A stretch of DNA of 64,000 nucleotides. Origin: Magnetococcales bacterium. Lineage in GTDB: Bacteria > Pseudomonadota > Magnetococcia > Magnetococcales > Magnetaquicoccaceae. Location of the stretch: the NCBI GenBank assembly GCA_015231755.1, contig JADGAZ010000011.1:62001-126000 (forward strand), written 5' to 3'. Of the stretch, positions 1-64,000 are shown piece after piece. Position numbers and translations under genes: made by a program. The notes beneath the pieces are model-generated. The model was not told where the DNA came from, searched no databases, and worked only from the letters and a program-made list of their open reading frames with translations. How positions within the stretch are numbered: position 1 is the first letter of the stretch; every line of letters starts with the position of its first letter.

Positions 1-70
1 CCATAACCAATGATCGCCATCAATACGACAACAACACCATTCATCGCAACGCATTCAAGGATAACGCCCC

Positions 71-904
71 ATGTCTGACCTGGCCCGAGGGGATACCGAA
101 TATCTGGTCTTTTCCGCCAATCAAGGCCGGTACGGGGTTGCGCATCACGCGGTGGTGGCCATCATCGATGTGCCGGAACACACCGACATGCCCGGCATGC
201 CCCCGGAAGTGCGGGGATTGATTGTCCATCAGGGGCGCAGCATCCCTTTGTTCGATCTGCGGGTCTGTTTCGGAGAGAAAACCCGCCTGCAAGAGACCCA
301 GGAACTGGTGGCAAACATGATCCAACGCAAACAGGATCACATCAACTGGCTTTCGCAACTCAAGTTCGAGGTGTTCAGCAACAAGGCCATCACGGTGCAA
401 ACCAACCCGGAACTGTGCGCCTTCGGCCAGTGGTACAAAAATTTCAAAACCGACAATCTCAATCTCAACGCCCATATGCAGCATTTCGACGATCCCCACC
501 GGCAGATCCATCGCATTGCCGAAGAAGCCTCGACCTTGATGGAGCAAGGACGCCTCGAAGAGGCCAAAAGCCTGATCCATCTGACCGAAAAAGGCACCTT
601 GTTGCGACTGGTGGAACTGTTCGACGGGGTGGCCGAACAGGTCAAGCAATATCTGCTGGAATATACCGTCATTTTTGGGGTCGGGGAGACGCAATTCGCC
701 CTGGCAACGGACAAGATCAACTTCTTTGGCCGCCTGGATCCCATCGAAAAACTCGCCCCGGACGAAATCAAAGGCAACAAATATGATTTCATTCATTCCA
801 TCGGGCACAGAAAAACCGAAAGCAAAGTGCCGGAAAAACCGGTCCTGCTCCTGGACATGGATCGTTTCGTGCGCCAATATCCTTTCCTGCGCGCCCACAC
901 GTAA
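71..904 (+). CDS. CheW-like coupling protein interrupted by a zinc-binding CZB domain
   Basis: The 277-residue protein begins like a CheW scaffold (residues about 8-68, ending in an IPLFDLR strand) and resumes CheW-like sequence at about residue 205 (YTVIFGVGETQFAL, then LLLDMDRF near the end). Between them lies a chemoreceptor zinc-binding (CZB) segment with the expected ligand pattern: H90 before W93, C116 in CAFGQWY, and H143 and H147 in PHRQIH. CZB domains bind zinc through three His and one Cys and are known as sensors of zinc or oxidants, usually at the C-terminus of chemoreceptors or in diguanylate cyclases. Here the domain would modulate the receptor-CheA coupler directly; that role is inference. 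The start is supported by AAGGA at 57-61, nine bases upstream. It converges on the large chemotaxis operon. Confidence 0.88.
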   Translation: MSDLARGDTEYLVFSANQGRYGVAHHAVVAIIDVPEHTDMPGMPPEVRGLIVHQGRSIPLFDLRVCFGEKTRLQETQELVANMIQRKQDHINWLSQLKFEVFSNKAITVQTNPELCAFGQWYKNFKTDNLNLNAHMQHFDDPHRQIHRIAEEASTLMEQGRLEEAKSLIHLTEKGTLLRLVELFDGVAEQVKQYLLEYTVIFGVGETQFALATDKINFFGRLDPIEKLAPDEIKGNKYDFIHSIGHRKTESKVPEKPVLLLDMDRFVRQYPFLRAHT

Positions 905-916
905 CCGACGACTACA

Positions 917-957
917 CACCAGGGCCAAGGAGAAACAAACACTCCCCGGCCCTGGTG
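917..957. terminator. Hairpin between convergent genes, probable bidirectional terminator
   Basis: CACCAGGGCC at 917-926 pairs perfectly with GGCCCTGGTG at 948-957 around a 21-base loop. It sits exactly between the converging ends of the CheW-CZB gene and the HD-GYP gene. There is no long U tract on either strand, so termination strength is uncertain. Confidence 0.55.
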
Positions 958-973
958 GCATTCTCTTCGGTCT

Positions 974-3010
974 TCACGCCACGTTGTCGAGCTGTTCCGG
1001 CAACAGGTAACGCTTGGCATACTCCTGACCCACGCCGCTGTTTTGCAACAACGCGACCAGATCCGGATCGATGTGGCCATCCTTGACCATGAATGACATG
1101 ATCTTCATCGCCTCGCTCAAGGTCTTGGCCTTCTTGTAGGGACGGTCACAGGCGGTCAACGCCTCGAAGACATCCGCCACCGCCAGGATGCGGGCCGGAA
1201 TCGGAATCTGTGCGGCGGTCAACTGCCGGGGATAACCCTTGCCATTGAGGGTTTCGTGATGGGATCCGGCATATTCGGGCACCCGCTGCAAACCCTTGGG
1301 AAAAGGCAAACGGTTCAACATCTGATAGGTCTGGATCACATGGTCGGAGATCTTGAAACGATCTTCGGGGGTCAAGGTGCCGCGGGAGATGGCCAGATTG
1401 TAAATCTCGCCCCGATTGTACAACGCCTCGGGGACAGAAATCTTGAACTGCATGGGATTGTCCCCGAACGGATTGGCATCGCCACGGGGAATGACCTGCT
1501 CCGGACGGTCGGCCAGCAGACACTCTTCCACCGGCGGCGGCTGTCTGCCATGGGGTTGCCGCAACAACGCCTCTTCCTGGGAGATGCCGAGCCAGTCGTC
1601 GAAATGGCGCATCCAGCGTCGCTGGGCGATCTCCTTGAGGCGGGCCACCCGCTGATCGCTCATGAACTCGCCCCCCACGTTGCACTCCGCCACGAAGGCG
1701 AACTCCTCTTGCAGGGTCTGACGGGCAGAGGCCAACTCTTGATCCAGCCGCTCCACCGGGACGGTTCCCGCCGCCCGCTGTTGCCAGTAGTGAATCTCCG
1801 CATCCCGCCACAACACCTCGAAGCGGGTACGCACCTCGTGAATGCGGTTGTAGACCGTCTCCAGCTTGGTGGCCTTGTCCACCACCGCCTCGGGAGTGGT
1901 CACTTTGCCGCAGTCGTGCAGCAAGGCGCTGAAACGAAACTCCCGCCACTCCTCCTCGTCGGCGAAACGGAAATGGGCAAACGGGCCTTCGTTCTGGTCG
2001 CAGACCGCCTGTCCCAGCATCTGGGCCAGCACGTTGACCCGGGCGTTGTGGCCCCCGGTATAGGGGGATTTGGCATCCACGGCAACCGAGATGACCTCCA
2101 CAAAAGAGTCCATCAACTTGCGTTGCGACGAAATGAGCTGCTGATTGGAAAGGGCGATGGCCGCCTGGGAAGCCAACGCCTCGACAAAGGATTGGCTCTC
2201 TTTGGAGAACGCCACCACTTCGTCCACACCCGGGGTCCGGGCATTCATCAGTTGCAGCACCCCGACCACCTCCTCCCCACGGGGCAACAGCGGCACCATG
2301 AGCAGGGTACGCGACTCGTAACCCACCGCCTTGTCGAAACGACGGATGGTGGCAAACTGGGGATCGGTTTCCGCGACGACATCCGCCACGTTGATGGTGA
2401 TCCGTTGGTGGGCCACCCGGGTCACGATGTGGTCCAGATTGGGTTGCCCATCCTTGACCATCGACAGACCGGGAAACACAATCGGACGACCGCTTTCGCC
2501 CCCAAGGAACATGTTCAGGCTTTTGACCCGAATGATCTTGATGATCAACCGATTGTCCGGCGTGCGGGCATAGAGCATGCCCCAGTCCGCCCCGGAGATT
2601 TCCATGGCTCCCGTCAGGATCAGATCCAACAGATGATCCTCGTTGCGCTCGTTGGAAAGCCCAATCCCCACCTGAACCAGTTGTTCAAGCTTGGCCCGTT
2701 CCCAACTCAACTCCCGGGTCCGTTCCTGAACCTTCAGATCCAGCATGTCGGCGTGTTGGGTCAAAGTCTGATGGGCTTTTTCCAGCTCCGATTGCTGTTG
2801 CTGGATCTGGTCATGGGCCAGCTTGATGCGCTCTTCGTTGCGGTCGCTGTGACGGGTCAGGCGTTGCAACGACTTCAACAGCTTGCGATAAGCCTTGACC
2901 TGAGACTCAAACGCCTCCCGTTCCACCGACTCCCCGGCCCCGGCCAACACCCGCTCCGCCTGTTGCAGCGCGAGACTCTCTTCCAAAAAAGCATCAAACG
3001 GTTGCGTCAT
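974..3010 (-). CDS. GAF/HD-GYP protein, predicted cyclic-di-GMP phosphodiesterase
   Basis: The 678-residue cytoplasmic protein has an N-terminal helical/coiled-coil segment (about 20-110), a GAF sensor domain (about 115-290) and a C-terminal HD-GYP domain. The metal-site residues are visible: H365-D366 in LLHDCGK, an HHE triad and G592-Y593-P594 in GKGYP. HD-GYP enzymes hydrolyse c-di-GMP. The HD and GYP motifs lie about 228 residues apart because of a charged insertion (about 385-535), longer than in typical family members. I chose ATG at 3010 over an upstream in-frame TTG. The gene is the last of the chemotaxis/Sia operon, 26 bases after siaC, where the pseudomonad siaABCD operon would have a diguanylate cyclase. 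No transmembrane segment is seen, so its input is probably the GAF ligand or SiaC. Confidence 0.9.
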   Translation of the reverse strand: MTQPFDAFLEESLALQQAERVLAGAGESVEREAFESQVKAYRKLLKSLQRLTRHSDRNEERIKLAHDQIQQQQSELEKAHQTLTQHADMLDLKVQERTRELSWERAKLEQLVQVGIGLSNERNEDHLLDLILTGAMEISGADWGMLYARTPDNRLIIKIIRVKSLNMFLGGESGRPIVFPGLSMVKDGQPNLDHIVTRVAHQRITINVADVVAETDPQFATIRRFDKAVGYESRTLLMVPLLPRGEEVVGVLQLMNARTPGVDEVVAFSKESQSFVEALASQAAIALSNQQLISSQRKLMDSFVEVISVAVDAKSPYTGGHNARVNVLAQMLGQAVCDQNEGPFAHFRFADEEEWREFRFSALLHDCGKVTTPEAVVDKATKLETVYNRIHEVRTRFEVLWRDAEIHYWQQRAAGTVPVERLDQELASARQTLQEEFAFVAECNVGGEFMSDQRVARLKEIAQRRWMRHFDDWLGISQEEALLRQPHGRQPPPVEECLLADRPEQVIPRGDANPFGDNPMQFKISVPEALYNRGEIYNLAISRGTLTPEDRFKISDHVIQTYQMLNRLPFPKGLQRVPEYAGSHHETLNGKGYPRQLTAAQIPIPARILAVADVFEALTACDRPYKKAKTLSEAMKIMSFMVKDGHIDPDLVALLQNSGVGQEYAKRYLLPEQLDNVA

Positions 3011-3035
3011 GACCAATCCCGATCAAAAGCAAAAA

Positions 3036-3419
3036 TTATTCCTTGGGAATCATCACAAACGTGGCATGTTCCAGATCCTCGGAAAACTCTTCGCCCAACT
3101 CCTCCATGTTGGAATCGTCGGGGGCGAAAAACCAGCCGATGGTGACAGTATTGCCCGCCTCGGCGGCCTCGTCGAGCATCTCGAACAGACCCATGACAAT
3201 CTTGGCCGTGGTACTGTTGAAATAGATCAGGTCGAAATTGAACTGGATGGTAGCCCCCTGGGCGCCACTCAGATACTCCTTCAACTGACCGATCAACGGC
3301 CCAAAGAACTTGTTGACATCCTCCGGATAAGACTCGCCGACAATGCTGAACGTCCCGGCGGCAAAGTCAAAATCGATTCCGGGGGAACGCTTGGTGGGTT
3401 CAATCTTGATATTTTCCAT
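3036..3419 (-). CDS. siaC: SiaC-family regulatory phosphoprotein (DUF1987)
   Basis: This 127-residue protein matches the SiaC family: a small alpha/beta protein with FDFAAGTFSIVGESYPEDV near the start and the phospho-site region YFNSTTAK in the middle. In Pseudomonas aeruginosa, SiaC is phosphorylated by SiaB and dephosphorylated by the PP2C phosphatase SiaA, and unphosphorylated SiaC binds and activates the diguanylate cyclase SiaD. The Ser/Thr cluster of YFNSTTAK is the likely phosphoacceptor by position; that is inferred. The ATG at 3419 has GGAG six to nine bases upstream and is preferred over a TTG twelve bases earlier. It follows siaB by 17 bases and precedes an HD-GYP gene, so its partner here may be a phosphodiesterase. 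Confidence 0.88.
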   Translation of the reverse strand: MENIKIEPTKRSPGIDFDFAAGTFSIVGESYPEDVNKFFGPLIGQLKEYLSGAQGATIQFNFDLIYFNSTTAKIVMGLFEMLDEAAEAGNTVTIGWFFAPDDSNMEELGEEFSEDLEHATFVMIPKE

Positions 3420-3436
3420 AGACAGCTCCAATCGTA

Positions 3437-3991
3437 TTATAGGTGGGCTTTCAAGACAAAATAGGAGAGTTCCTGATCGATCTCCAGGAAATCAAATTCA
3501 AATCCCCGGGAGGCCATCCGGGCGATATCCACAAAACCGACCCCGGCCCCCTTGCTGCCTTCCGGAACCTGACCTTTCAGGATCTCTTTGTGCATGGCCT
3601 TGAGTCCCATCCGGTCCAGACCCCGGATGTGATCGAGTCCCTGACGCAACCGTTCCACATCCCGACGCTTGATGGCATTGGCGCTCAACACATAGTGTCC
3701 TTCCGCGCCCCGACCCACCGCCAGCATGCCATGGCGCAGATCCACCGGACGCTCATCCACACACCCTTCCTGGTTTTCGGCAGAGTAGCGGATGATGTTT
3801 TGCACCTGCTCGACAAACAGGCTGAACAGACCACGGGCCACCGGACGTTCGGTGTTGTCCAGCTCCAGCTTGTCCATCACCGTATCGCCGATGGCGGACA
3901 GCACCTTTTCCGTCACATAACCACAATAATAAAACAGCACACCACCCCGAATCATTTCCTGACGCAGCAGCAGGATTTCCCTGGATTCCAT
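3437..3991 (-). CDS. siaB: SiaB-family serine/threonine kinase
   Basis: The 184-residue protein resembles the SiaB family of small single-domain kinases with a divergent GHKL-type fold, as seen from the segments GGVLFYYCGYVTEKVL and ARGLFSLFVEQVQNIIRYSAEN. Its expected role is to phosphorylate SiaC and so oppose the PP2C phosphatase encoded just upstream. The phosphatase stop codon overlaps a GTG at 3997. I prefer the ATG at 3991, which has GAGG about eight bases upstream, but either start gives a coupled gene. The protein has no membrane segment and no fused sensor, so the signal must come through its partners. Family assignment rests on remembered sequence features rather than a search. Confidence 0.82.
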   Translation of the reverse strand: MESREILLLRQEMIRGGVLFYYCGYVTEKVLSAIGDTVMDKLELDNTERPVARGLFSLFVEQVQNIIRYSAENQEGCVDERPVDLRHGMLAVGRGAEGHYVLSANAIKRRDVERLRQGLDHIRGLDRMGLKAMHKEILKGQVPEGSKGAGVGFVDIARMASRGFEFDFLEIDQELSYFVLKAHL

Positions 3992-3993
3992 TG

Positions 3994-5319
3994 TCACGCC
4001 TCGCCCCTGATCGCATCCGTTTCACACCCCATGGGATCCATACGCAACCGGAACCCCACCACCGACACATCGTCACGTCGCGACTCTTCGCCTTGATGTT
4101 CCAGGAGATGTTTACGAATCATCGCTTTTTGTTCTTCCATGGCTTTTTCGCCAATCCGACCCAGCAATTCCAGCAAACGCACCTTGCCAAAACCTCGACG
4201 CACTGCGCTGCCCACCTGATCGATCAACCCATCGGAACTCATATAATAACGCATACCCGGAGTCACCTCCACATCCACCTGGGCGAACTCCTGGGCAAAC
4301 GGCACCCGACGATAACCAATGCCCTTCTTGTCCCCCTTCACCTCGAAAGGCGCGCCGCCCACCGGACAGACAAACAGGGAAAACCGGGCACCGGCATACT
4401 GCAAACGGGTCTGACCTCGGGTCAGGTAACACAGCCCCAGCTCCATACCATCATCCGACTCGCCCAAAGCGGTATCCTGTTTCAAGGTGATCTGCACCAA
4501 CTGGTGGGTTCGGGACAACAGTCGACCCAATTCACCGGGGGGAATCTCGCTGCACGCCCGATCAAAGGCACCGGTGACGATCAGGGTCATGAAGGCTCCG
4601 GGAACGCCATGGCCGGTGCAATCCCCCAGGGCGAACAGCACGCCGTCGCCCCAAGGGCGGCACCAGTAGATGTCCCCCCCTACCATGTCCCGGGGATCCC
4701 AGAAAATGAAATGATCCTCGAAGATCCGGATCAGAATCTCCGGATTGGGCAGAATCGAACGCTGAATGTTGCTGGCGTAAAGAATGCTCTCCTCGATCAC
4801 CCCGAAGGCTTCAGCCAGACTGTCCCGGGTTTTTTCCAGCTCCGCATGGGTGATGCGCAACTCGCCGAAAGCCCGATCCACCTCTTCCTTGGCCTGACGC
4901 AAAATCTCGGCGCGCTTGCGGGTCTCCTTGAAATGCTGACGCATCACCAGCAGATTGCGCAACCGGGTGACGAACTCCACATTATCGATGGGCTTGTTGA
5001 GAAAGTCGGTGGCCCCTTCCTGCAACGCCATGTAACGCACGGTCTGGGCATCCGAACCCGTCACCATGACAATGGGAATCTCCCCCCGATCCGGCAGGGC
5101 GCGGAAGGCTTCGATGAAACCCAACCCATTCATCACCGGCATGATGTAATCGACAATCACCAGATCCGCCTCCTCCCCGGCGCACCACGCCAACGCCTGG
5201 AGAGGATCGGTGAAAGGGATCGGTTCACAGCCGTCCACGGTCTGAATCAGACGCGCCAGCAGGGTCAGGACACTGCGGCTATCGTCGATCACCACGATAC
5301 GGAAAATTTCATCACTCAT
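3994..5319 (-). CDS. Response regulator with PP2C-type (SpoIIE/RsbU-like) phosphatase output
   Basis: Residues 1-120 form a CheY-like receiver with the acidic pocket D12-D13, phosphoacceptor D57 in IVDYIMP and a conserved lysine in LNKPID. A coiled-coil linker (about 130-210) leads to a SpoIIE-type PP2C domain with the metal-binding aspartates in MVGGDIYW and GDCTGHGVPGA. The protein is 441 residues. It is the likely SiaA equivalent that dephosphorylates SiaC, but the membrane HAMP sensor of pseudomonad SiaA is replaced by a receiver, so CheA could be its phosphodonor (inference). The ATG at 5319 lies seven bases after the cheB stop, and the gene ends over the siaB start, consistent with translational coupling. 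Confidence 0.9.
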   Translation of the reverse strand: MSDEIFRIVVIDDSRSVLTLLARLIQTVDGCEPIPFTDPLQALAWCAGEEADLVIVDYIMPVMNGLGFIEAFRALPDRGEIPIVMVTGSDAQTVRYMALQEGATDFLNKPIDNVEFVTRLRNLLVMRQHFKETRKRAEILRQAKEEVDRAFGELRITHAELEKTRDSLAEAFGVIEESILYASNIQRSILPNPEILIRIFEDHFIFWDPRDMVGGDIYWCRPWGDGVLFALGDCTGHGVPGAFMTLIVTGAFDRACSEIPPGELGRLLSRTHQLVQITLKQDTALGESDDGMELGLCYLTRGQTRLQYAGARFSLFVCPVGGAPFEVKGDKKGIGYRRVPFAQEFAQVDVEVTPGMRYYMSSDGLIDQVGSAVRRGFGKVRLLELLGRIGEKAMEEQKAMIRKHLLEHQGEESRRDDVSVVGFRLRMDPMGCETDAIRGEA

Positions 5320-5326
5320 GTCCGCT

Positions 5327-6897
<1,571 letters not shown>

Positions 6898-6933
6898 GGG
6901 CCTTTCCCCACGGGGAGAACCCGGTGGTCGGAC

Positions 6934-9126
6934 TCAGTATTTCTGGAAATGTTCATCGTCATCGTCGAGATCCAACGTATACCCCTTGGATTTGCCACCC
7001 CCCGATGACAACAATTTACGCCCACTCTCCTTGCCCGCGCCTCTCCGACCACTCGTGCGCCCCGGAGCGGGCAAGGCCCTTTCGGGTCGATGCATCCAAC
7101 CTGTCGGGATCGCGGCGGGAACCCGGCTGCTATCGTCCAAATGAAAATAGGAGATGGTGTGTTGCAACTGTTCCGCCTGCCCGGTCAACTCCTCCGAGGT
7201 GGTGGACATCTGTTCGGCGGCGGCGGCATTCATCTGGATCACCTTGTCCAACTGCTGAATGGCGCTGTTGATCTGGGAGGCTCCGATATCCTGCTCGCGA
7301 CAGGCCGAGGAGATCTCCTCCACCAACGCGGCGGTTTTCTTGATGTCCGGCACCAGACGGGTGAGCATGTCGCCGGCGGCCTGAGCCACCTTGAGGGTGT
7401 TGGTGGACAAGGCACCGATTTCGGCGGCGGCGGTCTGGCTGCGTTCGGCCAGTTTGCGCACCTCGCTGGCCACCACCGCGAAGCCCTTGCCGTGTTCTCC
7501 GGCGCGGGCCGCCTCCACGGCGGCGTTGAGGGCCAACAGATCGGTCTGACGGGCAATCTCTTGCACGATGGTGATCTTTTCGGCAATGGTCTGCATGGCC
7601 GACACCGCCTTGGCGACCGCCTCACCGCTCTGCTGGGCGCTTTCGGAGGCCTTGGCGGCGATACGCTCGGTCTGACCGGCGTTTTCGGCGTTCTGTTTGA
7701 TGTTGGAGGCCATCTGTTCCATGGACGAGGAAGCCTCCTCCGCCGAAGCCGCCTGTTCGCTGGCCCCCTGGCTCAACTGCTCGGAACTGGCCGCCAACTG
7801 CTGGCTGCCCATGGAGACCGCGCTGGAAGCGGTGAAAGCGTCGGTGACCACGGTGCGCAACCGCTCCACCATGGTTTCCAGGGCGATGCCCAACACATCC
7901 TGCTCGGACAAACGGCTGGGCTTGACGGTCAGGTTGCCCTTGGCAATCTCGTCGGCCAGACCGGCGGTCACCTTGAGATTGGCCGACATGAGGTTGAGGG
8001 CGGTCACCAGATCCCGCATTTCGTCGTTGGTGGTGGCGGCGATATTGCTGGACAGATCCCCTTTGGCCACGGCGTTGGCCAGATCCACAGCCCGACGCAG
8101 ATTGGTACTGATGGTCGAAGAGATCCAGGAACCCACCAAAATGGAGATGATCAGCGCGACAATCAGCAGCATAATCATGACCACACGGGCACTTTGATAG
8201 CTCTCCTCCGCATCCATCTCCACGGTTTTGCCATCTTCCCGCACCTGAGCGATCAACTCGTTCAAGCTGTTTTCCGCCGCCACCCGAGACGTTTGGCCCT
8301 CACCACTGAGCAACATAAAGGCTTTGATGTCGCTGTTGATGGCACCAATGATACGCACCTGCTCGGCAATCTGATCAAACTTGCGGTAATTGTCCGCCAT
8401 GCTGTCATACAAATGGGACTGGTCTCCCTTGAGCAACACACGCAATTCGGGGAGATGTTGCCGGATCTCCTCACGCCACCCATCGACATCCCGCACCTGT
8501 TTGGCGATATCCTGTTCGCTGTCAAGCAGAATGATATTTTTCTCCGCCCGATGAATCATCAACACATTGGCAAGAATACGACTGGCCAGAACCAACTCCT
8601 GACCGGAGGATGCGCTTTTGGGATCTGCTTTCAAGGAAAGAATCGCATTCAGGGAGGCGACCACCGCATCCGCCGCCTTGCGTCCCTCACCCATCGACAT
8701 GTTGCGGGCCTTGTTGTTGCTGTTCTGCAGGCTCATTTTCCGCACCTGCTCGGACACCTCGATATATTTTTTCCAGGTTGTCACGAACATATCCAGCTTG
8801 GGACGGGTTTTTTCGTTCAACAGCGGGGGAAGCTTGTGAATGTATTCCTCGATCTCCAGATTGATTTTCTTCATCTGTTCGACGAAATCGGCCTTGGACT
8901 CGTCCGTGGGGGCAATGATGATATCCCGTTCCCGTCGGGAGTATTGAGAAGAGCGCAACAGCAATTGGTTGACATGGGATCGGGCCACGGATTGCACGCT
9001 GACCAGTTCATGGGTCGCATGATTGAGATTGCCAAGACGCCACAGCCCCACCCCGGCAATGGCGGCCGCCATCAGAATCAATACCAGAAACGCCATAGCC
9101 AATTTGAACTTGATCAGAACACGCAT
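6934..9126 (-). CDS. Methyl-accepting chemotaxis protein with tandem helical sensor modules and a docking tail
   Basis: The 730-residue receptor has a first membrane helix at about 8-29, a periplasmic all-helical region (about 30-312) and a second membrane helix at about 315-338. The periplasmic region looks like two four-helix-bundle modules in tandem, because two similar stretches ([14 protein letters not shown] and [13 protein letters not shown]) recur about 120 residues apart. Two HAMP-like linkers follow, then the signalling domain with its hairpin tip near [18 protein letters not shown]. The C-terminal tail is basic, then acidic, and ends HFQKY, which fits the CheR/CheB docking pattern x-aromatic-x-x-aromatic. 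GAGGG lies nine bases before the ATG. The ligand cannot be told from sequence. Confidence 0.93.
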
Positions 9127-9174
9127 CAGGTTACCCTCATCCTCGTTCGTTTTAACGTTGCATCCTTCGTCGGA

Positions 9175-9624
9175 TCAATCCGAGGCGAAGACCCGCTCCA
9201 AATCCAGAACCATCACAAACCGACCCTGACGCCGCCCTACGGCGCGAATGAACTCCGATCGACAACGCATGCCGATACGCGGGATCTCCTCGGACATCAC
9301 CAACTCGAACTCCGCGACCTCATGCACCTTGTCGGCCCGCAAGGCCACCAGAGTCTCTTCTCCGTCGATCTCTTGCTCAATGACCACAAAGCGGCTGTCC
9401 GGAGTGGTGATGGCACCGGTCAGACCGATTTTCATGCCCAGATCCATCAAGGGCACAACCCGACCCCGCACATTGATCAGGCCGTTGACAAACGGACGGG
9501 CCGTGGGCACTCCGGTGACCGGCAACAGATCGAGAATATCGCACACCACATGCACCGGAATGGCGAACAGATCCCCGGCCACCCCGATGATCAAGCTTTT
9601 GAGACTATCGGACGAGGGTTTCAT
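9175..9624 (-). CDS. cheW: Chemotaxis coupling protein CheW (first copy in operon)
   Basis: This 149-residue protein consists of one CheW domain, recognisable from LIIGVAGDLFAIPV at the start, FVNGLINVRGRVVPLMDLG and a closing FVMVLDLERVF. It links receptors to the CheA regulatory domain. Its start overlaps the end of cheA by 20 bases, so translation is probably coupled and the stoichiometry with CheA kept close. It is followed after 48 bases by the chemoreceptor gene. Confidence 0.94.
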   Translation of the reverse strand: MKPSSDSLKSLIIGVAGDLFAIPVHVVCDILDLLPVTGVPTARPFVNGLINVRGRVVPLMDLGMKIGLTGAITTPDSRFVVIEQEIDGEETLVALRADKVHEVAEFELVMSEEIPRIGMRCRSEFIRAVGRRQGRFVMVLDLERVFASD

Positions 9625-11722
9625 GACCCACTCTCCTACCCGACGGATGCAACGCCTCGCGCAAGCGCTCCTCCCGGTGCTGTCCGAACTCGATCAGGTG
9701 ATCGATCTCCAGAATCAAGGCCACCCGACCATCCCCCAGGATGGTGGCTCCGGAAAAGGATTTCACGTCGGCATGGACGCGACTCAACGATTTGATCACG
9801 GTCTGATGGTCCCCCAGAATCTGATCCACCACCAAACCGACCCGCCGCTTGCCCACCACCACGATCACCACCTTTTCATGGGGAGGGGGTTCCCCCATCA
9901 CCGCGAACAGGTCCCGCAAGTGCAGAAAAGGCACCAGCTCATCGCGAATAAAGAGAAAATTGTTTCCATCCCCCCCGGCATGCTCCACCATGGCATCCGC
10001 CAGTTCCACGATGGCGTCCACATTGGACAAGGGTACGATATAGCGCTCCTCCCCCACCTTGAGCAGCAGGCCATCGATGATGGCCAGGGTCAACGGCAGA
10101 CGCAACACCACGCGGCATCCCTCGCCGGACTGGCTGAACACTTCCACACTGCCACGCAGGGCGTCGATGCTTTTTTTCACCACATCCATGCCCACGCCGC
10201 GACCGGAGATCCCGGTCACCGCCTGAGCCGTGGAAAAACCGGGATGAAAAATCAACTGGGCCAGATCCCCATCGGAGATGTCGCTGCCGGGAGCCAGCAG
10301 ACCACGCTCCTCGGCCTTGGCCCGAATGCGGTTCAGGTTCAACCCTTTGCCATCGTCATCCACGGTGATCAGCACCTGTCCACCCACATGGGTGGCGGTC
10401 AGAAGCAGGGTGCCCTCTGGGGATTTTCCCGCGGCCAGCCGCGCTTCGGAAGACTCGATGCCGTGATCCATGGCGTTGCGGATCAGATGCACCAGGGGAT
10501 CGTTCAGGCTTTCGACCATAGTTTTGTCGAGTTCCGTCTCCTCCCCCCGGGTATCCAGACGTACCTGTTTTCCCAGTTCCCGGGAGAGATCCCGCACCAC
10601 TCGGCGAAACCGGCTGAACAACGAGCCGATGGGCACCATGCGAATGCCCTTGGTGGTCTCGCGCAACTCCGAGACCAGGCGCCCCATCTCCTCCACCACG
10701 GCCCGCAACGAAACAACCGACAACTCCTCGGTACTGGAATGGGCGATCTGTTTGAGACGGGATTGCACGATCACCAGTTCGCCCACCTGATTCATCAAGC
10801 CGTTGATGCGGTCGGAGTTGACCTTGACCACACTTTCGATAGTCGGCTTGCCAGCGGGGGAGGAGACGGCTGGAACGGGTTGCACCGGCAGGGACGCGGC
10901 AGGCCGGGAATCCACCATCGAAGAATCCACCGACTGGACCACCGGCTCAACGGACCCCATTTCCGGCTTCGGAGGGGCCGGATCCGGCGTGGCCGACAAG
11001 GGTTCGATGTGGAGCCGGGTTTCGTTGCGGATGAACAAAAAGACATCCTCGATGGCCTCCACCGGTTGGCCGGTGACGAGTTCAAGCTCCCAGCGCAGGT
11101 AACACCGATCCGGATCCAAGGCATCCAGACCCGGCACATCCGAAGCGTCGCAACGGACCTTGCCGGTGCCCATCTCCAGCATTTCACGAATCATCGTGAC
11201 CGGATTGGACCCCAGAACAAAAGCGTTCTCCGGCAGGATGAACCGGATGCGATACCCGTTGGAGAGCACGGGTGGCGGCGGAGGTTTGGGAGCGGCGGCC
11301 CTGGGCTCAGGGGGGGGAACCCGTCTGGGCGCCGCATCTCCCTGGCCACGCACCACCCGGTCGAGATGGGCCAGAATGGCATCACCCGCTCCGGCGGACA
11401 CCTGACCCGGGGCGTCGATCAGCAAACGCATGTAGTCCCTGGCTTCCAGGGTGACGCCCACCAGGGCGGGAGTGACAGGCACCTCCCCATTGCGCACCCG
11501 GTCGAAGACCGTTTCCACATGATGGGTGAATTTGGCCAACGCCTCGAAACCGAACATCGCCCCGGAACCCTTGATGGTGTGCAAGGCGCGGAAAGCCGAG
11601 GCAATGGTCTCCTTGTCTTCCGGAGCGGTTTCCAGGTCCAGCAGGGCGGTTTCGAGCTGAATGAACAGCTCGTCGGCCTCCTGGCGAAAAATGTCGGAGG
11701 GATCGCCGGAGAGAATGTTCAT
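9605..11722 (-). CDS. cheA: Chemotaxis histidine kinase CheA
   Basis: The 705-residue kinase has a P1 phosphotransfer domain with the phosphorylated histidine H48 in ALHTIKGSGAMFGF, then a P2-like CheY-binding domain (YRIRFILPENAFVLGSNP region). A proline-rich linker leads to P3 dimerisation, P4 ATPase (N box in HLIRNAMDHGIE, G box in GISGRGVGMDVV) and P5, the CheW-like regulatory domain. The start chosen is the ATG at 11722, whose ATGA overlaps the cheY stop by four bases; an earlier in-frame start at 11782 lies inside cheY and is unlikely. It autophosphorylates under receptor control and feeds CheY, CheB and possibly the receiver-PP2C protein of this operon. Confidence 0.96.
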   Translation of the reverse strand: MNILSGDPSDIFRQEADELFIQLETALLDLETAPEDKETIASAFRALHTIKGSGAMFGFEALAKFTHHVETVFDRVRNGEVPVTPALVGVTLEARDYMRLLIDAPGQVSAGAGDAILAHLDRVVRGQGDAAPRRVPPPEPRAAAPKPPPPPVLSNGYRIRFILPENAFVLGSNPVTMIREMLEMGTGKVRCDASDVPGLDALDPDRCYLRWELELVTGQPVEAIEDVFLFIRNETRLHIEPLSATPDPAPPKPEMGSVEPVVQSVDSSMVDSRPAASLPVQPVPAVSSPAGKPTIESVVKVNSDRINGLMNQVGELVIVQSRLKQIAHSSTEELSVVSLRAVVEEMGRLVSELRETTKGIRMVPIGSLFSRFRRVVRDLSRELGKQVRLDTRGEETELDKTMVESLNDPLVHLIRNAMDHGIESSEARLAAGKSPEGTLLLTATHVGGQVLITVDDDGKGLNLNRIRAKAEERGLLAPGSDISDGDLAQLIFHPGFSTAQAVTGISGRGVGMDVVKKSIDALRGSVEVFSQSGEGCRVVLRLPLTLAIIDGLLLKVGEERYIVPLSNVDAIVELADAMVEHAGGDGNNFLFIRDELVPFLHLRDLFAVMGEPPPHEKVVIVVVGKRRVGLVVDQILGDHQTVIKSLSRVHADVKSFSGATILGDGRVALILEIDHLIEFGQHREERLREALHPSGRRVGHETLVR

Positions 11723-12084
11723 TCCAACAACCGCCGGGTCACCTTGAGGAGCACTTCGGGAGCGAAAGGCTTGGTGAGCCAACCCGTAGCGCCGGCCTCT
11801 TTGGCCCGAGCGCGCAACGCCTCATCGCTTTCGGTGGTGACGAACAGGATCGGAACCCCTTTGTATTCGGATAGCTGACGCAGGGCGTCGATGAACTCCA
11901 GCCCTCCCATGCGGGGCATGTTGAGATCGGTGATCACCAGATCCACGGTGGTGTTTCTGGCTTTTTCCAGGCCGTCGAGACCGTCCACCGCCTCGATGAT
12001 CCGATATCCCCGCACCGCCAGCGTCAGCTTGATGGTCTGACGCATGCTGGGGGAGTCATCGACACACAGAATCATTTTGGTCAT
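11719..12084 (-). CDS. cheY: CheY-type single-domain response regulator
   Basis: The 121-residue receiver has the acidic pair in CVDDSPSMRQ, the phosphoacceptor in VITDLNMPRMGG, the switch Thr in VTTESD and the conserved Lys in LTKPFAPE. Proteins of this form carry phosphoryl signals from CheA to the flagellar switch, or act as phosphate sinks. The ATG at 12084 overlaps the STAS stop codon by one base (TGATG); an in-frame start four codons earlier is less likely. It overlaps cheA by four bases. Whether it drives the motor or serves the internal Sia module cannot be told from sequence. Confidence 0.93.
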   Translation of the reverse strand: MTKMILCVDDSPSMRQTIKLTLAVRGYRIIEAVDGLDGLEKARNTTVDLVITDLNMPRMGGLEFIDALRQLSEYKGVPILFVTTESDEALRARAKEAGATGWLTKPFAPEVLLKVTRRLLE

Positions 12085-12413
12085 CAGACGTTCCACAACT
12101 CCTCAAATTCGTGTTCCAGGCCAGCCAGTCGGATCTGCTCGGCCATAACGCCCATCCCGGGGAGAACCACCCTCAAGGCCAACTCGTCACCACCGGTAGA
12201 ACGCCGGGCGGCGATGATCATCTGAACCATGGACAGGTCGGTCTGCACCACATCGGAACAGTCCAGCACCACCGGCACGCCTTGATTCAGCAGGCCCAGC
12301 ACAGCCTCGCGCACAGCGGCAACTTCACGGATGGTCGCGCGCGCGGGCAATCGCAGCACGCCATCCGTACCCTGCGATGCGTCCATCATGGACGATTCAT
12401 TGCCCAAATCCAT
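12084..12413 (-). CDS. STAS-domain protein, anti-sigma-antagonist type
   Basis: The 109-residue protein is a single STAS domain: VLRLPARATIREVAAVREAVLGLL, then the strand VVLDCSDVVQTDLSMVQM that carries the usual phospho-serine position. STAS proteins of the SpoIIAA/RsbV class are switched by kinase and PP2C phosphatase pairs. Here it is the first gene of an operon that also encodes a SiaB kinase and a PP2C phosphatase, so it may be a second substrate of that pair; that is inference. Single STAS genes also head some other chemotaxis operons. I chose ATG 12413, preceded by GGAATGGAAA, rather than a TTG eight codons upstream. Confidence 0.88.
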   Translation of the reverse strand: MDLGNESSMMDASQGTDGVLRLPARATIREVAAVREAVLGLLNQGVPVVLDCSDVVQTDLSMVQMIIAARRSTGGDELALRVVLPGMGVMAEQIRLAGLEHEFEELWNV

Positions 12414-12484
12414 ATTTTTTCCATTCCATGGGAGCAAAACCTGCGGAAAAATGATCCTAATGATTGATATTTCAGCATGGATCC

Positions 12485-12513
12485 ATTATCCTCTCAACCG
12501 TTCCATTTTTCAA
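12485..12513 (-). promoter_or_regulatory. Sigma-70-type promoter of the chemotaxis/Sia operon
   Basis: Reading leftwards, TTGAAA (12513-12508) and GATAAT (12490-12485) are separated by exactly 17 bases. Each hexamer is close to consensus. The -10 box is about 70 bases upstream of the STAS start codon, and no comparable promoter was noticed further down the operon. Confidence 0.65.
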
Positions 12514-12614
12514 CGAGGAAAATCAGGTTTTCTGCAGGTTCTGCACGCTTTGGTCGCAGTTGAACGTTTCACCCGCCTGATGTCCCAACCTTTCACCAAG
12601 GAGTCCCATTCGCC

Positions 12615-12968
12615 ATGTCCATCACCCTCACCCCCAGTGCCGCCAACAAATTGAGCGCACTGCTGCAAGAAGAGAACAACCCGCAAACCAAGCTGCGCAT
12701 CTTCGTTTCCGGGGGAGGCTGTTCCGGTTTCAAGTATGGCTTCACCTTCGATGACACCCAGGAAGAGGCCGATCTTCTGGTCGAATCCCATGGCGCCAAG
12801 GTGCTGGTGGATCCCACTTCCCTCAACTATCTGGCCGGTGCGGAAGTCGATTACGTGGAAGACCTTTCCGGCGCCCAGTTTGTCATCCGCAACCCCAATG
12901 CCGCCAGTTCCTGCGGTTGTGGTCAGTCCTTCACCCCCAACTCCATGGGCGGATGTTCCAACGCCTGA
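12615..12968 (+). CDS. erpA: Iron-sulfur cluster insertion protein ErpA/IscA family
   Basis: The 117-residue A-type carrier has the three conserved cysteines in the expected places: one in [11 protein letters not shown] and two in SSCGCGQSF near the C-terminus. These proteins accept Fe-S clusters from the scaffold and hand them to target enzymes. Fe-S client candidates within the window include the radical-SAM protein and the MagIII-like glycosylase. AAGGAG lies about 12 bases before the ATG. It is divergent from the chemotaxis operon and stands alone, with lon 178 bases downstream. Confidence 0.94.
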
Positions 12969-12983
12969 TTCCGGACCAATAAA

Positions 12984-13046
12984 GGCGCGGATGAAAAAAA
13001 TCCTGGCATTTGCCAAAAAATGGCATTTGCCGGTTGCATCCGCGCC
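12984..13046 (+). repeat. Nested inverted and direct repeats upstream of lon
   Basis: GGCGCGGATG at 12984-12993 pairs perfectly with CATCCGCGCC at 13037-13046. Inside the loop lie a 12-base palindrome TGGCATTTGCCA (13004-13015) and a near-identical copy (13021-13032, last base changed). The outer stem could terminate erpA transcription, while the inner palindromes look like operator sites just upstream of the lon promoter. Function is not proven. Confidence 0.5.
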
Positions 13047-13064
13047 CTACGGATCCCATATAAT
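13034..13064 (+). promoter_or_regulatory. Candidate lon promoter
   Basis: A perfect TATAAT lies at 13059-13064, with TTGCAT 19 bases upstream at 13034-13039. The overlapping CCCATATAA also resembles a heat-shock (sigma-32) -10 element, with the same TTGCAT placed about 15 bases before it. Lon is commonly heat-shock controlled, so both readings are kept; the start site is 83 bases or less from the lon ATG. Confidence 0.4.
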
Positions 13065-13146
13065 CTTCCATCAAAATCCGGTTTTGTTTCAAAAGAAACC
13101 CAATTCACTCAAACCGATCCATTTTCCCGGTGGACAGGGATGAACC

Positions 13147-15621
13147 ATGGCCGACGACCAACCCAAAAACGACGATCCCAGCTTCCCCTCGGCGTCCACG
13201 GTGGACGCCGCGCAACCGCCACTGGAAGAGATGATCGACGACAAACCTGACGACAAATCCGATTCCGCCCCACCGGCGCGGGTGGAGGATCTGTTGCCTT
13301 CGGAACTGGTGATCTATCCCTTGGGGGGGCGCCCGTTTTTTCCCGGCATGCTCACCCCCATTCAGGTGGAAGGCTCCCCCTACTACGACACCATCAAATA
13401 CGCCCTGCACTCTCCGGGCAAAATGTTCGGCATCGTCTTGAGCCATGCCGAAGATGGAGACGAGGTGTTCGAGTCCAGCAAGTTGTACCGCTTCGGGGCC
13501 GTGGCCCGCATCATGGAGGCGGCCATCAACGAAGAGGACAAACAAATCAAGCTCCTGGCCGAAGGCATCTCCCGCTTTGAAATCCTGGAGATCGTCCAGC
13601 CCGGTCCGCCGATCATCGCCCGGGTGGTCCATCACGACAAGCTCTCCCTCAATCTGGACCTGGATGCCCTCAAGCCCTACACCATGGCGGTGATCAGCGC
13701 CTTGAAGGAGATCCTGAAATTCGACTCCCTGTATCAGGAACAGGTCAAAATGTTCCTGTCGCGCCACAACTTCGGGGAGCCGGATCGTCTGGCGGACTTC
13801 GTGGCCTCCATGACCAGTTCCAAACGCGAAGAGCTGCAAGAGGTCTTGGAGACCCTCAACATCCGGGAACGGCTGGAAAAAGTGCTGGCTCTGCTGAAAA
13901 AAGAGCTGGAAATGGTCAAGTTGCAAGACAAGATCTCCCGGCAGGTGGAAGAGGGCATCTCGAAGAATCAACGCCAGTTCTTTCTACGGGAGCAGCTCAA
14001 GGAGATTCAAAAAGAGCTGGGCATCACCAAGGACGATCGCACCGCCGACATGGAGCGGTTCCGGGAGCGTCTGCAAAAATTGACCCTGGCGGACGAACCC
14101 AAAAAACGCATCGAAGAGGAGTTGGACAAACTCTCCATCCTGGAGACCGGATCTTCGGAATACGGGGTCACCCGCAACTATGTGGACTGGTTGACCAGCC
14201 TCCCCTGGGGGGTCCACACCAAGGACAAACTGGATATCAGCCGCGCCCGTCAGGTGCTCAACAAGGATCACGACGCCCTCAACGACGTGAAAGAACGCAT
14301 CCTGGAATTCCTGGCCGTGGGCAAACTCAAAGGAGAGATCGGGGGATCGATCATCCTGCTGGTGGGTCCGCCGGGCGTGGGAAAAACCTCCATCGGTCGT
14401 TCCGTGGCCCGGGCCGTGGGTCGAAAATTCTTTCGGTTTTCCGTGGGGGGCATGCGGGACGAAGCCGAAATCAAAGGCCATCGCCGCACCTATGTGGGCG
14501 CCATGCCCGGCAAGATGATCCAGGCCTTGCGGCGCACCGAGTCGGCCAATCCCATCATCATGCTCGACGAGGTGGACAAGATCGGCGCCAGCTATCACGG
14601 CGATCCGGCCTCGGCCCTGCTGGAGGTGCTGGACCCGGAACAAAACAACGAATTCCTCGATCACTACCTGGACGTGCGTTTCGATCTGTCCAAGATTCTG
14701 TTCATCTGCACCGCCAACCAGTTGGATACCATCCCCCAGCCCCTGCTGGACCGCATGGAGATCATCCGCCTGTCGGGCTACATCACCGAAGAAAAAATCA
14801 AGATCGCCCGCAACCACCTGATTCCCAAGCAGTACGAAAAAAACGGCATGCAATACTCCCAGTTGCGCATCAGCAACGATGCCGTGCGGGTGATCGTGGA
14901 CGGTTATGCCCGTGAGGCGGGGGTGCGCCGTCTGGAACAAAAAATCGCCGCCATCGTCCGCAAGGCCGCGGTGAAAATCCTGGAAGAAAACGCCACCATC
15001 CCGATCCGGGTGGGCAAGGATCAGGTGGAAACCTTCCTCGGCAAACCGGGATTCCGGGACGAACAGCCCTTCCACGGCATCGGCGTGGTGACGGGACTGG
15101 CCTGGACCGCCATGGGGGGTGCCACCCTGGACGTGGAAGCCATCAACCCCGGCGGCGAAAAACCCGGCCTTACCCTGACCGGCGCCCTGGGAGACGTGAT
15201 GAAAGAGTCGGCCCACATCGCCTTGAGCTATATCTCGTCCAACTGTGTCAGCCTGGGGGGCAATCCCAAACTGCTCACCCACCACCCGGTCCATCTGCAC
15301 GTTCCCGAAGGGGCCACCCCCAAGGATGGTCCTTCGGCGGGCATCACCATGGCCACCGCCATGTTGTCGTTGGCCAAGAACCAACCCATCAACCGCCGTC
15401 TGGCCATGACCGGAGAAATCACCCTCACCGGTCAGGTGCTGGCCGTGGGCGGCATCCGCGAAAAGGTGATCGCCGCCCGGCGTGTGGGCATCCGGGAATT
15501 GATCATGCCGGAAGCCTGCCGGAAAAGCTACGAAGAGGTGCCGGACCACATCCGTGAAGGATTCACGGTCCACTTCGTGCAAAAATATCCCCAGGTGGCC
15601 AAACTGGTGTTCGATCCGTGA
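13147..15621 (+). CDS. lon: ATP-dependent protease Lon
   Basis: The 824-residue protein has a LonN substrate-binding domain, a coiled-coil region (about 230-300), an AAA+ ATPase with Walker A GPPGVGKT at 407-414 and Walker B in IIMLDEVDKIG, and an S16 protease domain with catalytic S730 in PKDGPSAG and the partner Lys in REKVIAA. It degrades damaged and regulatory proteins in the cytoplasm. Compared with E. coli Lon it carries about 50 extra N-terminal residues, rich in Asp, Ser and Pro, before the first conserved strand. The ATG at 13147 is the only start that keeps this extension in frame from the promoter; a later start is possible but none looks better placed. Confidence 0.96.
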   Translation: MADDQPKNDDPSFPSASTVDAAQPPLEEMIDDKPDDKSDSAPPARVEDLLPSELVIYPLGGRPFFPGMLTPIQVEGSPYYDTIKYALHSPGKMFGIVLSHAEDGDEVFESSKLYRFGAVARIMEAAINEEDKQIKLLAEGISRFEILEIVQPGPPIIARVVHHDKLSLNLDLDALKPYTMAVISALKEILKFDSLYQEQVKMFLSRHNFGEPDRLADFVASMTSSKREELQEVLETLNIRERLEKVLALLKKELEMVKLQDKISRQVEEGISKNQRQFFLREQLKEIQKELGITKDDRTADMERFRERLQKLTLADEPKKRIEEELDKLSILETGSSEYGVTRNYVDWLTSLPWGVHTKDKLDISRARQVLNKDHDALNDVKERILEFLAVGKLKGEIGGSIILLVGPPGVGKTSIGRSVARAVGRKFFRFSVGGMRDEAEIKGHRRTYVGAMPGKMIQALRRTESANPIIMLDEVDKIGASYHGDPASALLEVLDPEQNNEFLDHYLDVRFDLSKILFICTANQLDTIPQPLLDRMEIIRLSGYITEEKIKIARNHLIPKQYEKNGMQYSQLRISNDAVRVIVDGYAREAGVRRLEQKIAAIVRKAAVKILEENATIPIRVGKDQVETFLGKPGFRDEQPFHGIGVVTGLAWTAMGGATLDVEAINPGGEKPGLTLTGALGDVMKESAHIALSYISSNCVSLGGNPKLLTHHPVHLHVPEGATPKDGPSAGITMATAMLSLAKNQPINRRLAMTGEITLTGQVLAVGGIREKVIAARRVGIRELIMPEACRKSYEEVPDHIREGFTVHFVQKYPQVAKLVFDP

Positions 15622-15724
15622 CCGCGCCGCGCACCGGATCCCCGACCTCTTTCACAAAAATGCTACCCTGCGATCCTTGCGACACAAGGAGCGCGGCAAC
15701 CCCTGCTTTCAGGCCATCCTTGCC

Positions 15725-16312
15725 ATGAGCACTGAAATCCGCCAGCTTATCGAGGAGTCCATCGCGGTCAAACAGGCCGTGCTGAACGATCCCCACATTC
15801 TGGCCCAAATCGAGACCCTGGCCGAAAAATGTCTGCATTCCCTGCGCTCCGGGGGCAAGATTCTGTTCGCGGGCAATGGCGGCAGCTTCGCCGACGCCCA
15901 GCATCTGTCCGCCGAACTGACCGCCCGTTTCCAGATCGACCGGGCGCCCCTGCCCTCCCTGGCTCTGGGGGCCAACAATTCCGCCATCAGCGCCATCGGC
16001 AACGATTACGGTTACGAACAGGTCTTCGCCCGGGAACTGCACGCCATCGCCCGCCCGGAAGACCTGTTCATCCCCATCACCACCAGCGGCAACAGCCCCA
16101 ACATTCTGGCCGCCATCGAAGCGGGTCAACGCCTGGGCATCACCATGGTGGGACTCACCGGACAGGAGGGAGGCCGAATGAAATCCCTGTGCGACTGCAT
16201 CTGCATCCCGTCCAAGGTGACGGCCCGCATCCAGGAGTGTCACATTCTGGTGGGACATATCCTGTGCGGATTAATCGAATCCCGTTATTTCGCCCCGGAC
16301 AACGCCGACTGA
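15725..16312 (+). CDS. gmhA: Sedoheptulose 7-phosphate isomerase GmhA (phosphoheptose isomerase)
   Basis: The 195-residue SIS-domain protein matches GmhA in length and motifs: the phosphosugar loop AGNGGSFADAQHLSAEL containing the catalytic Glu, TTSGNSPN, and the C-terminal catalytic His in QECHILVGHILC. It converts sedoheptulose 7-phosphate to D-glycero-D-manno-heptose 7-phosphate, the first step to the ADP-heptose of the LPS inner core. No other heptose genes are adjacent. The ATG at 15725 lies 103 bases after the lon stop; an open frame continues upstream into lon but lacks family similarity. Confidence 0.92.
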   Translation: MSTEIRQLIEESIAVKQAVLNDPHILAQIETLAEKCLHSLRSGGKILFAGNGGSFADAQHLSAELTARFQIDRAPLPSLALGANNSAISAIGNDYGYEQVFARELHAIARPEDLFIPITTSGNSPNILAAIEAGQRLGITMVGLTGQEGGRMKSLCDCICIPSKVTARIQECHILVGHILCGLIESRYFAPDNAD

Positions 16313-16373
16313 AAAACCGACAGATTCCACCGGTCTTTAAGAACTCCCCAAACACACCCGGCCAATGCAAACA

Positions 16374-16403
16374 GTGACGCCCGCCCCTGGATTGTGCTAT
16401 TCT
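16374..16403 (+). promoter_or_regulatory. prfB promoter (shares a 27-base block with the lysS promoter)
   Basis: GTGACG (16374-16379) and TATTCT (16398-16403) are 18 bases apart, about 50 bases upstream of the prfB ATG. The 27 bases from 16361 are identical, except for one position, to those from 19241 upstream of lysS, and the -10 box sits at the same distance in both. Confidence 0.55.
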
Positions 16404-16452
16404 TGCTCGATTCTATCGCAACGCCCAATATCACCTGGAGCACCCAAAAACC

Positions 16453-17560
16453 ATGGATGAAAACATACAAAAAAACTTCGACGCGATTTGGGAGAAATTG
16501 GTTCTCCTAAGGGGGCATCTTTAACTACGATCACGGCAAGAAACGCCTGGAAGAGCTGGTCTCCTTTTCCGAGGATCCCGCCCTTTGGAACCAGCCCGCC
16601 CGTGCCAAAGAGGTGATGCGGGAAAAAAGCCTTTTGGAAAAGACCATCGGCGAATGGGACCATCTGGAGCGGGAGCTGAAAGACGCCAAAGAGCTGCACG
16701 CCATGGCCCTGGAAGAGCAGGAGACCGAACTGCTGTCCGATGTGGCCAAACAATCCGTGGCCATGCTGGAACGGGTCGAGGCGCTGGAACTGGCGCGCAT
16801 GCTGTCGGGAGAGGCGGACATCAACAACGCCTTTCTGGAGATCCATCCCGGCGCCGGAGGCACCGAGTCCCAGGACTGGGCGGAAATGCTGTTGCGCATG
16901 TATCTGCGCTGGTGCGAGTCCCACGGCCTGAAAGTGGAGATGAACGACTACCAGCCCGGCGACGAGGCCGGATGCAAATCCGTCTCCTTGCGGGTCGAAG
17001 GGGAGTTCGCCTATGGCCGTCTGAAAACCGAAAGTGGGGTGCATCGACTGGTGCGCATCAGTCCGTTCGACGCCTCGGCGCGGCGGCATACGTCGTTTTC
17101 GTCGGTCTATGTCTACCCGGAGATCGACGACAGCATCCAGGTGGAGATCGAAGACAAGGATCTGCGCATCGACACCTTCCGGGCCTCCGGGGCCGGGGGT
17201 CAGCACGTCAACAAGACCAGCTCGGCCATCCGCATCACCCACTTTCCCACCGGGATCGTGGTGCAGTGCCAGAATGGCCGCTCCCAGCACCGCAACAAAG
17301 ACGAAGCCTTCAGCATGCTCAAGGCCCGTCTGTATCAACTCGAACTCGACAAACGGGCCGAAGAGGCCAAACAGGTCAACGACTCCAAAAGCGAAATCGG
17401 CTGGGGTCGCCAGATCCGCTCCTATGTCCTCCACCCCTATCGCATGGTGAAAGACCTGCGCACCGGCGTGGAAAAAGGCGCGGCGGACGCGGTCCTCGAT
17501 GGCGACCTGGACGACTTCATCAAGGCCGCCCTCTCCCAGAGGATCGGCGAAGGACAATGA
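16453..17560 (+). CDS. prfB: Peptide chain release factor 2, expressed through a programmed +1 frameshift
   Basis: Translation starts at ATG 16453 and gives 23 codons ending AGG GGG CAT CTT, then meets an in-frame TAA at 16522-16524. Skipping T16522 continues as AAC TAC GAT and an uninterrupted frame to 17560, giving a protein of about 368 residues, the normal RF2 length. The RF2 anticodon-like SPF is in VRISPFDAS, and the peptidyl-transferase-centre GGQ is in SGAGGQHVNKT. RF2 releases peptides at UGA and UAA. A gene caller would miss the first exon and start at 16613. Sequence before the shift reads MDENIQKNFDAIWEKL, typical of RF2 starts. Unusually, the frameshift stop is UAA. Confidence 0.93.
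16510..16524 (+). promoter_or_regulatory. Programmed +1 frameshift site of prfB with a UAA stop
   Basis: The site consists of the Shine-Dalgarno-like AGGGGG (16510-16515), a one-codon spacer CAT, the slippery CTT (16519-16521) and TAA followed by C. Arrangement and spacing equal the classical RF2 site, except that the stop is TAA rather than TGA. Confidence 0.85.
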
Positions 17561-17566
17561 CGCCAA

Positions 17567-17604
17567 GCCGCCAAGCTCCGGGATGCCCGGGGCTTGGCGG
17601 CTTT
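17567..17604 (+). terminator. Rho-independent terminator after prfB
   Basis: GCCGCCAAGC at 17567-17576 pairs with GCTTGGCGGC at 17592-17601, with an inner CCGGG/CCCGG pairing and a tiny loop, followed by TTT. The hairpin begins six bases after the prfB stop codon. The U tract is short. Confidence 0.7.
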
Positions 17605-17809
17605 CAGAACGTCTGCCACGACGGCAATCAACGCCCCTTCCAGCCAGTACCAATCCAACAGCGCTTCGACTCCGGAAGCATGCTTGTGATGAATAATTCA
17701 CAGGCATCCACTCTTTTCGGAACGCTCATCCATTAAAATCCGGTAGAAATCTCTTCAATCCCAAAGAAATATGCAACAATCCTGCAAAACGGATGTCTAA
17801 TAAAGATCG

Positions 17810-17825
17810 CTTTCAACTTTGAAAG
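17810..17825 (+). promoter_or_regulatory. Palindrome upstream of the FadL-like gene, possible operator
   Basis: CTTTCAA (17810-17816) and TTGAAAG (17819-17825) form a perfect inverted repeat with a two-base centre, 79 bases before the start codon. It is the only clear dyad in the region between the prfB terminator and the porin gene. A fatty-acid-responsive regulator would be a natural guess given the gene, but no regulator is identified. Confidence 0.35.
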
Positions 17826-17903
17826 ACTGTACGCCTGTCTTGACGGTTAAAGCGAGCCAAAAGGGAGTGACGGCGACGACAACCGATAAACAGGAGAAAC
17901 CGA

Positions 17904-19184
17904 ATGAAAGTATGGTGGATGGGTGCAGGCTCCCTGCTGGCCGCATTGAGTATCGTGGCACCGGCGCAAGCCAGTAATGGCTATTATGCTTACGGGTTCG
18001 GAACCATCAGCAAAGGGATGGGTGGGGCCGGCGTGGCCATGCCCACCGACACCATGGGAACCGCCGTCAATCCGGCGTTGATGGCGCATGTGGGCCATCG
18101 GGTGGATCTTGGGGTCTCCTGGTTCAAACCGGATCGGGGTTTCACCGCCGACACCCCGTCCGCCACTCCTCCCGGGGTTCCCTTCATTCCCACCGGCACA
18201 TTTGAAAAGACGGATGATTTTTTCTTGATTCCCCATATCGGCTGGAATCGGCCCCTGGATTCCACCAGCACCATCGGCTTGAGCATCGGCGGCAACGGGG
18301 GCATGAACACCGAATACGATCTGGCGGTTTTCGGCAACTTCGCACCTCCGGGCATGACCACCGCGCCAACCAGCATCGACATGGCGCAACTGTTTGTGGG
18401 CCTCAACTACGCCAAGAAACTCAACCAGGAACACACCATCGGCATTGCGCCCATTCTGGCCGGACAACGCATCAAGGTCGAAGGGTTGCAGCCTTTCATG
18501 GGATTGTCCGCCACGCCGAATGCCGTGACCAACAATGGCTATGATTATTCGTATGGCGGAGGGCTGAAAGTGGGCTGGTATTGGCAGCCGAGCGATCAAC
18601 TGGCCATCGGCTCTTCGTATCAGAGCCGCCTGTACATGACCCGATTCGATCACTATGCCGGATTGTTCGCCGAACAAGGAGATTTCGATATTCCCCCGAC
18701 GTTCCAGATCGGCTTGGCCTACAAACCCACTCCCGCCTGGACCGCCCTGCTGGATATGCAGAAACTGTTCTTCAGCGACATCCGTTCCGTCGGCAACTCC
18801 AATAATTTGTTGTTGACTCCCGGCAGCATCTCTTTGGGAACCGACAATGGCCTGGGCTTCGGCTGGCGGGACATGACCATCTACAAAACCGGCGTGCAGT
18901 GGAAGGCGAATGACGATTGGACCCTACGTTCCGGATTCAGTCTGGCCAATCAGGTGGTGCCGGGCCAACAGGCACTCTTCAACATTCTGGCCCCCGCCAC
19001 CGTGACCAAACATGTGACCCTTGGAGTCAGCCGCACCATTTCCGCCAACAGCAGCATCGATCTGTCCGCCAGTCACGCCCTGGATCAGCGTGTCTACGGC
19101 TCCAATCCCAACACCCCCTTTCAGACTGGATCGCTGGACATGAAACAGTTAGAAATGGAAGTCAACTGGAGTTATCGTTTCTGA
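17904..19184 (+). CDS. FadL/OmpP1/TodX-family outer-membrane transport protein
   Basis: The 426-residue protein starts with a signal peptide (cleavage likely after APAQA, residue 23) and the mature N-terminus SNGYYAYGFG...KGMGGAGVA typical of FadL, whose N-terminal plug holds the NPA-containing segment (here AVNPALMAH). It ends in alternating beta strands and a terminal Phe (NWSYRF), as expected for a BAM-inserted barrel. The family takes up long-chain fatty acids or hydrophobic compounds. CAGGAG lies nine bases before the ATG. It stands alone between prfB and lysS with its own palindrome upstream, and codon use looks like that of its neighbours. Confidence 0.9.
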   Translation: MKVWWMGAGSLLAALSIVAPAQASNGYYAYGFGTISKGMGGAGVAMPTDTMGTAVNPALMAHVGHRVDLGVSWFKPDRGFTADTPSATPPGVPFIPTGTFEKTDDFFLIPHIGWNRPLDSTSTIGLSIGGNGGMNTEYDLAVFGNFAPPGMTTAPTSIDMAQLFVGLNYAKKLNQEHTIGIAPILAGQRIKVEGLQPFMGLSATPNAVTNNGYDYSYGGGLKVGWYWQPSDQLAIGSSYQSRLYMTRFDHYAGLFAEQGDFDIPPTFQIGLAYKPTPAWTALLDMQKLFFSDIRSVGNSNNLLLTPGSISLGTDNGLGFGWRDMTIYKTGVQWKANDDWTLRSGFSLANQVVPGQQALFNILAPATVTKHVTLGVSRTISANSSIDLSASHALDQRVYGSNPNTPFQTGSLDMKQLEMEVNWSYRF

Positions 19185-19240
19185 CCCATTCCGGGCAGGA
19201 GGCTCGCACCCCGCCTCCTGCCCCTGCCAACGCAAACCCT

Positions 19241-19283
19241 GCCAACGCAAACAGTGACGCCCGCCCCCGCTCTGTGTTATCCT
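19241..19283 (+). promoter_or_regulatory. lysS promoter (near-copy of the prfB promoter)
   Basis: GTGACG (19254-19259) and TATCCT (19278-19283) are 18 bases apart. The block from 19241 to 19267 differs from that upstream of prfB at one base. A tandem copy of the 15-base unit CCTGCCAACGCAAAC immediately precedes it. The start codon is about 125 bases downstream. Confidence 0.5.
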
Positions 19284-19407
19284 GGATCGTCTACAGATGT
19301 TGCACACACCAATTCCGCAACGAATCCACCGTGTGGCAATACCTCAACAAGATCGGCTCCGGATCACGGAGGCCATGTTCGGTTTTTCAGGAGTGGGAAT
19401 ACAAAGC

Positions 19408-20886
19408 ATGTCCAAGGACGACAATCCCCTGGTCGAAGCGCGCAAGGCCAAGCTGACGGCGCTGATCGAAGCGGGGGTCAACCCCTATCCCAATGATTTC
19501 AAACCCGCCGACTCTCTGGGTCGCATCCGGGAGCAACACGGCGATCTCACCGACTCCGAAGCCTTGTCCGCCGTCCAGGTACGCTGCGCGGGACGGATCA
19601 TGCTGCTGCGCAACTTCGGAAAACTCACCTTCGCCACCCTCACCGACGACAGCGGCAAGCTGCAAATCGCGGTGCAGCGCGACGAGGTGGGGGAAGTACT
19701 CTATCGGGAGGTGTTCCGCAAAATCGAGGTGGGGGATTTCCTGGGGGTGGAGGGGGGACTGTTTCGCACCCAGACCGGTGAACTGACCGTGCGGGTGAAC
19801 CGTTTTCAACTGCTCTCCAAGGCGGTGCGTCCCCTCCCGGAGAAATGGCACGGCCTGGAAGACGTGGAAGCCCGCTATCGGCAACGCTATGTGGATCTGA
19901 TCGTCAACCCGGAGGTGCGGGCGGTGTTCCGGGTGCGTTCCCGGTTGATTCATCTGATCCGGGGTTTCATGGAAGCCCGGGGATTCCTGGAAGTGGAAAC
20001 CCCGATGATGCATCCGATTCCGGGCGGTGCGGTGGCCCGGCCTTTCGTGACCCATCACAACGCCTTGGACCGGAATCTTTATCTGCGCATCGCCCCGGAA
20101 CTGTATCTGAAACGGTTGATCGTGGGCGGTTTCGAGAAGGTGTTCGAGATCAATCGCAACTTCCGCAACGAAGGGCTGTCGATCCGCCACAATCCCGAAT
20201 TCACCATGATGGAGTTCTATCAGGCCTACGCCGACTATCGGGAGTTGATGGAGTTGACCGAAACCCTCATCACCGGTCTGGTGCAAGAGATTCACGGCAC
20301 CCTGGTGATCGAGCATCAGGGCCGCACCATCGATTTCACCCCTCCCTGGCCCCGCCTGACCCCCGCCGAAACCCTGGTGCAACACGCCGGAGCCGATCCG
20401 GAGCGCATCACCGATCCGGAATACCTGGAAGAACTGGCCCAAAAACACCACGTCAAGTCCAATCCGGCGTGGGATGTGGGCAAACGGCAACTGGAGCTGT
20501 TCGAGGCTTTGGTGGAGTCCCAACTGATCCGGCCCACGTTTGTGGTGGATTATCCGGTTTCGGTGTCGCCTCTGTCGCGGCGCTCGGACCACAATCCCGA
20601 CATCGCGGAACGCTTTGAACTCTTCATCGGCGGCTGGGAGATCGCCAACGCCTTCTCCGAGTTGAACGATCCGGCGGATCAGGCGGAACGGTTCCGCGCC
20701 CAGGTGGCGGCCAAGGAACGCGGTGACCTGGAGGCCATGCACTTCGACGCCGATTATATCCAGGCCTTGGAATACGGCATGCCCCCCACCGCCGGAGAAG
20801 GGATCGGCATCGACCGGTTGACCATGCTGCTGACCAATTCGGCGGCCATTCGTGATGTGATACTGTTTCCGGTATTGCGCTCATAG
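19408..20886 (+). CDS. lysS: Lysyl-tRNA synthetase, class II
   Basis: The 492-residue enzyme has the N-terminal anticodon-binding OB fold (about 60-150) and a class II catalytic core with motif 1 (ARGFLEVETPMM), motif 2 (FRNEGLSIRHNPEFTMMEFY) and motif 3 (GIGIDRLTML). It charges tRNA-Lys. The ATG at 19408 is preferred because the family homology begins there; the frame stays open upstream. It heads a long collinear run including the Lol genes, with 44 bases to the next gene. In E. coli prfB and lysS form one operon; here the porin gene separates them. Confidence 0.95.
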   Translation: MSKDDNPLVEARKAKLTALIEAGVNPYPNDFKPADSLGRIREQHGDLTDSEALSAVQVRCAGRIMLLRNFGKLTFATLTDDSGKLQIAVQRDEVGEVLYREVFRKIEVGDFLGVEGGLFRTQTGELTVRVNRFQLLSKAVRPLPEKWHGLEDVEARYRQRYVDLIVNPEVRAVFRVRSRLIHLIRGFMEARGFLEVETPMMHPIPGGAVARPFVTHHNALDRNLYLRIAPELYLKRLIVGGFEKVFEINRNFRNEGLSIRHNPEFTMMEFYQAYADYRELMELTETLITGLVQEIHGTLVIEHQGRTIDFTPPWPRLTPAETLVQHAGADPERITDPEYLEELAQKHHVKSNPAWDVGKRQLELFEALVESQLIRPTFVVDYPVSVSPLSRRSDHNPDIAERFELFIGGWEIANAFSELNDPADQAERFRAQVAAKERGDLEAMHFDADYIQALEYGMPPTAGEGIGIDRLTMLLTNSAAIRDVILFPVLRS

Positions 20887-20930
20887 TCGATTTTCATCAT
20901 CCATCTTGCCGCCGGGAGGGCCGGGTTTCG

Positions 20931-22178
20931 ATGTTGTGGGGTGAGCGATACGAATGGATCATCGGCTTGCGGTATCTGCGGGCCAAGCGTTCCGAATTTT
21001 TCATCAGCGTGATCACTTTCTTGTCCATGGGGGGCGTGGCCCTGGGAGTGGCGGCGCTGATCACCGTGTTGGCGGTCATGACCGGTTTCCGCGAGGAGTT
21101 GCAACGCCAGATCCTCGGGGTGACCAGTTATGTGACGGTGCGTTCCGTCTCCGGCAACCTGGAAAACTATGCCAAGGTGATGGACCAGACCGCCAAGGTG
21201 CCCGGAGTCACGGCGGTGGCTCCCTACATCGCCATTCAGGCCATGGTGTCGGTGCAGGCCCGTTCCGCCGGGGTGATGCTCCGGGGAATCGATCCGGAGT
21301 TGGAACCCAAGGTCTCCTCCCTGGCCACCAACATCAAACAAGGCAAGCTGGCGGGCATGCCGGAGTTCGGCATCATCCTGGGCAAACGATTGGCCCAGCA
21401 TCTGTATGTGGAGCTTGACGACACCGTGACCGTGATGGTGGCCGTGGGTTCGGTGACCGCCGTGGGCACCCTGCCCCGCATGAAACGCTTCAAGGTGGTG
21501 GGCATCTTCGACTCCGGCATGTACGAATACGACAACGCCCTGGCCTACATCCGGCTCGAAGACGCCCAACGGCTGCTGCGCATGGAAGAGACCGTCACCG
21601 GGGTCGAGGTGATGACCGTCACCCCCGAAACCGCCCTGACCGTGGGCAAGGATCTGCGGCAACGTCTGGGCAAGGGATTCTGGGTGCAAGACTGGATGGA
21701 GATGAATCGCAACTTCTTCCGCGCGCTGCAAATGGAAAAAGCGGTCATGTTCGTGATTCTGCTGCTGGTGGTGCTGGTGGCGGCGTTCAACATCATCTCC
21801 AGCCTGATCATGGTGGTGATGGAGAAAGGACGGGAGATTGCCATTCTCAAAACCATGGGCGCCCGCTCCGGGGGGATCATGGCCATTTTCATCATCAACG
21901 GCGGGGTGATCGGGGTGGTGGGAACCTCGCTGGGCACCGGACTGGGGCTGCTGCTCTCCTTGAACCTGGAACGGGCCTTGCGCGCCATCGAAAAGATCTT
22001 CGGCATTCAACTGATCTCCGGGGAGGTCTATTTCATCGATCATGTCCCGGCCAAGGTGTTGACCTCCGACGTGTTGTGGATCACGGGCATGAGTCTGGTG
22101 ATCACCCTGATGGCCACCCTCTATCCGGCCTGGCGGGCGGCGCGGGTCGATCCGGTGGAGGCGTTGCGCTATGAATAA
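20931..22178 (+). CDS. Lipoprotein-releasing ABC transporter permease (LolC/LolE family, LolF-like single permease)
   Basis: The 415-residue inner-membrane protein has one N-terminal transmembrane helix (about 25-50), a large periplasmic domain and three C-terminal helices. It shows the family signature GLRYLRAKRSEFFISVITFLS at the start and PAWRAARVDPVEALRYE at the end. With LolD it extracts mature lipoproteins from the inner membrane and passes them to LolA. Only one permease gene is present before lolD, so the transporter may be a homodimer as in LolFD systems, rather than LolCDE. The start is backed by GGGAGGGCC upstream, and the 3' end overlaps lolD by eight bases. Confidence 0.92.
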   Translation: MLWGERYEWIIGLRYLRAKRSEFFISVITFLSMGGVALGVAALITVLAVMTGFREELQRQILGVTSYVTVRSVSGNLENYAKVMDQTAKVPGVTAVAPYIAIQAMVSVQARSAGVMLRGIDPELEPKVSSLATNIKQGKLAGMPEFGIILGKRLAQHLYVELDDTVTVMVAVGSVTAVGTLPRMKRFKVVGIFDSGMYEYDNALAYIRLEDAQRLLRMEETVTGVEVMTVTPETALTVGKDLRQRLGKGFWVQDWMEMNRNFFRALQMEKAVMFVILLLVVLVAAFNIISSLIMVVMEKGREIAILKTMGARSGGIMAIFIINGGVIGVVGTSLGTGLGLLLSLNLERALRAIEKIFGIQLISGEVYFIDHVPAKVLTSDVLWITGMSLVITLMATLYPAWRAARVDPVEALRYE

Positions 22179-22881
22179 TCCCGCGCCACTGCTGGAAGCC
22201 AAGGGCCTCCGCAAATATTTCGGCCCCGACTCCCAACGGGTCGAGGTGCTCAAGGGGGTGGAGTTCACCTTGTTTCGTGGCGAGATGGCCGCGCTGCTGG
22301 GGGTCTCCGGATCGGGCAAAAGCACCTTGTTGCAGATCATGGGCGGACTGGACCGGCCCAGCGAAGGAACGGTCTGCGTGGATGGGGAGGATCTGTTCGC
22401 GTTGTCGGCCAACCGGGCCGCCGAGTTTCGCAACCGGCGCATTGGCTTTGTCTATCAATCCCACCGGTTGCTGCCCGAGTTTTCCGCCTTGGAAAACGTC
22501 ATGATGCCCCTGCTGATCGCCCGCACCCCCCGCAAACAGGCGGCGGCGCAAGCGGCGGTATTGCTGGAGGAGGTGGGATTGGCCCACCGGATCGACCATC
22601 GCCCCGGACAACTCTCCGGTGGCGAACAGCAGCGGGTGGCCATCGCCCGCGCTTTGGTGACGGATCCGGGACTGCTGCTGGCCGATGAACCCACCGGCAA
22701 TCTGGACCGCAAGACCGCGTTGGAGGTGTTCCGCATTCTGCGCGCCTTGAATACCAAACGGGGGCTGGCCTGCCTGATGGTGACCCACAACCCGGAGTTG
22801 GCCGTGGACCTGGATCGACGTCTGCATCTGGTGGAAGGGGTGCTGACCGAAGAGCCTCACGGGGGAGAGTCCCTGGCGTGA
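22171..22881 (+). CDS. lolD: Lipoprotein-releasing ABC transporter ATPase LolD
   Basis: The 236-residue ATPase has Walker A GVSGSGKST, the Q loop in VYQSHRLLPEFSALENV, signature LSGGEQQRV, Walker B LLADEPTGNLD and a switch His in MVTHNPE. The sequence between the Q loop and the signature is that of the LolD/MacB branch. It powers lipoprotein release together with the permease encoded just upstream, whose stop it overlaps by eight bases. The next gene begins four bases before its end, so all are likely co-transcribed. Confidence 0.95.
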   Translation: MNNPAPLLEAKGLRKYFGPDSQRVEVLKGVEFTLFRGEMAALLGVSGSGKSTLLQIMGGLDRPSEGTVCVDGEDLFALSANRAAEFRNRRIGFVYQSHRLLPEFSALENVMMPLLIARTPRKQAAAQAAVLLEEVGLAHRIDHRPGQLSGGEQQRVAIARALVTDPGLLLADEPTGNLDRKTALEVFRILRALNTKRGLACLMVTHNPELAVDLDRRLHLVEGVLTEEPHGGESLA

Positions 22882-23549
22882 ACGAAATCCTGCAAAGCAT
22901 CATCATCTGGGCGCCGGGCATTCTGTTTGCCATCACCCTGCACGAATGGGCACACGGGCGCATGGCCACCCATTTTGGTGACCCCACGCCCAAACTCATG
23001 GGACGCCTGACCCTCAATCCCATTCCCCATATCGATCTGGCCTGGACCATCGTCATTCCCGGCGTGATGCTGCTGGCCTCGCTGCTCACCACCGGCAGTC
23101 CGTTCGTCTTCGGCGGGGCCAAGCCGGTGCCCATCGATCCCCGCTATTTCATCCGCAAGGGCCAGTCGTTCCGGGTGAGCATGTTCTGGGTTTCCGCCGC
23201 CGGACCGCTGATGAACCTGTTTCTGGCTTTGCTGTGCGCTCTGGCCTTTCGGGCCGTGACCTTGCTGCCGAGCTATTTCATGGTGCCGATGGCCAACATG
23301 CTGGTGGCGGCCATTCAGATGAATGTCTTGCTGGCGGTCTTCAATCTGCTGCCCATTCCACCTTTGGACGGCGGACGCATGGCCGGCGCCCTGCTGCCCC
23401 ATCCCTGGGACGGCTATCTGGCGGGTGTGGAACGGTTCGGCATGCCGATCGTGCTGGTGCTGGCCTTTTCGGGTATGATGAACCACCTCCTGATCCCGGC
23501 CATGAATCTCTTGAATCAATTCTATCTTCAGGTGGCGGGACTCGCCTGA
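22878..23549 (+). CDS. Site-2 protease family (M50) membrane metalloprotease
   Basis: The 223-residue protein has five or six predicted membrane helices. The zinc motif H22-E23-x-x-H26 sits in the first membrane segment (TLHEWAHGRMA), LNPIPHID follows, and the second metal-site motif NLLPIPPLDGGRM is near residue 157. These residues match the short, PDZ-less S2P group whose substrates are mostly unknown. The GTG start at 22878 overlaps the lolD stop by four bases. Its place between lolD and trpS suggests a housekeeping envelope role, but no specific function can be assigned. Confidence 0.9.
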   Translation: MNEILQSIIIWAPGILFAITLHEWAHGRMATHFGDPTPKLMGRLTLNPIPHIDLAWTIVIPGVMLLASLLTTGSPFVFGGAKPVPIDPRYFIRKGQSFRVSMFWVSAAGPLMNLFLALLCALAFRAVTLLPSYFMVPMANMLVAAIQMNVLLAVFNLLPIPPLDGGRMAGALLPHPWDGYLAGVERFGMPIVLVLAFSGMMNHLLIPAMNLLNQFYLQVAGLA

Positions 23550-23587
23550 TCCGGCATCTTCTTTAAAAATTGGTGAACAAAACAACC

Positions 23588-24619
23588 ATGAATCAACCGA
23601 TTGTCTTCAGCGGCGCCCAACCCACCGGTCAGTTGACCCTGGGCAACTATCTGGGCGCATTGCGGCAGTGGACCGCCATGCAACACGACCACACCTGCAT
23701 CTTTTGCGTGGTGGATCTGCACGCCCTGACCGTGCGCCAGGATCCCGCCGCCTTCCGGGAACGGATCCTGGATCTGGCGGCTCTCTATCTGGCCTGCGGC
23801 ATCGATCCGGGAAGAAGCGTGATCTTCATTCAAAGCCATGTCCCGGCCCATGCGGAGTTGGCTTGGCTGCTGTCCACCTTCACGATGATGGGCGAGTTGG
23901 ACCGCATGACCCAGTTCAAGGACAAGGCCCGCAGCCATGCCCACAACGTCAACGCGGGACTGTTCACCTATCCGGTGTTGATGGCCGCCGACATCCTGCT
24001 GTATGGCACCCACAAGGTGCCGGTGGGCGAAGACCAAAAACAACACCTGGAGCTGTCCCGGGATGTGGCGGTGCGTTTCAACGGATTGCACGGTCCGATT
24101 TTCGTGGTGCCGGAACCCCTGGTCACCGGAGGCGGAGCGGCGCGCATCAAGGATCTGCAAGATCCCCTCAAGAAAATGTCCAAAAGCGCCGAAGCGGATC
24201 TGGCCAAGGTGATGATCCTGGACGAACCCGACGCCATCTTGAAAAAATTCAAAAAAGCGGTGACCGACGGACTGGGGAGCATCCGCAACGACGAGGCCAA
24301 CCAACCCGGCGTGGTCAATCTGCTCAACATCTGGCGTGCGGCCCGTGGGGCTTCGATGGAGGAGGCGTTGACCCATTTTTCCCACAATCAATACGGTCGC
24401 CTGAAGGTCGAAACCGCCGAAGCGGTCATCGACTTGCTGGATCCGGTGCGCCAGCGTTTCGCGGAGCTGAGATCCGATCCGGCTGAACTCGAAGGGGTGT
24501 TGACCCGAGGCGCGGAGCAGGCCATGGAGCGGGCCGAAACCACGATGAAACGGGTGCTGTCCGCTTTGGGACTGCCCTTGAATCCACGCCGTTTCGGACC
24601 GACCCAGGGGCGCTCATGA
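23588..24619 (+). CDS. trpS: Tryptophanyl-tRNA synthetase
   Basis: The 343-residue class I synthetase has the HIGH-like motif in GAQPTGQLTLGNYLGAL at the N-terminus and the KMSKS motif in LKKMSKSAE near residue 200. It charges tRNA-Trp. Length is typical of bacterial TrpRS. The ATG at 23588 matches the family start; an in-frame TTG six codons earlier is less likely. It overlaps rluB by four bases. Confidence 0.95.
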   Translation: MNQPIVFSGAQPTGQLTLGNYLGALRQWTAMQHDHTCIFCVVDLHALTVRQDPAAFRERILDLAALYLACGIDPGRSVIFIQSHVPAHAELAWLLSTFTMMGELDRMTQFKDKARSHAHNVNAGLFTYPVLMAADILLYGTHKVPVGEDQKQHLELSRDVAVRFNGLHGPIFVVPEPLVTGGGAARIKDLQDPLKKMSKSAEADLAKVMILDEPDAILKKFKKAVTDGLGSIRNDEANQPGVVNLLNIWRAARGASMEEALTHFSHNQYGRLKVETAEAVIDLLDPVRQRFAELRSDPAELEGVLTRGAEQAMERAETTMKRVLSALGLPLNPRRFGPTQGRS

Positions 24620-25347
24620 GCGCCATGCGTCTACAAAAATGGCTGGCCGAAGCGGGATTGTGTTCCCGCCGCGAAGGGGAACGCTGGATCGAAGCCGGTC
24701 GGGTGAGCGTGAACGGCGTGATCGTCACCCAACAAGGGGTGCAGGTGGGCCCGGACGCGGTGGTGGCGGTGGATGGCCAACCCGTGGAGTTCAAGAAAAG
24801 CACGTTGCGGGTGGTGGTGGCCCTCAACAAGCCGGTCGGGGTGATCTGTTCCCGCCACGATCCGGAAGGTCGGCCTTCGGTCTACCCCCTGGTGGAAGGC
24901 TCGGGGGCGCGACTGGTGAGCGTGGGACGGCTGGACTACAACTCCGAAGGGTTGCTGTTGTTCACCTCCGACGGGGATCTGGCCAATCGTCTCAGCCATC
25001 CCCGCAACGAGGTGCCGCGGATTTACCGGGTACGGGTGCATGGCCGGGTGGGTGACACCCTGCTGGCGAAATTGCGGGCCGGGGTGATGCTGGACGACGG
25101 CCCCACCGGACCTTTGGAAGTGGTGCTGGAACGGGTGGTGGGGGCCAACAGTTGGTTGAACATCACCTTGAAAGAGGGACGCAACCGCATCATCCGCCGC
25201 ATTTTCGCCACCGTGGATATGGATGTGGCCCGGCTGATCCGGATCTCCTACGGCGGCATCGAACTGGGAGAGACCCCCTCGGGAGCTTGGCGCTATTTGG
25301 CACGCAGCGAAGTGGCGCGATTGATGAACTGGGTTTTGGTTCGATAA
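24616..25347 (+). CDS. rluB: 23S rRNA pseudouridine synthase RluB/RsuA family
   Basis: The 243-residue protein begins with an S4 RNA-binding domain (MRLQKWLAEAGLCSRREGERWI) and continues with the catalytic core carrying the conserved Asp in GRLDYNSEGLLLFT and the C-terminal KEGRNRIIRRIF motif. Such enzymes isomerise specific uridines, in RluB's case U2605 of 23S rRNA. The basic C-terminal tail of E. coli RluB is missing, so assignment to RluB rather than RluE or RsuA is by core similarity. It starts inside the last codon of trpS. Confidence 0.9.
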   Translation: MSAMRLQKWLAEAGLCSRREGERWIEAGRVSVNGVIVTQQGVQVGPDAVVAVDGQPVEFKKSTLRVVVALNKPVGVICSRHDPEGRPSVYPLVEGSGARLVSVGRLDYNSEGLLLFTSDGDLANRLSHPRNEVPRIYRVRVHGRVGDTLLAKLRAGVMLDDGPTGPLEVVLERVVGANSWLNITLKEGRNRIIRRIFATVDMDVARLIRISYGGIELGETPSGAWRYLARSEVARLMNWVLVR

Positions 25348-25395
25348 TTCACATTTCAGATGGATGGCTTTCCACCGCCATCAGGGAGTATTCCC

Positions 25396-26088
25396 GTGAA
25401 TCACATCGTTTCCGGTTGTTTGATGATCCTGTGGATGGTTGTCACGGTTCCGGCGCTGGCGGAAGACATTTGCGCGCCGAAACAAAACGCATCGAATCCC
25501 ACCCGGGATCTCCCCCCCCAGCCCAAGGAGATCTGCGCCGGTCTGCCCACCGGGGGAACCATCAACGGCATCGTCTGCCCGCCGGATCGGGATGTGGATG
25601 GGGTGGCGGATGATCGGGATCGCTGTCCCAACACCCCCAAATGGGTGGCGGTGGATGCCCTGGGATGTCCGCTGGACGAGGATCAAGACCGGGTGCCGGA
25701 CTACCTGGACCGCTGTCCGGGCACACCCCCGGGGGTGAAGGTGGATGCCAAAGGGTGCTGGATTCTGAAACTCTCCATTCCCTTCGAGGCCGGCAAATCG
25801 GAACTCAAACCCACCCCCCATACCCAACTGGATCGGGTGGCCTGTCTGCTGCGTCAGGGATCCGCGAAAATGGAGATTCAGGGCCATACGGACCATCTGG
25901 CCAGCGAGTCGGTCTATCCGGGATTGGACAAACGCCGAGCCCAGGCGGTGGCGAATTATCTGATCTATCGGGGCGTGAAGCCCGAATCCCTGATCGTGCT
26001 GGGTTTCGGCGCCACCAAACCGGCGGTCAACCCCAAGAACGCGGCGGCTCAGACCAAAAACAACCGGGTGGAACTCCATCCCCGCTGA
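25396..26088 (+). CDS. OmpA-family protein with calcium-binding (thrombospondin-3-like) repeats
   Basis: The 230-residue protein starts with GTG at 25396, preceded by AGGGAG, and has a signal peptide cleaved near VPALA (residue 22). Two Asp-rich thrombospondin type-3-like repeats follow (DRDVDGVADDRDRCPNTP and DEDQDRVPDYLDRCPGTP). The C-terminal OmpA domain shows IQGHTDHLAS and KRRAQAVANYL and should bind peptidoglycan. No beta barrel is present, so it is probably periplasmic or anchored by a partner, as in other short calcium-repeat OmpA proteins. Its stop overlaps the next start (TGATG). Confidence 0.88.
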   Translation: MNHIVSGCLMILWMVVTVPALAEDICAPKQNASNPTRDLPPQPKEICAGLPTGGTINGIVCPPDRDVDGVADDRDRCPNTPKWVAVDALGCPLDEDQDRVPDYLDRCPGTPPGVKVDAKGCWILKLSIPFEAGKSELKPTPHTQLDRVACLLRQGSAKMEIQGHTDHLASESVYPGLDKRRAQAVANYLIYRGVKPESLIVLGFGATKPAVNPKNAAAQTKNNRVELHPR

Positions 26089-26837
26089 TGGTAAAAGAAA
26101 AGCATCCCGGCGCGGTGCGAAGATTGTTCGACACCCTGCTGCACGCCTACGGTCCCCGCCACTGGTGGCCGGCGCGTACCGTGCCGGAGATGATGGTGGG
26201 AGCGATGCTGGTGCAAAACACCACCTGGACCGGCGCGTCTCAGGCGGTGGCGCGGCTGGAAGAGGCGGGACTGCTGGACTCCTGGTCCAAACTGCTGCAA
26301 ACCCCGGATGAAACCCTCGGGGCGTTGATCCGTCCGGCGGGTTATTTCCGGGTCAAGACCCGGCGGCTCAAGGCGCTGGCCGGGTTCATGGCCGGATTCG
26401 ACCACGATCACACCCGCCTGTTCCAACAGGAGACCCCCCCGTTGCGGGCCGCCTTGCTGGGGGTGCATGGCGTGGGCAAGGAGACCGCCGACTCGATTCT
26501 GTGTTACGCGGCCCAACGCCCGATCTTCGTGGTGGACGCCTACACCCGCCGCATTTTCAGCCGTCTGGGCTGGTGTGACGACCAGGCGGGATACGACGAC
26601 CTGCAACGACTCGTCATGTCCGCCCTGCCCCCGGATCCCCACATCCTGGGAGAGATGCACGCCCTGCTGGTGGAACACGCCAAAACCTACTGCCGCGCCC
26701 AACCCCGGTGCGCGGGGTGCCCGGTGGGTCCATGCCTCACTATCGGCCTCCACAACACCCCTGCAACCAGCGAAGAGACACACACGATGCGCCCCTGCTC
26801 CACCACCCACCCAACCCGTCAAAGGAATCTCGCATGA
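26088..26837 (+). CDS. Endonuclease III-superfamily DNA glycosylase, MagIII-like
   Basis: The 249-residue protein has the HhH-GPD fold with VGAMLVQNTTWTGA, the hairpin LLGVHGVGKETADSI and the catalytic Asp in VVDAYTRRIFSRLG. A C-terminal four-cysteine cluster (YCRAQPRCAGCPVGPC) should hold a 4Fe-4S cluster. The position equivalent to the catalytic Lys of endonuclease III is Glu here (GKE instead of GRK), so it should be a monofunctional glycosylase without lyase activity, as in the 3-methyladenine glycosylase MagIII. The substrate is inferred from the family. It overlaps the OmpA-like gene by one base and the next gene by four. The last 25 residues beyond the cluster are not conserved. Confidence 0.85.
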   Translation: MVKEKHPGAVRRLFDTLLHAYGPRHWWPARTVPEMMVGAMLVQNTTWTGASQAVARLEEAGLLDSWSKLLQTPDETLGALIRPAGYFRVKTRRLKALAGFMAGFDHDHTRLFQQETPPLRAALLGVHGVGKETADSILCYAAQRPIFVVDAYTRRIFSRLGWCDDQAGYDDLQRLVMSALPPDPHILGEMHALLVEHAKTYCRAQPRCAGCPVGPCLTIGLHNTPATSEETHTMRPCSTTHPTRQRNLA

Positions 26838-27400
26838 AAAGAACCTGGATTGCCGCCACGCTGTTGATCGCCCCGTTGGCCGTTCCCCTGGCCGTAGCCG
26901 ACGAGGCCGCGCTGCTGGATGAGGCCCGCAAGGTGGCCATGACCTTGCCACCCAAGCTGCTGGCCACCTTGCAAGAAGAGATCGGCAAATCCGGGTTTGC
27001 CGGGTCGATTCCGGTTTGCAAAGAGATGGCGCCCAAAGTCGCGGGGGAGGTCTCCAAACAGACCGGCTGGAAAATCAAACGGGTGAGCCTGAAAACCCGC
27101 AACGAATCCCGTGCGATTCCGGACGAGTGGGAAAAAGCGGCTCTGGTGGAGTTCGACCAACGCGCCGCCGCCGGAGAATCCCCGGCCAAGCTGGAAAAAG
27201 GGGCGCAGATCGGCTCGGAGTACCGCTACGTCAAGGCCCTTCCGGTGCAGGCGGTGTGCCTGGGATGTCACGGTCAGCCCGATCAACTCACGCCCGAAGT
27301 CAAAGCGGCCTTGAGCCAGCACTATCCCAACGACAAGGCCACCGGCTACTCCGAAGGACAAATCCGGGGTGCCATCAGTGTCCGCAAGGCGCTGCCATAG
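26834..27400 (+). CDS. Periplasmic haem-binding protein, Tll0287-like (DUF3365)
   Basis: The 188-residue protein has a signal peptide (cleaved after about residue 22, PLAVA) and a single c-type haem motif C142-L-G-C145-H146 near the C-terminus. The body (VKTRNESRAIPDEWEKAAL region) matches the Tll0287-like domain, known as a haem-containing periplasmic sensor or receiver domain, often fused to histidine kinases or receptors. Here it stands alone, so it may be a small redox protein or a soluble sensor subunit. AAAGGAA lies four to ten bases upstream of the ATG. A hairpin follows 30 bases after the stop. Confidence 0.85.
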   Translation: MKRTWIAATLLIAPLAVPLAVADEAALLDEARKVAMTLPPKLLATLQEEIGKSGFAGSIPVCKEMAPKVAGEVSKQTGWKIKRVSLKTRNESRAIPDEWEKAALVEFDQRAAAGESPAKLEKGAQIGSEYRYVKALPVQAVCLGCHGQPDQLTPEVKAALSQHYPNDKATGYSEGQIRGAISVRKALP

Positions 27401-27429
27401 GCATCTTAGTGGGCAATCTGCCCGGGGCA

Positions 27430-27464
27430 GGCGGTTTCCCCCATGCCACACAGGGGAAACCGCC
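27430..27464. terminator. Perfect 12-bp hairpin between the haem-protein gene and mutL
   Basis: GGCGGTTTCCCC (27430-27441) pairs perfectly with GGGGAAACCGCC (27453-27464) around an 11-base loop. It ends the collinear run that starts at lysS. No U tract follows on the plus strand, so it may be a weak terminator or mRNA 3'-end stabiliser. Confidence 0.5.
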
Positions 27465-27542
27465 ACAATCCCCAACCCTGCGGACGCAACCCGGAACCCG
27501 CCCGCCATGGATCCCATCCCTTCCCCCTTTCAACCGCTTTTC

Positions 27543-29522
27543 ATGAATAAAGCCATGGCATTGATCCCATCTCCCAAACAGACCCCTCCCCGCCTGATCC
27601 GCCGTCTTCCCGAAGTACTGGCCAATCAGATCGCCGCCGGGGAGGTGGTGGAACGTCCCGCGTCGGTGGTCAAGGAGTTGGTGGAAAACAGTCTGGACGC
27701 CGGAGCCACCCGCATCGAAGTGCGCATCGAGGCGGGGGGGAAACGGTTGATCCAGGTGGTTGACAACGGTTGCGGCATGGTGGCCGAACAGGCCCGCTTG
27801 AGCCTGGAACGGCACGCCACCTCCAAAATCGCCACCGAGGCGGATCTGTTCGCCATTCGCACGTTGGGATTTCGCGGCGAGGCGTTGGCGGCCATCGCGT
27901 CGGTATCTCATCTGGAGATGGAAAGCCGGGTGGCCGAAGAGGTGGATGGGGTACGTCTGCGGTTGACCGGTGGCGCCGACTGGCAGGAAAGCCGCGTCGT
28001 GACCGCTCCCGGCACCCGCATCACCATTCGTCATCTGTTTTTCAACACCCCGGCACGCCTGAAATTCATGCGCGCGGAACGCACCGAGAACGGTCACGTC
28101 ACGGATCTGATGCAACGACTGGCCCTGGCCCGTCCCGATGTGGGCTTCAAACTACTGGTCAACGGCAGCGAAACCCTGGATCTGCGCGCCGGCGATGAGT
28201 CGCGCCATCTCGAAGCCCGACTGAACGCCCTGCTGGGTCGGGATTTCGTCGAAAACTGCGTACAATTCGATGGCCAGCACGATCAGGCCACCCTGACCGG
28301 CTGGTTGGGACTGCCCGCGCTGCACCGCTCCAACGCCAACTCCATTCATCTGTTCGTCAACGGACGCTGGGTGCGGGACAAGCTCATCACCCACGCGGTG
28401 CGGGAGTCCTATCGGGATCTGCTGCCCAAGGAGAGCTATCCGGCCATCGCCTTGTTTCTGGATCTGCCCCCGGACGAATTGGATGTCAACGTCCACCCCA
28501 CCAAGGAGGAGGTGCGCTTCAACCAACGGGATTTCATCCACTCTTTGGTGCGCAACACCCTGGGCAACGCCCTGGACTCCATGGGCGCACGCACGGTCCG
28601 GGCCGCGCTTCCCTTCGCGCCACCCTCCGGACCCACTCCCCCGGCCTGGATGAGCGATGATGTCCCACCCGACAGCGTGCGCCTGCCCGAGGCGGTCTCC
28701 CAGCCGGTCCACTGGGAACGCTCCGCCCCCCTGCCCCGCACCCCATCAACCCCCTATCCGACCAACAGCGGTTATCGGCGTCCCGGCGGATCGACCCCGG
28801 CAGCTTTCACCGGCGTGCGGGAAGGATCGGCCTGGCCGTCGTCCTCCGCTCTGGCTCTGGATCCTCTTCAGACCCCCGCATCCCCCCTGCCGCCCCTCCA
28901 CGACGACAATGACGCACCCATCTCCATTCCCCAACCCGCTCCGGTCTGTCTGGGGGAGGCGGTGGGACAACTGCACGGCACCTACATCCTGGCCCAGACT
29001 CCGGGTGGCATGGTGCTGGTGGATCAACACGCGGCCCATGAACGCATTGTCTACGAGGCATTGAAAAAGGCGATATTGCAGCAGAATCTGCCCCGTCAAA
29101 TGCTGCTGGTGCCCGAGGTGGTGAGCTTCGCGCCCGGGGAGGCCCGGCTGGTGACGGCCCATCTGGAGGCGATGGAAAGTCTGGGGGTGGGGGTGGAGCC
29201 TTTCGGTGGCAACGATTTCGCGGTGCGTGAACTGCCGGCCATGATCGCCCACGTCCCGGCCCGCGCCCTGGTGCTGGATCTGGCCACGGAGTTGGAGCGT
29301 TACGGCTCCAGCGAAGCGTTGACCGCCCGTCTGGAACCCCTGCTGGCCACCATGGCCTGTCATGGCTCGGTGCGGGCCAACCGCCACTTAAGCCTGGACG
29401 AGATGAACGCCTTGTTGCGTCAGATCGAATCCACCCTGCACGCGGGCCTGTGTGGTCACGGTCGCCCCACCTATGTGGAACTCGACCTCAAGGATCTGGA
29501 AAAGCTCTTCGGCAGACGCTGA
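27543..29522 (+). CDS. mutL: DNA mismatch repair protein MutL, endonuclease type
   Basis: The 659-residue protein has the GHKL ATPase domain (VVKELVENSLDAGAT, DNGCGM, LGFRGEALAAIASVS), a proline-rich linker (about 350-460) and a C-terminal dimerisation domain. The latter contains the endonuclease metal motif DQHAxxExxxxE (D494-E505), with ACHGSVRAN and CGHGRP as partner motifs. It therefore belongs to the latent-endonuclease MutL class that works without MutH, unlike E. coli MutL. No mutS or mutH is nearby. ATG 27543 is the likely start, with 27555 as an alternative. The gene ends 33 bases before the convergent kinase gene. Confidence 0.95.
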   Translation: MNKAMALIPSPKQTPPRLIRRLPEVLANQIAAGEVVERPASVVKELVENSLDAGATRIEVRIEAGGKRLIQVVDNGCGMVAEQARLSLERHATSKIATEADLFAIRTLGFRGEALAAIASVSHLEMESRVAEEVDGVRLRLTGGADWQESRVVTAPGTRITIRHLFFNTPARLKFMRAERTENGHVTDLMQRLALARPDVGFKLLVNGSETLDLRAGDESRHLEARLNALLGRDFVENCVQFDGQHDQATLTGWLGLPALHRSNANSIHLFVNGRWVRDKLITHAVRESYRDLLPKESYPAIALFLDLPPDELDVNVHPTKEEVRFNQRDFIHSLVRNTLGNALDSMGARTVRAALPFAPPSGPTPPAWMSDDVPPDSVRLPEAVSQPVHWERSAPLPRTPSTPYPTNSGYRRPGGSTPAAFTGVREGSAWPSSSALALDPLQTPASPLPPLHDDNDAPISIPQPAPVCLGEAVGQLHGTYILAQTPGGMVLVDQHAAHERIVYEALKKAILQQNLPRQMLLVPEVVSFAPGEARLVTAHLEAMESLGVGVEPFGGNDFAVRELPAMIAHVPARALVLDLATELERYGSSEALTARLEPLLATMACHGSVRANRHLSLDEMNALLRQIESTLHAGLCGHGRPTYVELDLKDLEKLFGRR

Positions 29523-29555
29523 AAACCGGGGGGCATGATCCTTTCAAAGCCCGGA

Positions 29556-31958
29556 TCATTTCGCCGTCTCTTTCATGCCCGCGGACCAATCCTTTTCCGC
29601 TTCGCGCACGATCCCCGGAATCCGTTTCGAGTTCCTGGAAAAAACCGCCTCCCGGATGCGAGTCAACACCCCTTCGCAAGGGGAGTCATACGCATGGCAC
29701 AAAGCGGTCAACGAGTCGCACAGGCCGATGATCCGACCCGATTCATACAAGGGCATGGCGGCGATCTCGACGATGCCGGCGCGCACCTGTTCGGCCAGTT
29801 CGTCAGGCAGGAAAGGCCGTTTCCCCCCCATGGCAGCCGGGGCGGCCTGCCCCTGATGGTGGGCCAGATGATTGGCCAGCAGCGGAATCAACCGGGCCAG
29901 ATCCACCGGCTTGGTGAGAAAATCGTCCACTCCCGCCTCCCTGGCCTCCCGTTCCCGCTCCACGAAAGCGTCCGCGGACAGCCCGATCACCGGAATGGCG
30001 GCGGTTTCGGGATGTTTGCGCAACAACCGGGTGGCGGTCAATCCATCCATGACCGGCATGTGCAGATCCATCAGAATAATGTCGGGCCGGGTGGCTTTGG
30101 CCATCTCCACCCCCTGGCGTCCGTCTTCGGCCACCAGGGCGGTCAAGCCCACCTCGTCGAACACCGCCAACAGCATCTCCCGGTTCATGGCGTTGTCTTC
30201 GACCAGCAGCAGACGCGCCTGGGGATCGAAGCGCATATTCCGCCAGCTGCAACCATCGTCGGTACTGGCCGGCAAAGCCGCCTCCTCCAGGGGCAGACGC
30301 ACCCGGAAGGTGGATCCCTCCCCCTCCCGGCTGTCCACCGAGACACTCCCTTCCAGAATGCCGGTCAGACTGCGCACAATCGACAGACCCAATCCGGTCC
30401 CCCCATGGCGGCGGGTGGTGGAGCCGTCGGCCTGCTCGAAAGGCTCAAAAATGGCGTTGAGACGATCCCGGGGAATGCCGATGCCCTGATCCTCCACCAC
30501 GAACATCATGAATCCCCCATCCCGGGCAGCCCGGATGGAGACCTCCTTGCCCCTGGGGGTGAACTTGATGGCGTTGGCCACCAGATTCATCAGGATCTGA
30601 TTGATGCGGGTCCGGTCCGAGTGGACCTGTCTGGGCAGTTCCGGATCGATGGCGTAATGCAGCAAAACCCCTTTTTCCGCCGCCCGGTCCTTGGAGACCT
30701 GATACAGGCTTTGCACCAGCAAGGTGATGTCGATGTCCTCTTTGTCGAGTTCGACCTTGCCCGCCTCGATCTTGGCCAGATCCAGGACATTGCTGATGAT
30801 TTCGGTGAGATTGTCGCCGCTGACCCGGATGTTTTCCAGGTAGCGCATGAAACGGGGGGAGATCTGGCTTTGATGTTTGAGCAAAATCCGGGAAAACCCG
30901 ACGATGGCGTTCAGCGGGGTACGAATTTCATGGCTGATGTTGGCCAAAAAGGCGGTCTTGGCCCGATTGGCGCTTTCCGCATCCTCCTTGGCCTGACGCA
31001 GATCCGCCTCCACCCGTTTGCGCTCGATGAGACCCGCCAAGGTGTTGGCCACCGCTTCCAGGAAGGCCTCTTCTTCCGGCGCCCGCACATGCCCCACCCC
31101 CAGATACAGATTGTACACCCCCAACACCACCCCCCGGGAGATGATCGGCACGCAATAGTGGCCATGAGGCTGCATGCCCGGATAACGCACCTCGTGATCC
31201 GGGCCGACCCGATCCGCGAAGATGAGCCTGCCCTGCTGCGCCGACCGACCACACAGACAATAACCCGGTTCCACCACCGCGCAATGGGACAACAACCCCT
31301 CGGAAAGCCCCTTTTGCGCCAGCAGGATCAACCGACCGGTGGGGGGCTCCGCCAGAAAAATCGCCCCCCGGGCCTGCACCGCCAGCCACGGGATGTTGAG
31401 TATGATTTCCAGGGCCTTGTGAAGCTGTTCTTCCAGGGAGAGGGCTTCCAGAGCGGTTTGCAGCAGGGTATTGATGGCCAGACGGGATTGGGCGGTGCGT
31501 TCGTGGCGTTGCATCTGACGACGCAACGCCTCCACTTCAGCCAGAAGATCCCGATGGTGTGGTTCCGGCTCGGGGGCAGCCCCGTGGTGGCCCTTGGACC
31601 TGCCACCCTTGCTGCGGGATTGGGGAGCGTTCCCGACGGCAGCAAGGGTATGATTTTCCAGGTCGGTGCGAATCACCACCCCGACAAACCGGTCGCCTTC
31701 ATGGACGGGCAACACCGGACGTTGATTTTGGGTCATCCGTTCCAGGACCGCCTCCACCTCCTCCCCCGGATGGACCGGTGGTCCCGCCGCCAAGCCGCGC
31801 CCAGCCTTCACGTCCGCGGTGGTCAGGATGCCGGCGAATCCCTCCTGCCGGAATACCACCACGAAACCGTGTTCCGACATCTCCTTGGCCGCAACGAGCC
31901 GCTCGGCAGCGGATCGGACCATGGGATACCGTTGCCGTATCCATCGATCGATTTTCAT
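29556..31958 (-). CDS. CBS-GAF hybrid sensor histidine kinase
   Basis: The 800-residue soluble protein has a CBS pair (about 15-110), a coiled coil (about 130-170), a GAF domain (about 170-320) with several Cys (CLCGRSAQQ), a HisKA domain with the phospho-His in [15 protein letters not shown], an HATPase domain ([29 protein letters not shown]) and a receiver with the acceptor in [13 protein letters not shown]. About 75 more residues follow the receiver and look helical, but I see no HPt motif. CBS pairs usually bind adenine nucleotides, so the kinase may read energy state together with a GAF ligand. No dedicated regulator gene is adjacent. No transmembrane helices are seen. Confidence 0.9.
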
Positions 31959-32187
31959 CCCCCATTCCCCCCCCGGAACGACTCACCCTTGCATCCGCGC
32001 CTCAAGGCATGCCAAAAAGAGTCTGGCACACGCACGCCTTGTCGGAAACGATCTTGACTGGACTTTTATGAAGATCGAGCAGTGTAGCTTCGCTGTGGTA
32101 GAGAGGATTCAAGCATCCCATAAATGATATAACCTGTACAGAACAAAAAAATGAATCCGCAACTTTTGTCCAACAGGGACCGGACTG

Positions 32188-34212
32188 GTGTTGACACTTG
32201 ATAAAATAAGCAAAAACCTTGGAGGGAAACGTCTTTTGGACCAGGCGGAACTGATGATTCATCCCGGTGAACGGGTGGGTCTGATCGGTGCCAACGGTTC
32301 GGGAAAGACCACGCTGTTGCGCATGATTCTGGGGGAGGTGGACAGCGACGCAGGTGCGATTTTATTGCGGGGCGGGGCCAGGGCCGGACTGCTGCGCCAG
32401 GAGATTCGCGACAGCGGACAGACCCTGATGGCCGAAACCCTGGCCGGCGACGCGGAACTGACCGCCTTGCGCCAGGAACGGACGGCCATCGAAACCCGTC
32501 TGCTGTCCAACGTGCCCGACCCTCATCACGACGCCCAGGTGGCCCGCATGGGGGAAATCGATCTGCGTCTGACCACCATCAACGCCTATTCCGCGGAAGG
32601 ACGGGCCGCGACCATTCTCACGGGACTGGGTTTCGCCTCCGACGACCTGGAACGGCCCTTGAGCACCTTTTCGGGGGGATGGCGCATGCGCTCCCAGTTG
32701 GCCCGACTGCTCTTTTCCCAACCCGATCTGCTGTTGCTGGACGAACCCACCAACCATCTGGATCTGGAGTCCGCCGCCTGGCTGGAGGGCCATTTGAAGA
32801 AAAACGCCGGTGCCCAGGCGTTGATCATCGTCTCCCACGACCGATCCTTTCTCAACCGCACCACCAACGTCACGGTGGAGCTGGAAAACGGACGGCTCAC
32901 CCGCTACTCCGGGCCGTTCGACGCCTGGCTGGAACAAAAAGCCGCCAATCTGCAAAGCCAGGAAAAAACCGCGGCGGTCCTGAGTCGCAAGCGGGAGGAA
33001 CTGGAGTGTTTCATCCGCCGGTTTCGCGCCAAGGCCACCAAGGCCAAACAGGTGCAAAGCCGGGTCAAGGCCCTGGAACGGATGGAACCGGTTCCCCAAT
33101 CCGCCCCATCGGGTCGCCCCCCCCGGATCCGTTTTCCCACGCCACCCACCTGCGCCCAGGAGGTGATCAAGACCAAACGCCTCTCCAAAAGCTACGAGGG
33201 CAAAACCATCCTTTCCGAGGTCAACCTGGAACTCAAAAGGGGTCAGAAAACCGGACTGGTGGGCATCAACGGCGCGGGCAAAAGCACCTTGCTGAAACTG
33301 ATCGCCGGGGATCTGCAACCCGACTCCGGCAGTGTGGCCATCGGCGAACGGGTACGGGTGGCCCGTTTTGCCCAACACGCCCTGGAGACCCTGCAACCCG
33401 GTCAAACCGTGCTGGAATCCGCCGCCTCGGCGGCTCCGGAACATTTTGGCGACACCGCGTTGCGGGCGCTTCTGGGGGGATTGCTTTTTACCGGAGAGGC
33501 GGTGAAAACCCGGGTGGCGGATCTGTCTGGAGGCGAACGGGTCCGGTTGGCCCTGGCCCATCTGTTTCTTTCCGGGGCCAACCTGCTATTGCTGGACGAA
33601 CCGGCCAACCATCTGGACATGGCGGCCCGCGCCGCCCTGGAAGAGGCGTTGAGCGACTATCCGGGGGCCGTGATCCTGGTCACCCACGACCGGGATCTGA
33701 TGGAAGCCAGTTGTGATGGTCTCTGGGTGGTGGCCAACAAAAATGTGGTGTCCTGGGAAGGCACCCTGGAAAGTTATCTGGAGCAGGCGGTGCGGGAGGA
33801 CTCCTCCGGCCCCACCCCTTCGCCCTCCACAGCCACCCCGACCACCTCCCCATCCCCCCGGGATCCCAAAGAGATCCGACGTCTCACGGCCCAGATCCGG
33901 GACCGGTTGCGCCAGGAGACCCAACAAACCCGCCAGCGACTCAATCGGGTGGAACACTCCATTTCCACCCTGGAAGCGGAACGGGAGCAGTTGCAAGCCA
34001 TCCTGGCCGCACCCGACGCCTATGCCAGCGACTCCCGGGACACCCTGAAAACCAACGTGGCCCGCCTGGGTCAACTGGAAAGCAAACTGCACGCCGCCAT
34101 GACCCAATGGGAAGAGCTTTCCCTGACCATCGAGGCCCAAGAAAACGAAGCCGAAGAGGCTTTGGCCCGCGTCCGCGCCCAGGATCCCCTCGCCGTTCCC
34201 TCTGCCGATTGA
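32188..34212 (+). CDS. yheS: ABC-F family ATPase, YheS-like
   Basis: The 674-residue protein has two ABC ATPase domains with no transmembrane part. Walker A motifs are GANGSGKTT and GINGAGKST, the signatures are FSGGWRM and LSGGERV, and the linker contains RFRAKATKAKQVQSRVKALERME, characteristic of the YheS branch. A C-terminal coiled coil (about 555-650) follows. ABC-F proteins act on the ribosome E site; YheS relieves specific nascent-chain stalls. The second Walker B reads LLLLDEPANHLD, with Ala where Thr is usual. The start is GTG 32188, with AGGGA about ten bases upstream. It is divergent from the hybrid kinase. Confidence 0.92.
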   Translation: MLTLDKISKNLGGKRLLDQAELMIHPGERVGLIGANGSGKTTLLRMILGEVDSDAGAILLRGGARAGLLRQEIRDSGQTLMAETLAGDAELTALRQERTAIETRLLSNVPDPHHDAQVARMGEIDLRLTTINAYSAEGRAATILTGLGFASDDLERPLSTFSGGWRMRSQLARLLFSQPDLLLLDEPTNHLDLESAAWLEGHLKKNAGAQALIIVSHDRSFLNRTTNVTVELENGRLTRYSGPFDAWLEQKAANLQSQEKTAAVLSRKREELECFIRRFRAKATKAKQVQSRVKALERMEPVPQSAPSGRPPRIRFPTPPTCAQEVIKTKRLSKSYEGKTILSEVNLELKRGQKTGLVGINGAGKSTLLKLIAGDLQPDSGSVAIGERVRVARFAQHALETLQPGQTVLESAASAAPEHFGDTALRALLGGLLFTGEAVKTRVADLSGGERVRLALAHLFLSGANLLLLDEPANHLDMAARAALEEALSDYPGAVILVTHDRDLMEASCDGLWVVANKNVVSWEGTLESYLEQAVREDSSGPTPSPSTATPTTSPSPRDPKEIRRLTAQIRDRLRQETQQTRQRLNRVEHSISTLEAEREQLQAILAAPDAYASDSRDTLKTNVARLGQLESKLHAAMTQWEELSLTIEAQENEAEEALARVRAQDPLAVPSAD

Positions 34213-34215
34213 ATC

Positions 34216-34250
34216 CATCCGTGCCGGAGCCGCCTGCCCCGGCACGGATG
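34216..34250. terminator. Bidirectional terminator between yheS-like gene and flagellin
   Basis: CATCCGTGCCGG (34216-34227) pairs perfectly with CCGGCACGGATG (34239-34250) around an 11-base loop, starting four bases after the ABC-F stop and ending 12 bases before the flagellin stop. It sits between convergent genes and has no long U tract. Confidence 0.65.
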
Positions 34251-34261
34251 CGACGCTCCCC

Positions 34262-35095
34262 TTATCGTTCCAGAAGTTTCAATAACATTTGTGGTTGCAG
34301 ATTGGCCTGCGCCAGAACCGAAATGCCTGCCTGCTGGATAATGGAGTTCTGAGCCATATAGGTGGTTTCCATGGCCACATCGGTATCCATGATGCCGGAA
34401 CGGGCGGTGGTATAAGCGTCGGCGGTGGCGGTCGAGGTGTTGTAGATCGACTCGAACCGTCTCTGGATGCCGCTCAGTTGCGCGCGGATGGTATTGACCG
34501 CATCCAAGGCGCTGTCGGCGATGTCGATGGTGTGGCTGGCGGATGCGGCGGTGCTGACATTCACCGATACGCCATTGGTGCCCATGGCCAATCCCGCCAG
34601 ACTGGCGGTGGCGATGGTGATCGTGATGACCTCACCGGCATTGGGTCCAATCTGGAACGACTTGTTGGTAAAGTCGCCATCCAGCAGGGTCATGTTGTTG
34701 TATTCGGTCGCGGTGGCGATTCTTTGGATCTCGGAGAGCAACTCGGAAACGGTCAGTTGCAACGCCTCCCGGTCGGAACTCGACCGACTGTCGCTGCGGG
34801 CTTCCACGGCGATGTCCCGGATGCTCTGGATGGCATTGGTGGTCTCTTCCAAAGCGGTGTAGGCCAGATCGGTCACCGACACCCCCTCATTGGCATTCTG
34901 TTTGACCACGTTCAAACTGCGGATCTGGGTCATCATCCGGGTGGCCACAGCCAATCCCCCAACATCGTCCTTGGCCGAATTGATTTTCAACCCGCTGGAC
35001 AATCTCTGAATGTTCTGACTCAACGCACTGCTGGAGGACTGCACGCTACGGGCGGCCAGCAACGCGGCGATATTGGTATTGATGGAAATGGTCAT
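34262..35095 (-). CDS. Flagellin (short, D0/D1-type)
   Basis: The 277-residue protein has the conserved flagellin N-terminus (SINTNIAALLAARSV...IQRLSSGLKINSAKDD) and C-terminus (MAQNSIIQQAGISVLAQANLQPQMLLKLL), which build the filament core, with only about 100 residues of variable region between them. It is therefore a compact flagellin without the large D2/D3 surface domains. The ATG at 35095 has GGGAG ten bases upstream; earlier in-frame residues do not look like flagellin. It is monocistronic, faces a terminator and has an unusual AT-rich leader with four copies of a 14-base element. No other flagellar structural gene occurs in the window. Confidence 0.96.
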   Translation of the reverse strand: MTISINTNIAALLAARSVQSSSSALSQNIQRLSSGLKINSAKDDVGGLAVATRMMTQIRSLNVVKQNANEGVSVTDLAYTALEETTNAIQSIRDIAVEARSDSRSSSDREALQLTVSELLSEIQRIATATEYNNMTLLDGDFTNKSFQIGPNAGEVITITIATASLAGLAMGTNGVSVNVSTAASASHTIDIADSALDAVNTIRAQLSGIQRRFESIYNTSTATADAYTTARSGIMDTDVAMETTYMAQNSIIQQAGISVLAQANLQPQMLLKLLER

Positions 35096-35155
35096 GACAC
35101 AAGACTCCCATGAAAGCTGATACGACATAATAGATCAAAGATGCGCACGGGGCGA

Positions 35156-35318
35156 GTTGATTTCTTCAGACCACTCCCACCCCGGTCCCGTTCCTGTTGC
35201 CATCATCATCGACACAGAACAAGACGATCTTAAGTAAAAAATGCACATCTTCGACAATTTTATCAGAAGAAATCAACTTGACAGGGTTGATTTCTTCCAG
35301 GTTGGTTGATTTTTTCAG
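35156..35318. repeat. Four copies of a 14-base element in the flagellin upstream region
   Basis: The element GTTGATTTCTTCAG occurs at 35156-35169, again with one inserted base at 35286-35300, and with one changed base at 35305-35318. An inverted copy with one mismatch is at 35264-35277. The inverted copy and the third copy form a hairpin (GAAGAAATCAAC pairing with GTTGATTTCTTC). All lie between the flagellin start codon and a candidate leftward promoter (TATACT about 35318-35323, TTGAGA about 19 bases before it), so they could be DNA operators or elements of the 5' untranslated RNA. Confidence 0.6.
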
Positions 35319-35735
35319 TATAATGCATAGTATTTCTTTTCTCTCAAGTCCAAATCAGGTTCAACCGATAATACCGATAAGGTTTAATTTTTACCTTGTT
35401 TTGTAAAAAAATATTTTCTTCATTTTCAACAAATTAACACCGCAACAACCGCCCACCTCCCCCCGCCAGATTCGGCAACCGGCCCACACCACCCCACAAC
35501 GCCCCCATCGCAGCCCATGCGAAGAAAATTTCATCCCAGGATGATTTTCAACTCATCTCAAAGGAACAAGCCGCCGATAAGATCGATAAGGTGTCATTTG
35601 ATTCAAGCCCGCCATAGACTGCCAACGCCCCACATCGCGGATGGTCTGCTTCTTGCTTATCTTCGTTCAACGGTGCCCCCCGCACCACCCGAATCTTTTA
35701 ACACAGGCCATGAACCATCCGCCTCGGAGCCTCCA
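35319..35735. other. AT-rich intergenic region with sigma-28-like boxes, no gene seen
   Basis: This stretch is much richer in A and T than the rest of the window. It contains ACCGATAA at 35364-35371 and 35373-35380 and an exact GCCGATAA at 35573-35580, the -10 sequence of flagellar sigma-28 promoters. These point rightwards, away from flagellin. For the first, TCAAGTCC lies 12 bases upstream; the third has no good -35. No convincing coding frame was found before 35736. Confidence 0.4.
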
Positions 35736-35984
35736 ATGAGACAACGCATCCATGAGACCATGAGCAAAATCGAACAACTGGGATTGACCGAAAACGAATT
35801 CAAACGGATTCTGGGCCGCCTGAGCGACACGGAACTGGCGTTGCTGGAACAGATGGCCGCCCTGCATCGACTGGCGGAATCCGAACTGCGCCGCCTACTG
35901 GCCATTGTGGACAAGGTCTACGTGCAACTCACAGAGTGCTGCAAGCCCGAGGCTCTCAGAGCCATGGCCACACACACCCGATAA
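35736..35984 (+). CDS. Small helical hypothetical protein
   Basis: This 82-residue reading frame has GGAG seven bases before its ATG at 35736. The product (starting MRQRIHETMSKIEQLGL) is predicted to be almost all alpha-helix with heptad-like leucines and charged residues, without signal peptide or membrane segment. I do not recognise a family. The upstream region has sigma-28-like -10 boxes, so a flagellum-linked small protein such as a chaperone or regulator is conceivable, but this is guesswork. A strong hairpin follows 27 bases after the stop, which supports a real transcription unit. An open frame extends upstream to 35517 but without a good start. Confidence 0.55.
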   Translation: MRQRIHETMSKIEQLGLTENEFKRILGRLSDTELALLEQMAALHRLAESELRRLLAIVDKVYVQLTECCKPEALRAMATHTR

Positions 35985-36011
35985 GGCCATCCTCGGATCC
36001 GCCATACAAAA

Positions 36012-36065
36012 CGGCCCGTTTTCCCTGTCGCGACACACTGGTCACACGACAAGAAAAACGGGCCG
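36012..36065. terminator. Long hairpin between convergent small genes
   Basis: CGGCCCGTTTT (36012-36022) pairs with AAAACGGGCCG (36055-36065), and inside it TGTCG pairs with CGACA. The structure carries T and A runs on the two arms, so it could terminate transcription from both sides. Confidence 0.6.
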
Positions 36066-36161
36066 CTCTCCTGACCAAGCCCCCACCTGATGGACCACCC
36101 GGCCACCCCGTGAGCGTGGGAAACCCCGATCGGAACCCCTGCTGGTCCAGGCCTCGCATCC

Positions 36162-36485
36162 CTACCAGGACATGCGGAGGCCGATCATGTACTTGTTGTT
36201 TTTATCCGGTTCGCTCTGGGGAGTACAGGACCGGGCCGCGGATCGATCCTCGGAATCGATCCATCCGGTCAGCGCAACCCCCTCTTGCAACTTCAAGGAT
36301 GAAGACACTTCGCTGCGGGATCCAATCGCGGGTTCGGGAGGTGTGGAAACATTTGCCCCTTTGGCGTCGGAACGCTGCGTCAACTCCCCGAGAGAAGGGA
36401 AAAAACGGGACTCCCCCCAGGTCCACGAGGAGAAGAAAAAACCGATCACTCCAACGCCAACCCCAAGACAAGTCACGATTTTCAT
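36162..36485 (-). CDS. Small secreted hypothetical protein with a C-terminal beta-strand pattern
   Basis: The 107-residue product has a clear signal peptide (MKIVTCLGVGVGVIGFFFSSWTW) and a mature part ending in strands that alternate hydrophobic and polar residues (SSSLKLQEGVALTGWID and NKYMIGLRMSW). This C-terminal pattern, with an aromatic last residue, resembles the final hairpin of an outer-membrane barrel, but the protein is far too short for a full barrel. It might be a porin fragment or a small envelope protein. AGGGGCG precedes the ATG at 36485. The opposite strand is also open, so coding is likely but not certain. Confidence 0.5.
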   Translation of the reverse strand: MKIVTCLGVGVGVIGFFFSSWTWGESRFFPSLGELTQRSDAKGANVSTPPEPAIGSRSEVSSSLKLQEGVALTGWIDSEDRSAARSCTPQSEPDKNNKYMIGLRMSW

Positions 36486-36932
36486 GGTGTTTCGCCCCTG
36501 CCGAAGCGATGCCAAAGGAGATGTCAAACAGACCAATATCCAGGCCCAATCAATAACCGTGCCATGACAAAAAAGATCATTCTTGCAATATGGCATACAA
36601 AATGCATAATTATTCCATTATGACTACCCTCTTCGACATCCTCTCCACCGCAACGCGGCCCGTGGAGCCGATAGGGAACCCCTCGCCCATTCCGCCGACC
36701 CGTACCCCGTCGGCAGGACGGATCCAGGCCCATGGCACCGAATGTCGGGTGGAGCCGTTTGTCACCCTGCTGGGGAAAGCCAACGAACAACCCCTCCGTT
36801 CAACCCGCCTGTCAAAACGACGGGCCTCGGAACGGGGATCGGAGCAGCCTCGGAACGGACCTTCCAACGGGTCGTAGTGGGTCTCAACCCGTCATCCGAC
36901 GGACCGGGAACATCCAGCCAGTCCGGCAAGCC
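36486..36932. other. Intergenic stretch, no supported gene
   Basis: Short open frames exist on both strands but have poor starts and arginine- and proline-rich products, as expected for non-coding GC-rich DNA. A leftward TGGCAC-N5-TTGAT at about 36548-36563 resembles a sigma-54 promoter for the small secreted-protein gene, but the -12 box lacks the conserved GC. Confidence 0.4.
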
Positions 36933-37802
36933 CTACTCCCCCCACCGCAATTTTTCCCGCAACACCGTATAATGATTGCGATCCGGCGCATGCATCACCC
37001 GCAACGTGTGGCTGGAACGACGCACCAGGATCTGATCGCCGTCGGTCAAGGGAAAACCCGCCTGACCATCCAGGGTCAACAGACGGTCCACCCCATTGGC
37101 GGTCACGGTGATCCGCACGGTACCGGTTCCCGGCACCACGATGGGGCGGTTGGTCAGGGTGTGGGGGCAGATCGGCACCAGCAGAATGGCGTTCAAGGCC
37201 GGATGCACGATAGGGCCTCCCGCCGACAAGGCATAGGCCGTGGAACCGGTGGGAGTCGCGACGATCAGGCCATCGGCCCGGCTGGAAAAAACGAATTGAT
37301 CGTCCATGGCCACGTCGAACTCCATCATGCGGGCCAACTCCCCCTTGTGGACCACCACATCGTTGAGAACCCGACAGATCAACGGAATCCTGCCGTCACG
37401 CACCACCTGCACCGACAGACGCATCCGTTCTTCGATGCGATACTCTCCGGCCAACACCCGCTCCATGGCCGCCAACATGCTATCCCGGGAGGTATCGGTG
37501 AGAAATCCCAGCCGTCCCATGTTGACCCCCATCAATGGCACATCCACCTCTTCCACGGCTCTGGCCGCCGCGATGAACGTGCCATCTCCGCCGATCACCA
37601 CCACCAGATCCTGTCCTTCCGGAAGACGCTCTTGTGACCGTCGTGCGGCGCACCCCTCTGGTATCGACGCTGCCGAGGCGATTTCATTCACCACGGTCAC
37701 GGTGCGTTCCCGTTCCACCAGCCATTCGGCAAGCAGTCGGGTGGCCTCCAGGGCACGAGGCTCGGATCGTTTGGTGATGATGCCAATATGTCGCATGTCC
37801 AT
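36933..37802 (-). CDS. nadK: NAD kinase
   Basis: The 289-residue enzyme shows the NAD kinase signature VVVIGGDGTFIAAAR, the conserved LGFLTD and the second motif DGLIVATPTGSTAYALSAGGPIVHP. It phosphorylates NAD to NADP using ATP or polyphosphate. Start is ATG 37802 or 37796. It is transcribed away from folE2 with 163 bases between them, and has no co-directional neighbour close by. Confidence 0.95.
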   Translation of the reverse strand: MDMRHIGIITKRSEPRALEATRLLAEWLVERERTVTVVNEIASAASIPEGCAARRSQERLPEGQDLVVVIGGDGTFIAAARAVEEVDVPLMGVNMGRLGFLTDTSRDSMLAAMERVLAGEYRIEERMRLSVQVVRDGRIPLICRVLNDVVVHKGELARMMEFDVAMDDQFVFSSRADGLIVATPTGSTAYALSAGGPIVHPALNAILLVPICPHTLTNRPIVVPGTGTVRITVTANGVDRLLTLDGQAGFPLTDGDQILVRRSSHTLRVMHAPDRNHYTVLREKLRWGE

Positions 37803-37862
37803 TGCATTGTGGCGAGAAGATTAAGGTTGAACCCAGGACAGCCCCAATCCGGTTCCCAACTC

Positions 37863-37892
37863 TTGCTCAGGCCCGGAGGTTCGTCTTACACT
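37863..37892 (+). promoter_or_regulatory. Candidate folE2 promoter
   Basis: TTGCTC (37863-37868) and TACACT (37887-37892) are 18 bases apart, about 75 bases before the folE2 start. I looked for a Zur-type palindrome, since folE2 is often zinc-regulated, and saw only the imperfect GATAA-N9-TTATC dyad just downstream. Confidence 0.4.
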
Positions 37893-37965
37893 GATAATTT
37901 ACGCCGTTATCACCCCAGGCAAAAGAGCCGGAGTGGGGCCATGGTTCACTTGAACGGAGTCGTGA

Positions 37966-38760
37966 ATGGAACCTTTACTGGATGTGCAGTCACAACCCGA
38001 TGATCGACGTTTGGATATCGATCAGGTGGGTGTCAAAGGGATCCGTTATCCCATCGTGGTCAAGGATCGCAGCCGGGGCAAACAACGCACGGTGGCATCG
38101 ATCAATATGTATGTCAATCTCCCGCACCACTTCAAGGGCACCCACATGTCCCGTTTCCTGGAGGTGCTGGCCGAACACGATGAAGCCATCTCCGTGGACA
38201 GCCTGCCGGATTTGCTGCAAAAGGTACGGAAGCGGTTGACCGCCGAAGAGGCCCACATCGAACTGGAATTTCCCTATTTCCTGCGCAAGTCCGCCCCGGT
38301 ATCGGGAGCGGCGGCGTTGATGGACTACCGGGTACGCTTCGTCGGCACCATGCAGGGAGAAAACTACCAGATGATCCTGGAAGTGATGGTTCCGGTGACC
38401 ACCCTGTGCCCCTGCTCGAAAGAAATCTCGGAACGCGGCGCCCACAATCAACGTTCCCACGTGACGGTGCGGGTACGTTTCAACCGCTTCGTCTGGGTCG
38501 AAGAGATCATCGAACGGGTGGAAGCCAACGCCTCTTGTCAGCTTTATCCGGTACTCAAACGACCGGACGAGAAATATGTCACCGAAATGGCCTACGACAA
38601 CCCCCGCTTCGTCGAGGACATGGTGCGTTCGGTGGCCGCAGACTTGGAAAACGATCCCCGCATCTCCTGGTTTTCGGTGGCGGCGGAGAATTTTGAATCC
38701 ATTCACAACCATTCGGCCTATGCCTTCATTCAAAGCGGCCCGGAGAGCGACTCACCATGA
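37966..38760 (+). CDS. folE2: GTP cyclohydrolase IB (FolE2)
   Basis: The 264-residue enzyme matches the FolE2 (type IB) family by length and the motif PVTTLCPCSKEISERGAHNQRS, whose Cys is a metal ligand, and by the C-terminal NHSAYAFI. It converts GTP to dihydroneopterin triphosphate, the entry to folate and queuosine synthesis. FolE2 accepts several divalent metals and replaces the zinc enzyme FolE in many bacteria. GGAG lies about six bases before the ATG. It overlaps proS by four bases, so folE2, proS and the sirtuin gene probably form an operon. Confidence 0.94.
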   Translation: MEPLLDVQSQPDDRRLDIDQVGVKGIRYPIVVKDRSRGKQRTVASINMYVNLPHHFKGTHMSRFLEVLAEHDEAISVDSLPDLLQKVRKRLTAEEAHIELEFPYFLRKSAPVSGAAALMDYRVRFVGTMQGENYQMILEVMVPVTTLCPCSKEISERGAHNQRSHVTVRVRFNRFVWVEEIIERVEANASCQLYPVLKRPDEKYVTEMAYDNPRFVEDMVRSVAADLENDPRISWFSVAAENFESIHNHSAYAFIQSGPESDSP

Positions 38761-40490
38761 GATTCAGCGTCAGTTTGATTCCCACCCTCAAAGAAGCCCC
38801 GGTGGAGGCCCATACCGCCTCCCATCGCCTGATGTTGCGCGCCGGTCTGATCCGTCCGTTGGGTTCCGGGATCTACACCTGGTTGCCGTTAGGACTGAAA
38901 TCTCTGCGCAAGGTCGAAGGCATCGTCCGGGAAGAGATGGATGCCGCCGGCGCCCAGGAGGTGCTCATGCCCGCGGTCCAGCCCGCGGAACTGTGGCGGG
39001 AATCGGGACGCTGGGATTTCTATGGCAAGGAACTGTTGCGCCTGATCGACCGCCACGAACGGGAGTTCTGTTTCGGCCCCACCCACGAAGAGGTGATCAC
39101 CGATCTGGCCCGGCGCGAACTCAAATCCTATCGGCAACTGCCGATCAATTTCTATCAGATCCAGACCAAGTTCCGCGACGAGATCCGTCCCCGTTTCGGC
39201 ATCATGCGGGGTCGGGAGTTCCTGATGAAGGACGCCTACTCCTTCGACATGGACGCCGCCGGACTGGAAGTCACCTATCGGGGCATGTACGAAACCTATG
39301 GACGAATCTTCCGGCGTTGCGGCCTGCGCTTCCGCCCCGTGGAAGCGGATACCGGCAGCATCGGCGGTTCCGCCTCCCATGAATTCCATGTCCTGGCCTC
39401 CTCGGGAGAAGATGTCATCGCCTCCTGCTCCCACTGCGACTACGCCGCCAACCTGGAAAAAGCCGCCAGTGGACCCCTGACGGCTCAGACGACCACGCCC
39501 GATCCCCAACCCCTGCTCCAGGTGGCCACTCCGGGCAAAAAGACCATCCAGGATGTCAGCGCCTTCTTGCAGGTGGGCATCGAACGACTGGTCAAGACCC
39601 TGGTGGTGGAAGGGGATGGTCAACCTTATCTGTTGCTGGTGCGCGGCGACCACGAACTCAACCCCATCAAGGCCGCCGCCGCTCTGGGGGTGCATCAACT
39701 GGGGGTGCCGGAACCGGGACGCATCGCCGAATTGACCGGAGGTCTGCCGGTGGGATTCCTCGGGCCGGTGGGTACCGCCCTGCCGGTGCTGGCCGACAGC
39801 GCCCTGGAAGGCTCCAACGCTTTCATCTGCGGCGCCAACATCCTGGATCACCACCTCACCGGCGTCACCTGGGATCGGGATCTGCCCCGTCCCCGTTTCG
39901 CGGATCTGCGCAACGTAGTCCCGAACGATCCCTGCCCCCGCTGCACCGCAGGACGGCTCGCCCTGGACCGGGGCATCGAGGTAGGACATGTCTTCAAACT
40001 CGGGGAGAAATACTCCAAGGCCCTGGGTGTGGCGGTGCTGGATCAGGAAGGCAAGGAGCGCACCCCGATCATGGGATGTTACGGCATCGGGGTATCCCGC
40101 ATCGTGGCCGCGGCCATCGAGCAAAACCACGACGACAACGGCATCATCTGGCCCGTGGCCCTGGCCCCCTTTGAAGTGGAGATCCTGCTGGCCAACCCCA
40201 ACGATCCCCTGGCCAAAGAGACCGCCGAAACCCTCTATGCCGACCTGCGCGCCAAGGGAATCGGAGTGCTGCTCGATGACCGGGATGAACGGCTCGGCAT
40301 CAAGTTCAAGGATGCCGACCTGCTGGGCTGTCCCCTGCGGGTGGTGGCGGGTGGCCGCGCCCTGAAAGAGGGCAAGGTGGAAATCCAGGTGCGCAAGGGA
40401 GGAGATCCCATTCAGGCCCCGGTCGGCGAAGCCGTGGCCACCATGATCGCCCGCTTGCACGCCCTGCTCGCCGAAGAGTCCCAAGGCTGA
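38757..40490 (+). CDS. proS: Prolyl-tRNA synthetase, bacterial type with editing domain
   Basis: The 577-residue class II synthetase has motif 1 around REEMDAAGAQEVLMPAVQP, motif 2 with FRDEIRPRFGIMRGREFLMKD, the inserted YbaK-like editing domain (about 225-390, including KTLVVEGDGQPYLLLVRGDHELN) and motif 3 (GCYGIGVSRIVAAAIEQ). It charges tRNA-Pro and clears Ala-tRNA-Pro. Length and order match the bacterial form. Its start overlaps the folE2 stop (ATGA). Confidence 0.96.
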   Translation: MRFSVSLIPTLKEAPVEAHTASHRLMLRAGLIRPLGSGIYTWLPLGLKSLRKVEGIVREEMDAAGAQEVLMPAVQPAELWRESGRWDFYGKELLRLIDRHEREFCFGPTHEEVITDLARRELKSYRQLPINFYQIQTKFRDEIRPRFGIMRGREFLMKDAYSFDMDAAGLEVTYRGMYETYGRIFRRCGLRFRPVEADTGSIGGSASHEFHVLASSGEDVIASCSHCDYAANLEKAASGPLTAQTTTPDPQPLLQVATPGKKTIQDVSAFLQVGIERLVKTLVVEGDGQPYLLLVRGDHELNPIKAAAALGVHQLGVPEPGRIAELTGGLPVGFLGPVGTALPVLADSALEGSNAFICGANILDHHLTGVTWDRDLPRPRFADLRNVVPNDPCPRCTAGRLALDRGIEVGHVFKLGEKYSKALGVAVLDQEGKERTPIMGCYGIGVSRIVAAAIEQNHDDNGIIWPVALAPFEVEILLANPNDPLAKETAETLYADLRAKGIGVLLDDRDERLGIKFKDADLLGCPLRVVAGGRALKEGKVEIQVRKGGDPIQAPVGEAVATMIARLHALLAEESQG

Positions 40491-40501
40491 AGTCCCGACC
40501 C

Positions 40502-41362
40502 ATGCCCCCTTCATCCCCCCCTGCCGTGATCCAGGCCGCGGATGCGATCCGCGCGGCGGACGCCCTGCTGGTCACGGCGGGGGCCGGGATGGGGGTGGAT
40601 TCGGGACTGCCGGACTTCCGGGGACAAAACGGATTCTGGCGGGCCTATCCGGCCATTGCCAAACTGGGTCTCTCCTTCCCCCAGATGGCCAATCCCGCCT
40701 GGTTCCACCGGGATCCCCGGCTGGCCTGGGCCTTTTATGGCCATCGGCTGGAACTGTACCGACGCATTCCCCCCCATGCGGGCTTTTCCCAACTGCTGGC
40801 ACTCACACAAGACAAACCGGCAGGCGGATTTGTCCTCACCTCCAACGTGGATGGCCATTTCCAGCGGACCGGATGGAATCCCGATCGGGTTGTCGAATGC
40901 CATGGTTCGATCCATCACCTGCAATGTACCCATCCCTGCTCCGAAAAAATCTGGAGCGCGGAACAGACCGCAGTCTCCGTCGATCCGAAAACCTTTCGCG
41001 CCGTGGGCGCTCTGCCCACCTGTCCCGACTGCGGCGCCCTGGCCCGTCCCAACATCTTGATGTTTTCCGACGGCCACTGGCTGGAACAACGCAGCGCCCT
41101 TCAGGAAACACGGCTCAACCACTGGCTGTCCGGGCTGCGAGCCTCCCGCGCACAACTGACCATCATCGAAATCGGTGCCGGTCACGCAGTCCCCACCATC
41201 CGCCACAGCTCCGAATCCCTCGCCAACCGCCACGCCGCCACCCTGATCCGCATCAATCCACAAGACCACACGGTTCCAGGCACCCCCCACGTGGCCTTGG
41301 CCATGGGAGGCGCCGAAGGGATCGCAGCCATCTGGCGTCAAGTCTCCGACCCCACCGGATGA
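40502..41362 (+). CDS. SIR2-family NAD-dependent protein deacylase
   Basis: The 286-residue protein has the Rossmann motif TAGAGMGVDSGLPDFRG, TSNVDGHFQRTG in place of the usual TQNVDGLH, the catalytic H134 in ECHGSIH and two cysteine pairs (QCTHPC and PTCPDC) that should bind zinc. These features mark an active-site-complete sirtuin of a divergent bacterial branch. The specificity pockets of classical CobB (Tyr/Arg for acyl-lysine) are not evident. It follows proS by 11 bases. Deacylation of proteins is the default activity; ADP-ribosyl transfer is also possible. Confidence 0.88.
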   Translation: MPPSSPPAVIQAADAIRAADALLVTAGAGMGVDSGLPDFRGQNGFWRAYPAIAKLGLSFPQMANPAWFHRDPRLAWAFYGHRLELYRRIPPHAGFSQLLALTQDKPAGGFVLTSNVDGHFQRTGWNPDRVVECHGSIHHLQCTHPCSEKIWSAEQTAVSVDPKTFRAVGALPTCPDCGALARPNILMFSDGHWLEQRSALQETRLNHWLSGLRASRAQLTIIEIGAGHAVPTIRHSSESLANRHAATLIRINPQDHTVPGTPHVALAMGGAEGIAAIWRQVSDPTG

Positions 41363-41485
41363 TGATTCCGGTCCTCAATTTGCACCAACTTATTTGCAAA
41401 ACCAATCATCCTGATCTATCATTGAATCAGTTGGTTATCATACACACCACGAATGGAAAAACAATCCCTGGAGGGGGTAAGGAAA

Positions 41486-41803
41486 ATGGCCAAGGAACCG
41501 AAACGACACGGCATGCTGTGCAAGAATGAACACGACACCTTGCTTGCCATCAAGGTTTCACTCCTGACCCAGGTTTCGGGCGAATCAAAATTCAGCCACA
41601 ACGTGTTCTGGATTTTCGACAATCTCCCCAATATGCACCATCACGAATTCAAGCCCAAAAAATGCGAAAAATGCAAAGGCAAGGATTGTGAGGCCTTCAA
41701 AAAATTGAAAGAGATCAAAAAACTGGTCGCCGACCCATCCACGGTCAACCAGGGCATCGACAAACTGACCGAAATCTACCGGATCCCCGCCCAACCGGAG
41801 TGA
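41486..41803 (+). CDS. Hypothetical Cys/His-rich small protein
   Basis: The 105-residue product contains MHHHEF and CEKCKGKDC, a possible metal-binding CxxC-x3-C cluster, followed by a basic helix (FKKLKEIKKLV). No signal peptide or membrane segment is seen. I do not recognise the family. TAAGGA lies just before the ATG, and GGAGGGGG a little further upstream. It sits immediately before the Rpn-type pseudogene, its stop codon lying one base before the start of that homology, so it may be a passenger or host gene of a decayed element. Confidence 0.6.
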   Translation: MAKEPKRHGMLCKNEHDTLLAIKVSLLTQVSGESKFSHNVFWIFDNLPNMHHHEFKPKKCEKCKGKDCEAFKKLKEIKKLVADPSTVNQGIDKLTEIYRIPAQPE

Positions 41804-41804
41804 G

Positions 41805-42362
41805 ACGGAAGAAAAATACGATACCACCCTGAAGGATCTGTTTGAACAACCCCCGCAAACGCTTCTGCAGATTCTGATTGGACGCCGGGCTGTCGCATTG
41901 CTTCCCGTGGAGTTCGCGTCAACCCAAAAAAGAATTCCCGATCTGGTATTCCGGCTGGATGACGGCTCGATTCTTCACCTGGAATTGCAAAGTTCCTCCG
42001 AACTCATGGACTGGCGAATGCTGATGTCCTACGCCCAAAATCAAAGCCGATGCTCTGACCAAGTTGATCCTTTTGTCCAGACTGCGGAGGCTGAAGAAAT
42101 GTCACTGACATTCAATGTGATGGAAAACGACGTGCTGCGACCGTTGTTCATGAAGGCGTAACTGGACAGCCGGCAGGAAGGCCGGCAGAAAGGTCGGCAG
42201 GAAGAAGCCGCGTCCATGATTCTCAAACAGATGTATCGCAAATTCGGCTCCACCCCAGACTGGGTGACCGAAACGGTAAAGTCTGCCAGCCTGGAGCAGA
42301 TCGAGGTGTGGAGCGACAACTTCGTCTTTGCCAATTCGGCGGATGAGGTGTTCGCCTCTTAA
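41805..42362 (+). pseudogene. Decayed Rpn-family (PD-(D/E)XK) nuclease/putative transposase
   Basis: The first part reads DTTLKDLFEQPPQTLL...LPVEFASTQKRIPDLVFRL and then ILHLELQSS, the conserved N-terminus and nuclease core (E...D...ExQ) of Rpn-type proteins. After SYAQNQSRC the frame must change to read LTKLILLSRLRRLKK, then change back for SLTFNVMENDVLRPLFMKA. An in-frame TAA at 42159-42161 interrupts it before the Gln/Gly-rich linker and the C-terminal helix (FGSTPDWVTETVKSASLEQIEVW). Roughly half of the usual length between core and C-terminus is missing. No start codon is found. So it has an internal deletion, at least one frameshift and a stop, and is not functional. Confidence 0.82.
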
Positions 42363-42396
42363 AGACCGGGGCCGCCACTGGCCTCAATGATCTTGC

Positions 42397-42413
42397 CCCC
42401 TCAATGTGAGGGG
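42397..42413. terminator. Small hairpin after the efflux operon
   Basis: CCCCTCA (42397-42403) and TGAGGGG (42407-42413) form a 7-bp stem with a 3-base loop, 22 bases beyond the leftward end of the outer-membrane efflux gene. There is no U tract. Confidence 0.35.
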
Positions 42414-42434
42414 ATTCAGGAACGTTGGTCCCGG

Positions 42435-43835
42435 TTATGACACCCCACCCCCCAACGCCTTGAAGAACTGAATCTGATTGATCAACAACCGCGCCCGGGC
42501 CATGCACAACTGCTGTTCGTTGGCGTGCAACTCCTGCTGGGCATCCAGAAGGGACTGGCGGCTGTCCAGACCGGCGCGATAACGCTTGTCGATCAACACC
42601 ACCCGTCCTTTCTGGGCGTCGCGGGTGGCGGTGAGCGCCTTCAGACGCTCCTCCAGCACGCCACGGGAGGTCAAAGCGTCCGCCACTTCCCGGAAGGATT
42701 GTTGCACCACTTTTTCGTATTCGGCCAACAAGGCCTTGCGTTCCGCCTCGGCAGCGGCCAGTTCGTTCTGGCGGCGGGAAAAATCGAAAATCGGCAGATC
42801 GATCCGGGGCACGAAACTCCAGGCCATGGAACCGGATCCGAACAGGCCGCCCAAGGCCTGACTGGCGCTGCCCACCGAGGTGGTCAACAAAATGCGGGGC
42901 CAGAAGGCGGCGCGGGCGGCGTCGATGTTGGCGTTGGCCCCCAGCAGACGCTGTTCGGCGGCGCGCACGTCGGGACGCAAGGTCAATACCCGATCCGGCA
43001 ACGCCAGACGCATCCGTCCCATCAAATCCAACTCCGCCAGGGTCGGCCAGGTCCAGGAGGGATCGGGTTCGGTTCCGGTCAACAGCCGCAGCGCGTTGAA
43101 GGCCAAAGATTCCTGACGGCGGGACTCGGCCAGATCGGCCCTCATCCCTTCCAGCACCATGGCGGCGCGCAAATCGGTCTGGGCCTGGGTCACACCCGCC
43201 CCCACCCGCTTCCGGGCCAAATCCCGGGACTCCTGCTGAATCGACAACGCGGCCTGAGCCAAAACGCTCCGCTCCACCATCTCCCGCCAACTGATGTAGG
43301 TCTCCACCACCTGGGAGATCAACACCACCCGCACCGCATAGGCGGCCTCACTGCTGGCCAGATAATTGGCCCGGGCCGACTCCTCCAGACTCGCCAGTCT
43401 GCCCCGCAAGTCCAGCTCGAAGGCGGGCAACGACAGCCCCATATCCTCCCGATGGGAGATCGCCGCCTGACCGGTGGAGGAGAGATCCGCCGGGGTGCGG
43501 GAGGCCTGATGACCGCCATCGGCTTGCAAAGTGGGCAGACCGGCGGATCCCGCCAGACCCAGCAGGGCCGCCGCCTTTTCCATGCGGGCCGCCGCCGCCC
43601 GGAGATCCCGGTTGTTTTCCAACGAAGCATCGATCATCCGTCGCAGCAGGGGATGGGTGTAAAATTCCCGCCAGGGTACCGGGTGGGGTTCGATGGTTGC
43701 GCTTCCGGCCTGCGCCGCCGACTCTCCCGGCCATTGTCCGGGAATGCCGGGAGCGGGTTTGGACAGCTCAGCATTCAAAGAGCAGCCGACCAGCCAGGGC
43801 AACACCACCATCCAGGTCAAACGACGATCAAACAT
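42435..43835 (-). CDS. RND efflux outer-membrane lipoprotein (OprM/NodT family)
   Basis: The 466-residue protein begins at ATG 43835 with a lipoprotein signal ending in the lipobox LVGC (Cys 18), and contains two outer-membrane efflux repeats rich in coiled-coil helices (the paired segments ENNRDLRAAAARMEKA and LGANANIDAARAAFWP). It should form the trimeric TolC-like exit duct. Its start overlaps the end of the RND gene by eight bases. A longer frame upstream lies inside the RND gene and would hide the lipobox. Confidence 0.93.
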   Translation of the reverse strand: MFDRRLTWMVVLPWLVGCSLNAELSKPAPGIPGQWPGESAAQAGSATIEPHPVPWREFYTHPLLRRMIDASLENNRDLRAAAARMEKAAALLGLAGSAGLPTLQADGGHQASRTPADLSSTGQAAISHREDMGLSLPAFELDLRGRLASLEESARANYLASSEAAYAVRVVLISQVVETYISWREMVERSVLAQAALSIQQESRDLARKRVGAGVTQAQTDLRAAMVLEGMRADLAESRRQESLAFNALRLLTGTEPDPSWTWPTLAELDLMGRMRLALPDRVLTLRPDVRAAEQRLLGANANIDAARAAFWPRILLTTSVGSASQALGGLFGSGSMAWSFVPRIDLPIFDFSRRQNELAAAEAERKALLAEYEKVVQQSFREVADALTSRGVLEERLKALTATRDAQKGRVVLIDKRYRAGLDSRQSLLDAQQELHANEQQLCMARARLLINQIQFFKALGGGVS

Positions 43836-46800
43836 GACGACTCTCCTCGCGGGACTCTGCGACCACGGCCTGGACCGAGGGGGATTCCGGAAACAGACGA
43901 CGGATGACCACAAACAACACCGGGATGAAAAACAGTCCCAGCACCGTGGCCGACAACATGCCCCCCATCACCCCGGTGCCGATGGCGCGCCGACTGGCCG
44001 CTCCGGCGCCGGTGGACACAGCCAAGGGCATCACCCCGAGAATGAAGGCCGCCGAAGTCATGACAATGGGCCGAAACCGCATGCGACACGCCTCCAGGGT
44101 GGCATCGATCAGGGAGGTTTTGCCATCGGCGGCGAGAGTACGGGCGAACTCCACGATCAAAATGGCATTTTTCGCCGACAGTCCGATGATGGCCACCAAA
44201 CCCACCTTGAAATAGACATCGTTGGGCATGCCGATGGACAACACCGCCAGCACCGCGCCGAACAGACCCACCGGCACGATCAACATCACCGCAAACGGAA
44301 TGGACCAGCTTTCGTAAAGCGCCGCCAGACACAGAAACACCACCAGCAGCGACAATCCGAACAGCATGGGCACCTGGGCGCCGGACAAGGACTCCTCGAA
44401 AGAGGTGGCGGACCACTCGAAACCAAAGCCCGGCGGGAGTTGTTGGGTCAAGCGTTCCATGGCGGCCATGGCCTCACCCGTGCTGCGACCGGGTGCGGGA
44501 TTGCCCGAAAGCTTCATGGCGGGCATGCCGTTGTAGCGGTCCAGCTTGGGAGAACCGGTGATCCACTCGGTATCGATAAACTCCGACAAAGGAATCAGCT
44601 TGCCGGCCCGATTGCGCACCCGCACCGACAGAATCTCCTCCTTCTGGGCGCGAGAGGCGGCATTGGCCTGCATCTGCACCCGCAGGATGCGGCCATCCTT
44701 GGTGAAGTCGTTGATGTAGGCCGAACCCAGGGTGACCTGAAGGGTTTCGTTGAGTTCGGAGGGATCGATCCCCAGGGCGTTGGCCTTGGGATGATCCACG
44801 GTCAACAGCAATTGGGGGCCGGCCTCCAGGCCTTCGGGTCGGACCCCGGCCAGGGTGGCATCCTGGGAGGCCATGCCGATCAACTGGTTGCGGGCATCGA
44901 GCAGACGATCCCGACCCAGACCGGCCCGATCCTGCAACCGCAGGTCAAACCCGCCGACCGCGGCCAATTCGGGGATGGGGGGCACGTTGATGGCAAAAAT
45001 CAGTGCCTGCTTGATACGGAACAGGGCCATGTTGGCCTGCATGACCAGCGATGTAGCTCCCAACTCCGGGGTGACCCGCTCATCCCAACTCTTCAAACGC
45101 ACAAAGGCAATGGCGGCGTTCTGGCCGCGTCCGAAAAAGCTGAAGCCCGCCACACCCACCACTTTGGCCACACCCGGTTGTTGCAGATAGTGTTTCTCCA
45201 CTTCGGAGAGCACCTCCAGGGTGCGTTCCTGGGTGGCGCCGGGGGGCAATTGCATGATGGTGACGAAATAGCCCTGGTCCTCCTCGGGCAAAAAGCCGTT
45301 GGGCAACTTCACGAACAGCCAACCGGCCACCCCGGCCACGGCCAGATACAGCACGATGAAAAAAAATGGACGACGCAGAATGAATCCCACCGACCCCCGA
45401 TAACCCACCGTGGAACGGGCGAACAGACGGGTGAAAAGGGCGATGGGTCCCCAACCCAGCGCCGACGTTCCCCCCTCGCCATGCACACTTTTGAGCAGGG
45501 TGGCGCACAGGGCCGGGGTCAAAGTCAGGGCCATAAGCACCGAAAAGAGCATGGTCAAAACCAGCGTCACGGCAAACTGACGATAGATGGCCCCCACGCT
45601 GCCGCTGAAGAAGGCCATGGGGATGAACACGGCGCACAGCACCAGCGTGATGCCGATGATGGCCCCGAAGATCTGGGTCATGGCCTTCTGGGTGGCCTCG
45701 CGGGGGGGCAGATGGTCTTCGGACATGACCCGTTCGACGTTTTCCACCACCACGATGGCATCATCCACCACGATGCCGATGGAAAGCACCATGGCAAACA
45801 GGGTCAGCACATTGATGGAGTAGCCCAGCAGATAAATCCCCACCAGGGCGCCGGTCAAAGCCACCGGCACCACGATGGCGGGAATGAAGGTGGCCCGCAG
45901 ATTGCCCAAAAAGATGTACATCACGAAAAAGACCAGCACCATGGCCTCGCCCAGGGTGACCAGCACCTCATGGATGGAAATCTTGATGAAGGTGGAGGTG
46001 TCATAGGGGATATCCCACGCGGTGCCGGCGGGAAAGAATTTCGCCAACTCCGCCATGCGGGTCCGCACCCGGTCGGCGGTTTCCAGGGCATTGGCCCCCG
46101 GCGCCACCTTGATGCCCACCGCGGCGGTGGGTTGACCGTTGAGCCGTGCCCGGATGGTGTACTCCTGGGCACCCCACTCCACTTTGGCCACATCTTTCAA
46201 GCGCACGGTGGCGCCATTGGGATCGGAGCGCAAAATGATGTCGCCGAACTCCTCGGCGCTGGACAAACGGGTACGCACCAGAATCGGGGCATTGATCTCC
46301 TGACCCGGCAGGGCGGGCAGTTGACCCAACTCGCCGGTGACCAGTTGGGTATTGCGGGCACGTACCGCCCGCAAAGCCTCGCCGGGGGAGATGCCGAACT
46401 CGGTCAGCCGCACCGGATCCAGCCAGATGCGCATGGCGTATTCGGTACCGAACAGCATGGCCTCACCCACCCCTTGCACCCGACGCAGATGCTCCAGCAC
46501 CGAAGCCGCCGTGTAACTGCCCAGGGCGATGTGGTCCTGGCTTTGATCCGGGGAGAAGATGGTGATGAACATCAGGAAGTTGCGCCGGGACTTGGCCACC
46601 GTGACCCCCTGACGGCGCACCTCTTCGGGCAGACGGGCCTCGACCCGCTTGATGCGGTTTTGCGCCTCCACCGAGGCGATATCCAGGTTGGTCCCGGTCT
46701 CGAAGGTCAAAGTCAGGGTCATGGCTCCCTGGGAGTCGCTGGAAGACTCCATATAGAGCAGACGTTCCAGGCCATTCATCTCCTGTTCGATCAGGGCGGT

Positions 46801-46986
46801 GACGGTATCCTCCACCACCTGGGCCGAAGCGCCCGGATAGACGGCGCTGACGGTGATGGCGGGGGGGGCCACATCCGGATATTGGGCCACCGGCAATTTG
46901 TTGAACGAAAGCCCGCCGGCAAGCAGAATCACCAGGGCGATCACCCAGGCGAAAATCGGTCGATCAATGAAGAATCTCGGCAACAT
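43828..46986 (-). CDS. RND multidrug efflux transporter, AcrB/MexB (HAE-1) type
   Basis: The 1052-residue inner-membrane pump has the HAE-1 hallmarks: the N-terminal MLPRFFIDRPIFAWVIALVILLAG, two sets of six membrane helices separated by large periplasmic loops, and the proton-relay Asp pair in SIGIVVDDAIVVVENVER. Length is typical. It exports hydrophobic drugs, detergents or metabolites by proton antiport with the adaptor and duct encoded on either side. The gene order tetR, adaptor, pump, duct is that of a classic self-regulated pump. No unusual substitutions were noticed. Confidence 0.96.
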   Translation of the reverse strand: MLPRFFIDRPIFAWVIALVILLAGGLSFNKLPVAQYPDVAPPAITVSAVYPGASAQVVEDTVTALIEQEMNGLERLLYMESSSDSQGAMTLTLTFETGTNLDIASVEAQNRIKRVEARLPEEVRRQGVTVAKSRRNFLMFITIFSPDQSQDHIALGSYTAASVLEHLRRVQGVGEAMLFGTEYAMRIWLDPVRLTEFGISPGEALRAVRARNTQLVTGELGQLPALPGQEINAPILVRTRLSSAEEFGDIILRSDPNGATVRLKDVAKVEWGAQEYTIRARLNGQPTAAVGIKVAPGANALETADRVRTRMAELAKFFPAGTAWDIPYDTSTFIKISIHEVLVTLGEAMVLVFFVMYIFLGNLRATFIPAIVVPVALTGALVGIYLLGYSINVLTLFAMVLSIGIVVDDAIVVVENVERVMSEDHLPPREATQKAMTQIFGAIIGITLVLCAVFIPMAFFSGSVGAIYRQFAVTLVLTMLFSVLMALTLTPALCATLLKSVHGEGGTSALGWGPIALFTRLFARSTVGYRGSVGFILRRPFFFIVLYLAVAGVAGWLFVKLPNGFLPEEDQGYFVTIMQLPPGATQERTLEVLSEVEKHYLQQPGVAKVVGVAGFSFFGRGQNAAIAFVRLKSWDERVTPELGATSLVMQANMALFRIKQALIFAINVPPIPELAAVGGFDLRLQDRAGLGRDRLLDARNQLIGMASQDATLAGVRPEGLEAGPQLLLTVDHPKANALGIDPSELNETLQVTLGSAYINDFTKDGRILRVQMQANAASRAQKEEILSVRVRNRAGKLIPLSEFIDTEWITGSPKLDRYNGMPAMKLSGNPAPGRSTGEAMAAMERLTQQLPPGFGFEWSATSFEESLSGAQVPMLFGLSLLVVFLCLAALYESWSIPFAVMLIVPVGLFGAVLAVLSIGMPNDVYFKVGLVAIIGLSAKNAILIVEFARTLAADGKTSLIDATLEACRMRFRPIVMTSAAFILGVMPLAVSTGAGAASRRAIGTGVMGGMLSATVLGLFFIPVLFVVIRRLFPESPSVQAVVAESREESRHV

Positions 46987-47013
46987 GGCACGATTCCAAG
47001 GGTGCAGGAGAGA

Positions 47014-48210
47014 TCAGGAGGCGGATTTGGGAGCCGTCGAGCCACTGGCGCCGGGGGCCGCCGCCGGGGTTTCGGCATCCTTGGGGGTGACCACGGATCC
47101 CGGACGCACCTTCTGCGCGCCGTTGCCGATCACCTTTTCCCCCTCTTTCAGCCCTTCCAGCACGATCCAGTCCTGACCGGAAAAGCCGCCGGTCTTGATG
47201 GGACGGGGCACCACCTTGTTGTTTTCGTCCACCATCAACACGATCTGTCCCTGGGGCGAGGTCTGCACCGTGCGTTGCGGAATGGTGACCCCCTCGGAGG
47301 TGACCATGGCCAGACGCACCCGCACGAACTGTCCCGGCAACAAGATCCGGTCCGGATTGGGAAATTCGGCGCGCAACGCCACGGAACCGGTCTGGGGATC
47401 TACAGCCATGTCGGTGAACTGCAATTTGCCCGGCAAGGTATATTCCACGTCGTCTTCCAGGATCAGATGGACTTCGACCTCCTCGATGGGCTTGGCTCCC
47501 CCCTGACGAATGGAACGGCGCATGCGGAACAGATCCGGTCCCGACTGGGTGAAGTTGACCCAGATGGGATCGAGTTGTTCCACCGTGGTCAAATGGGTGG
47601 CTTCGCCCTTGCCCACCAACGCCCCTTCGGTAACCCGGGTGCGGCCCACCCGACCGGCGATGGGGGCGGCAATGGAGGCGTATTCGAGATCAATGCGGGC
47701 GCGGGTCAACTCCGCCTCGGCGGCGAGGGTTTCGGCTCCGCTCTTTTTGAGTTGGGCTTCGGCCTGATCATACTCTTGACGGCTGACCGCATCGCTTTCC
47801 ACCAGACCTTTCAGACGATCCGCGGTCTGTTTGGCCAACAGGCGTTCCGCCCCGGCTCGATCCAGCGCGGCGCGAGCCGACTTGACCCGTGCCTCCAGGG
47901 CGCGGGCATCCAGCCGATACAAGGGCGCCCCGGCACTCACCTCGCTGCCTTCGGAGAACAAACGTTGCTCGACGATCCCTTCCACCCGGGCGCGAATCTC
48001 GGCGGTGCGGACCGCCTGCAACCGTCCCGGCACCTCCTGGCGCAGCGACAGGGTCTTGCGGACCGCCGCCACCCGTTCCACCTCCATGGGAGGTGGCGCC
48101 TTGGCCTCCGGGGCCTTGGCCGGTCCAGCCGGAGTCTCTCCCCGTTCGCAACCCGCCAGAACCAAAACCACAGGCACAACGATCCAAGCAACCCATCCTC
48201 GAACGTTCAT
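47014..48210 (-). CDS. RND efflux periplasmic adaptor (membrane fusion lipoprotein)
   Basis: The 398-residue protein starts with a lipoprotein signal ending in LAGC (Cys 20) and has the adaptor layout: a barrel-sandwich domain (GSEVSAGAPLYRLDARALEA), a helical hairpin (about 95-160), the second lipoyl half (IAAPIAGRVGRTRVTEGALVGKG) and beta-barrel domains ending about residue 370. It bridges the RND pump to the outer-membrane duct. The ATG at 48210 has GAGGAG upstream and starts four bases after the end of tetR, so the regulator and pump genes are co-transcribed. Confidence 0.94.
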   Translation of the reverse strand: MNVRGWVAWIVVPVVLVLAGCERGETPAGPAKAPEAKAPPPMEVERVAAVRKTLSLRQEVPGRLQAVRTAEIRARVEGIVEQRLFSEGSEVSAGAPLYRLDARALEARVKSARAALDRAGAERLLAKQTADRLKGLVESDAVSRQEYDQAEAQLKKSGAETLAAEAELTRARIDLEYASIAAPIAGRVGRTRVTEGALVGKGEATHLTTVEQLDPIWVNFTQSGPDLFRMRRSIRQGGAKPIEEVEVHLILEDDVEYTLPGKLQFTDMAVDPQTGSVALRAEFPNPDRILLPGQFVRVRLAMVTSEGVTIPQRTVQTSPQGQIVLMVDENNKVVPRPIKTGGFSGQDWIVLEGLKEGEKVIGNGAQKVRPGSVVTPKDAETPAAAPGASGSTAPKSAS

Positions 48211-48212
48211 GA

Positions 48213-48839
48213 TCACTCCTCGCCAACAGGGATCCCGGATCCGTCATCCGGGGCAAAGGCACGCAAGAAACTCTCCACAATTTCCACCACCCGCCGACGT
48301 TCCGCCTCGGCGGAACGCTCCGGACGCCCCAGCAACCGCAACACCTGCTCGACGCCCAGCACCATGGAAAGCAGCATCTCCGCGGCGAAATCCGGTTCCA
48401 CGACCCGGATGGTCCCCTTGGCCATGGCCGACTCCATCACCTGGGTCAGTTGAGTCAAGGTGTTGCCCGGTCCGGAGTGAAACACAATCCCGGCCAACTC
48501 CGGCCTGCGTCCCGTCTCGGCGACCATCAGGCGATACAATCCCAACCCCTCGTCCGCCAACAGGGTCTTGCGAATGTTCAAACCGAACTGGATCAGGTAT
48601 TCGCGAAAATCCGTGTCATCTTCCCGCAACGAGAAAAGAAACCCTTCCCCCGTGGCCCGGATCATCTCGGCATAGAGCCGATCCTTGCTCTCGAAATGGT
48701 TGTAGAGGGTCTGACGGGCCATGCCCATTTCGCAGGCCAACTGCTCCATGCTGGCCCCCATACCCCGCTCCAGAAAGACCCGACGGGCCACCTGAAGCAT
48801 CTCCGCGCGACGTGCGGCCTGTGGTGACGATTCTGACAT
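48213..48839 (-). CDS. TetR/AcrR-family transcriptional repressor of the efflux operon
   Basis: The 208-residue protein has an N-terminal TetR helix-turn-helix (ASMEQLACEMGMARQTLYNHFESKDRLYAEM, about 28-58) and a helical ligand-binding domain. It is the first gene of the operon encoding adaptor, RND pump and outer-membrane duct. The perfect palindrome 20 bases upstream overlaps the expected transcription start. The simplest reading is autorepression of the whole operon, relieved by a pump substrate. Confidence 0.93.
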   Translation of the reverse strand: MSESSPQAARRAEMLQVARRVFLERGMGASMEQLACEMGMARQTLYNHFESKDRLYAEMIRATGEGFLFSLREDDTDFREYLIQFGLNIRKTLLADEGLGLYRLMVAETGRRPELAGIVFHSGPGNTLTQLTQVMESAMAKGTIRVVEPDFAAEMLLSMVLGVEQVLRLLGRPERSAEAERRRVVEIVESFLRAFAPDDGSGIPVGEE

Positions 48840-48858
48840 TGTGTAAAATCCAAAAAAA

Positions 48859-48879
48859 TAGACTGTACTGTACAGTCTA
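48859..48879. promoter_or_regulatory. Perfect 21-base palindrome, operator for the TetR repressor
   Basis: TAGACTGTAC (48859-48868) and GTACAGTCTA (48870-48879) flank a single central base. It lies between the promoter and the tetR start codon. Length and symmetry fit a TetR-family dimer or dimer-pair site. Confidence 0.8.
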
Positions 48880-48881
48880 CA

Positions 48882-48910
48882 TTATTAACCGTTCACCTTT
48901 TCCACGTCAA
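48882..48910 (-). promoter_or_regulatory. Promoter of the tetR-efflux operon
   Basis: Reading leftwards, TTGACG (48910-48905) is followed after 17 bases by TAATAA (48887-48882), which is only moderately like TATAAT. The operator starts three bases downstream of it. Confidence 0.5.
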
Positions 48911-49025
48911 GTCATTTCTCATCCGTTTTCAAAATGCGCATTCCTCTTTTCAACCCCGCATTGACGTGGAGCCTTGAATCAAGGCATACTGGTGAGGTTT
49001 ATCACATTTATTGGATGCCACACTC

Positions 49026-50189
49026 ATGAGCCATTCCTCCAAACCCGTGACTGTCCTGATCGTGGATGATTCCGCTGTCGTGCGTCAGACCCTGACCTCC
49101 ATTCTGGAATCCGATCCGAATATACGCGTTGTCGGCCAAGCCCAGGATCCGTTTGTCGCCGCCGAGAAGCTCAAAACCTTGATTCCGGATGTCATCACCC
49201 TGGATGTCGAAATGCCCAGGATGGATGGGATCACCTTTCTCCGGAAACTCATGACCCAACACCCCATTCCTGTGGTCATGTGTTCCTCGCTCACCGGCGA
49301 GGGGACCGAAACCGCCTTGCGCGCCTTGGAATACGGCGCCGTCGAAATCATCACCAAGCCGCGCATGGGCACCAAAGAGTTTCTGGAAGAGTCCCGCATC
49401 CGCATCTGCGACGCGGTCAAGGCGGCGGCCTTCACCAACGTCCGCAACCGCACGTTCGTGCGTCCGATTGCAACGACCCCATCGGCTGCGACTGGCGCCC
49501 CGGCTTCGTCCTCCCCGACTGCGGGTGGCGGCAATCCCCTGATCCACAAGGTGGCCCCCAAACTGACCGCCGACGCCATGCTGCCTCCCCTGGATCCCGG
49601 CTCCCGCGCCATGAGCCAGACCACGGAAAAACTCATCATCGTGGGGGCTTCCACCGGCGGAACCGAGGCGCTGCGGGTCTTTCTGGAGGCGTTGCCCGCC
49701 AACGCCCCCGGCATCGTAATCGTGCAGCACATGCCGGAAAACTTCACCCGCGCCTTCGCCGACCGGCTCAACACCTTGTGCCAGATCACGGTCAAAGAGG
49801 CGGCGGACAACGATTCGGTGGTACGCGGACGGGCCCTGATCGCCCCTGGCAACAAACATACCATGCTCAAACGCAGCGGCGCGCGCTATTATGTGGAGGT
49901 ACGGGATGGCCCCCTGGTCAGCCGTCACCGCCCCTCGGTGGATGTGCTGTTTCGTTCCGCGGCCCGCTATGGCGGCAAAAACTGTGTCGGCGTGATCATG
50001 ACCGGCATGGGGGATGACGGCGCCCGGGGCATGCTGGAAATGAAAAACGCCGGAGCCGCCACCATCGCCCAGGACGAACAATCCTGCGTGGTCTTCGGCA
50101 TGCCGAAAGAGGCGATCAAACACGGCGGGGTCGACCTGATCAAACCCCTCGACAAAATCGCCGCCGAGGTGTTGCGTCTGTGTGGATAA
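49026..50189 (+). CDS. cheB: Second CheB methylesterase
   Basis: The 387-residue protein has the receiver ([13 protein letters not shown], acceptor in [12 protein letters not shown]), a proline-, alanine- and serine-rich linker (about 135-180) and the methylesterase domain with its triad in [16 protein letters not shown] and GMGDDG. It is very similar in sequence to the CheB of the large operon but has a longer linker, so the two may be recent paralogues. ATG 49026 is preferred over a TTG five codons upstream. It is followed after 46 bases by cheR, the pair forming a complete adaptation unit. Confidence 0.95.
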
Positions 50190-50235
50190 CTCAAAAAGCT
50201 GGAAATCAATTGTCTGCATCTAAGGATGGGAGCGC

Positions 50236-51111
50236 ATGAACACCTCTTTCTCCGCCGACCAGGATCACCACTCGGGAATTTCCGACAAGGATTTCCAACG
50301 GTTGAGCGAGTTCATCTATGCCCAGTGCGGCATCATGATGCCCCCGAGCAAAAAAACCATGCTCACCGCCCGCATCCAGAAACGGTTGCGACAGGTGGGC
50401 ATGCACTCCTTCAAGGAGTACATCGACTGGGTGCTGGATCCGGCCCATTCGGGGGAGGAGTTGATTCAGTTCATCGACATCGTCACCACCAACAAGACCG
50501 ACTTCTTCCGGGAACCCACCCATTTCGAGTTCATGGCCCAAACCGCCCTTCCGGAGTTGATCAAGACCTCCGGGGCCGGGGTGCGGCGGGAACTGATGAT
50601 CTGGAGCGCGGGCTGTTCCACCGGCGAGGAGCCGTATACCCTGGCCATGGTGTTGCGGGAGTTTGCCCAGCACTATCCGGGGATCAATTTCCGCGCACGC
50701 ATCCTGGCCACCGACATCTCCAGCCGGGTATTGCGCACCGCTTCAGATGCGGTTTACGACATGGACAAGGTGGGTCCGGTGCCTTTGGGACTCAAACGCA
50801 AATATCTGCTCAAGAGCAAGGATCCCACCAAAAAACTGGTGCGCATCGCCCCGGATATCCGCGCCATGGTCAATTTCCGCCGTCTGAACTTCATGGATGC
50901 GGACTTCGGATTGCGGGAGAAAATGGATATCATTTTCTGTCGCAATGTGATCATCTATTTCGACCGCCCCACTCAGGAACGGTTGATCAACAAGTTCTGC
51001 CGTTATCTCTCCCCCGGGGGATATCTCTTCGTGGGCCACTCCGAGACCCTCAACAATCTGAAAGTGCCGGTGGTGCAGACCGCCCCGACCATCTATCGAT
51101 TGCCGAATTAA
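50236..51111 (+). CDS. cheR: Chemotaxis protein methyltransferase CheR
   Basis: The 291-residue protein has the N-terminal helical CheR domain (DFQRLSEFIYAQCGIMM) and the SAM-dependent methyltransferase core (IWSAGCSTGEEPYTLAM, ARILATDISSRVL, DIIFCRNVIIYFD). It methylates receptor glutamates and is the only cheR in the window. Both receptors encoded here end in pentapeptides of the kind that tether CheR through its beta subdomain. GGGAG lies five bases before the ATG. It is downstream of and co-directional with the second cheB. Confidence 0.95.
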   Translation: MNTSFSADQDHHSGISDKDFQRLSEFIYAQCGIMMPPSKKTMLTARIQKRLRQVGMHSFKEYIDWVLDPAHSGEELIQFIDIVTTNKTDFFREPTHFEFMAQTALPELIKTSGAGVRRELMIWSAGCSTGEEPYTLAMVLREFAQHYPGINFRARILATDISSRVLRTASDAVYDMDKVGPVPLGLKRKYLLKSKDPTKKLVRIAPDIRAMVNFRRLNFMDADFGLREKMDIIFCRNVIIYFDRPTQERLINKFCRYLSPGGYLFVGHSETLNNLKVPVVQTAPTIYRLPN

Positions 51112-51263
51112 AAAATCGAATCAGAAGACAGATAGAATCCGCCTGAAAACAACAAACCTCACCGTTTCTTGGCACAAGACGCTCCCCGGCTTGCACCCAG
51201 CCCCATGCCCCGTTGCCGGGTGACCTGGAGACAAGCCAGAGGAGGAGGAGTCGACGGATCGGA

Positions 51264-51710
51264 TCACCCACTCTTCAATGCGGCGAAATACTGAGCATAC
51301 GCGTAATCTTCGTGATTGACATGGTTCAACAGCCATTCCAACATCCAGCGGCGCAACTCCTTCAAGTCTTTCTCATTGCCTTCCGACACCTTCTTCTGGA
51401 ACTCGTTCAACTGTTCGATCAGCGTGTTGTGAATGGTCCTGTGACGTACGAGCTCCGGATAATTGCGGGCAATGAGAGTCTCCTCCTCCTCGGCGAAATG
51501 GACCTTCGCATACGCGATCAACTCGTCACACACCGATGACAGGGATTCCCACTCATTCTGACTGAGCATCCGTTCACCCGTGGCGGCCAGACCCAGGATT
51601 TCGTCCGCATCCACAATGATCTGAAACAGCTTCTCATGAGACAGATTGAAGCGCGGCTCGCCAACATCCACCATGCTGGAAAGCAACTTGTTGTGGAATT
51701 CGTTTTTCAT
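51264..51710 (-). CDS. Bacteriohaemerythrin-like O2-binding protein
   Basis: The 148-residue protein has the haemerythrin di-iron ligands in order: His in LSHEKLF, His-x3-Glu in VHFAEEEE, His residues in VRHRTIH and the last His/Asp in LNHVNHEDYAY. Such proteins bind O2 reversibly through a non-haem di-iron site and serve in O2 supply or aerotaxis. ATG 51710 is chosen because AAAGGA and GGGTG lie upstream; ATG 51746 would add 12 residues (MAHYDWRKDW) and is also possible. It converges on cheR. Confidence 0.85.
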   Translation of the reverse strand: MKNEFHNKLLSSMVDVGEPRFNLSHEKLFQIIVDADEILGLAATGERMLSQNEWESLSSVCDELIAYAKVHFAEEEETLIARNYPELVRHRTIHNTLIEQLNEFQKKVSEGNEKDLKELRRWMLEWLLNHVNHEDYAYAQYFAALKSG

Positions 51711-51875
51711 GCTCACCCAATCCTTTCGCCAGTCATAGTGCGCCATCCATGAATTGAAGACGATTCTGTGCCATGTTCTTTGAATACGCAACCCTTTCAC
51801 ACACCGGAAAGATCACAACCCACAACCCGCGGAAGTCGATCGGATTCCCCGGGATGCCCATCTTTGCTGTGTCGG

Positions 51876-53873
51876 TCAGGGCGCATTCCCCTCCACCCCC
51901 CCTGTACTCTTGATGGCCAACGGCGCCAACACCGCCTCACCCGGTCCTCCCACCGCCATGTCGGCCTTGATCGAAGCGGTTCCTGTCAGCAACAACTGAT
52001 AGATACCCATTCCGGTCAGCACCCGCTTGACATAATTGCGGGTTTCGGAAATGGGAATCCCCTCGATGAAGGTCATGGGATCTTCCCGCAGTCGTTTTTC
52101 CCGCCACTGTTTGGCCCGGCCCGGCCCGGCGTTGTAACCCGACAGGGCCAGCACCACATCGCCATCGAACTGCTTGAGCATGCGTCGCATGTAGGCCTGT
52201 CCCAGGGAGATGTTGTAGCCCGGAGTCTGAAGACGCATCCGGGTGGATTCGGGGAACTGGGAGAGACGCGCTTCCATGCGGGCGGTCTCAGGCATCAACT
52301 GCATCACCCCAAAGGCCTTGGCCGAAGACTCGGCACGGGGAAAAAATTGGCTCTCCTGCCGCGAGGTTCCCCAGATCAGAGCCTGGGTAAGCTGCCAGCC
52401 GCCATCCGGCACCCAGCGGGGAATGGGAAACAAACCCCGCCAGAAAATCCGATCCTTGCGTTGCAACTCCGCAGCCAATTTCAGCGCCAGATCCGCCGCC
52501 CCAAAACGCAACGCCAGACAAAGCCGCTCCTCGGAAGAAAGCCCCGCCTTGTCCCCGAGCTTGATGATCTCCGGACCGGCGTACCAATCCCGTCCCACCT
52601 GTTGCAACAGCCGCAACCCCTCCAGATCCTCCGCGGTGATCTTGGGTTGTGGGCCTTGATCCGGGCAGGTGGGATCTGGATCATCCAGACGGGGCAAAGA
52701 TCCGCTCAACTCTTCCCGGGCCAACAGACCGTGCAGGGTATCCAGATGACGGGAGGCGGTCTCCAGTCCCTGTTGACGGCGTTGCGGATCCGTGGTGAGA
52801 CGCGCCAGCCAATACCCCCCCTGGGCGCGACCCGCGGAAGTCGCCCCCTCGTTGGCCATGATCTGGAAAATCTCTCCGGCCCGCGCCCGGTTACCCAGGT
52901 TCAGGGCACTCCAGCCCGCCAGCCACGCGGAATCCTCCAAAGCCCCGCCCTTTTCCCGCACGTTTTCTTCCAGCAGTCGGGACGCGGTCTGATAATCCTG
53001 CTTGGAAAAGACCAGTTGCCGCCCGAGCCAATAGCGCAGCTTGTGACGCTCCTCCGGGGCCAGTTCCCCCCCCTCGCGACCGGTAAGCATCTCCAGCAGG
53101 CGGGTCTGGGCTCCTTGTTTTTGCAACAGGTCGAACCGCTCCCGCCATACCTCCCGGGATTCGGTCGCAGTCAGGGTCATGCCGGCCAGCAGCGTGACCA
53201 ACGTCGCATCCCCGCGACGGGCCGCATCCAGGGCACGAAAAAAATTCTGACGGGGTTGGGGCAACAACCGCAACACGACGCCAAAACCGATGGGATCCTT
53301 GCCCGCCAGGGCGCGGGCCCGGGCCTCGTGATCCGTGATCACCATTCTGGACCAGAACGGATGATCGGATCCGGTGCGGGAGACGAGATCCCATCCCTCC
53401 CGGTACAGTTCACGCCACACCGGGAAGGCATCCTCGACCCGCCCCAGCCGCAACAGTCCCCCCAGTCGCGCCAACCGGGCGGGCTGGGATCTGGCGGGAT
53501 ACTTGACGAACCAGTTTTCCGCCGTCTCGCCCCCCGCATCCAGCATCCGTTTTTCCATCAGTTTGGCCACCCGATCCCCCTGGGGATGGTTGGGCCAACG
53601 TTCCAAAAAAGCCTCCAGCAGGGCGTTGGTGGCCGGATAATCCGGATGCAGCAGCAGTTCCAACTCCAGATACGAGGTGAGCAGATCGTTTGCAGGCCAT
53701 GCAGAACGATCCAACAGGGTCTCCAAAGGCCCATCCTGCTCCAATACGGCAAAACGACGCCGAAACCCAACCACCGGATCCTCATCGACCGCAGCCCAGG
53801 AGAGTCCGGAAGGAACCAGCAGTGTCAACACCACAACAGGAAGTAAGAGCAAATTCACCGACGGCTTCCCCAT
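51876..53873 (-). CDS. Soluble lytic murein transglycosylase (Slt70-like)
   Basis: The 665-residue protein has a signal peptide (cleaved near LSWAA), a long all-helical TPR-like ring domain (about 40-470) and a C-terminal lysozyme-like SLT domain. The catalytic Glu is E507 in SRQESQFFPRAES, and AKAFGVMQLMPETA and LALSGYNAGPGRAKQW are the other signature motifs. It cleaves the glycan strands of peptidoglycan to anhydromuropeptides. It starts 65 bases after ftsY in the same direction. Length is similar to E. coli Slt. Confidence 0.93.
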   Translation of the reverse strand: MGKPSVNLLLLPVVVLTLLVPSGLSWAAVDEDPVVGFRRRFAVLEQDGPLETLLDRSAWPANDLLTSYLELELLLHPDYPATNALLEAFLERWPNHPQGDRVAKLMEKRMLDAGGETAENWFVKYPARSQPARLARLGGLLRLGRVEDAFPVWRELYREGWDLVSRTGSDHPFWSRMVITDHEARARALAGKDPIGFGVVLRLLPQPRQNFFRALDAARRGDATLVTLLAGMTLTATESREVWRERFDLLQKQGAQTRLLEMLTGREGGELAPEERHKLRYWLGRQLVFSKQDYQTASRLLEENVREKGGALEDSAWLAGWSALNLGNRARAGEIFQIMANEGATSAGRAQGGYWLARLTTDPQRRQQGLETASRHLDTLHGLLAREELSGSLPRLDDPDPTCPDQGPQPKITAEDLEGLRLLQQVGRDWYAGPEIIKLGDKAGLSSEERLCLALRFGAADLALKLAAELQRKDRIFWRGLFPIPRWVPDGGWQLTQALIWGTSRQESQFFPRAESSAKAFGVMQLMPETARMEARLSQFPESTRMRLQTPGYNISLGQAYMRRMLKQFDGDVVLALSGYNAGPGRAKQWREKRLREDPMTFIEGIPISETRNYVKRVLTGMGIYQLLLTGTASIKADMAVGGPGEAVLAPLAIKSTGGVEGNAP

Positions 53874-53938
53874 GCATTGTGTAAAGGTCAGTCAATCCCA
53901 TCAGCCGTGAGTCAAACAGGCCAACCCGGACGCCAAAC

Positions 53939-54847
53939 CTAAAAAAGCGCCTCGACAAACTGTCGCGCATCAAAGGGGCGCAAATCCTCCAAACCCTCGC
54001 CCACCCCGATGAAACGCACCGGCAGTTTGAATTTTTCGCTCAACCCCACCACCACCCCGCCTTTGGCCGTGCCATCGAGCTTGGTGACCACCAGCCCGGT
54101 GATGCCGATGGCGTCATGGAACTTCTGCACCTGACTCACGGCGTTCTGGCCGGTGGTGCCATCCAGGACCAACAGGGTTTCGTGAGGCGCGGCAGGATCC
54201 AGACGACTCAGCACCCGCTTGATCTTCTTCAACTCTTCCATCAGATTGCTTTTAGTGTGCAGCCGTCCGGCGGTATCGGCGATCAACACGTCGAACCGTC
54301 GCGCCCGGGCGGCGGCAAAGGCGTCATGTACCACCGAAGCCGAGTCCGCATCCTGTCCCTGGGAGATCACCGGACACCCGCAACGGTCCCCCCACTGCTG
54401 CAACTGGGCCACCGCCGCCGCCCGATAGGTGTCGCCGGCCGCCAACAGCACCTTCTTCCCGATGGACTTGTGATAGGCGGCCAGCTTGCCGATGGTGGTG
54501 GTCTTGCCCACCCCGTTCACCCCCACCACCAGAATCACCCGGGGAGAGACATGAGGCAGTTCGGGAACCGCCCGCAAAACCGCCTCCATGTGGTCACGAA
54601 TGGTCTCGCGCAGGGCCTCACGCATGGCGTCGGCATCTTTTTTCTGTTTGCGATCCAGGCGTTCTCTGGCCTCGCGCACGATGCTTTCCGAGGTCTCCAC
54701 GCCAAAATCGGCCATGACCAGTTGATCTTCCAACTCTTCCAGCAAGGACTCATCCACCTTGCCCCCGACAAACAGATCCTCCAAAGGGGTATTGAGGATC
54801 TGACGGGTTTTGGCCAGACCGTCCTTCAAACGGGCAAAGAATGACAT
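53939..54847 (-). CDS. ftsY: Signal recognition particle receptor FtsY
   Basis: The 302-residue protein is the NG core of FtsY: the N domain (about 1-90) and the SRP GTPase with G1 GVNGVGKTTTIGKL, LLAAGDTYRAAAVAQL, DTAGRLHTK and TKLDGTAKGG. The acidic A domain of E. coli FtsY is absent, as in many bacteria, so membrane attachment depends on the N-terminal helix. It docks SRP-ribosome complexes at the translocon. It lies between a thioredoxin-fold gene (27 bases upstream) and the transglycosylase gene, all on the minus strand. Confidence 0.95.
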   Translation of the reverse strand: MSFFARLKDGLAKTRQILNTPLEDLFVGGKVDESLLEELEDQLVMADFGVETSESIVREARERLDRKQKKDADAMREALRETIRDHMEAVLRAVPELPHVSPRVILVVGVNGVGKTTTIGKLAAYHKSIGKKVLLAAGDTYRAAAVAQLQQWGDRCGCPVISQGQDADSASVVHDAFAAARARRFDVLIADTAGRLHTKSNLMEELKKIKRVLSRLDPAAPHETLLVLDGTTGQNAVSQVQKFHDAIGITGLVVTKLDGTAKGGVVVGLSEKFKLPVRFIGVGEGLEDLRPFDARQFVEALF

Positions 54848-54874
54848 GAAAACAATTCTCCCTTCAAGCAGGCG

Positions 54875-55276
54875 TCACGGAACCGAGGGTTTCCGCGCCG
54901 CGATCTTTTCCAACTCCCCCCAGAATGGCTCCTCCCCCCGATAACCACGAAACCGACCCAGTTCCCGCCCCTGACGGTCCACCAACAAAAAAGTCGGATA
55001 AAACCGAATCTCCCAGGAGAGGTTTTCCCACTCCCTGGAAGGGGAAAACTGCTCCACCACCTCCATGGGAAAACGATGTCCCAACCCGGTCCGGGGATAG
55101 ACCGGAGCCACGGTTTGCATGAACGCCTTGCAATAGGGGCAATAATCGCTGGTAAAGACAACCAGACGACCGGAAACCGGTTCCGGCTTCGGCTTCGGCT
55201 CGTCGGCCAGCACAGAGGCCGCCCAACTCATGAGCAGCGCAACGACCAAAAGTGTGGAACGCCTGGGGGTGATCAC
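54875..55276 (-). CDS. Periplasmic thioredoxin-fold protein with CPYC active site
   Basis: The 133-residue protein starts with GTG at 55276, has a signal peptide (RRSTLLVVALLMSWAASVLA) and a thioredoxin-like domain with C46-P-Y-C49 and the cis-Pro region in IRFYPTFLLVD. It is probably a periplasmic thiol-disulfide oxidoreductase; the glutaredoxin-like CPYC dipeptide does not tell whether it oxidises or reduces. No clear ribosome-binding site was found, so the start is tentative. It precedes ftsY. Confidence 0.85.
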   Translation of the reverse strand: MITPRRSTLLVVALLMSWAASVLADEPKPKPEPVSGRLVVFTSDYCPYCKAFMQTVAPVYPRTGLGHRFPMEVVEQFSPSREWENLSWEIRFYPTFLLVDRQGRELGRFRGYRGEEPFWGELEKIAARKPSVP

Positions 55277-55498
55277 GTTGGCACAATCGACCTTTCATGG
55301 TCCGAGGGTACGTAAAGAAAATTTCTTCCACCATACAACAATTCCAGCCACGAATGCAAAATTCCACAAAACACCCCCCATCAGACCGGGAGTCGCATGC
55401 CCCCGGATGATCAACGCCCCTTGGCAGGCAGCCTGTTCCGGTCCAACAATGACCTTTTGGATTCTTTCCATCCACCAATCCCACCCCGCGCCGATCCC

Positions 55499-56542
55499 AT
55501 GACCCCACCCCGACTTTCCGTGATTGTGCCCACCTGGAACGAAGCCGCGACCCTGCCCGACCTCCTGGCCCAGTTGCGCCGCCAGACCGGAGTGACCCTG
55601 GAGGTTCTGGTCTCAGACCCCGGTTCGACGGATGGCACCCGGGCATTGGCCCACCAGTGGGGCGCCCAGGTGGTGGCATCCCCCTGTCGGGGCCGAGGGG
55701 CGCAGATGAACGCCGGAGCCAACATCGCGACGGGACGGGATCTGCTGTTTCTGCACGCCGACTCCGGCTTGGCCGATCCCCGACTGTTGCAACGGGCGCT
55801 GGTCCACCTGGACCACATCCGCGCCCACTCCGGGGATCGATGGGCCGGGCACTTCCGGTTGCGGTTCGTCGATCCGCCCTTCGCCCCCCCCTGGATTTTA
55901 CGTTATTTCGAGCACAAAACCATGCTCAACCGACCCGAAGGGATCCACGGTGACCAGGGGTTGCTGCTCTCTCGCCGTTTTTTCGAGGAACTGGGAGGAT
56001 TCAACACCGGACTGCCCTTTCTGGAAGACCAACACCTCTCCCGACAGGTGGCCCATCTGGGCCGCTGGACCACCCTGCCCGGCACCCTGGAAAGCTCCGC
56101 CCGACGCTTCCGTCAAGAGGGGGTAATCCGGCGCATGCTGCTCAACGCCATGATCCTGACCAGCTTCCACACGGACTTTGCCGGATTTCTCCAGCACGCC
56201 CCCACCCTCTACCGGACCCAGGACGCCACCCAACCCCTGCGGCTGATCCCGTTTTTGCGTCTCATCCGCGACCTCGACCGGGCAACAAAGCGGATCGAAG
56301 CCTGGCAACGCTGGTATCGCATCGGTCGATTCCTGCGCCGCAATTTGCTGTGGCAACTGTTTTTTCTGTTGGATCTGCTGGTCACACCCCTCCGCCCTCC
56401 GGAGCGTTTTCCCCTGCTGGCATTGCACGATCGGGTGGTGCAACCCCTGCTGGATTTCACCCCTTTGGACGCGGTGTTGGCCCTGCTGACCCGGCTCGGA
56501 ACCACCCTGGCCACTTTTGAAAGTTGCAAATCACGAAAATAG
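55499..56542 (+). CDS. Family 2 glycosyltransferase
   Basis: The 347-residue protein has the GT-A nucleotide-sugar fold: LSVIVPTWNEAATLPDLLAQL, SDPGSTDGTRAL, the CRGRGAQMNAGANIATGRDLLFLHADS region containing the metal-binding Asp, and FEELGGFNTGLPFLEDQHL. This matches the TIGR04283-type glycosyltransferases. About 100 further C-terminal residues are basic and hydrophobic, with one possible membrane-associated helix (LLWQLFFLLDLLV). The acceptor is unknown. The frame is open further upstream, but homology begins at ATG 55499. It precedes the chemoreceptor gene by 61 bases. Confidence 0.88.
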   Translation: MTPPRLSVIVPTWNEAATLPDLLAQLRRQTGVTLEVLVSDPGSTDGTRALAHQWGAQVVASPCRGRGAQMNAGANIATGRDLLFLHADSGLADPRLLQRALVHLDHIRAHSGDRWAGHFRLRFVDPPFAPPWILRYFEHKTMLNRPEGIHGDQGLLLSRRFFEELGGFNTGLPFLEDQHLSRQVAHLGRWTTLPGTLESSARRFRQEGVIRRMLLNAMILTSFHTDFAGFLQHAPTLYRTQDATQPLRLIPFLRLIRDLDRATKRIEAWQRWYRIGRFLRRNLLWQLFFLLDLLVTPLRPPERFPLLALHDRVVQPLLDFTPLDAVLALLTRLGTTLATFESCKSRK

Positions 56543-56603
56543 ATGATAACATATTGCTGAATACTGTTTTCAACACAACCAACGATCTCCTGGAGTCCCA
56601 CGC

Positions 56604-58676
56604 ATGCGACTTGCCGACATCAAGATGCGTCCCAAACTGCTTGGCCTGTTTCTGCTGGTGGGCTTGGCCCCCCTGGCCATTGCCGGCTGGTATGCGGCCA
56701 GACAAGCGGATCAGGCCATCATGAAGCAAGCCTTCAACCAATTGAACGCGGTTCAGGCGATCAAAAAGGGACAAATCGAAAAATTCATGTCCGAGCGCTT
56801 CGGGGATCTGAATGTCCTGGCCGCTTCCGGAGATGTGAAACGGGCCATCGAGAGTCTGGAAGCGGCCTTCGAGGTGGATGGCAAAAAAACCGGCGGACCC
56901 AAATGGAACCAGGAAGTTCCCATCCATACCCAATGGCTGGATCACTTCACCAAAGAGTATGGCTATTATGATCTATTCCTGATCGCCATCGATGGCGACG
57001 TGGTGTATTCCTTCGCCAAGGAGTCGGATCTGGGCCAGAATCTCCTCACCGGCCCCCTCAAGGAGAGCAGTCTGGGCAAAGCCTTCTCCAAGGCGATCAC
57101 AAACAACGCCACCAGTTTTGGCGATTTCGAGCCTTACGCCCCGTCCAAGGGAGAACCCGCCGGATTCATGGTGGCGCCGATCCAACACAACAACAAGCCA
57201 ATCGGCGCCATCGGGCTGCAACTCTCCCTGGATGCCATCAATGCGGTCATGCAGCAACGCGACGGCATGGGTCAAACCGGTGAAACCTATCTGGTCGGCT
57301 CGGACAAACGGATGCGCTCCGATTCCTTCCTGGACAAACAGGGCCATTCGGTGAAAAGCTCCTTCGCCGGATCGGTGGAGAAAAATGGTGTGGATACCGA
57401 AGGCTCCCGCGAAGCCCTGGCGGGCAGGAACGGTACCAAGGTGATCATCGACTACAACGGCAATCCGGTGCTGTCCAGTTTTTCGCCGATCAAGGTGGCG
57501 GATGCGGTCTGGGCGGTGCTGGCCGAAATCGATCTGGCAGAGGTGCGTCAACCCATCGAAGCCCTGATCCTGACCATCGGCCTGTTGGGCCTGACCATCG
57601 CGGTGGTGGTGGGATTGATCGCGTTGTATATCGCCAACAGCATTGCCAATCCGCTGATCAAGGGGGTGGAACTTGTCCAAACTGTGGCCAGAGGAGATTT
57701 GACCGCCACCATTCAACTGGATCAGAAAGACGAAGTAGGCCTGTTGGCCAACGCCCTCCTGGAAATGCTGGAAAAACTGCGTCAGATCATCGGCGAGGTC
57801 TCCATCGCTGCCGAACAGGTCTCCGCCGGCAGCCACGAAATCTCCAACTCCGCGCAAAATCTCTCCCAGGGGGCCACCGAACAGGCCGCCTCGGTGGAAG
57901 AGACCTCCTCATCCATGGAAGAGATGGCTTCCACCATTCAAACCAACACCGACAACGCCAATACAACCCGTACCATTGCCCAGAAAGCCTCCAAGGATGC
58001 CGCAGCCGGGGGAGAGGCGGTCAATCAGGCGGTCACCGCCATGAAACAAATCGCCTCCAAAATCGGCATCATCGAAGAGATTGCCCGTCAAACCAATCTG
58101 CTGGCCCTGAACGCCGCCATCGAGGCGGCCCGGGCCGGGGAACACGGCAAAGGATTCGCCGTGGTGGCCGCCGAAGTGCGCAAACTGGCGGAACGCAGTC
58201 AGGTGGCGGCGGGAGAAATCAGTCATCTCTCCTCTTCCAGCGTGGGCATTTCCGAGCAGGCGGGCCAGATCATCAACCAGTTGGTTCCGGACATCCAGAA
58301 AACCGCCGAACTCATCCAGGAAATCGCCGCCTCCAGCCAGGAACAAAGCCAGGGGGCTTCCCAGATCAATCAGGCGATCCAGCAACTGGATCAGGTGATC
58401 CAGCAAAACGCCGGAGCCTCCGAAGAGATGGCCGCCACCGCCGAAGAACTCAATGCCCAGGCCGACATGATGCGCCAATCCATCGCCTTCTTCAAACTCG
58501 GCGATCAACCCGCCCAAACGGCCCGGAAACCCGCTCCCGCCCGTTCCAACAAACCGCTCCAGATCGCCACCCGCCATGCCGCCGCCCCCAAGGCGCTCCC
58601 GGCCCCCGGCAAACGCTCCGGTGGCGTGCCCCAGCTCAAATCCAGAACCTCGGATGACGAATTCGAGTCCTTCTGA
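56604..58676 (+). CDS. Methyl-accepting chemotaxis protein with Cache-type sensor and docking tail
   Basis: The 690-residue receptor has membrane helices at about 12-30 and 328-352 enclosing a periplasmic domain with Cache-like features ([24 protein letters not shown] and the repeated [19 protein letters not shown]). A HAMP domain follows, then the signalling hairpin with its tip at [20 protein letters not shown]. The tail is basic and ends EFESF, which fits the CheR/CheB docking pentapeptide pattern. Cache receptors typically bind small organic acids or amino acids, but the ligand here is unknown. The radical-SAM gene starts 22 bases after its stop. Confidence 0.94.
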
Positions 58677-58698
58677 TCCTCCGCCAGGAGCCTCGGCG

Positions 58699-60378
58699 AT
58701 GGCGCGGGATCCGGTCACGGTCAATCCGGATGCGGACGCGCCATCGCTGCGGTCTGATTACATCACCCGCAATCAAACCCGTTTCCTGGAAGCGGTCAAC
58801 CGTTTCAACCGGGAATCCCCTCCCGGTCCCGCCGGGGTGTTTGCGGGGCTGTTCGCGTTTCACTGGCTGCGCCAGGAGATCCACCCCCTCCACCGCAACC
58901 CGATCCTGGCCATATCCCGCAATCCCGACCACGCCTGGCTGGCCACCCTGCTGGATCAGGCCCACGATCCGGACCATTTCGTGGCCGGTTTCCTCGACCA
59001 CTGGCATCACGCCCCTCCCGATCACCCCAAAGCCGAAGCACTGCGCGCTTGGCACACCCAGCATCCGGTCAATCCCCAGGCCGCCATCCTGGCCACATGG
59101 CAACGGATGAACCCCTTCGGCTACGGCCTGCAAGAAGGCATCCGCCACATCCAGCAGCACCAGAAAACCATCGCCTCGGAGACCGGTGGACCCCTGGACC
59201 GGGAACGAATGGCCCTGGTGGATGGATTGCCCTCACCCGGATCCGTCAAACCCTGGTCCAAGGCGGGATTCATCCCCCGCATGGCCTGTTCCCAATCCTG
59301 CCGCCACTGCATGTTCGTATGGCGGGATCCGGTCAAACAGCCCCTGGATCCCACCCCGCTGCTGCATTGGATCAACCGTCACACCCCCTCGATTCTGTTC
59401 ACCGGGGGAGAGTTGCACGATCAATTGCCTCTCTTTCATCAAGCCATCCGGGAAATGGATCGGGTGCAATCCTTCGCGATTCTGCTCAACGGCGCCACCG
59501 CCGACTCACCGGACGCGGCCAAGGCCCTGTTTCAATCCCTGGAAGAGGCCCGCAGCCGTCGTCCTTCCCGCAGCCAACCCGCCGGGATCACCCTGCAAAT
59601 CAGTTTCGACGAATATCATCAAGAGATTCTGGCCAATCGGGACGGATCCCTCCGGGAACGCATTCCGGTGGCCCATATCGCCCATCTGATTCGGGCCTCG
59701 GTGGCGTTTCCGCACATTCGTCTGGTCCTGCTCCACAAACAAAACCGCCTCAACTTCTCCCGCGCCCTGCTGGAACAAGGGGTGATTCCCAGACTCATCC
59801 GGGCACTCCAGGCCCAGGGGGAAGAGTTGCGTCTGATCCGTCACGCCCTCTCCCCACGCCTCAAGGCGGATCCGGTGGATCGGAATCGCACCGGCCCGAT
59901 CATCCGCGATGCCGTATTCGCGCTGGCTTCCCACCCGACCCATCCGATCCACTGGATGAGTTCCACCATCGACGCCTATGGCCGGGCCGCGTTACTCGAT
60001 CCGAGCGAATACGTGAACGAACGTCTATATCTGCGAGACATTCTCGACCACGGCGCCCCGGACGGGGAACGGTTCGACACCGATCCCATGATCCGCGCCG
60101 ACGGCATGGTGAGCTGTTTTGCGGCCAATCATCTGTGGTTGGGAAATCTGGGGGAGGAGAGCCGGGAGACCATTTTGGCCCGACACGGCAAGGATCCGCT
60201 GCTCAAAGCCCTGGAGCGGTTCGATCCCAGGGTGCCACGATTTTATCAAGAGGCTGCCCAGGATCTGGAAACCCGGATCGCCCAGGCCACCGGACCCCAT
60301 CATCTGTTTCATCATTTGACCGAACGGGCCGGGATGCGTCTTTATCTGACCCGCAGACTACTTGGCATTCCGGGCTGA
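58699..60378 (+). CDS. Radical-SAM-like protein of unrecognised subfamily
   Basis: The 559-residue protein starts at ATG 58699, with AGGAG nine bases upstream. The first 190 residues are helical and not recognised. A radical-SAM cysteine motif C197-x3-C201-x2-C204 (ACSQSCRHCMF) follows, and 31 residues later GGE (236-238), which in this superfamily contacts the methionine amino group of SAM. Near the C-terminus GMVSCFAANHLWLGNLGEES resembles the end region of radical-SAM maturases. It therefore probably binds a 4Fe-4S cluster and cleaves SAM; the substrate is unknown. It is likely co-transcribed with the chemoreceptor, and its 3' end overlaps the convergent H-NOX-PilZ gene by 21 bases. Confidence 0.72.
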   Translation: MARDPVTVNPDADAPSLRSDYITRNQTRFLEAVNRFNRESPPGPAGVFAGLFAFHWLRQEIHPLHRNPILAISRNPDHAWLATLLDQAHDPDHFVAGFLDHWHHAPPDHPKAEALRAWHTQHPVNPQAAILATWQRMNPFGYGLQEGIRHIQQHQKTIASETGGPLDRERMALVDGLPSPGSVKPWSKAGFIPRMACSQSCRHCMFVWRDPVKQPLDPTPLLHWINRHTPSILFTGGELHDQLPLFHQAIREMDRVQSFAILLNGATADSPDAAKALFQSLEEARSRRPSRSQPAGITLQISFDEYHQEILANRDGSLRERIPVAHIAHLIRASVAFPHIRLVLLHKQNRLNFSRALLEQGVIPRLIRALQAQGEELRLIRHALSPRLKADPVDRNRTGPIIRDAVFALASHPTHPIHWMSSTIDAYGRAALLDPSEYVNERLYLRDILDHGAPDGERFDTDPMIRADGMVSCFAANHLWLGNLGEESRETILARHGKDPLLKALERFDPRVPRFYQEAAQDLETRIAQATGPHHLFHHLTERAGMRLYLTRRLLGIPG

Positions 60379-61632
60379 GGCGACCTTGGCCTGAAGGGAT
60401 TCCATGGCGTCGTCGTGCATTTTGGTGGAGTATTGCTCCATGACCATGCTGTCCCGTCTGGCCAACGCGGAAAAGACAATCCGCATGGCCATGGAGCCAT
60501 CCATGGGGGAAACATCCAGAATATTGCCTTCCAGAACCATCGGCACCGGACCCAACACGATGGTATCGTCCAACTCGACATATTTCAAAGGCAACGAAAA
60601 ATCCACGGAGACCGGCTCGAACAGCAACACCTCCGGCAAACGACACCCCTTTTCCAACAAAACGCGCACGCCGCCGCTGGCGACATTCAGGATCATCCCG
60701 CGAAACAGCCGTTTGCCCAGTTTCATGCTCACCGGCATGGGTTTGTCCGGAGACACCCGCAAAAAACGACGACATCCGACCGCCCCATCGGTCAGACGAA
60801 TGTTGACCAGCGAAGCAAAACCCTGGACCCCATCCACCTCGCGGATCAACGCCTTGAGCCCCTGGGGCAGGTGGGGCAGAGAAAGAAAGGTCTGTTTTTC
60901 CTCTTTCATGGTGTGCAACTGCATGGGAGGCACCTGAACCAGCACCTCTTCCTTGCTGTAGCGCAACACCAACCCCAGATCGGAAAACGGCACCCCCTGA
61001 AACGAATTATAAAAGGTGATCTCGGCAATCCGACTGTGAACCGTGCCGAACTCCCGTTCGATGTCCACATAACGCAGGAAAAACGGATCATCCAGAAAAA
61101 CCGACATCCGGCACAAAGGCGCCTCCTGGAGCATGCAGACATGTTCCTTGAAGGCGATCGGCTCCTGAAAAAACAGCCCCAGACCGCGAATGATCCCCTT
61201 GAGCAAGGCGCACAGCTTGCGCCGTGACACGTAGGCCACCGCCACTTCGCCATGCTTGAGCCGATAGGTGCGGATGTCCGGGGGCATGACTCCGGATTCG
61301 ATATTGGCGAACGGGGCCAATACATGGCTTTGCAGATGTTCGAGGATATCGAGGGTTTTCCACTCTTTGCGCAGAATTCCCATGGAACGACCCATGGTCA
61401 CGAGACCGGGACTCATGTGCTGGCCAAACAGTTCCAGGGTCTGGGTGAGGGGCTGCTTGAGCTGTTTGGCGGAAAGCTCGAACAGGTCACTGGCCAGAGA
61501 GTCCGGGTAGTAGCGATCCGGCTCGAACTCCTGATCATGAAGGTTGGCTGCCTGAAGGGCACGGCTCCACGCCCCCTCGCCCAGGCGGGCTTCCAGAAAA
61601 TCCTCCAATGCCAGAAACATGATGCCATGCAT
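60358..61632 (-). CDS. H-NOX (haem NO/O2-binding) domain fused to a YcgR/PilZ-like c-di-GMP-binding module
   Basis: Residues 1-180 form an H-NOX domain. The start MHGIMFLALEDFLEA is the family start, the probable proximal haem ligand is H99 in EHLQSH, and the haem-propionate motif Y-x-S-x-R is Y134-V-S136-R-R138, followed by K139 and FFQEPI as in Thermoanaerobacter H-NOX. Residues about 200-285 look like the N-terminal barrel of YcgR proteins. A PilZ domain follows, with R288-R289-x-x-R292 and N316-V-A-S-G-G, where the usual DxSxxG is NxAxGG. The 424-residue soluble protein could thus join gas sensing to c-di-GMP binding. No good ribosome-binding site precedes the ATG. It converges with and overlaps the radical-SAM gene. 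Confidence 0.83.
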   Translation of the reverse strand: MHGIMFLALEDFLEARLGEGAWSRALQAANLHDQEFEPDRYYPDSLASDLFELSAKQLKQPLTQTLELFGQHMSPGLVTMGRSMGILRKEWKTLDILEHLQSHVLAPFANIESGVMPPDIRTYRLKHGEVAVAYVSRRKLCALLKGIIRGLGLFFQEPIAFKEHVCMLQEAPLCRMSVFLDDPFFLRYVDIEREFGTVHSRIAEITFYNSFQGVPFSDLGLVLRYSKEEVLVQVPPMQLHTMKEEKQTFLSLPHLPQGLKALIREVDGVQGFASLVNIRLTDGAVGCRRFLRVSPDKPMPVSMKLGKRLFRGMILNVASGGVRVLLEKGCRLPEVLLFEPVSVDFSLPLKYVELDDTIVLGPVPMVLEGNILDVSPMDGSMAMRIVFSALARRDSMVMEQYSTKMHDDAMESLQAKVASARNAK

Positions 61633-61892
61633 ATCAAGAAACCGAAACAAGTACCGTGTTGAACAGGGCCAGAAGAGCGGGAAGGACAATCCTCTGGTGT
61701 CAAAATACGCCAAAACCCGCCAGGATGAAATGGCCATACCCATGTTCGGAAGCCCAGGCCAGCATTTTTTCCCGGGAAACACCACTCAGGAACGTTTTTT
61801 TCCTTTCGGCCCCGGGTGCTGGGCGGCATTATTCAAATCTGTTTGCACCCTTTCAACCCCCCTATCGAAAAAAAAAGCTCGGAGTCTCGCAC

Positions 61893-62852
61893 ATGGCGAA
61901 GGAAACCCATCATCGATTGATCATTCTCGGTTCCGGACCGGCTGGCTACACTGCGGCCATCTACGCGGGTCGCGCCAACCTGAAGCCCGTGTTGATTCAA
62001 GGCATGCAACCCGGCGGCCAATTGACCACGACCACGGAAGTGGACAACTTCCCCGGTTTTGAACAGGGCGTTCAAGGCCCGGAACTGATGGAAAAAATGC
62101 GTGCCCAGGCCGAACGGTTCGACGCCTCCATGGTCTACGACACCATCACGACAACCGATCTCACCACCCGTCCATTCCGGCTGATCGCCGACTCCGGAGA
62201 TGTCTATACTTGCGACGCCCTGATCATCTCCACCGGCGCCTCGGCCCGCTGGCTGGGTCTGGAGTCGGAACAAAAACTGAAAGGATTCGGGGTGTCGGCC
62301 TGCGCCACCTGTGACGGATTTTTCTTCCGGGGTCAGGAGATCGCCGTGGTGGGCGGTGGCAACTCGGCAGCCGAGGAGGCGATTTTTCTGACCAATTTCG
62401 CCACCAAGGTCTATCTGGTCCACCGTCGGGACCGGCTGCGGGCCGAACAGGTCATGCAGGACCGGGTGCGCAACAATCCCAAAATCCAACCGGTCTGGAA
62501 CTCGGTGGTGGAAGAGATTCTGGGAGAGGCCGGCAACGGGGGAGTGCGGGGAATCCGACTGAGAAATGTCAAGAATGGCGAAATCCAGGAATTGCCCTTG
62601 ACCGGGGTGTTCGTGGCCATCGGTCACTCGCCCAACACGGAGATTTTCGGCGATCAGTTGGAAAAAGACGAAGCCAACTACCTGATCACCAAACCCGATT
62701 CCACCGCCACCACCATTCCCGGTGTCTTTGCCGCTGGTGATGTGCAGGATCGGCATTACCGTCAGGCCGTTACCGCCGCCGGCACCGGGTGCATGGCCGC
62801 CCTGGAAGCCGAACGCTACCTCACCGAACTGGACGATTCGTCACACAGCTAA
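61893..62852 (+). CDS. trxB: Thioredoxin reductase
   Basis: The 319-residue flavoprotein has the FAD motif ILGSGPAGYTAAIYAGRA, the redox-active C137-A-T-C140 in SACATCDGFFF, the NADPH motif VVGGGNSAAEEA and the closing FAAGDVQDRHYRQAVTAAGTG. It reduces thioredoxin with NADPH. GGAG lies nine bases before the ATG. It is divergent from the H-NOX-PilZ gene (260 bases apart) and is followed by a perfect hairpin. Confidence 0.96.
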   Translation: MAKETHHRLIILGSGPAGYTAAIYAGRANLKPVLIQGMQPGGQLTTTTEVDNFPGFEQGVQGPELMEKMRAQAERFDASMVYDTITTTDLTTRPFRLIADSGDVYTCDALIISTGASARWLGLESEQKLKGFGVSACATCDGFFFRGQEIAVVGGGNSAAEEAIFLTNFATKVYLVHRRDRLRAEQVMQDRVRNNPKIQPVWNSVVEEILGEAGNGGVRGIRLRNVKNGEIQELPLTGVFVAIGHSPNTEIFGDQLEKDEANYLITKPDSTATTIPGVFAAGDVQDRHYRQAVTAAGTGCMAALEAERYLTELDDSSHS

Positions 62853-62860
62853 ACCAAACC

Positions 62861-62904
62861 ATGACCGTCTTGTCCCTGGGGTGGACCAGGGACAAGACGG
62901 TCAT
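62861..62904. terminator. Perfect 19-bp hairpin after trxB
   Basis: The arms 62861-62879 and 62886-62904 are fully complementary, with a 6-base loop, starting 8 bases after the trxB stop. It sits between convergent genes. There is no U tract on either side, so it may be a bidirectional terminator of a non-standard kind or a mobile palindromic repeat. Confidence 0.6.
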
Positions 62905-62960
62905 CACTGGCATAGATTGCGTCAATCCTGCATTTCAGGATCTCGAATCACCAATCCCGC

Positions 62961-63620
62961 TCAATCCCCGGAATTCTTGCCATTCGACTGCCCGGACTTC
63001 TTGGCATCCTTCTTGGCGGCATCCTTCTTGGCACCCTCTTTCTTGGCGGCATCCTTTTTGGCGGCATCCTTCTTGGCGCCGTCCTTTTTGGCGGCATCCT
63101 TCTTGGCACCATCCTTTTTGGCGCCGTCCTTCTTGGCGGCATCCTTCTTGGTGGATTCCTTTTTGCCGACTTCTTTCTTGTCCGCTGTTCTTGCCTTGGA
63201 ATCCTGTTTGGCAGAGTCCTTGTTCGCGGATTTGTTCGCATCATCCTTTTGATCTTTCGACTTTGAGGCATCCGCGGATTTGGAACCTTTGGTAAATTTA
63301 CCGTTTCCGCTCATCTGATTGTTTGAAAAATCCCCAACATACTTATCGCCGTTCGGATAAATGAACGTACCCTTGCCATCCATCTTATTATTCTTGTATT
63401 CTCCGGTATAGACGCTTCCATCCGGATAGGTAAATTTACCTTGACCATGAATCATGCCATTCTTGTATTCTCCGGTATATTTACTGCCATCCGAATACGA
63501 GTAAGTCCCTTTCCCGTTGACACAGTCTCCGGAAATACATCTTTCCTGAGCCTGCCCTGTCGAGACGGTAGCAAAAAACAATAACAGAGCAACCAATACT
63601 TTTGAATACGGAATTTTCAT
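62961..63620 (-). CDS. Secreted MORN-repeat protein with a lysine/alanine/aspartate-rich repetitive tail
   Basis: The 219-residue product has a signal peptide (MKIPYSKVLVALLLFFATVSTGQAQ) and a Cys pair (CISGDC). Three MORN repeats follow (for example DGSKYTGEYKNGMIHGQGKF, 23 residues per unit). The C-terminal half is dominated by about eleven copies of a pentapeptide of the form xAKKD, giving a highly basic helical tail as in the C-terminal domains of some nucleic-acid- or wall-binding proteins. AAGGA lies ten bases before the ATG at 63620. It ends near trxB in convergent orientation. Function is unknown; MORN units usually mediate membrane or protein contacts. Confidence 0.85.
   Translation of the reverse strand: MKIPYSKVLVALLLFFATVSTGQAQERCISGDCVNGKGTYSYSDGSKYTGEYKNGMIHGQGKFTYPDGSVYTGEYKNNKMDGKGTFIYPNGDKYVGDFSNNQMSGNGKFTKGSKSADASKSKDQKDDANKSANKDSAKQDSKARTADKKEVGKKESTKKDAAKKDGAKKDGAKKDAAKKDGAKKDAAKKDAAKKEGAKKDAAKKDAKKSGQSNGKNSGD
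62998..63150 (-). repeat. 15-bp tandem repeat encoding the xAKKD tail
   Basis: About ten imperfect 15-base units, each containing TTCTTGGC or TTTTTGGC on the plus strand, encode the pentapeptide repeat at the C-terminus of the MORN protein. Such arrays change copy number easily by slippage, and whole units keep the reading frame. Confidence 0.8.
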
Positions 63621-63729
63621 GTCTTGCATCCTTGTAGCAAAGAAAAAAGAGATCCAGCTCGCGCCATGGTCCGGCATGGGGCGGCAATCCAAACACTCGA
63701 CACTGAGATCATCCTTGGGCTGATTTCCC

Positions 63730-63760
63730 ATAATACGTCATCGGAGGTTGACCTTGCCAA
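63730..63760 (-). promoter_or_regulatory. Candidate promoter of the MORN gene
   Basis: Reading leftwards, TTGGCA (63760-63755) is separated by 19 bases from TATTAT (63735-63730), about 100 bases before the start codon. Both hexamers are close to consensus but the spacer is long. Confidence 0.4.
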
Positions 63761-63779
63761 TTTTTTTTTCAGTTTCCGA

Positions 63780-64000
63780 TCAACTCTTCAGGATCATGGC
63801 TTTCAGGCGGGACAGATCCGCCCGTTTGCCCAGGCACACCAACAGGTCATTGGAGGCGAAACGGTAGTCGGGACCGGGATTGAACAGCAACTTTTCCCCG
63901 GGTCGCTGCACGGCCATCACGCTGCATGCGTAATCCGCACGCAGCGCCGACGAACCCAGCAACACGCCATGCAGTTGAGATCCCAACGGAATGCGCACCG
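63780..64000 (-). CDS. C-terminal end of a TrkA-C (RCK_C) domain protein, partial
   Basis: Only the last 73 or so codons are in the window; the gene continues beyond its right edge. The visible part (RIPLGSQLHGVLLGSSALRADYACSVMAVQR, then LLFNPGPDYRFASNDLLVCLGKRADL) matches the RCK_C domain, which binds nucleotides or ions in TrkA, K+ channels and various cation/proton or divalent-anion transporters. Which type of protein it belongs to cannot be seen. The stop is at 63780-63782. Confidence 0.75.
   Translation of the reverse strand, partial: VRIPLGSQLHGVLLGSSALRADYACSVMAVQRPGEKLLFNPGPDYRFASNDLLVCLGKRADLSRLKAMILKS

Follow-up and report, generated by a model that had tools for sequence, protein, structure and literature searches.

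In this study we describe a block of eleven minus-strand genes (12413-974) in a 64,000-nucleotide window of Magnetococcales DNA, which likely encodes a non-flagellar, second-messenger-type chemosensory array that acts through a SiaB/SiaC switch on an HD-GYP enzyme. At the level of sequence this reading is carried by the gene content, the conserved active sites, a docking motif with a specific association with SiaC and the recurrent linkage of Che and Sia genes; phosphotransfer from CheA to the receiver of the phosphatase and the sign of the response are presumed. If true, a chemosensory array would control the breakdown of cyclic dinucleotides by way of a Ser/Thr partner switch; the order in question contains magnetotactic bacteria, for which taxis is central. 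In the literature searched, which largely lacked subscription papers, we found no description of a Che-Sia-HD-GYP operon and none of SiaC clients beyond the cyclase SiaD.

In the proposed pathway a 4HB receptor would, together with CheW, set the activity of CheA, which would phosphorylate both CheY and the receiver of a SiaA-type PP2C protein. This receiver would set the phosphatase activity, and PP2C and the SiaB kinase would then determine the phosphorylation of SiaC at Ser73. Unphosphorylated SiaC would clamp the N-terminal stalk of the HD-GYP enzyme and switch cyclic-dinucleotide hydrolysis, probably on, by stabilising the dimer as SiaC does for SiaD.

Gene content of the operon

The genes follow one another as STAS, CheY, CheA, CheW, receptor, CheW, CheB, receiver-PP2C, SiaB, SiaC and GAF-HD-GYP (Table 1), exactly as the initial annotation had read them, and all were identified by Pfam and NCBIfam profile matches. 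Gaps between successive genes range from -20 to +48 bp, in agreement with their earlier description as overlapping or nearly abutting, and the eleven genes are presumably co-transcribed. The likely starts could be refined for STAS (12413), CheY (12084), CheA (11722), SiaC (3419 or 3431) and HD-GYP (3010 or 3016). A single promoter had also been proposed; a 10/12 consensus match does lie upstream, but the scan for sigma-70-like sites found 6 where shuffles predict 4.4, so that the match is no evidence by itself. A receptor, CheW and a CheA with Hpt and kinase domains, the components by which a chemosensory system is recognised, were all found (Pfam). CheB is encoded within the operon and no cheR was found there; the genome holds 5 CheA and 4 CheR homologues, the latter all outside the operon.

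Table 1. Features of the operon with window coordinates, strand and supporting matches
Feature	Position	Strand	Evidence
STAS protein	12084..12413	-	Pfam STAS_2 41 bits, cut-off 29.2
CheY-like single receiver	11719..12084	-	Pfam Response_reg 100 bits; ATGA overlap with STAS gene
CheA kinase (Hpt, H-kinase_dim, HATPase, CheW domains)	9605..11722	-	Pfam; HTIKGSG and ATP-binding boxes readable
CheW 1	9175..9624	-	Pfam CheW
Chemoreceptor: 4HB sensor, HAMP, MCPsignal	6934..9126	-	Pfam
CheW 2	6412..6897	-	Pfam CheW
CheB	5327..6415	-	Pfam; NCBIfam CheB above cut-off
Receiver-PP2C, SiaA-type phosphatase domain	3994..5319	-	Pfam Response_reg and SpoIIE; NCBIfam SiaA model, C-terminal part
SiaB-family protein kinase	3437..3997	-	NCBIfam SiaB_fam_kinase 167 bits, cut-off 85
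SiaC phosphoprotein	3036..3431	-	Pfam SiaC 135 bits, cut-off 24.5
HD-GYP enzyme (predicted SiaC-docking stalk, GAF, HD-GYP)	974..3016	-	Pfam GAF and HD_5
SiaC-docking stretch of HD-GYP stalk, predicted	2792..2923	-	Profile A2, 74.8 bits (G000:C11:64792-64923)
Sigma-70-like promoter match TTGAAA-17-GATAAT, putative	12485..12513	-	Consensus scan, 10/12

The predicted Sia partner switch

The catalytic residues of SiaB are kept: E63 and N67 correspond to E61 and N65 of Pseudomonas aeruginosa SiaB and are invariant in 41 sequences. SiaC matches SiaC crystal chains in the PDB (E 3.9e-18) and scores 88.7 against the P. aeruginosa-type equivalog, below the cut-off of 150. Its counterpart of the phosphosite Thr68 is Ser73, with Ser at this position in 39 of 40 sequences, and the equivalents of the interface residues Y65, N67, S/T68, Y31, E110 and D114 are all kept. 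The initial annotation had SiaA replaced by the receiver-PP2C protein. That protein is present, but it is better described as a SiaA-type phosphatase in which a receiver replaces the membrane sensor: it matches the NCBIfam SiaA model with 226 bits, below the equivalog cut-off, over model positions 394-657 (the phosphatase part only), and metal-binding motifs are present in its PP2C domain. Response_reg and SpoIIE are its only Pfam domains, a Pfam membrane sensor domain is absent, the TM count is 0 in its congener orthologues, and the SiaB kinase is a separate protein. SiaB would phosphorylate SiaC and the PP2C domain would dephosphorylate it.

The HD-GYP enzyme and its probable output

The earlier reading that an HD-GYP enzyme takes the place of the diguanylate cyclase is confirmed by GAF and HD_5 matches in the effector, which is not a GGDEF cyclase. 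The protein has no receiver (Pfam), and receiver-HD-GYP homologues were found in other genomes. Its catalytic HD, HH and GYP motifs are complete (H323, H367-D368-K371, H559, H586-H587-E588, G594-Y595-P596, D615) and invariant in 19 homologues, and a structure model (mean pLDDT 82, built with 19 sequences) matches the HD-GYP structure 4mcw (Foldseek E 3e-14). The substrate is probably c-di-GMP. The wiring could also be as proposed while the enzyme hydrolyses another cyclic dinucleotide (e.g. 3'3'-cGAMP) or is a non-hydrolysing regulatory binder, an alternative that overlaps with our explanation, differs from it in output only and seems to us rather unlikely. It draws on Tyr319 (SPYTGGH), which sits at the third-metal Glu of trinuclear 4mcw as the corresponding residue does in the 3'3'-cGAMP-specific 5z7c, and on an insertion of roughly 150 residues between the HD motif and H559; the complete and invariant motifs speak against it, as does PA4781 of P. 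aeruginosa (4r8z), which also has a bi-metallic site and reportedly acts on c-di-GMP.

Recurrence of the Che-Sia linkage

A search for the gene set in related genomes, as proposed with the initial annotation, returned the Che/receiver-PP2C/SiaBC unit in congeners (G003, G005, G006, G010) and in other families. Since gene order is kept in the congeners at roughly 66-98% protein identity, it is not due to chance. The unit in G018, from another family, lacks cheB and groups with the window clade in the PP2C and SiaC trees (0.999). In G026 of family f10, genes for a receiver-PAS-PP2C protein, CheA, CheW, a receptor and CheB are divergent from those for SiaB, SiaC and HD-GYP, apparently an independent assembly of the linkage.

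These loci bear on the second alternative, which we regard as unlikely: two separately run systems might share the operon, the Che array driving CheY only and another histidine kinase feeding receiver-PP2C, SiaBC and HD-GYP. CheA could indeed restrict its phosphotransfer to CheY and CheB while another kinase serves the phosphatase; there are five CheA homologues in the genome, many Sia modules of the same order have membrane phosphatases and no Che genes, and in G008 the SiaB-SiaC-HD-GYP genes are found on another contig than the Che/receiver-PP2C part, which counts against a single pathway. Against separate systems, however, stand the receivers on the Che-linked phosphatases, where the membrane-type ones examined have none, the seemingly separate origin in G026 with its own receiver-PP2C and a partner-switch regulator in the che locus of Shewanella Che1 (PMC9855816).

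The putative SiaC-docking stalk

The step from SiaC to HD-GYP was the weakest of the signal path suggested initially, and it has gained a docking motif; the SiaA-type PP2C, the key residues of SiaB and SiaC and the recurrent linkage lend the path further support. S57-D58-R59-x-E61 in the HD-GYP N-terminus matches the SiaC-binding motif S82-D83-R84-x-Q86 of SiaD, on residues that contact SiaC (PMC8457831), within a docking stretch of Y43...K48...R55-x-S57-D58-R59-x-E61. When a 45-residue stalk profile was searched against the PDB, SiaD (7e6g) ranked first, in exact register with SiaC-binding motif 2, although the match is short and its E-value (0.24) is not significant alone, which counts against our explanation; with the full N-terminal alignment generic coiled coils dominate and SiaD comes tenth (E 1.5). 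The structure model has a helix break at residues 57-60, which was not used as binding evidence because the local confidence drops to about 60 in that region.

The profile is highly specific. Over the whole genome of the window it has exactly two matches, both HD-GYP, and no match was found in six searched genomes without SiaB and SiaC. In 33 Sia loci with 1,663 frames the profile has 26 matches with E<0.002, every one of them an effector adjoining SiaC, of GGDEF, HD-GYP, class III cyclase and histidine kinase types. Stalk-bearing HD-GYP proteins occur in 28 of 37 SiaB-positive Magnetococcales and in none of 11 SiaB-negative ones (Fisher p 7e-6, ignoring relatedness); in the latter, HD-GYP cores reach 64% identity, and a receiver occupies the stalk's place. 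G009, a SiaC-negative genome that retained a stalk, has a decayed motif (S-D to N-E). Chance adjacency of the HD-GYP gene was rejected, given that only two of 21 matches to the operon protein in its genome bear the stalk. The second of these, a paralogue on another contig, is predicted to be a further client of SiaC, so that the pathway would extend beyond the operon. That SiaC acts on another target (e.g. the STAS protein or a DNA-binding protein), with the HD-GYP gene next to it by accident and the stalk no more than an ordinary coiled coil, is very improbable in view of this specificity for SiaC neighbours of several catalytic types, the absence or decay of the stalk in SiaC-negative genomes and the position of the motif on SiaC contacts, even though nine SiaB-positive genomes are without a stalk-bearing HD-GYP and the loci of G006 and G010 have kept Che, receiver-PP2C, SiaB and SiaC and not the HD-GYP gene (a point against our explanation; both genomes have a stalk-bearing paralogue elsewhere).

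In catalytic-core trees the stalk occurs on several separate HD-GYP lineages and thus behaves as a portable input domain. We lean slightly towards the view that this module of about 40 residues (Y..KL.K...R..R.SDR.E/Q) is a general portable input on GGDEF, HD-GYP, class III cyclase and histidine kinase effectors, and that chemosensory arrays became connected to it on more than one occasion, in this operon via receiver-PP2C. The motif allows SiaC targets to be predicted from sequence for each genome, including those away from the sia locus.

Relation to known systems

Precedents for the wiring of the operon are Shewanella Che1-CrsR/CrsA, Pseudomonas SiaABCD and Wsp. The SiaB kinase, SiaC and the SiaA-type PP2C domain are shared with SiaABCD of P. 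aeruginosa, where SiaC in its unphosphorylated form attaches to a stalk motif of the c-di-GMP enzyme (PMC8457831, PMC7647112); here, in contrast, a receiver replaces the phosphatase's membrane sensor, HD-GYP replaces the GGDEF output, Ser replaces Thr at the SiaC phosphosite and Che genes share the operon. Che1 of Shewanella oneidensis with CrsR/CrsA has a partner-switch regulator in its che locus (PMC9855816, PMC7666153); CrsR bears the anti-sigma domain and RpoS is the output, whereas here the kinase and the phosphatase are distinct proteins, the protein that is switched is SiaC and the HD-GYP enzyme is the output. In Wsp a chemosensory array likewise sets a cyclic-dinucleotide enzyme (PMC8846402), but WspE phosphorylates WspR directly, via its receiver, while here a Ser/Thr switch stands between array and enzyme, and the latter belongs to a hydrolase family. 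The HptB-HptR(HsbR)-HsbA-HsbD pathway of P. aeruginosa is a partner switch on a c-di-GMP enzyme as well (PMC8457831), differing in its HptB input, the STAS protein HsbA in the role of SiaC and a diguanylate cyclase output. The Halomonas cluster 2-type pathway, a chemosensory cluster that feeds into c-di-GMP and has been reported from Magnetococcales too (PMC5907407), has a receiver-GGDEF output instead, and no PP2C, STAS or anti-sigma terms were found in the text of that paper.

In pseudomonad Che2-type clusters (L157, L174), genes for CheA, CheW, receptor and CheB lie directly upstream of siaABCD; in these clusters, by contrast, SiaA is a receiver-less membrane protein and a GGDEF protein forms the output. 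The output of Che2 has been reported as unknown (PMC6739360). If the stalk is indeed a portable module, the output of those Che2 clusters that adjoin siaABCD could be tested via SiaC phosphorylation.

Results

The initial annotation had described an eleven-gene operon behind a single promoter. The composition is confirmed by domain matches, the intergenic gaps are -20 to +48 bp, and the operon is a new variant combining known kinds; the promoter remains putative, a consensus match and nothing beyond it. The genome (44 contigs, completeness 97.8%) holds one copy each of SiaC and SiaB and also encodes 5 CheA and 4 CheR homologues. It belongs to Magnetococcales, as the nearest public SiaB relatives are MAGs of that order. 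The CheW-CZB gene also lies close to the operon in two congeners (L033 and L037).

Features of the window and of compared loci (window positions unless a locus is named)
Feature	Position	Strand	Remark
Operon: STAS, CheY, CheA, CheW, 4HB-HAMP receptor, CheW, CheB, receiver-PP2C, SiaB, SiaC, GAF-HD-GYP	12413-974	minus	eleven genes
GAF-HD-GYP	974-3016	minus	
Putative promoter	12513-12485	minus	consensus match only
ErpA-like gene	12615-12968	plus	upstream neighbour, divergent from operon
CheW fused to CZB zinc-binding domain	71-904	plus	downstream neighbour, convergent with operon
Second HD-GYP paralogue, same genome	L088:7058-9109 (contig C5, 57081-59105)		50% identical, docking stalk intact
Stalk-bearing HD-GYP of G009	L141:3419-5485		S-D core turned to N-E
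Class III adenylate/guanylate cyclases with docking stalk	L070:8183-9223, L068:1336-2394, L184:8270-9310, L165:10624-11889		adjoin SiaC
Histidine kinases with stalk stretch	L045:10604-11608, L155:8186-9256		adjoin SiaC; degenerate (S-D-L) in L045

The switch proteins keep their key residues. At the positions of P. aeruginosa SiaB E61, predicted to be catalytic (PMC7647112), and N65, the window's SiaB retains Glu and Asn, both invariant in 41 sequences. Ser73 of SiaC occupies the position of Thr68, the P. aeruginosa phosphosite, and 39 of 40 sequences have Ser there. Full or nearly full conservation is seen at the docking residues Y31, Y65, N67, E110 and D114, but not at R103. The phosphatase domain of receiver-PP2C aligns to the C-terminal portion of the SiaA model; a receiver, with readable Asp, Thr and Lys positions, takes the place of the membrane sensor.

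The crystallised SiaC-SiaD complex shows Thr68 of SiaC wedged between the stalk helices of SiaD at S82/Q86, adjoined by D83, R84 and R80 (PMC8457831). The HD-GYP N-terminus carries R55-x-S57-D58-R59-x-E61 in the same register. A 45-position stalk profile built from 16 effectors neighbouring SiaC ranked SiaD first among 177,635 PDB sequences, aligned exactly on the SiaC-contact motif, with a weak E-value (0.24). The specificity of the profile is the stronger evidence: among 1,663 reading frames from 33 Sia loci outside the profile, some closely related to its members, all 26 hits at E<0.002 were effectors adjoining SiaC (18 from outside Magnetococcales), with GGDEF, HD-GYP, class III cyclase or histidine-kinase outputs. 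Six-frame whole-genome scans gave zero hits in six genomes in which neither SiaB nor SiaC was detected and two in the window's genome, both HD-GYP proteins; the second has no adjoining sia genes and is predicted to be another client of the window SiaC.

Stalk-bearing HD-GYPs occurred in 28 of 37 SiaB-positive and 0 of 11 SiaB-negative Magnetococcales (48 genomes, some incomplete; Fisher p 7e-6, relatedness ignored). Only one genome in which neither SiaB nor SiaC was found (G009, 88% complete) still carries a stalk, and its S-D core has been lost. In two other negative genomes (G021, G030), HD-GYPs whose cores share 63-64% identity with the window protein carry a receiver domain instead of the stalk.

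All 19 homologues compared keep the HD-GYP motifs unchanged, and the first structure match of the AlphaFold model is the HD-GYP structure 4mcw. The substrate of the enzyme should not be assumed, because Tyr319 replaces the third-metal Glu of 4mcw, a feature shared with cGAMP-specific 5z7c. A conserved insertion of ~150 residues (residues about 390-545), present in aligned homologues and without a Pfam match, separates the HD motif from H559.

Discussion

In the GAF-HD-GYP core tree the window clade joins receiver-HD-GYPs (100), G018/G040 join a Cache-type HD-GYP of G018 (100) and G034 joins a receiver-HD-GYP (99). Stalk-bearing cores are therefore polyphyletic, and judged from this tree the stalk behaves like an exchangeable input. 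In the SiaC and PP2C trees the G018 unit stays with the window clade (0.999); thus the Che-linked unit has apparently retained HD-GYP as its output but swapped the catalytic core. The portable SiaC-docking stalk is a more general result than the operon itself.

A search of related genomes found the Che-to-SiaC order in four congeners (G003, G005, G006, G010; some interrupted by contig ends) and, without cheB, in G018 from another family. As exceptions, G006 and G010 lack HD-GYP at the locus, and in G008 the Che/receiver-PP2C and SiaB-SiaC-HD-GYP parts lie on separate contigs (L038 and L214). In G026 (family f10) receiver-PAS-PP2C, CheA, CheW, receptor and CheB are divergent from SiaB, SiaC and HD-GYP; this looks like a separate assembly, since its SiaC and PP2C fall outside the window clade. 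Two pseudomonad-like genomes (L157, L174; SiaC 82-83% identical to that of P. aeruginosa) carry CheA, CheW, receptor and CheB as a Che2-type cluster that lies immediately upstream of siaABCD, where SiaA, in contrast, is membrane-type. The output of Che2 was reported as unknown (PMC6739360).

SiaD is activated by dephosphorylated SiaC through dimer stabilisation; once phosphorylated by SiaB, SiaC can no longer bind SiaD (PMC8457831). By analogy, receiver-PP2C would set the SiaC state and SiaC the HD-GYP enzyme, with CheA as the obvious phosphoryl donor for the receiver. The originally proposed path from receptor to c-di-GMP breakdown is partly supported as a whole: at the sequence level the predicted SiaC to HD-GYP step, at which the initial annotation could only guess, is well supported, and the CheA step is plausible. 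For a partner switch combined with a che locus, Shewanella Che1 with CrsR/CrsA offers a precedent (PMC9855816). The switch may also act on the STAS gene product as a further substrate.

What the first reader, a model, noticed from the sequence alone, without database searches (positions are those of the whole stretch)
60358..61632. H-NOX domain fused to a PilZ-like c-di-GMP-binding module
H-NOX proteins normally sit beside histidine kinases, diguanylate cyclases or phosphodiesterases as separate polypeptides. Here the haem domain (H99, Y134-x-S-x-R138) continues into a YcgR-like barrel and a PilZ domain with RRxxR. One protein could integrate NO or O2 with c-di-GMP and act on the flagellum or another target. 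The PilZ second motif is NxAxGG rather than DxSxxG, so c-di-GMP affinity is uncertain.
Basis: partly seen in the sequence, partly recalled or inferred. Interest (0 to 1): 0.75.

Follow-up and report, generated by a model that had tools for sequence, protein, structure and literature searches.

The report
H-NOX–PilZ fusion that lost its haem ligand
Magnetotactic cocci carry a protein in which a gas-sensor domain (H-NOX) is fused to a cyclic-di-GMP-reading motor-brake module; in most of them, including this one, the amino acid that holds the haem iron is gone while a zinc/cysteine redox site is kept, so it is more likely a redox sensor than a nitric-oxide sensor.

Summary
The fusion is real. ORF 60358-61632 (-) encodes 424 aa: H-NOX (Pfam HNOB, E=2.6e-21, residues 2-162), then a YcgR/MotI-like region ending in a PilZ domain (found in 42 of 42 homologues). 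The host belongs to Magnetococcales. Orthologues occur in 43 of 48 genomes of the order (27 of 27 good ones). In the other Pseudomonadota sampled the two halves occur only apart. I found no paper describing the fusion.

The haem reading is mostly wrong. H99 is not the haem ligand. The proximal-His column (So H-NOX His103) is residue 105, a leucine here. It is His in 26/26 stand-alone H-NOX domains but in only 12/47 fusion proteins. By contrast YxSxR is kept, and the known H-NOX zinc site (3 Cys + 1) is kept as C141/E163/C166/C174 in 42-44 of 47. PilZ R288, R292 and G321 are invariant; Ser318 is kept in 46/47, and only the window copy has Ala.

Best mechanism (inferred, about 0.45): a haem-independent Zn/Cys redox switch, as shown for haem-free Vibrio and for Caulobacter H-NOX, gating a c-di-GMP-dependent YcgR-type effector, possibly on the flagellar motor. 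Rivals: pocket-ligand sensor without the iron-His bond; protein-interaction domain; classic NO/O2 sensor.

The parts
60358..61632 (-). H-NOX-YcgR/PilZ fusion gene, 424 aa plus stop (P0001)
   Evidence: start codon position conserved (M, or V = GTG) in 46/47 homologues
61084..61632 (-). H-NOX (HNOB) domain, residues 1-183
   Evidence: Pfam PF07700 E=2.6e-21; profile vs PDB So H-NOX 2kii E=5.7e-30; Foldseek 4u99 E=1.9e-10, TMt 0.75
61318..61320 (-). Leu105 (TTG) at the position of the proximal haem histidine (So H-NOX His103)
   Evidence: His in 26/26 stand-alone H-NOX, 12/47 fusion proteins
61336..61338 (-).
   Evidence: H28 N11 R5 Q2 F1 in family
61219..61233 (-). Y134-x-S136-x-R138 haem-propionate motif, retained
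   Evidence: 46, 44 and 41 of 47
61210..61212 (-). Cys141, equivalent of zinc ligand Cys139 of So H-NOX
   Evidence: C in 43/47
61144..61146 (-). Glu163, at the position of zinc ligand His161 (His/Gln in known proteins)
   Evidence: E in 44/47
61135..61137 (-). Cys166, equivalent of zinc ligand Cys164 of So H-NOX
   Evidence: C in 42/47
61111..61113 (-). Cys174, equivalent of zinc ligand Cys172 of So H-NOX
   Evidence: C in 43/47
60784..61083 (-). middle region, residues 184-283, position of the YcgR N-terminal barrel; boundaries approximate
   Evidence: Foldseek MotI/DgrA 5vx6 over about 150-209 columns, low-confidence model; no Pfam match
60463..60783 (-). PilZ domain, about residues 284-390
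   Evidence: Pfam PilZ in 42/42 members
60757..60771 (-). R288-x-x-x-R292, PilZ c-di-GMP motif 1
   Evidence: invariant 47/47
60670..60687 (-). N316-V-A318-S-G-G321, PilZ c-di-GMP motif 2 (family (N/D)xSxxG)
   Evidence: S in 46/47, G 47/47; only the window copy has Ala318
61893..62852 (+). thioredoxin reductase (trxB), divergent neighbour, about 260 bp apart
   Evidence: Pfam Pyr_redox_2 E=2.9e-48; adjacent in 25 loci

Best explanation
The protein is a two-input signalling effector of Magnetococcales. Its H-NOX domain resembles the zinc-site (Shewanella/Vibrio/Caulobacter) type of H-NOX but has lost the proximal haem histidine. It most likely senses the thiol/disulfide redox state through the C141/E163/C166/C174 zinc site: oxidation would move Cys141 at the start of helix G, shift the glycine hinge (G70/G146) and reorient the two H-NOX subdomains. 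That movement would be passed directly to the fused YcgR/MotI-like module, whose PilZ domain binds c-di-GMP, so that redox state gates a c-di-GMP-dependent output, by homology a brake or clutch on the flagellar motor. Shown here: architecture, distribution, His loss, retention of the zinc-site residues and PilZ motifs. Inferred: zinc binding, redox response, c-di-GMP binding, the motor as target.
For: Column 105 is His in 26/26 stand-alone H-NOX but 12/47 fusion proteins; it ranks 108th of 183 columns for conservation in the fusion and 5th of 172 in stand-alone proteins. Zinc-ligand columns rank 19-23 of 183 in the fusion family. Published work: haem-free V. cholerae H-NOX is reversibly activated by oxidation of exactly this Cys site (PMC7108781), and Caulobacter H-NOX is activated by Cys oxidation and not by NO (PMC12329717). 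PilZ R288/R292/G321 are invariant. The host has 36 GGDEF hits and FliG. trxB lies divergently next to the gene in 25 loci, where most other neighbours differ. Hosts with cd1 nitrite reductase, a likely NO source, still lack the His.
Against: YxSxR, which holds haem propionates, and Pro118 are still conserved, which suggests that something still occupies the pocket. The fourth zinc-site residue is Glu instead of His/Gln. A few members, including the one in the single-contig genome G037, have lost the Cys site as well. The trxB linkage arose once on the tree, so it is no independent correlation. Both AlphaFold models are of low confidence (pLDDT 55.7). The motor target rests on homology alone.
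Confidence: 0.45

Rival explanations
1. Pocket-ligand sensor without the iron-His bond: the H-NOX pocket still binds haem, a porphyrin or another anionic ligand through YxSxR, and presence or absence of that ligand (or a permanently His-free, 'NO-activated-like' haem) is the signal passed to the PilZ module.
For: YxSxR retained in 46/44/41 of 47 and Pro118 in 43 of 47 although the His is lost. The So H103G mutant was solved in a ligated Fe(II)CO haem state (2kil), so the fold can hold haem without its His.
Against: No other residue near helix F is a conserved candidate ligand. YxSxR may be kept for folding or for contacts with the fused half.
Confidence: 0.25
2. Protein-interaction or structural H-NOX, like the haem-free H-NOX domain of the sGC alpha subunit (own knowledge): it senses nothing itself, positions the protein or binds a partner, and c-di-GMP is the only input.
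For: Family-specific conserved residues W91, D95, E98, R121, R124 and E129 on and near helix F, a face that contacts HnoK in other H-NOX (PMC7108781), are not conserved in stand-alone proteins. The G037 copy has lost both His and Cys and is still kept.
Against: The zinc-site residues are kept in about 90% of members or more, which a bare scaffold would not need, although zinc can be purely structural.
Confidence: 0.17
3. One reading: a haem-based NO or O2 sensor fused to a c-di-GMP receptor, with His99 or His103 or another residue ligating the iron.
For: HNOB fold and YxSxR are present. 12 of 47 members, including the five divergent paralogues L048-L052, do keep His105, so the reading is plausible for those.
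Against: The window protein has Leu105; H99 and H103 are not conserved, H103 not even among close relatives. The alignment from W91 to R124 has no gaps, so a register shift is unlikely.
Confidence: 0.1

Closest known systems
H-NOX (HNOB) of Shewanella oneidensis / Vibrio cholerae / Caulobacter vibrioides, zinc-site groups 2-3
   Same: Best structural and profile match; YxSxR, glycine hinge, three zinc-ligating Cys; V. cholerae and Caulobacter proteins respond to Cys oxidation (PMC7108781, PMC12329717).
   Different: Those are stand-alone proteins that act on a separate histidine kinase and keep the proximal His; here the His is lost, the fourth ligand position is Glu and the output module is on the same chain.
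YcgR / FlgZ / MotI (DgrA) / PlzD flagellar brake or clutch proteins
   Same: Middle region plus C-terminal PilZ with RxxxR and (N/D)xSxxG; Foldseek hits MotI 5vx6 and YcgR 5y6g/5y6f.
   Different: None found with an N-terminal H-NOX; PilZ is divergent (below the Pfam cut-off in this copy); no motor-binding data.
GAF-inserted YcgR homologues of Leptospirales (YcgR_LIC_11920)
   Same: YcgR-type c-di-GMP receptor that acquired a sensor-type domain and has mostly replaced ordinary YcgR in a lineage (PMC11800159).
   Different: GAF-like insertion, spirochaetes; unrelated sensor fold and position.
H-NOX-GGDEF proteins and H-NOX/DGC or H-NOX/HnoK-HnoB systems
   Same: Also couple H-NOX to c-di-GMP (review PMC8846402).
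   Different: They act on synthesis or breakdown of c-di-GMP; this fusion acts at a receptor for it.

Membership tests
H-NOX (HNOB) domain family | HNOB profile / H-NOX fold | tested here: met
   PF07700 E=2.6e-21; 2kii E=5.7e-30; Foldseek
H-NOX (HNOB) domain family | YxSxR motif | tested here: met
   Y134, S136, R138
H-NOX (HNOB) domain family | proximal haem histidine | tested here: not met
   Leu105 in the window protein; 12/47 in family vs 26/26 stand-alone
H-NOX (HNOB) domain family | binds haem; NO/CO/O2 spectra | not testable with these tools
   needs purified protein
zinc-site H-NOX (redox-responsive group) | three Cys plus His/Gln at So positions 139, 164, 172 and 161 | tested here: inconclusive
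   three Cys present; fourth position is Glu; metal binding not measured
YcgR/MotI PilZ receptors | PilZ domain with RxxxR and (D/N)xSxxG | tested here: met
   the window copy has Ala in place of Ser, 46/47 relatives have Ser
YcgR/MotI PilZ receptors | N-terminal YcgR barrel before PilZ | tested here: inconclusive
   Foldseek hits MotI and YcgR but low-confidence model and no Pfam YcgR-N match
YcgR/MotI PilZ receptors | binds c-di-GMP and acts on MotA/FliG | not testable with these tools
   needs binding and motility assays

The most novel reading that the evidence does not exclude
A whole order of magnetotactic bacteria has converted an H-NOX gas sensor into a haem-independent zinc/thiol redox sensor and wired it directly to a c-di-GMP receptor of the flagellar-brake type, making a single-protein redox-plus-c-di-GMP integrator that could set swimming in redox gradients (magneto-aerotaxis).
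Probability: 0.3. Interest if true: 0.8.

Novelty: new variant of a known kind. Interest (0 to 1): 0.62.

Why it matters
Whether the H-NOX zinc/cysteine site is a physiological sensor in its own right is an open question raised by the V. cholerae and Caulobacter work. A lineage that dropped the haem ligand and kept the zinc site is a natural experiment on exactly that point. It also offers a core-gene candidate for how magnetotactic cocci link redox state and c-di-GMP to swimming, an area where receptors have only recently begun to be identified, and in another genus (PMC12442639). The fusion itself extends the known H-NOX outputs from c-di-GMP enzymes to a c-di-GMP receptor.

Tried and rejected
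H99 or H103 as haem ligand: rejected by profile alignment and conservation. The single-sequence phmmer alignment had paired H103 with So His103 by placing a gap just after it; the family profile corrects this. A link between His retention and NO production: cd1 genes over the cut-off occur in 29 of 48 genomes; His-less copies sit in such genomes while several His-bearing copies do not; no simple match. trxB adjacency as independent support: only one change on the tree, so not independent. AlphaFold with only the six permitted close sequences gave pLDDT 55.7 for both the full protein and the C-terminal half; used only for Foldseek. Phyla other than Pseudomonadota were not searched with sensitivity; the one scan of the species genome collection finds only close relatives by design. 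Two papers on HNOB and PilZ diversity were not held. Literature for H-NOX with PilZ, HNOB with PilZ and H-NOX with magnetotactic showed no description of the fusion among titles and abstracts; the 14 papers that mention both H-NOX and PilZ were not all read through.

Full report
1. The observation. The window lies in a Magnetococcales genome: the nearest named record, 96% identical over the protein, is a Magnetococcales MAG. ORF 60358-61632 (-) reads 424 codons from an ATG whose position is conserved in homologues. Pfam finds HNOB at residues 2-162 (E=2.6e-21) and a weak PilZ at 288-376. Scanning 42 homologous C-terminal halves one by one finds PilZ in all 42. The profile of that half picks Alg44 PilZ and PP4397 at weak E-values in the PDB. 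Foldseek of the AlphaFold models, which are of low confidence (pLDDT 55.7), returns S. oneidensis H-NOX for the N-terminus, and MotI/DgrA, BcsA, E. coli YcgR and VCA0042 for the C-terminus. The fusion is therefore real.

2. Distribution. 43 of 48 Magnetococcales genomes, 27 of 27 good ones and 17 of 17 genera hold a match, nearly always full length. A 399-genome sample of Pseudomonadota, searched with the full-length profile, gave full-length matches only in Magnetococcales; elsewhere H-NOX stands alone (mostly about 180-230 aa) or the C-terminal half stands with other or unknown N-termini. Some cocci carry a second fusion, 25-30% identical. Relatives of the C-terminal half with other N-terminal parts exist in the order and in other Pseudomonadota, one of them REC-EAL-PilZ, so the module recombines with different partners.

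3. The haem ligand is missing. The profile of the H-NOX half aligns residue 105 with So His103; entry 2kil, the H103G mutant, differs at that very position. Between W91 and R124 the window protein and most His-bearing members align without gaps. The window has Leu (TTG) there. His is present in 26 of 26 stand-alone H-NOX and in 12 of 47 fusion proteins; the others have Leu 23, Phe 4, Gln 3, Val 2, Pro, Trp, Asp. On the tree the divergent paralogues L048-L052 all keep His, and at least five His/non-His changes are needed. Replacement by several different residues argues for repeated, relaxed loss (inference; the tree count alone cannot tell gain from loss). A published survey of 598 H-NOX found this His absolutely conserved (PMC7108781).

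4. What is kept. YxSxR (46, 44, 41 of 47), Pro118 (43), the hinge glycines G70 and G146 (all), and the zinc-site positions C141, E163, C166, C174 (43, 44, 42, 43). These last correspond to So Cys139, His161, Cys164, Cys172 (numbering from PMC7108781, alignment). Conservation ranks are 19-23 of 183 for the zinc site against 108 for residue 105. W91, D95, E98, R121, R124 and E129 are conserved mainly in the fusion family and may form the contact with the fused half (inference). In the PilZ half R288, R292 and G321 are invariant and Ser318 is kept in 46 of 47; the window copy is the single Ala.

5. Mechanism. In V. cholerae, haem-free H-NOX responds reversibly to oxidation through disulfides at this zinc site, with motions that resemble NO activation (PMC7108781). 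In Caulobacter, Cys oxidation and not NO activates H-NOX (PMC12329717). The fusion family looks like the evolutionary end point of that: haem ligand dispensable, thiol site kept. Fused to a YcgR/MotI-type receptor in a genome with 36 GGDEF hits and FliG, the simplest reading is a redox-gated c-di-GMP effector. The divergent neighbour is thioredoxin reductase in 25 loci, which fits, but the linkage arose once and proves nothing alone.

6. Doubts. YxSxR retention suggests that a ligand may still sit in the pocket. Glu in place of His/Gln as fourth ligand is untested. In G037 and its close relative G038 (L046, L047) the Cys site is gone, and in G037 the His too. The flagellar motor as target is homology only. 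No phylum outside Pseudomonadota was searched with sensitivity.

7. Verdict. New variant of known kinds: H-NOX and YcgR/PilZ are known; their fusion did not turn up in the held literature. A review of sensory domains in c-di-GMP networks suggests that HNOB is associated only with GGDEF-domain proteins, and does not treat PilZ. The loss of the proximal His with retention of the zinc site is the unexpected part.

Noticed in passing
61893-62852 (+): Thioredoxin reductase gene divergent from the fusion gene; same arrangement in 25 Magnetococcales loci, and ketopantoate reductase (panE) lies convergent downstream in about 23 loci.
   Followed up: partly
L049 3945-9257 (also L048, L050): A second, His105-bearing H-NOX-PilZ paralogue ends a same-strand cluster; in L049 it follows a hemerythrin-PAS-histidine kinase, a response regulator fused to a class III (adenylate/guanylate) cyclase, and a REC-PAS protein.
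   Followed up: partly
L046 8001-9248 (single-contig genome G037): This copy has lost the haem His (Gln), the YxSxR Ser and Arg, and all three zinc-site Cys, yet the gene and its PilZ motif persist.
   Followed up: partly
L113 1276-3663: Response regulator-EAL-PilZ protein: a c-di-GMP phosphodiesterase domain joined to a relative of the same C-terminal module.
   Followed up: no
G000:C14:104878-112517 (outside the window, same genome): Several cytochrome cd1-family (PF02239) genes in the host, a likely endogenous NO source; 29 of 48 genomes of the order have one over the cut-off.
   Followed up: partly
62961-63731 (-): Protein with MORN-like repeats and a long Lys/Ala-rich (KKDAAKKDGAKK) histone-H1-like tail.
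   Followed up: no
L054 7980-8537 (-): Stand-alone Magnetococcales H-NOX with both the haem His and the Cys3/Glu site, a possible picture of the ancestral state.
   Followed up: partly
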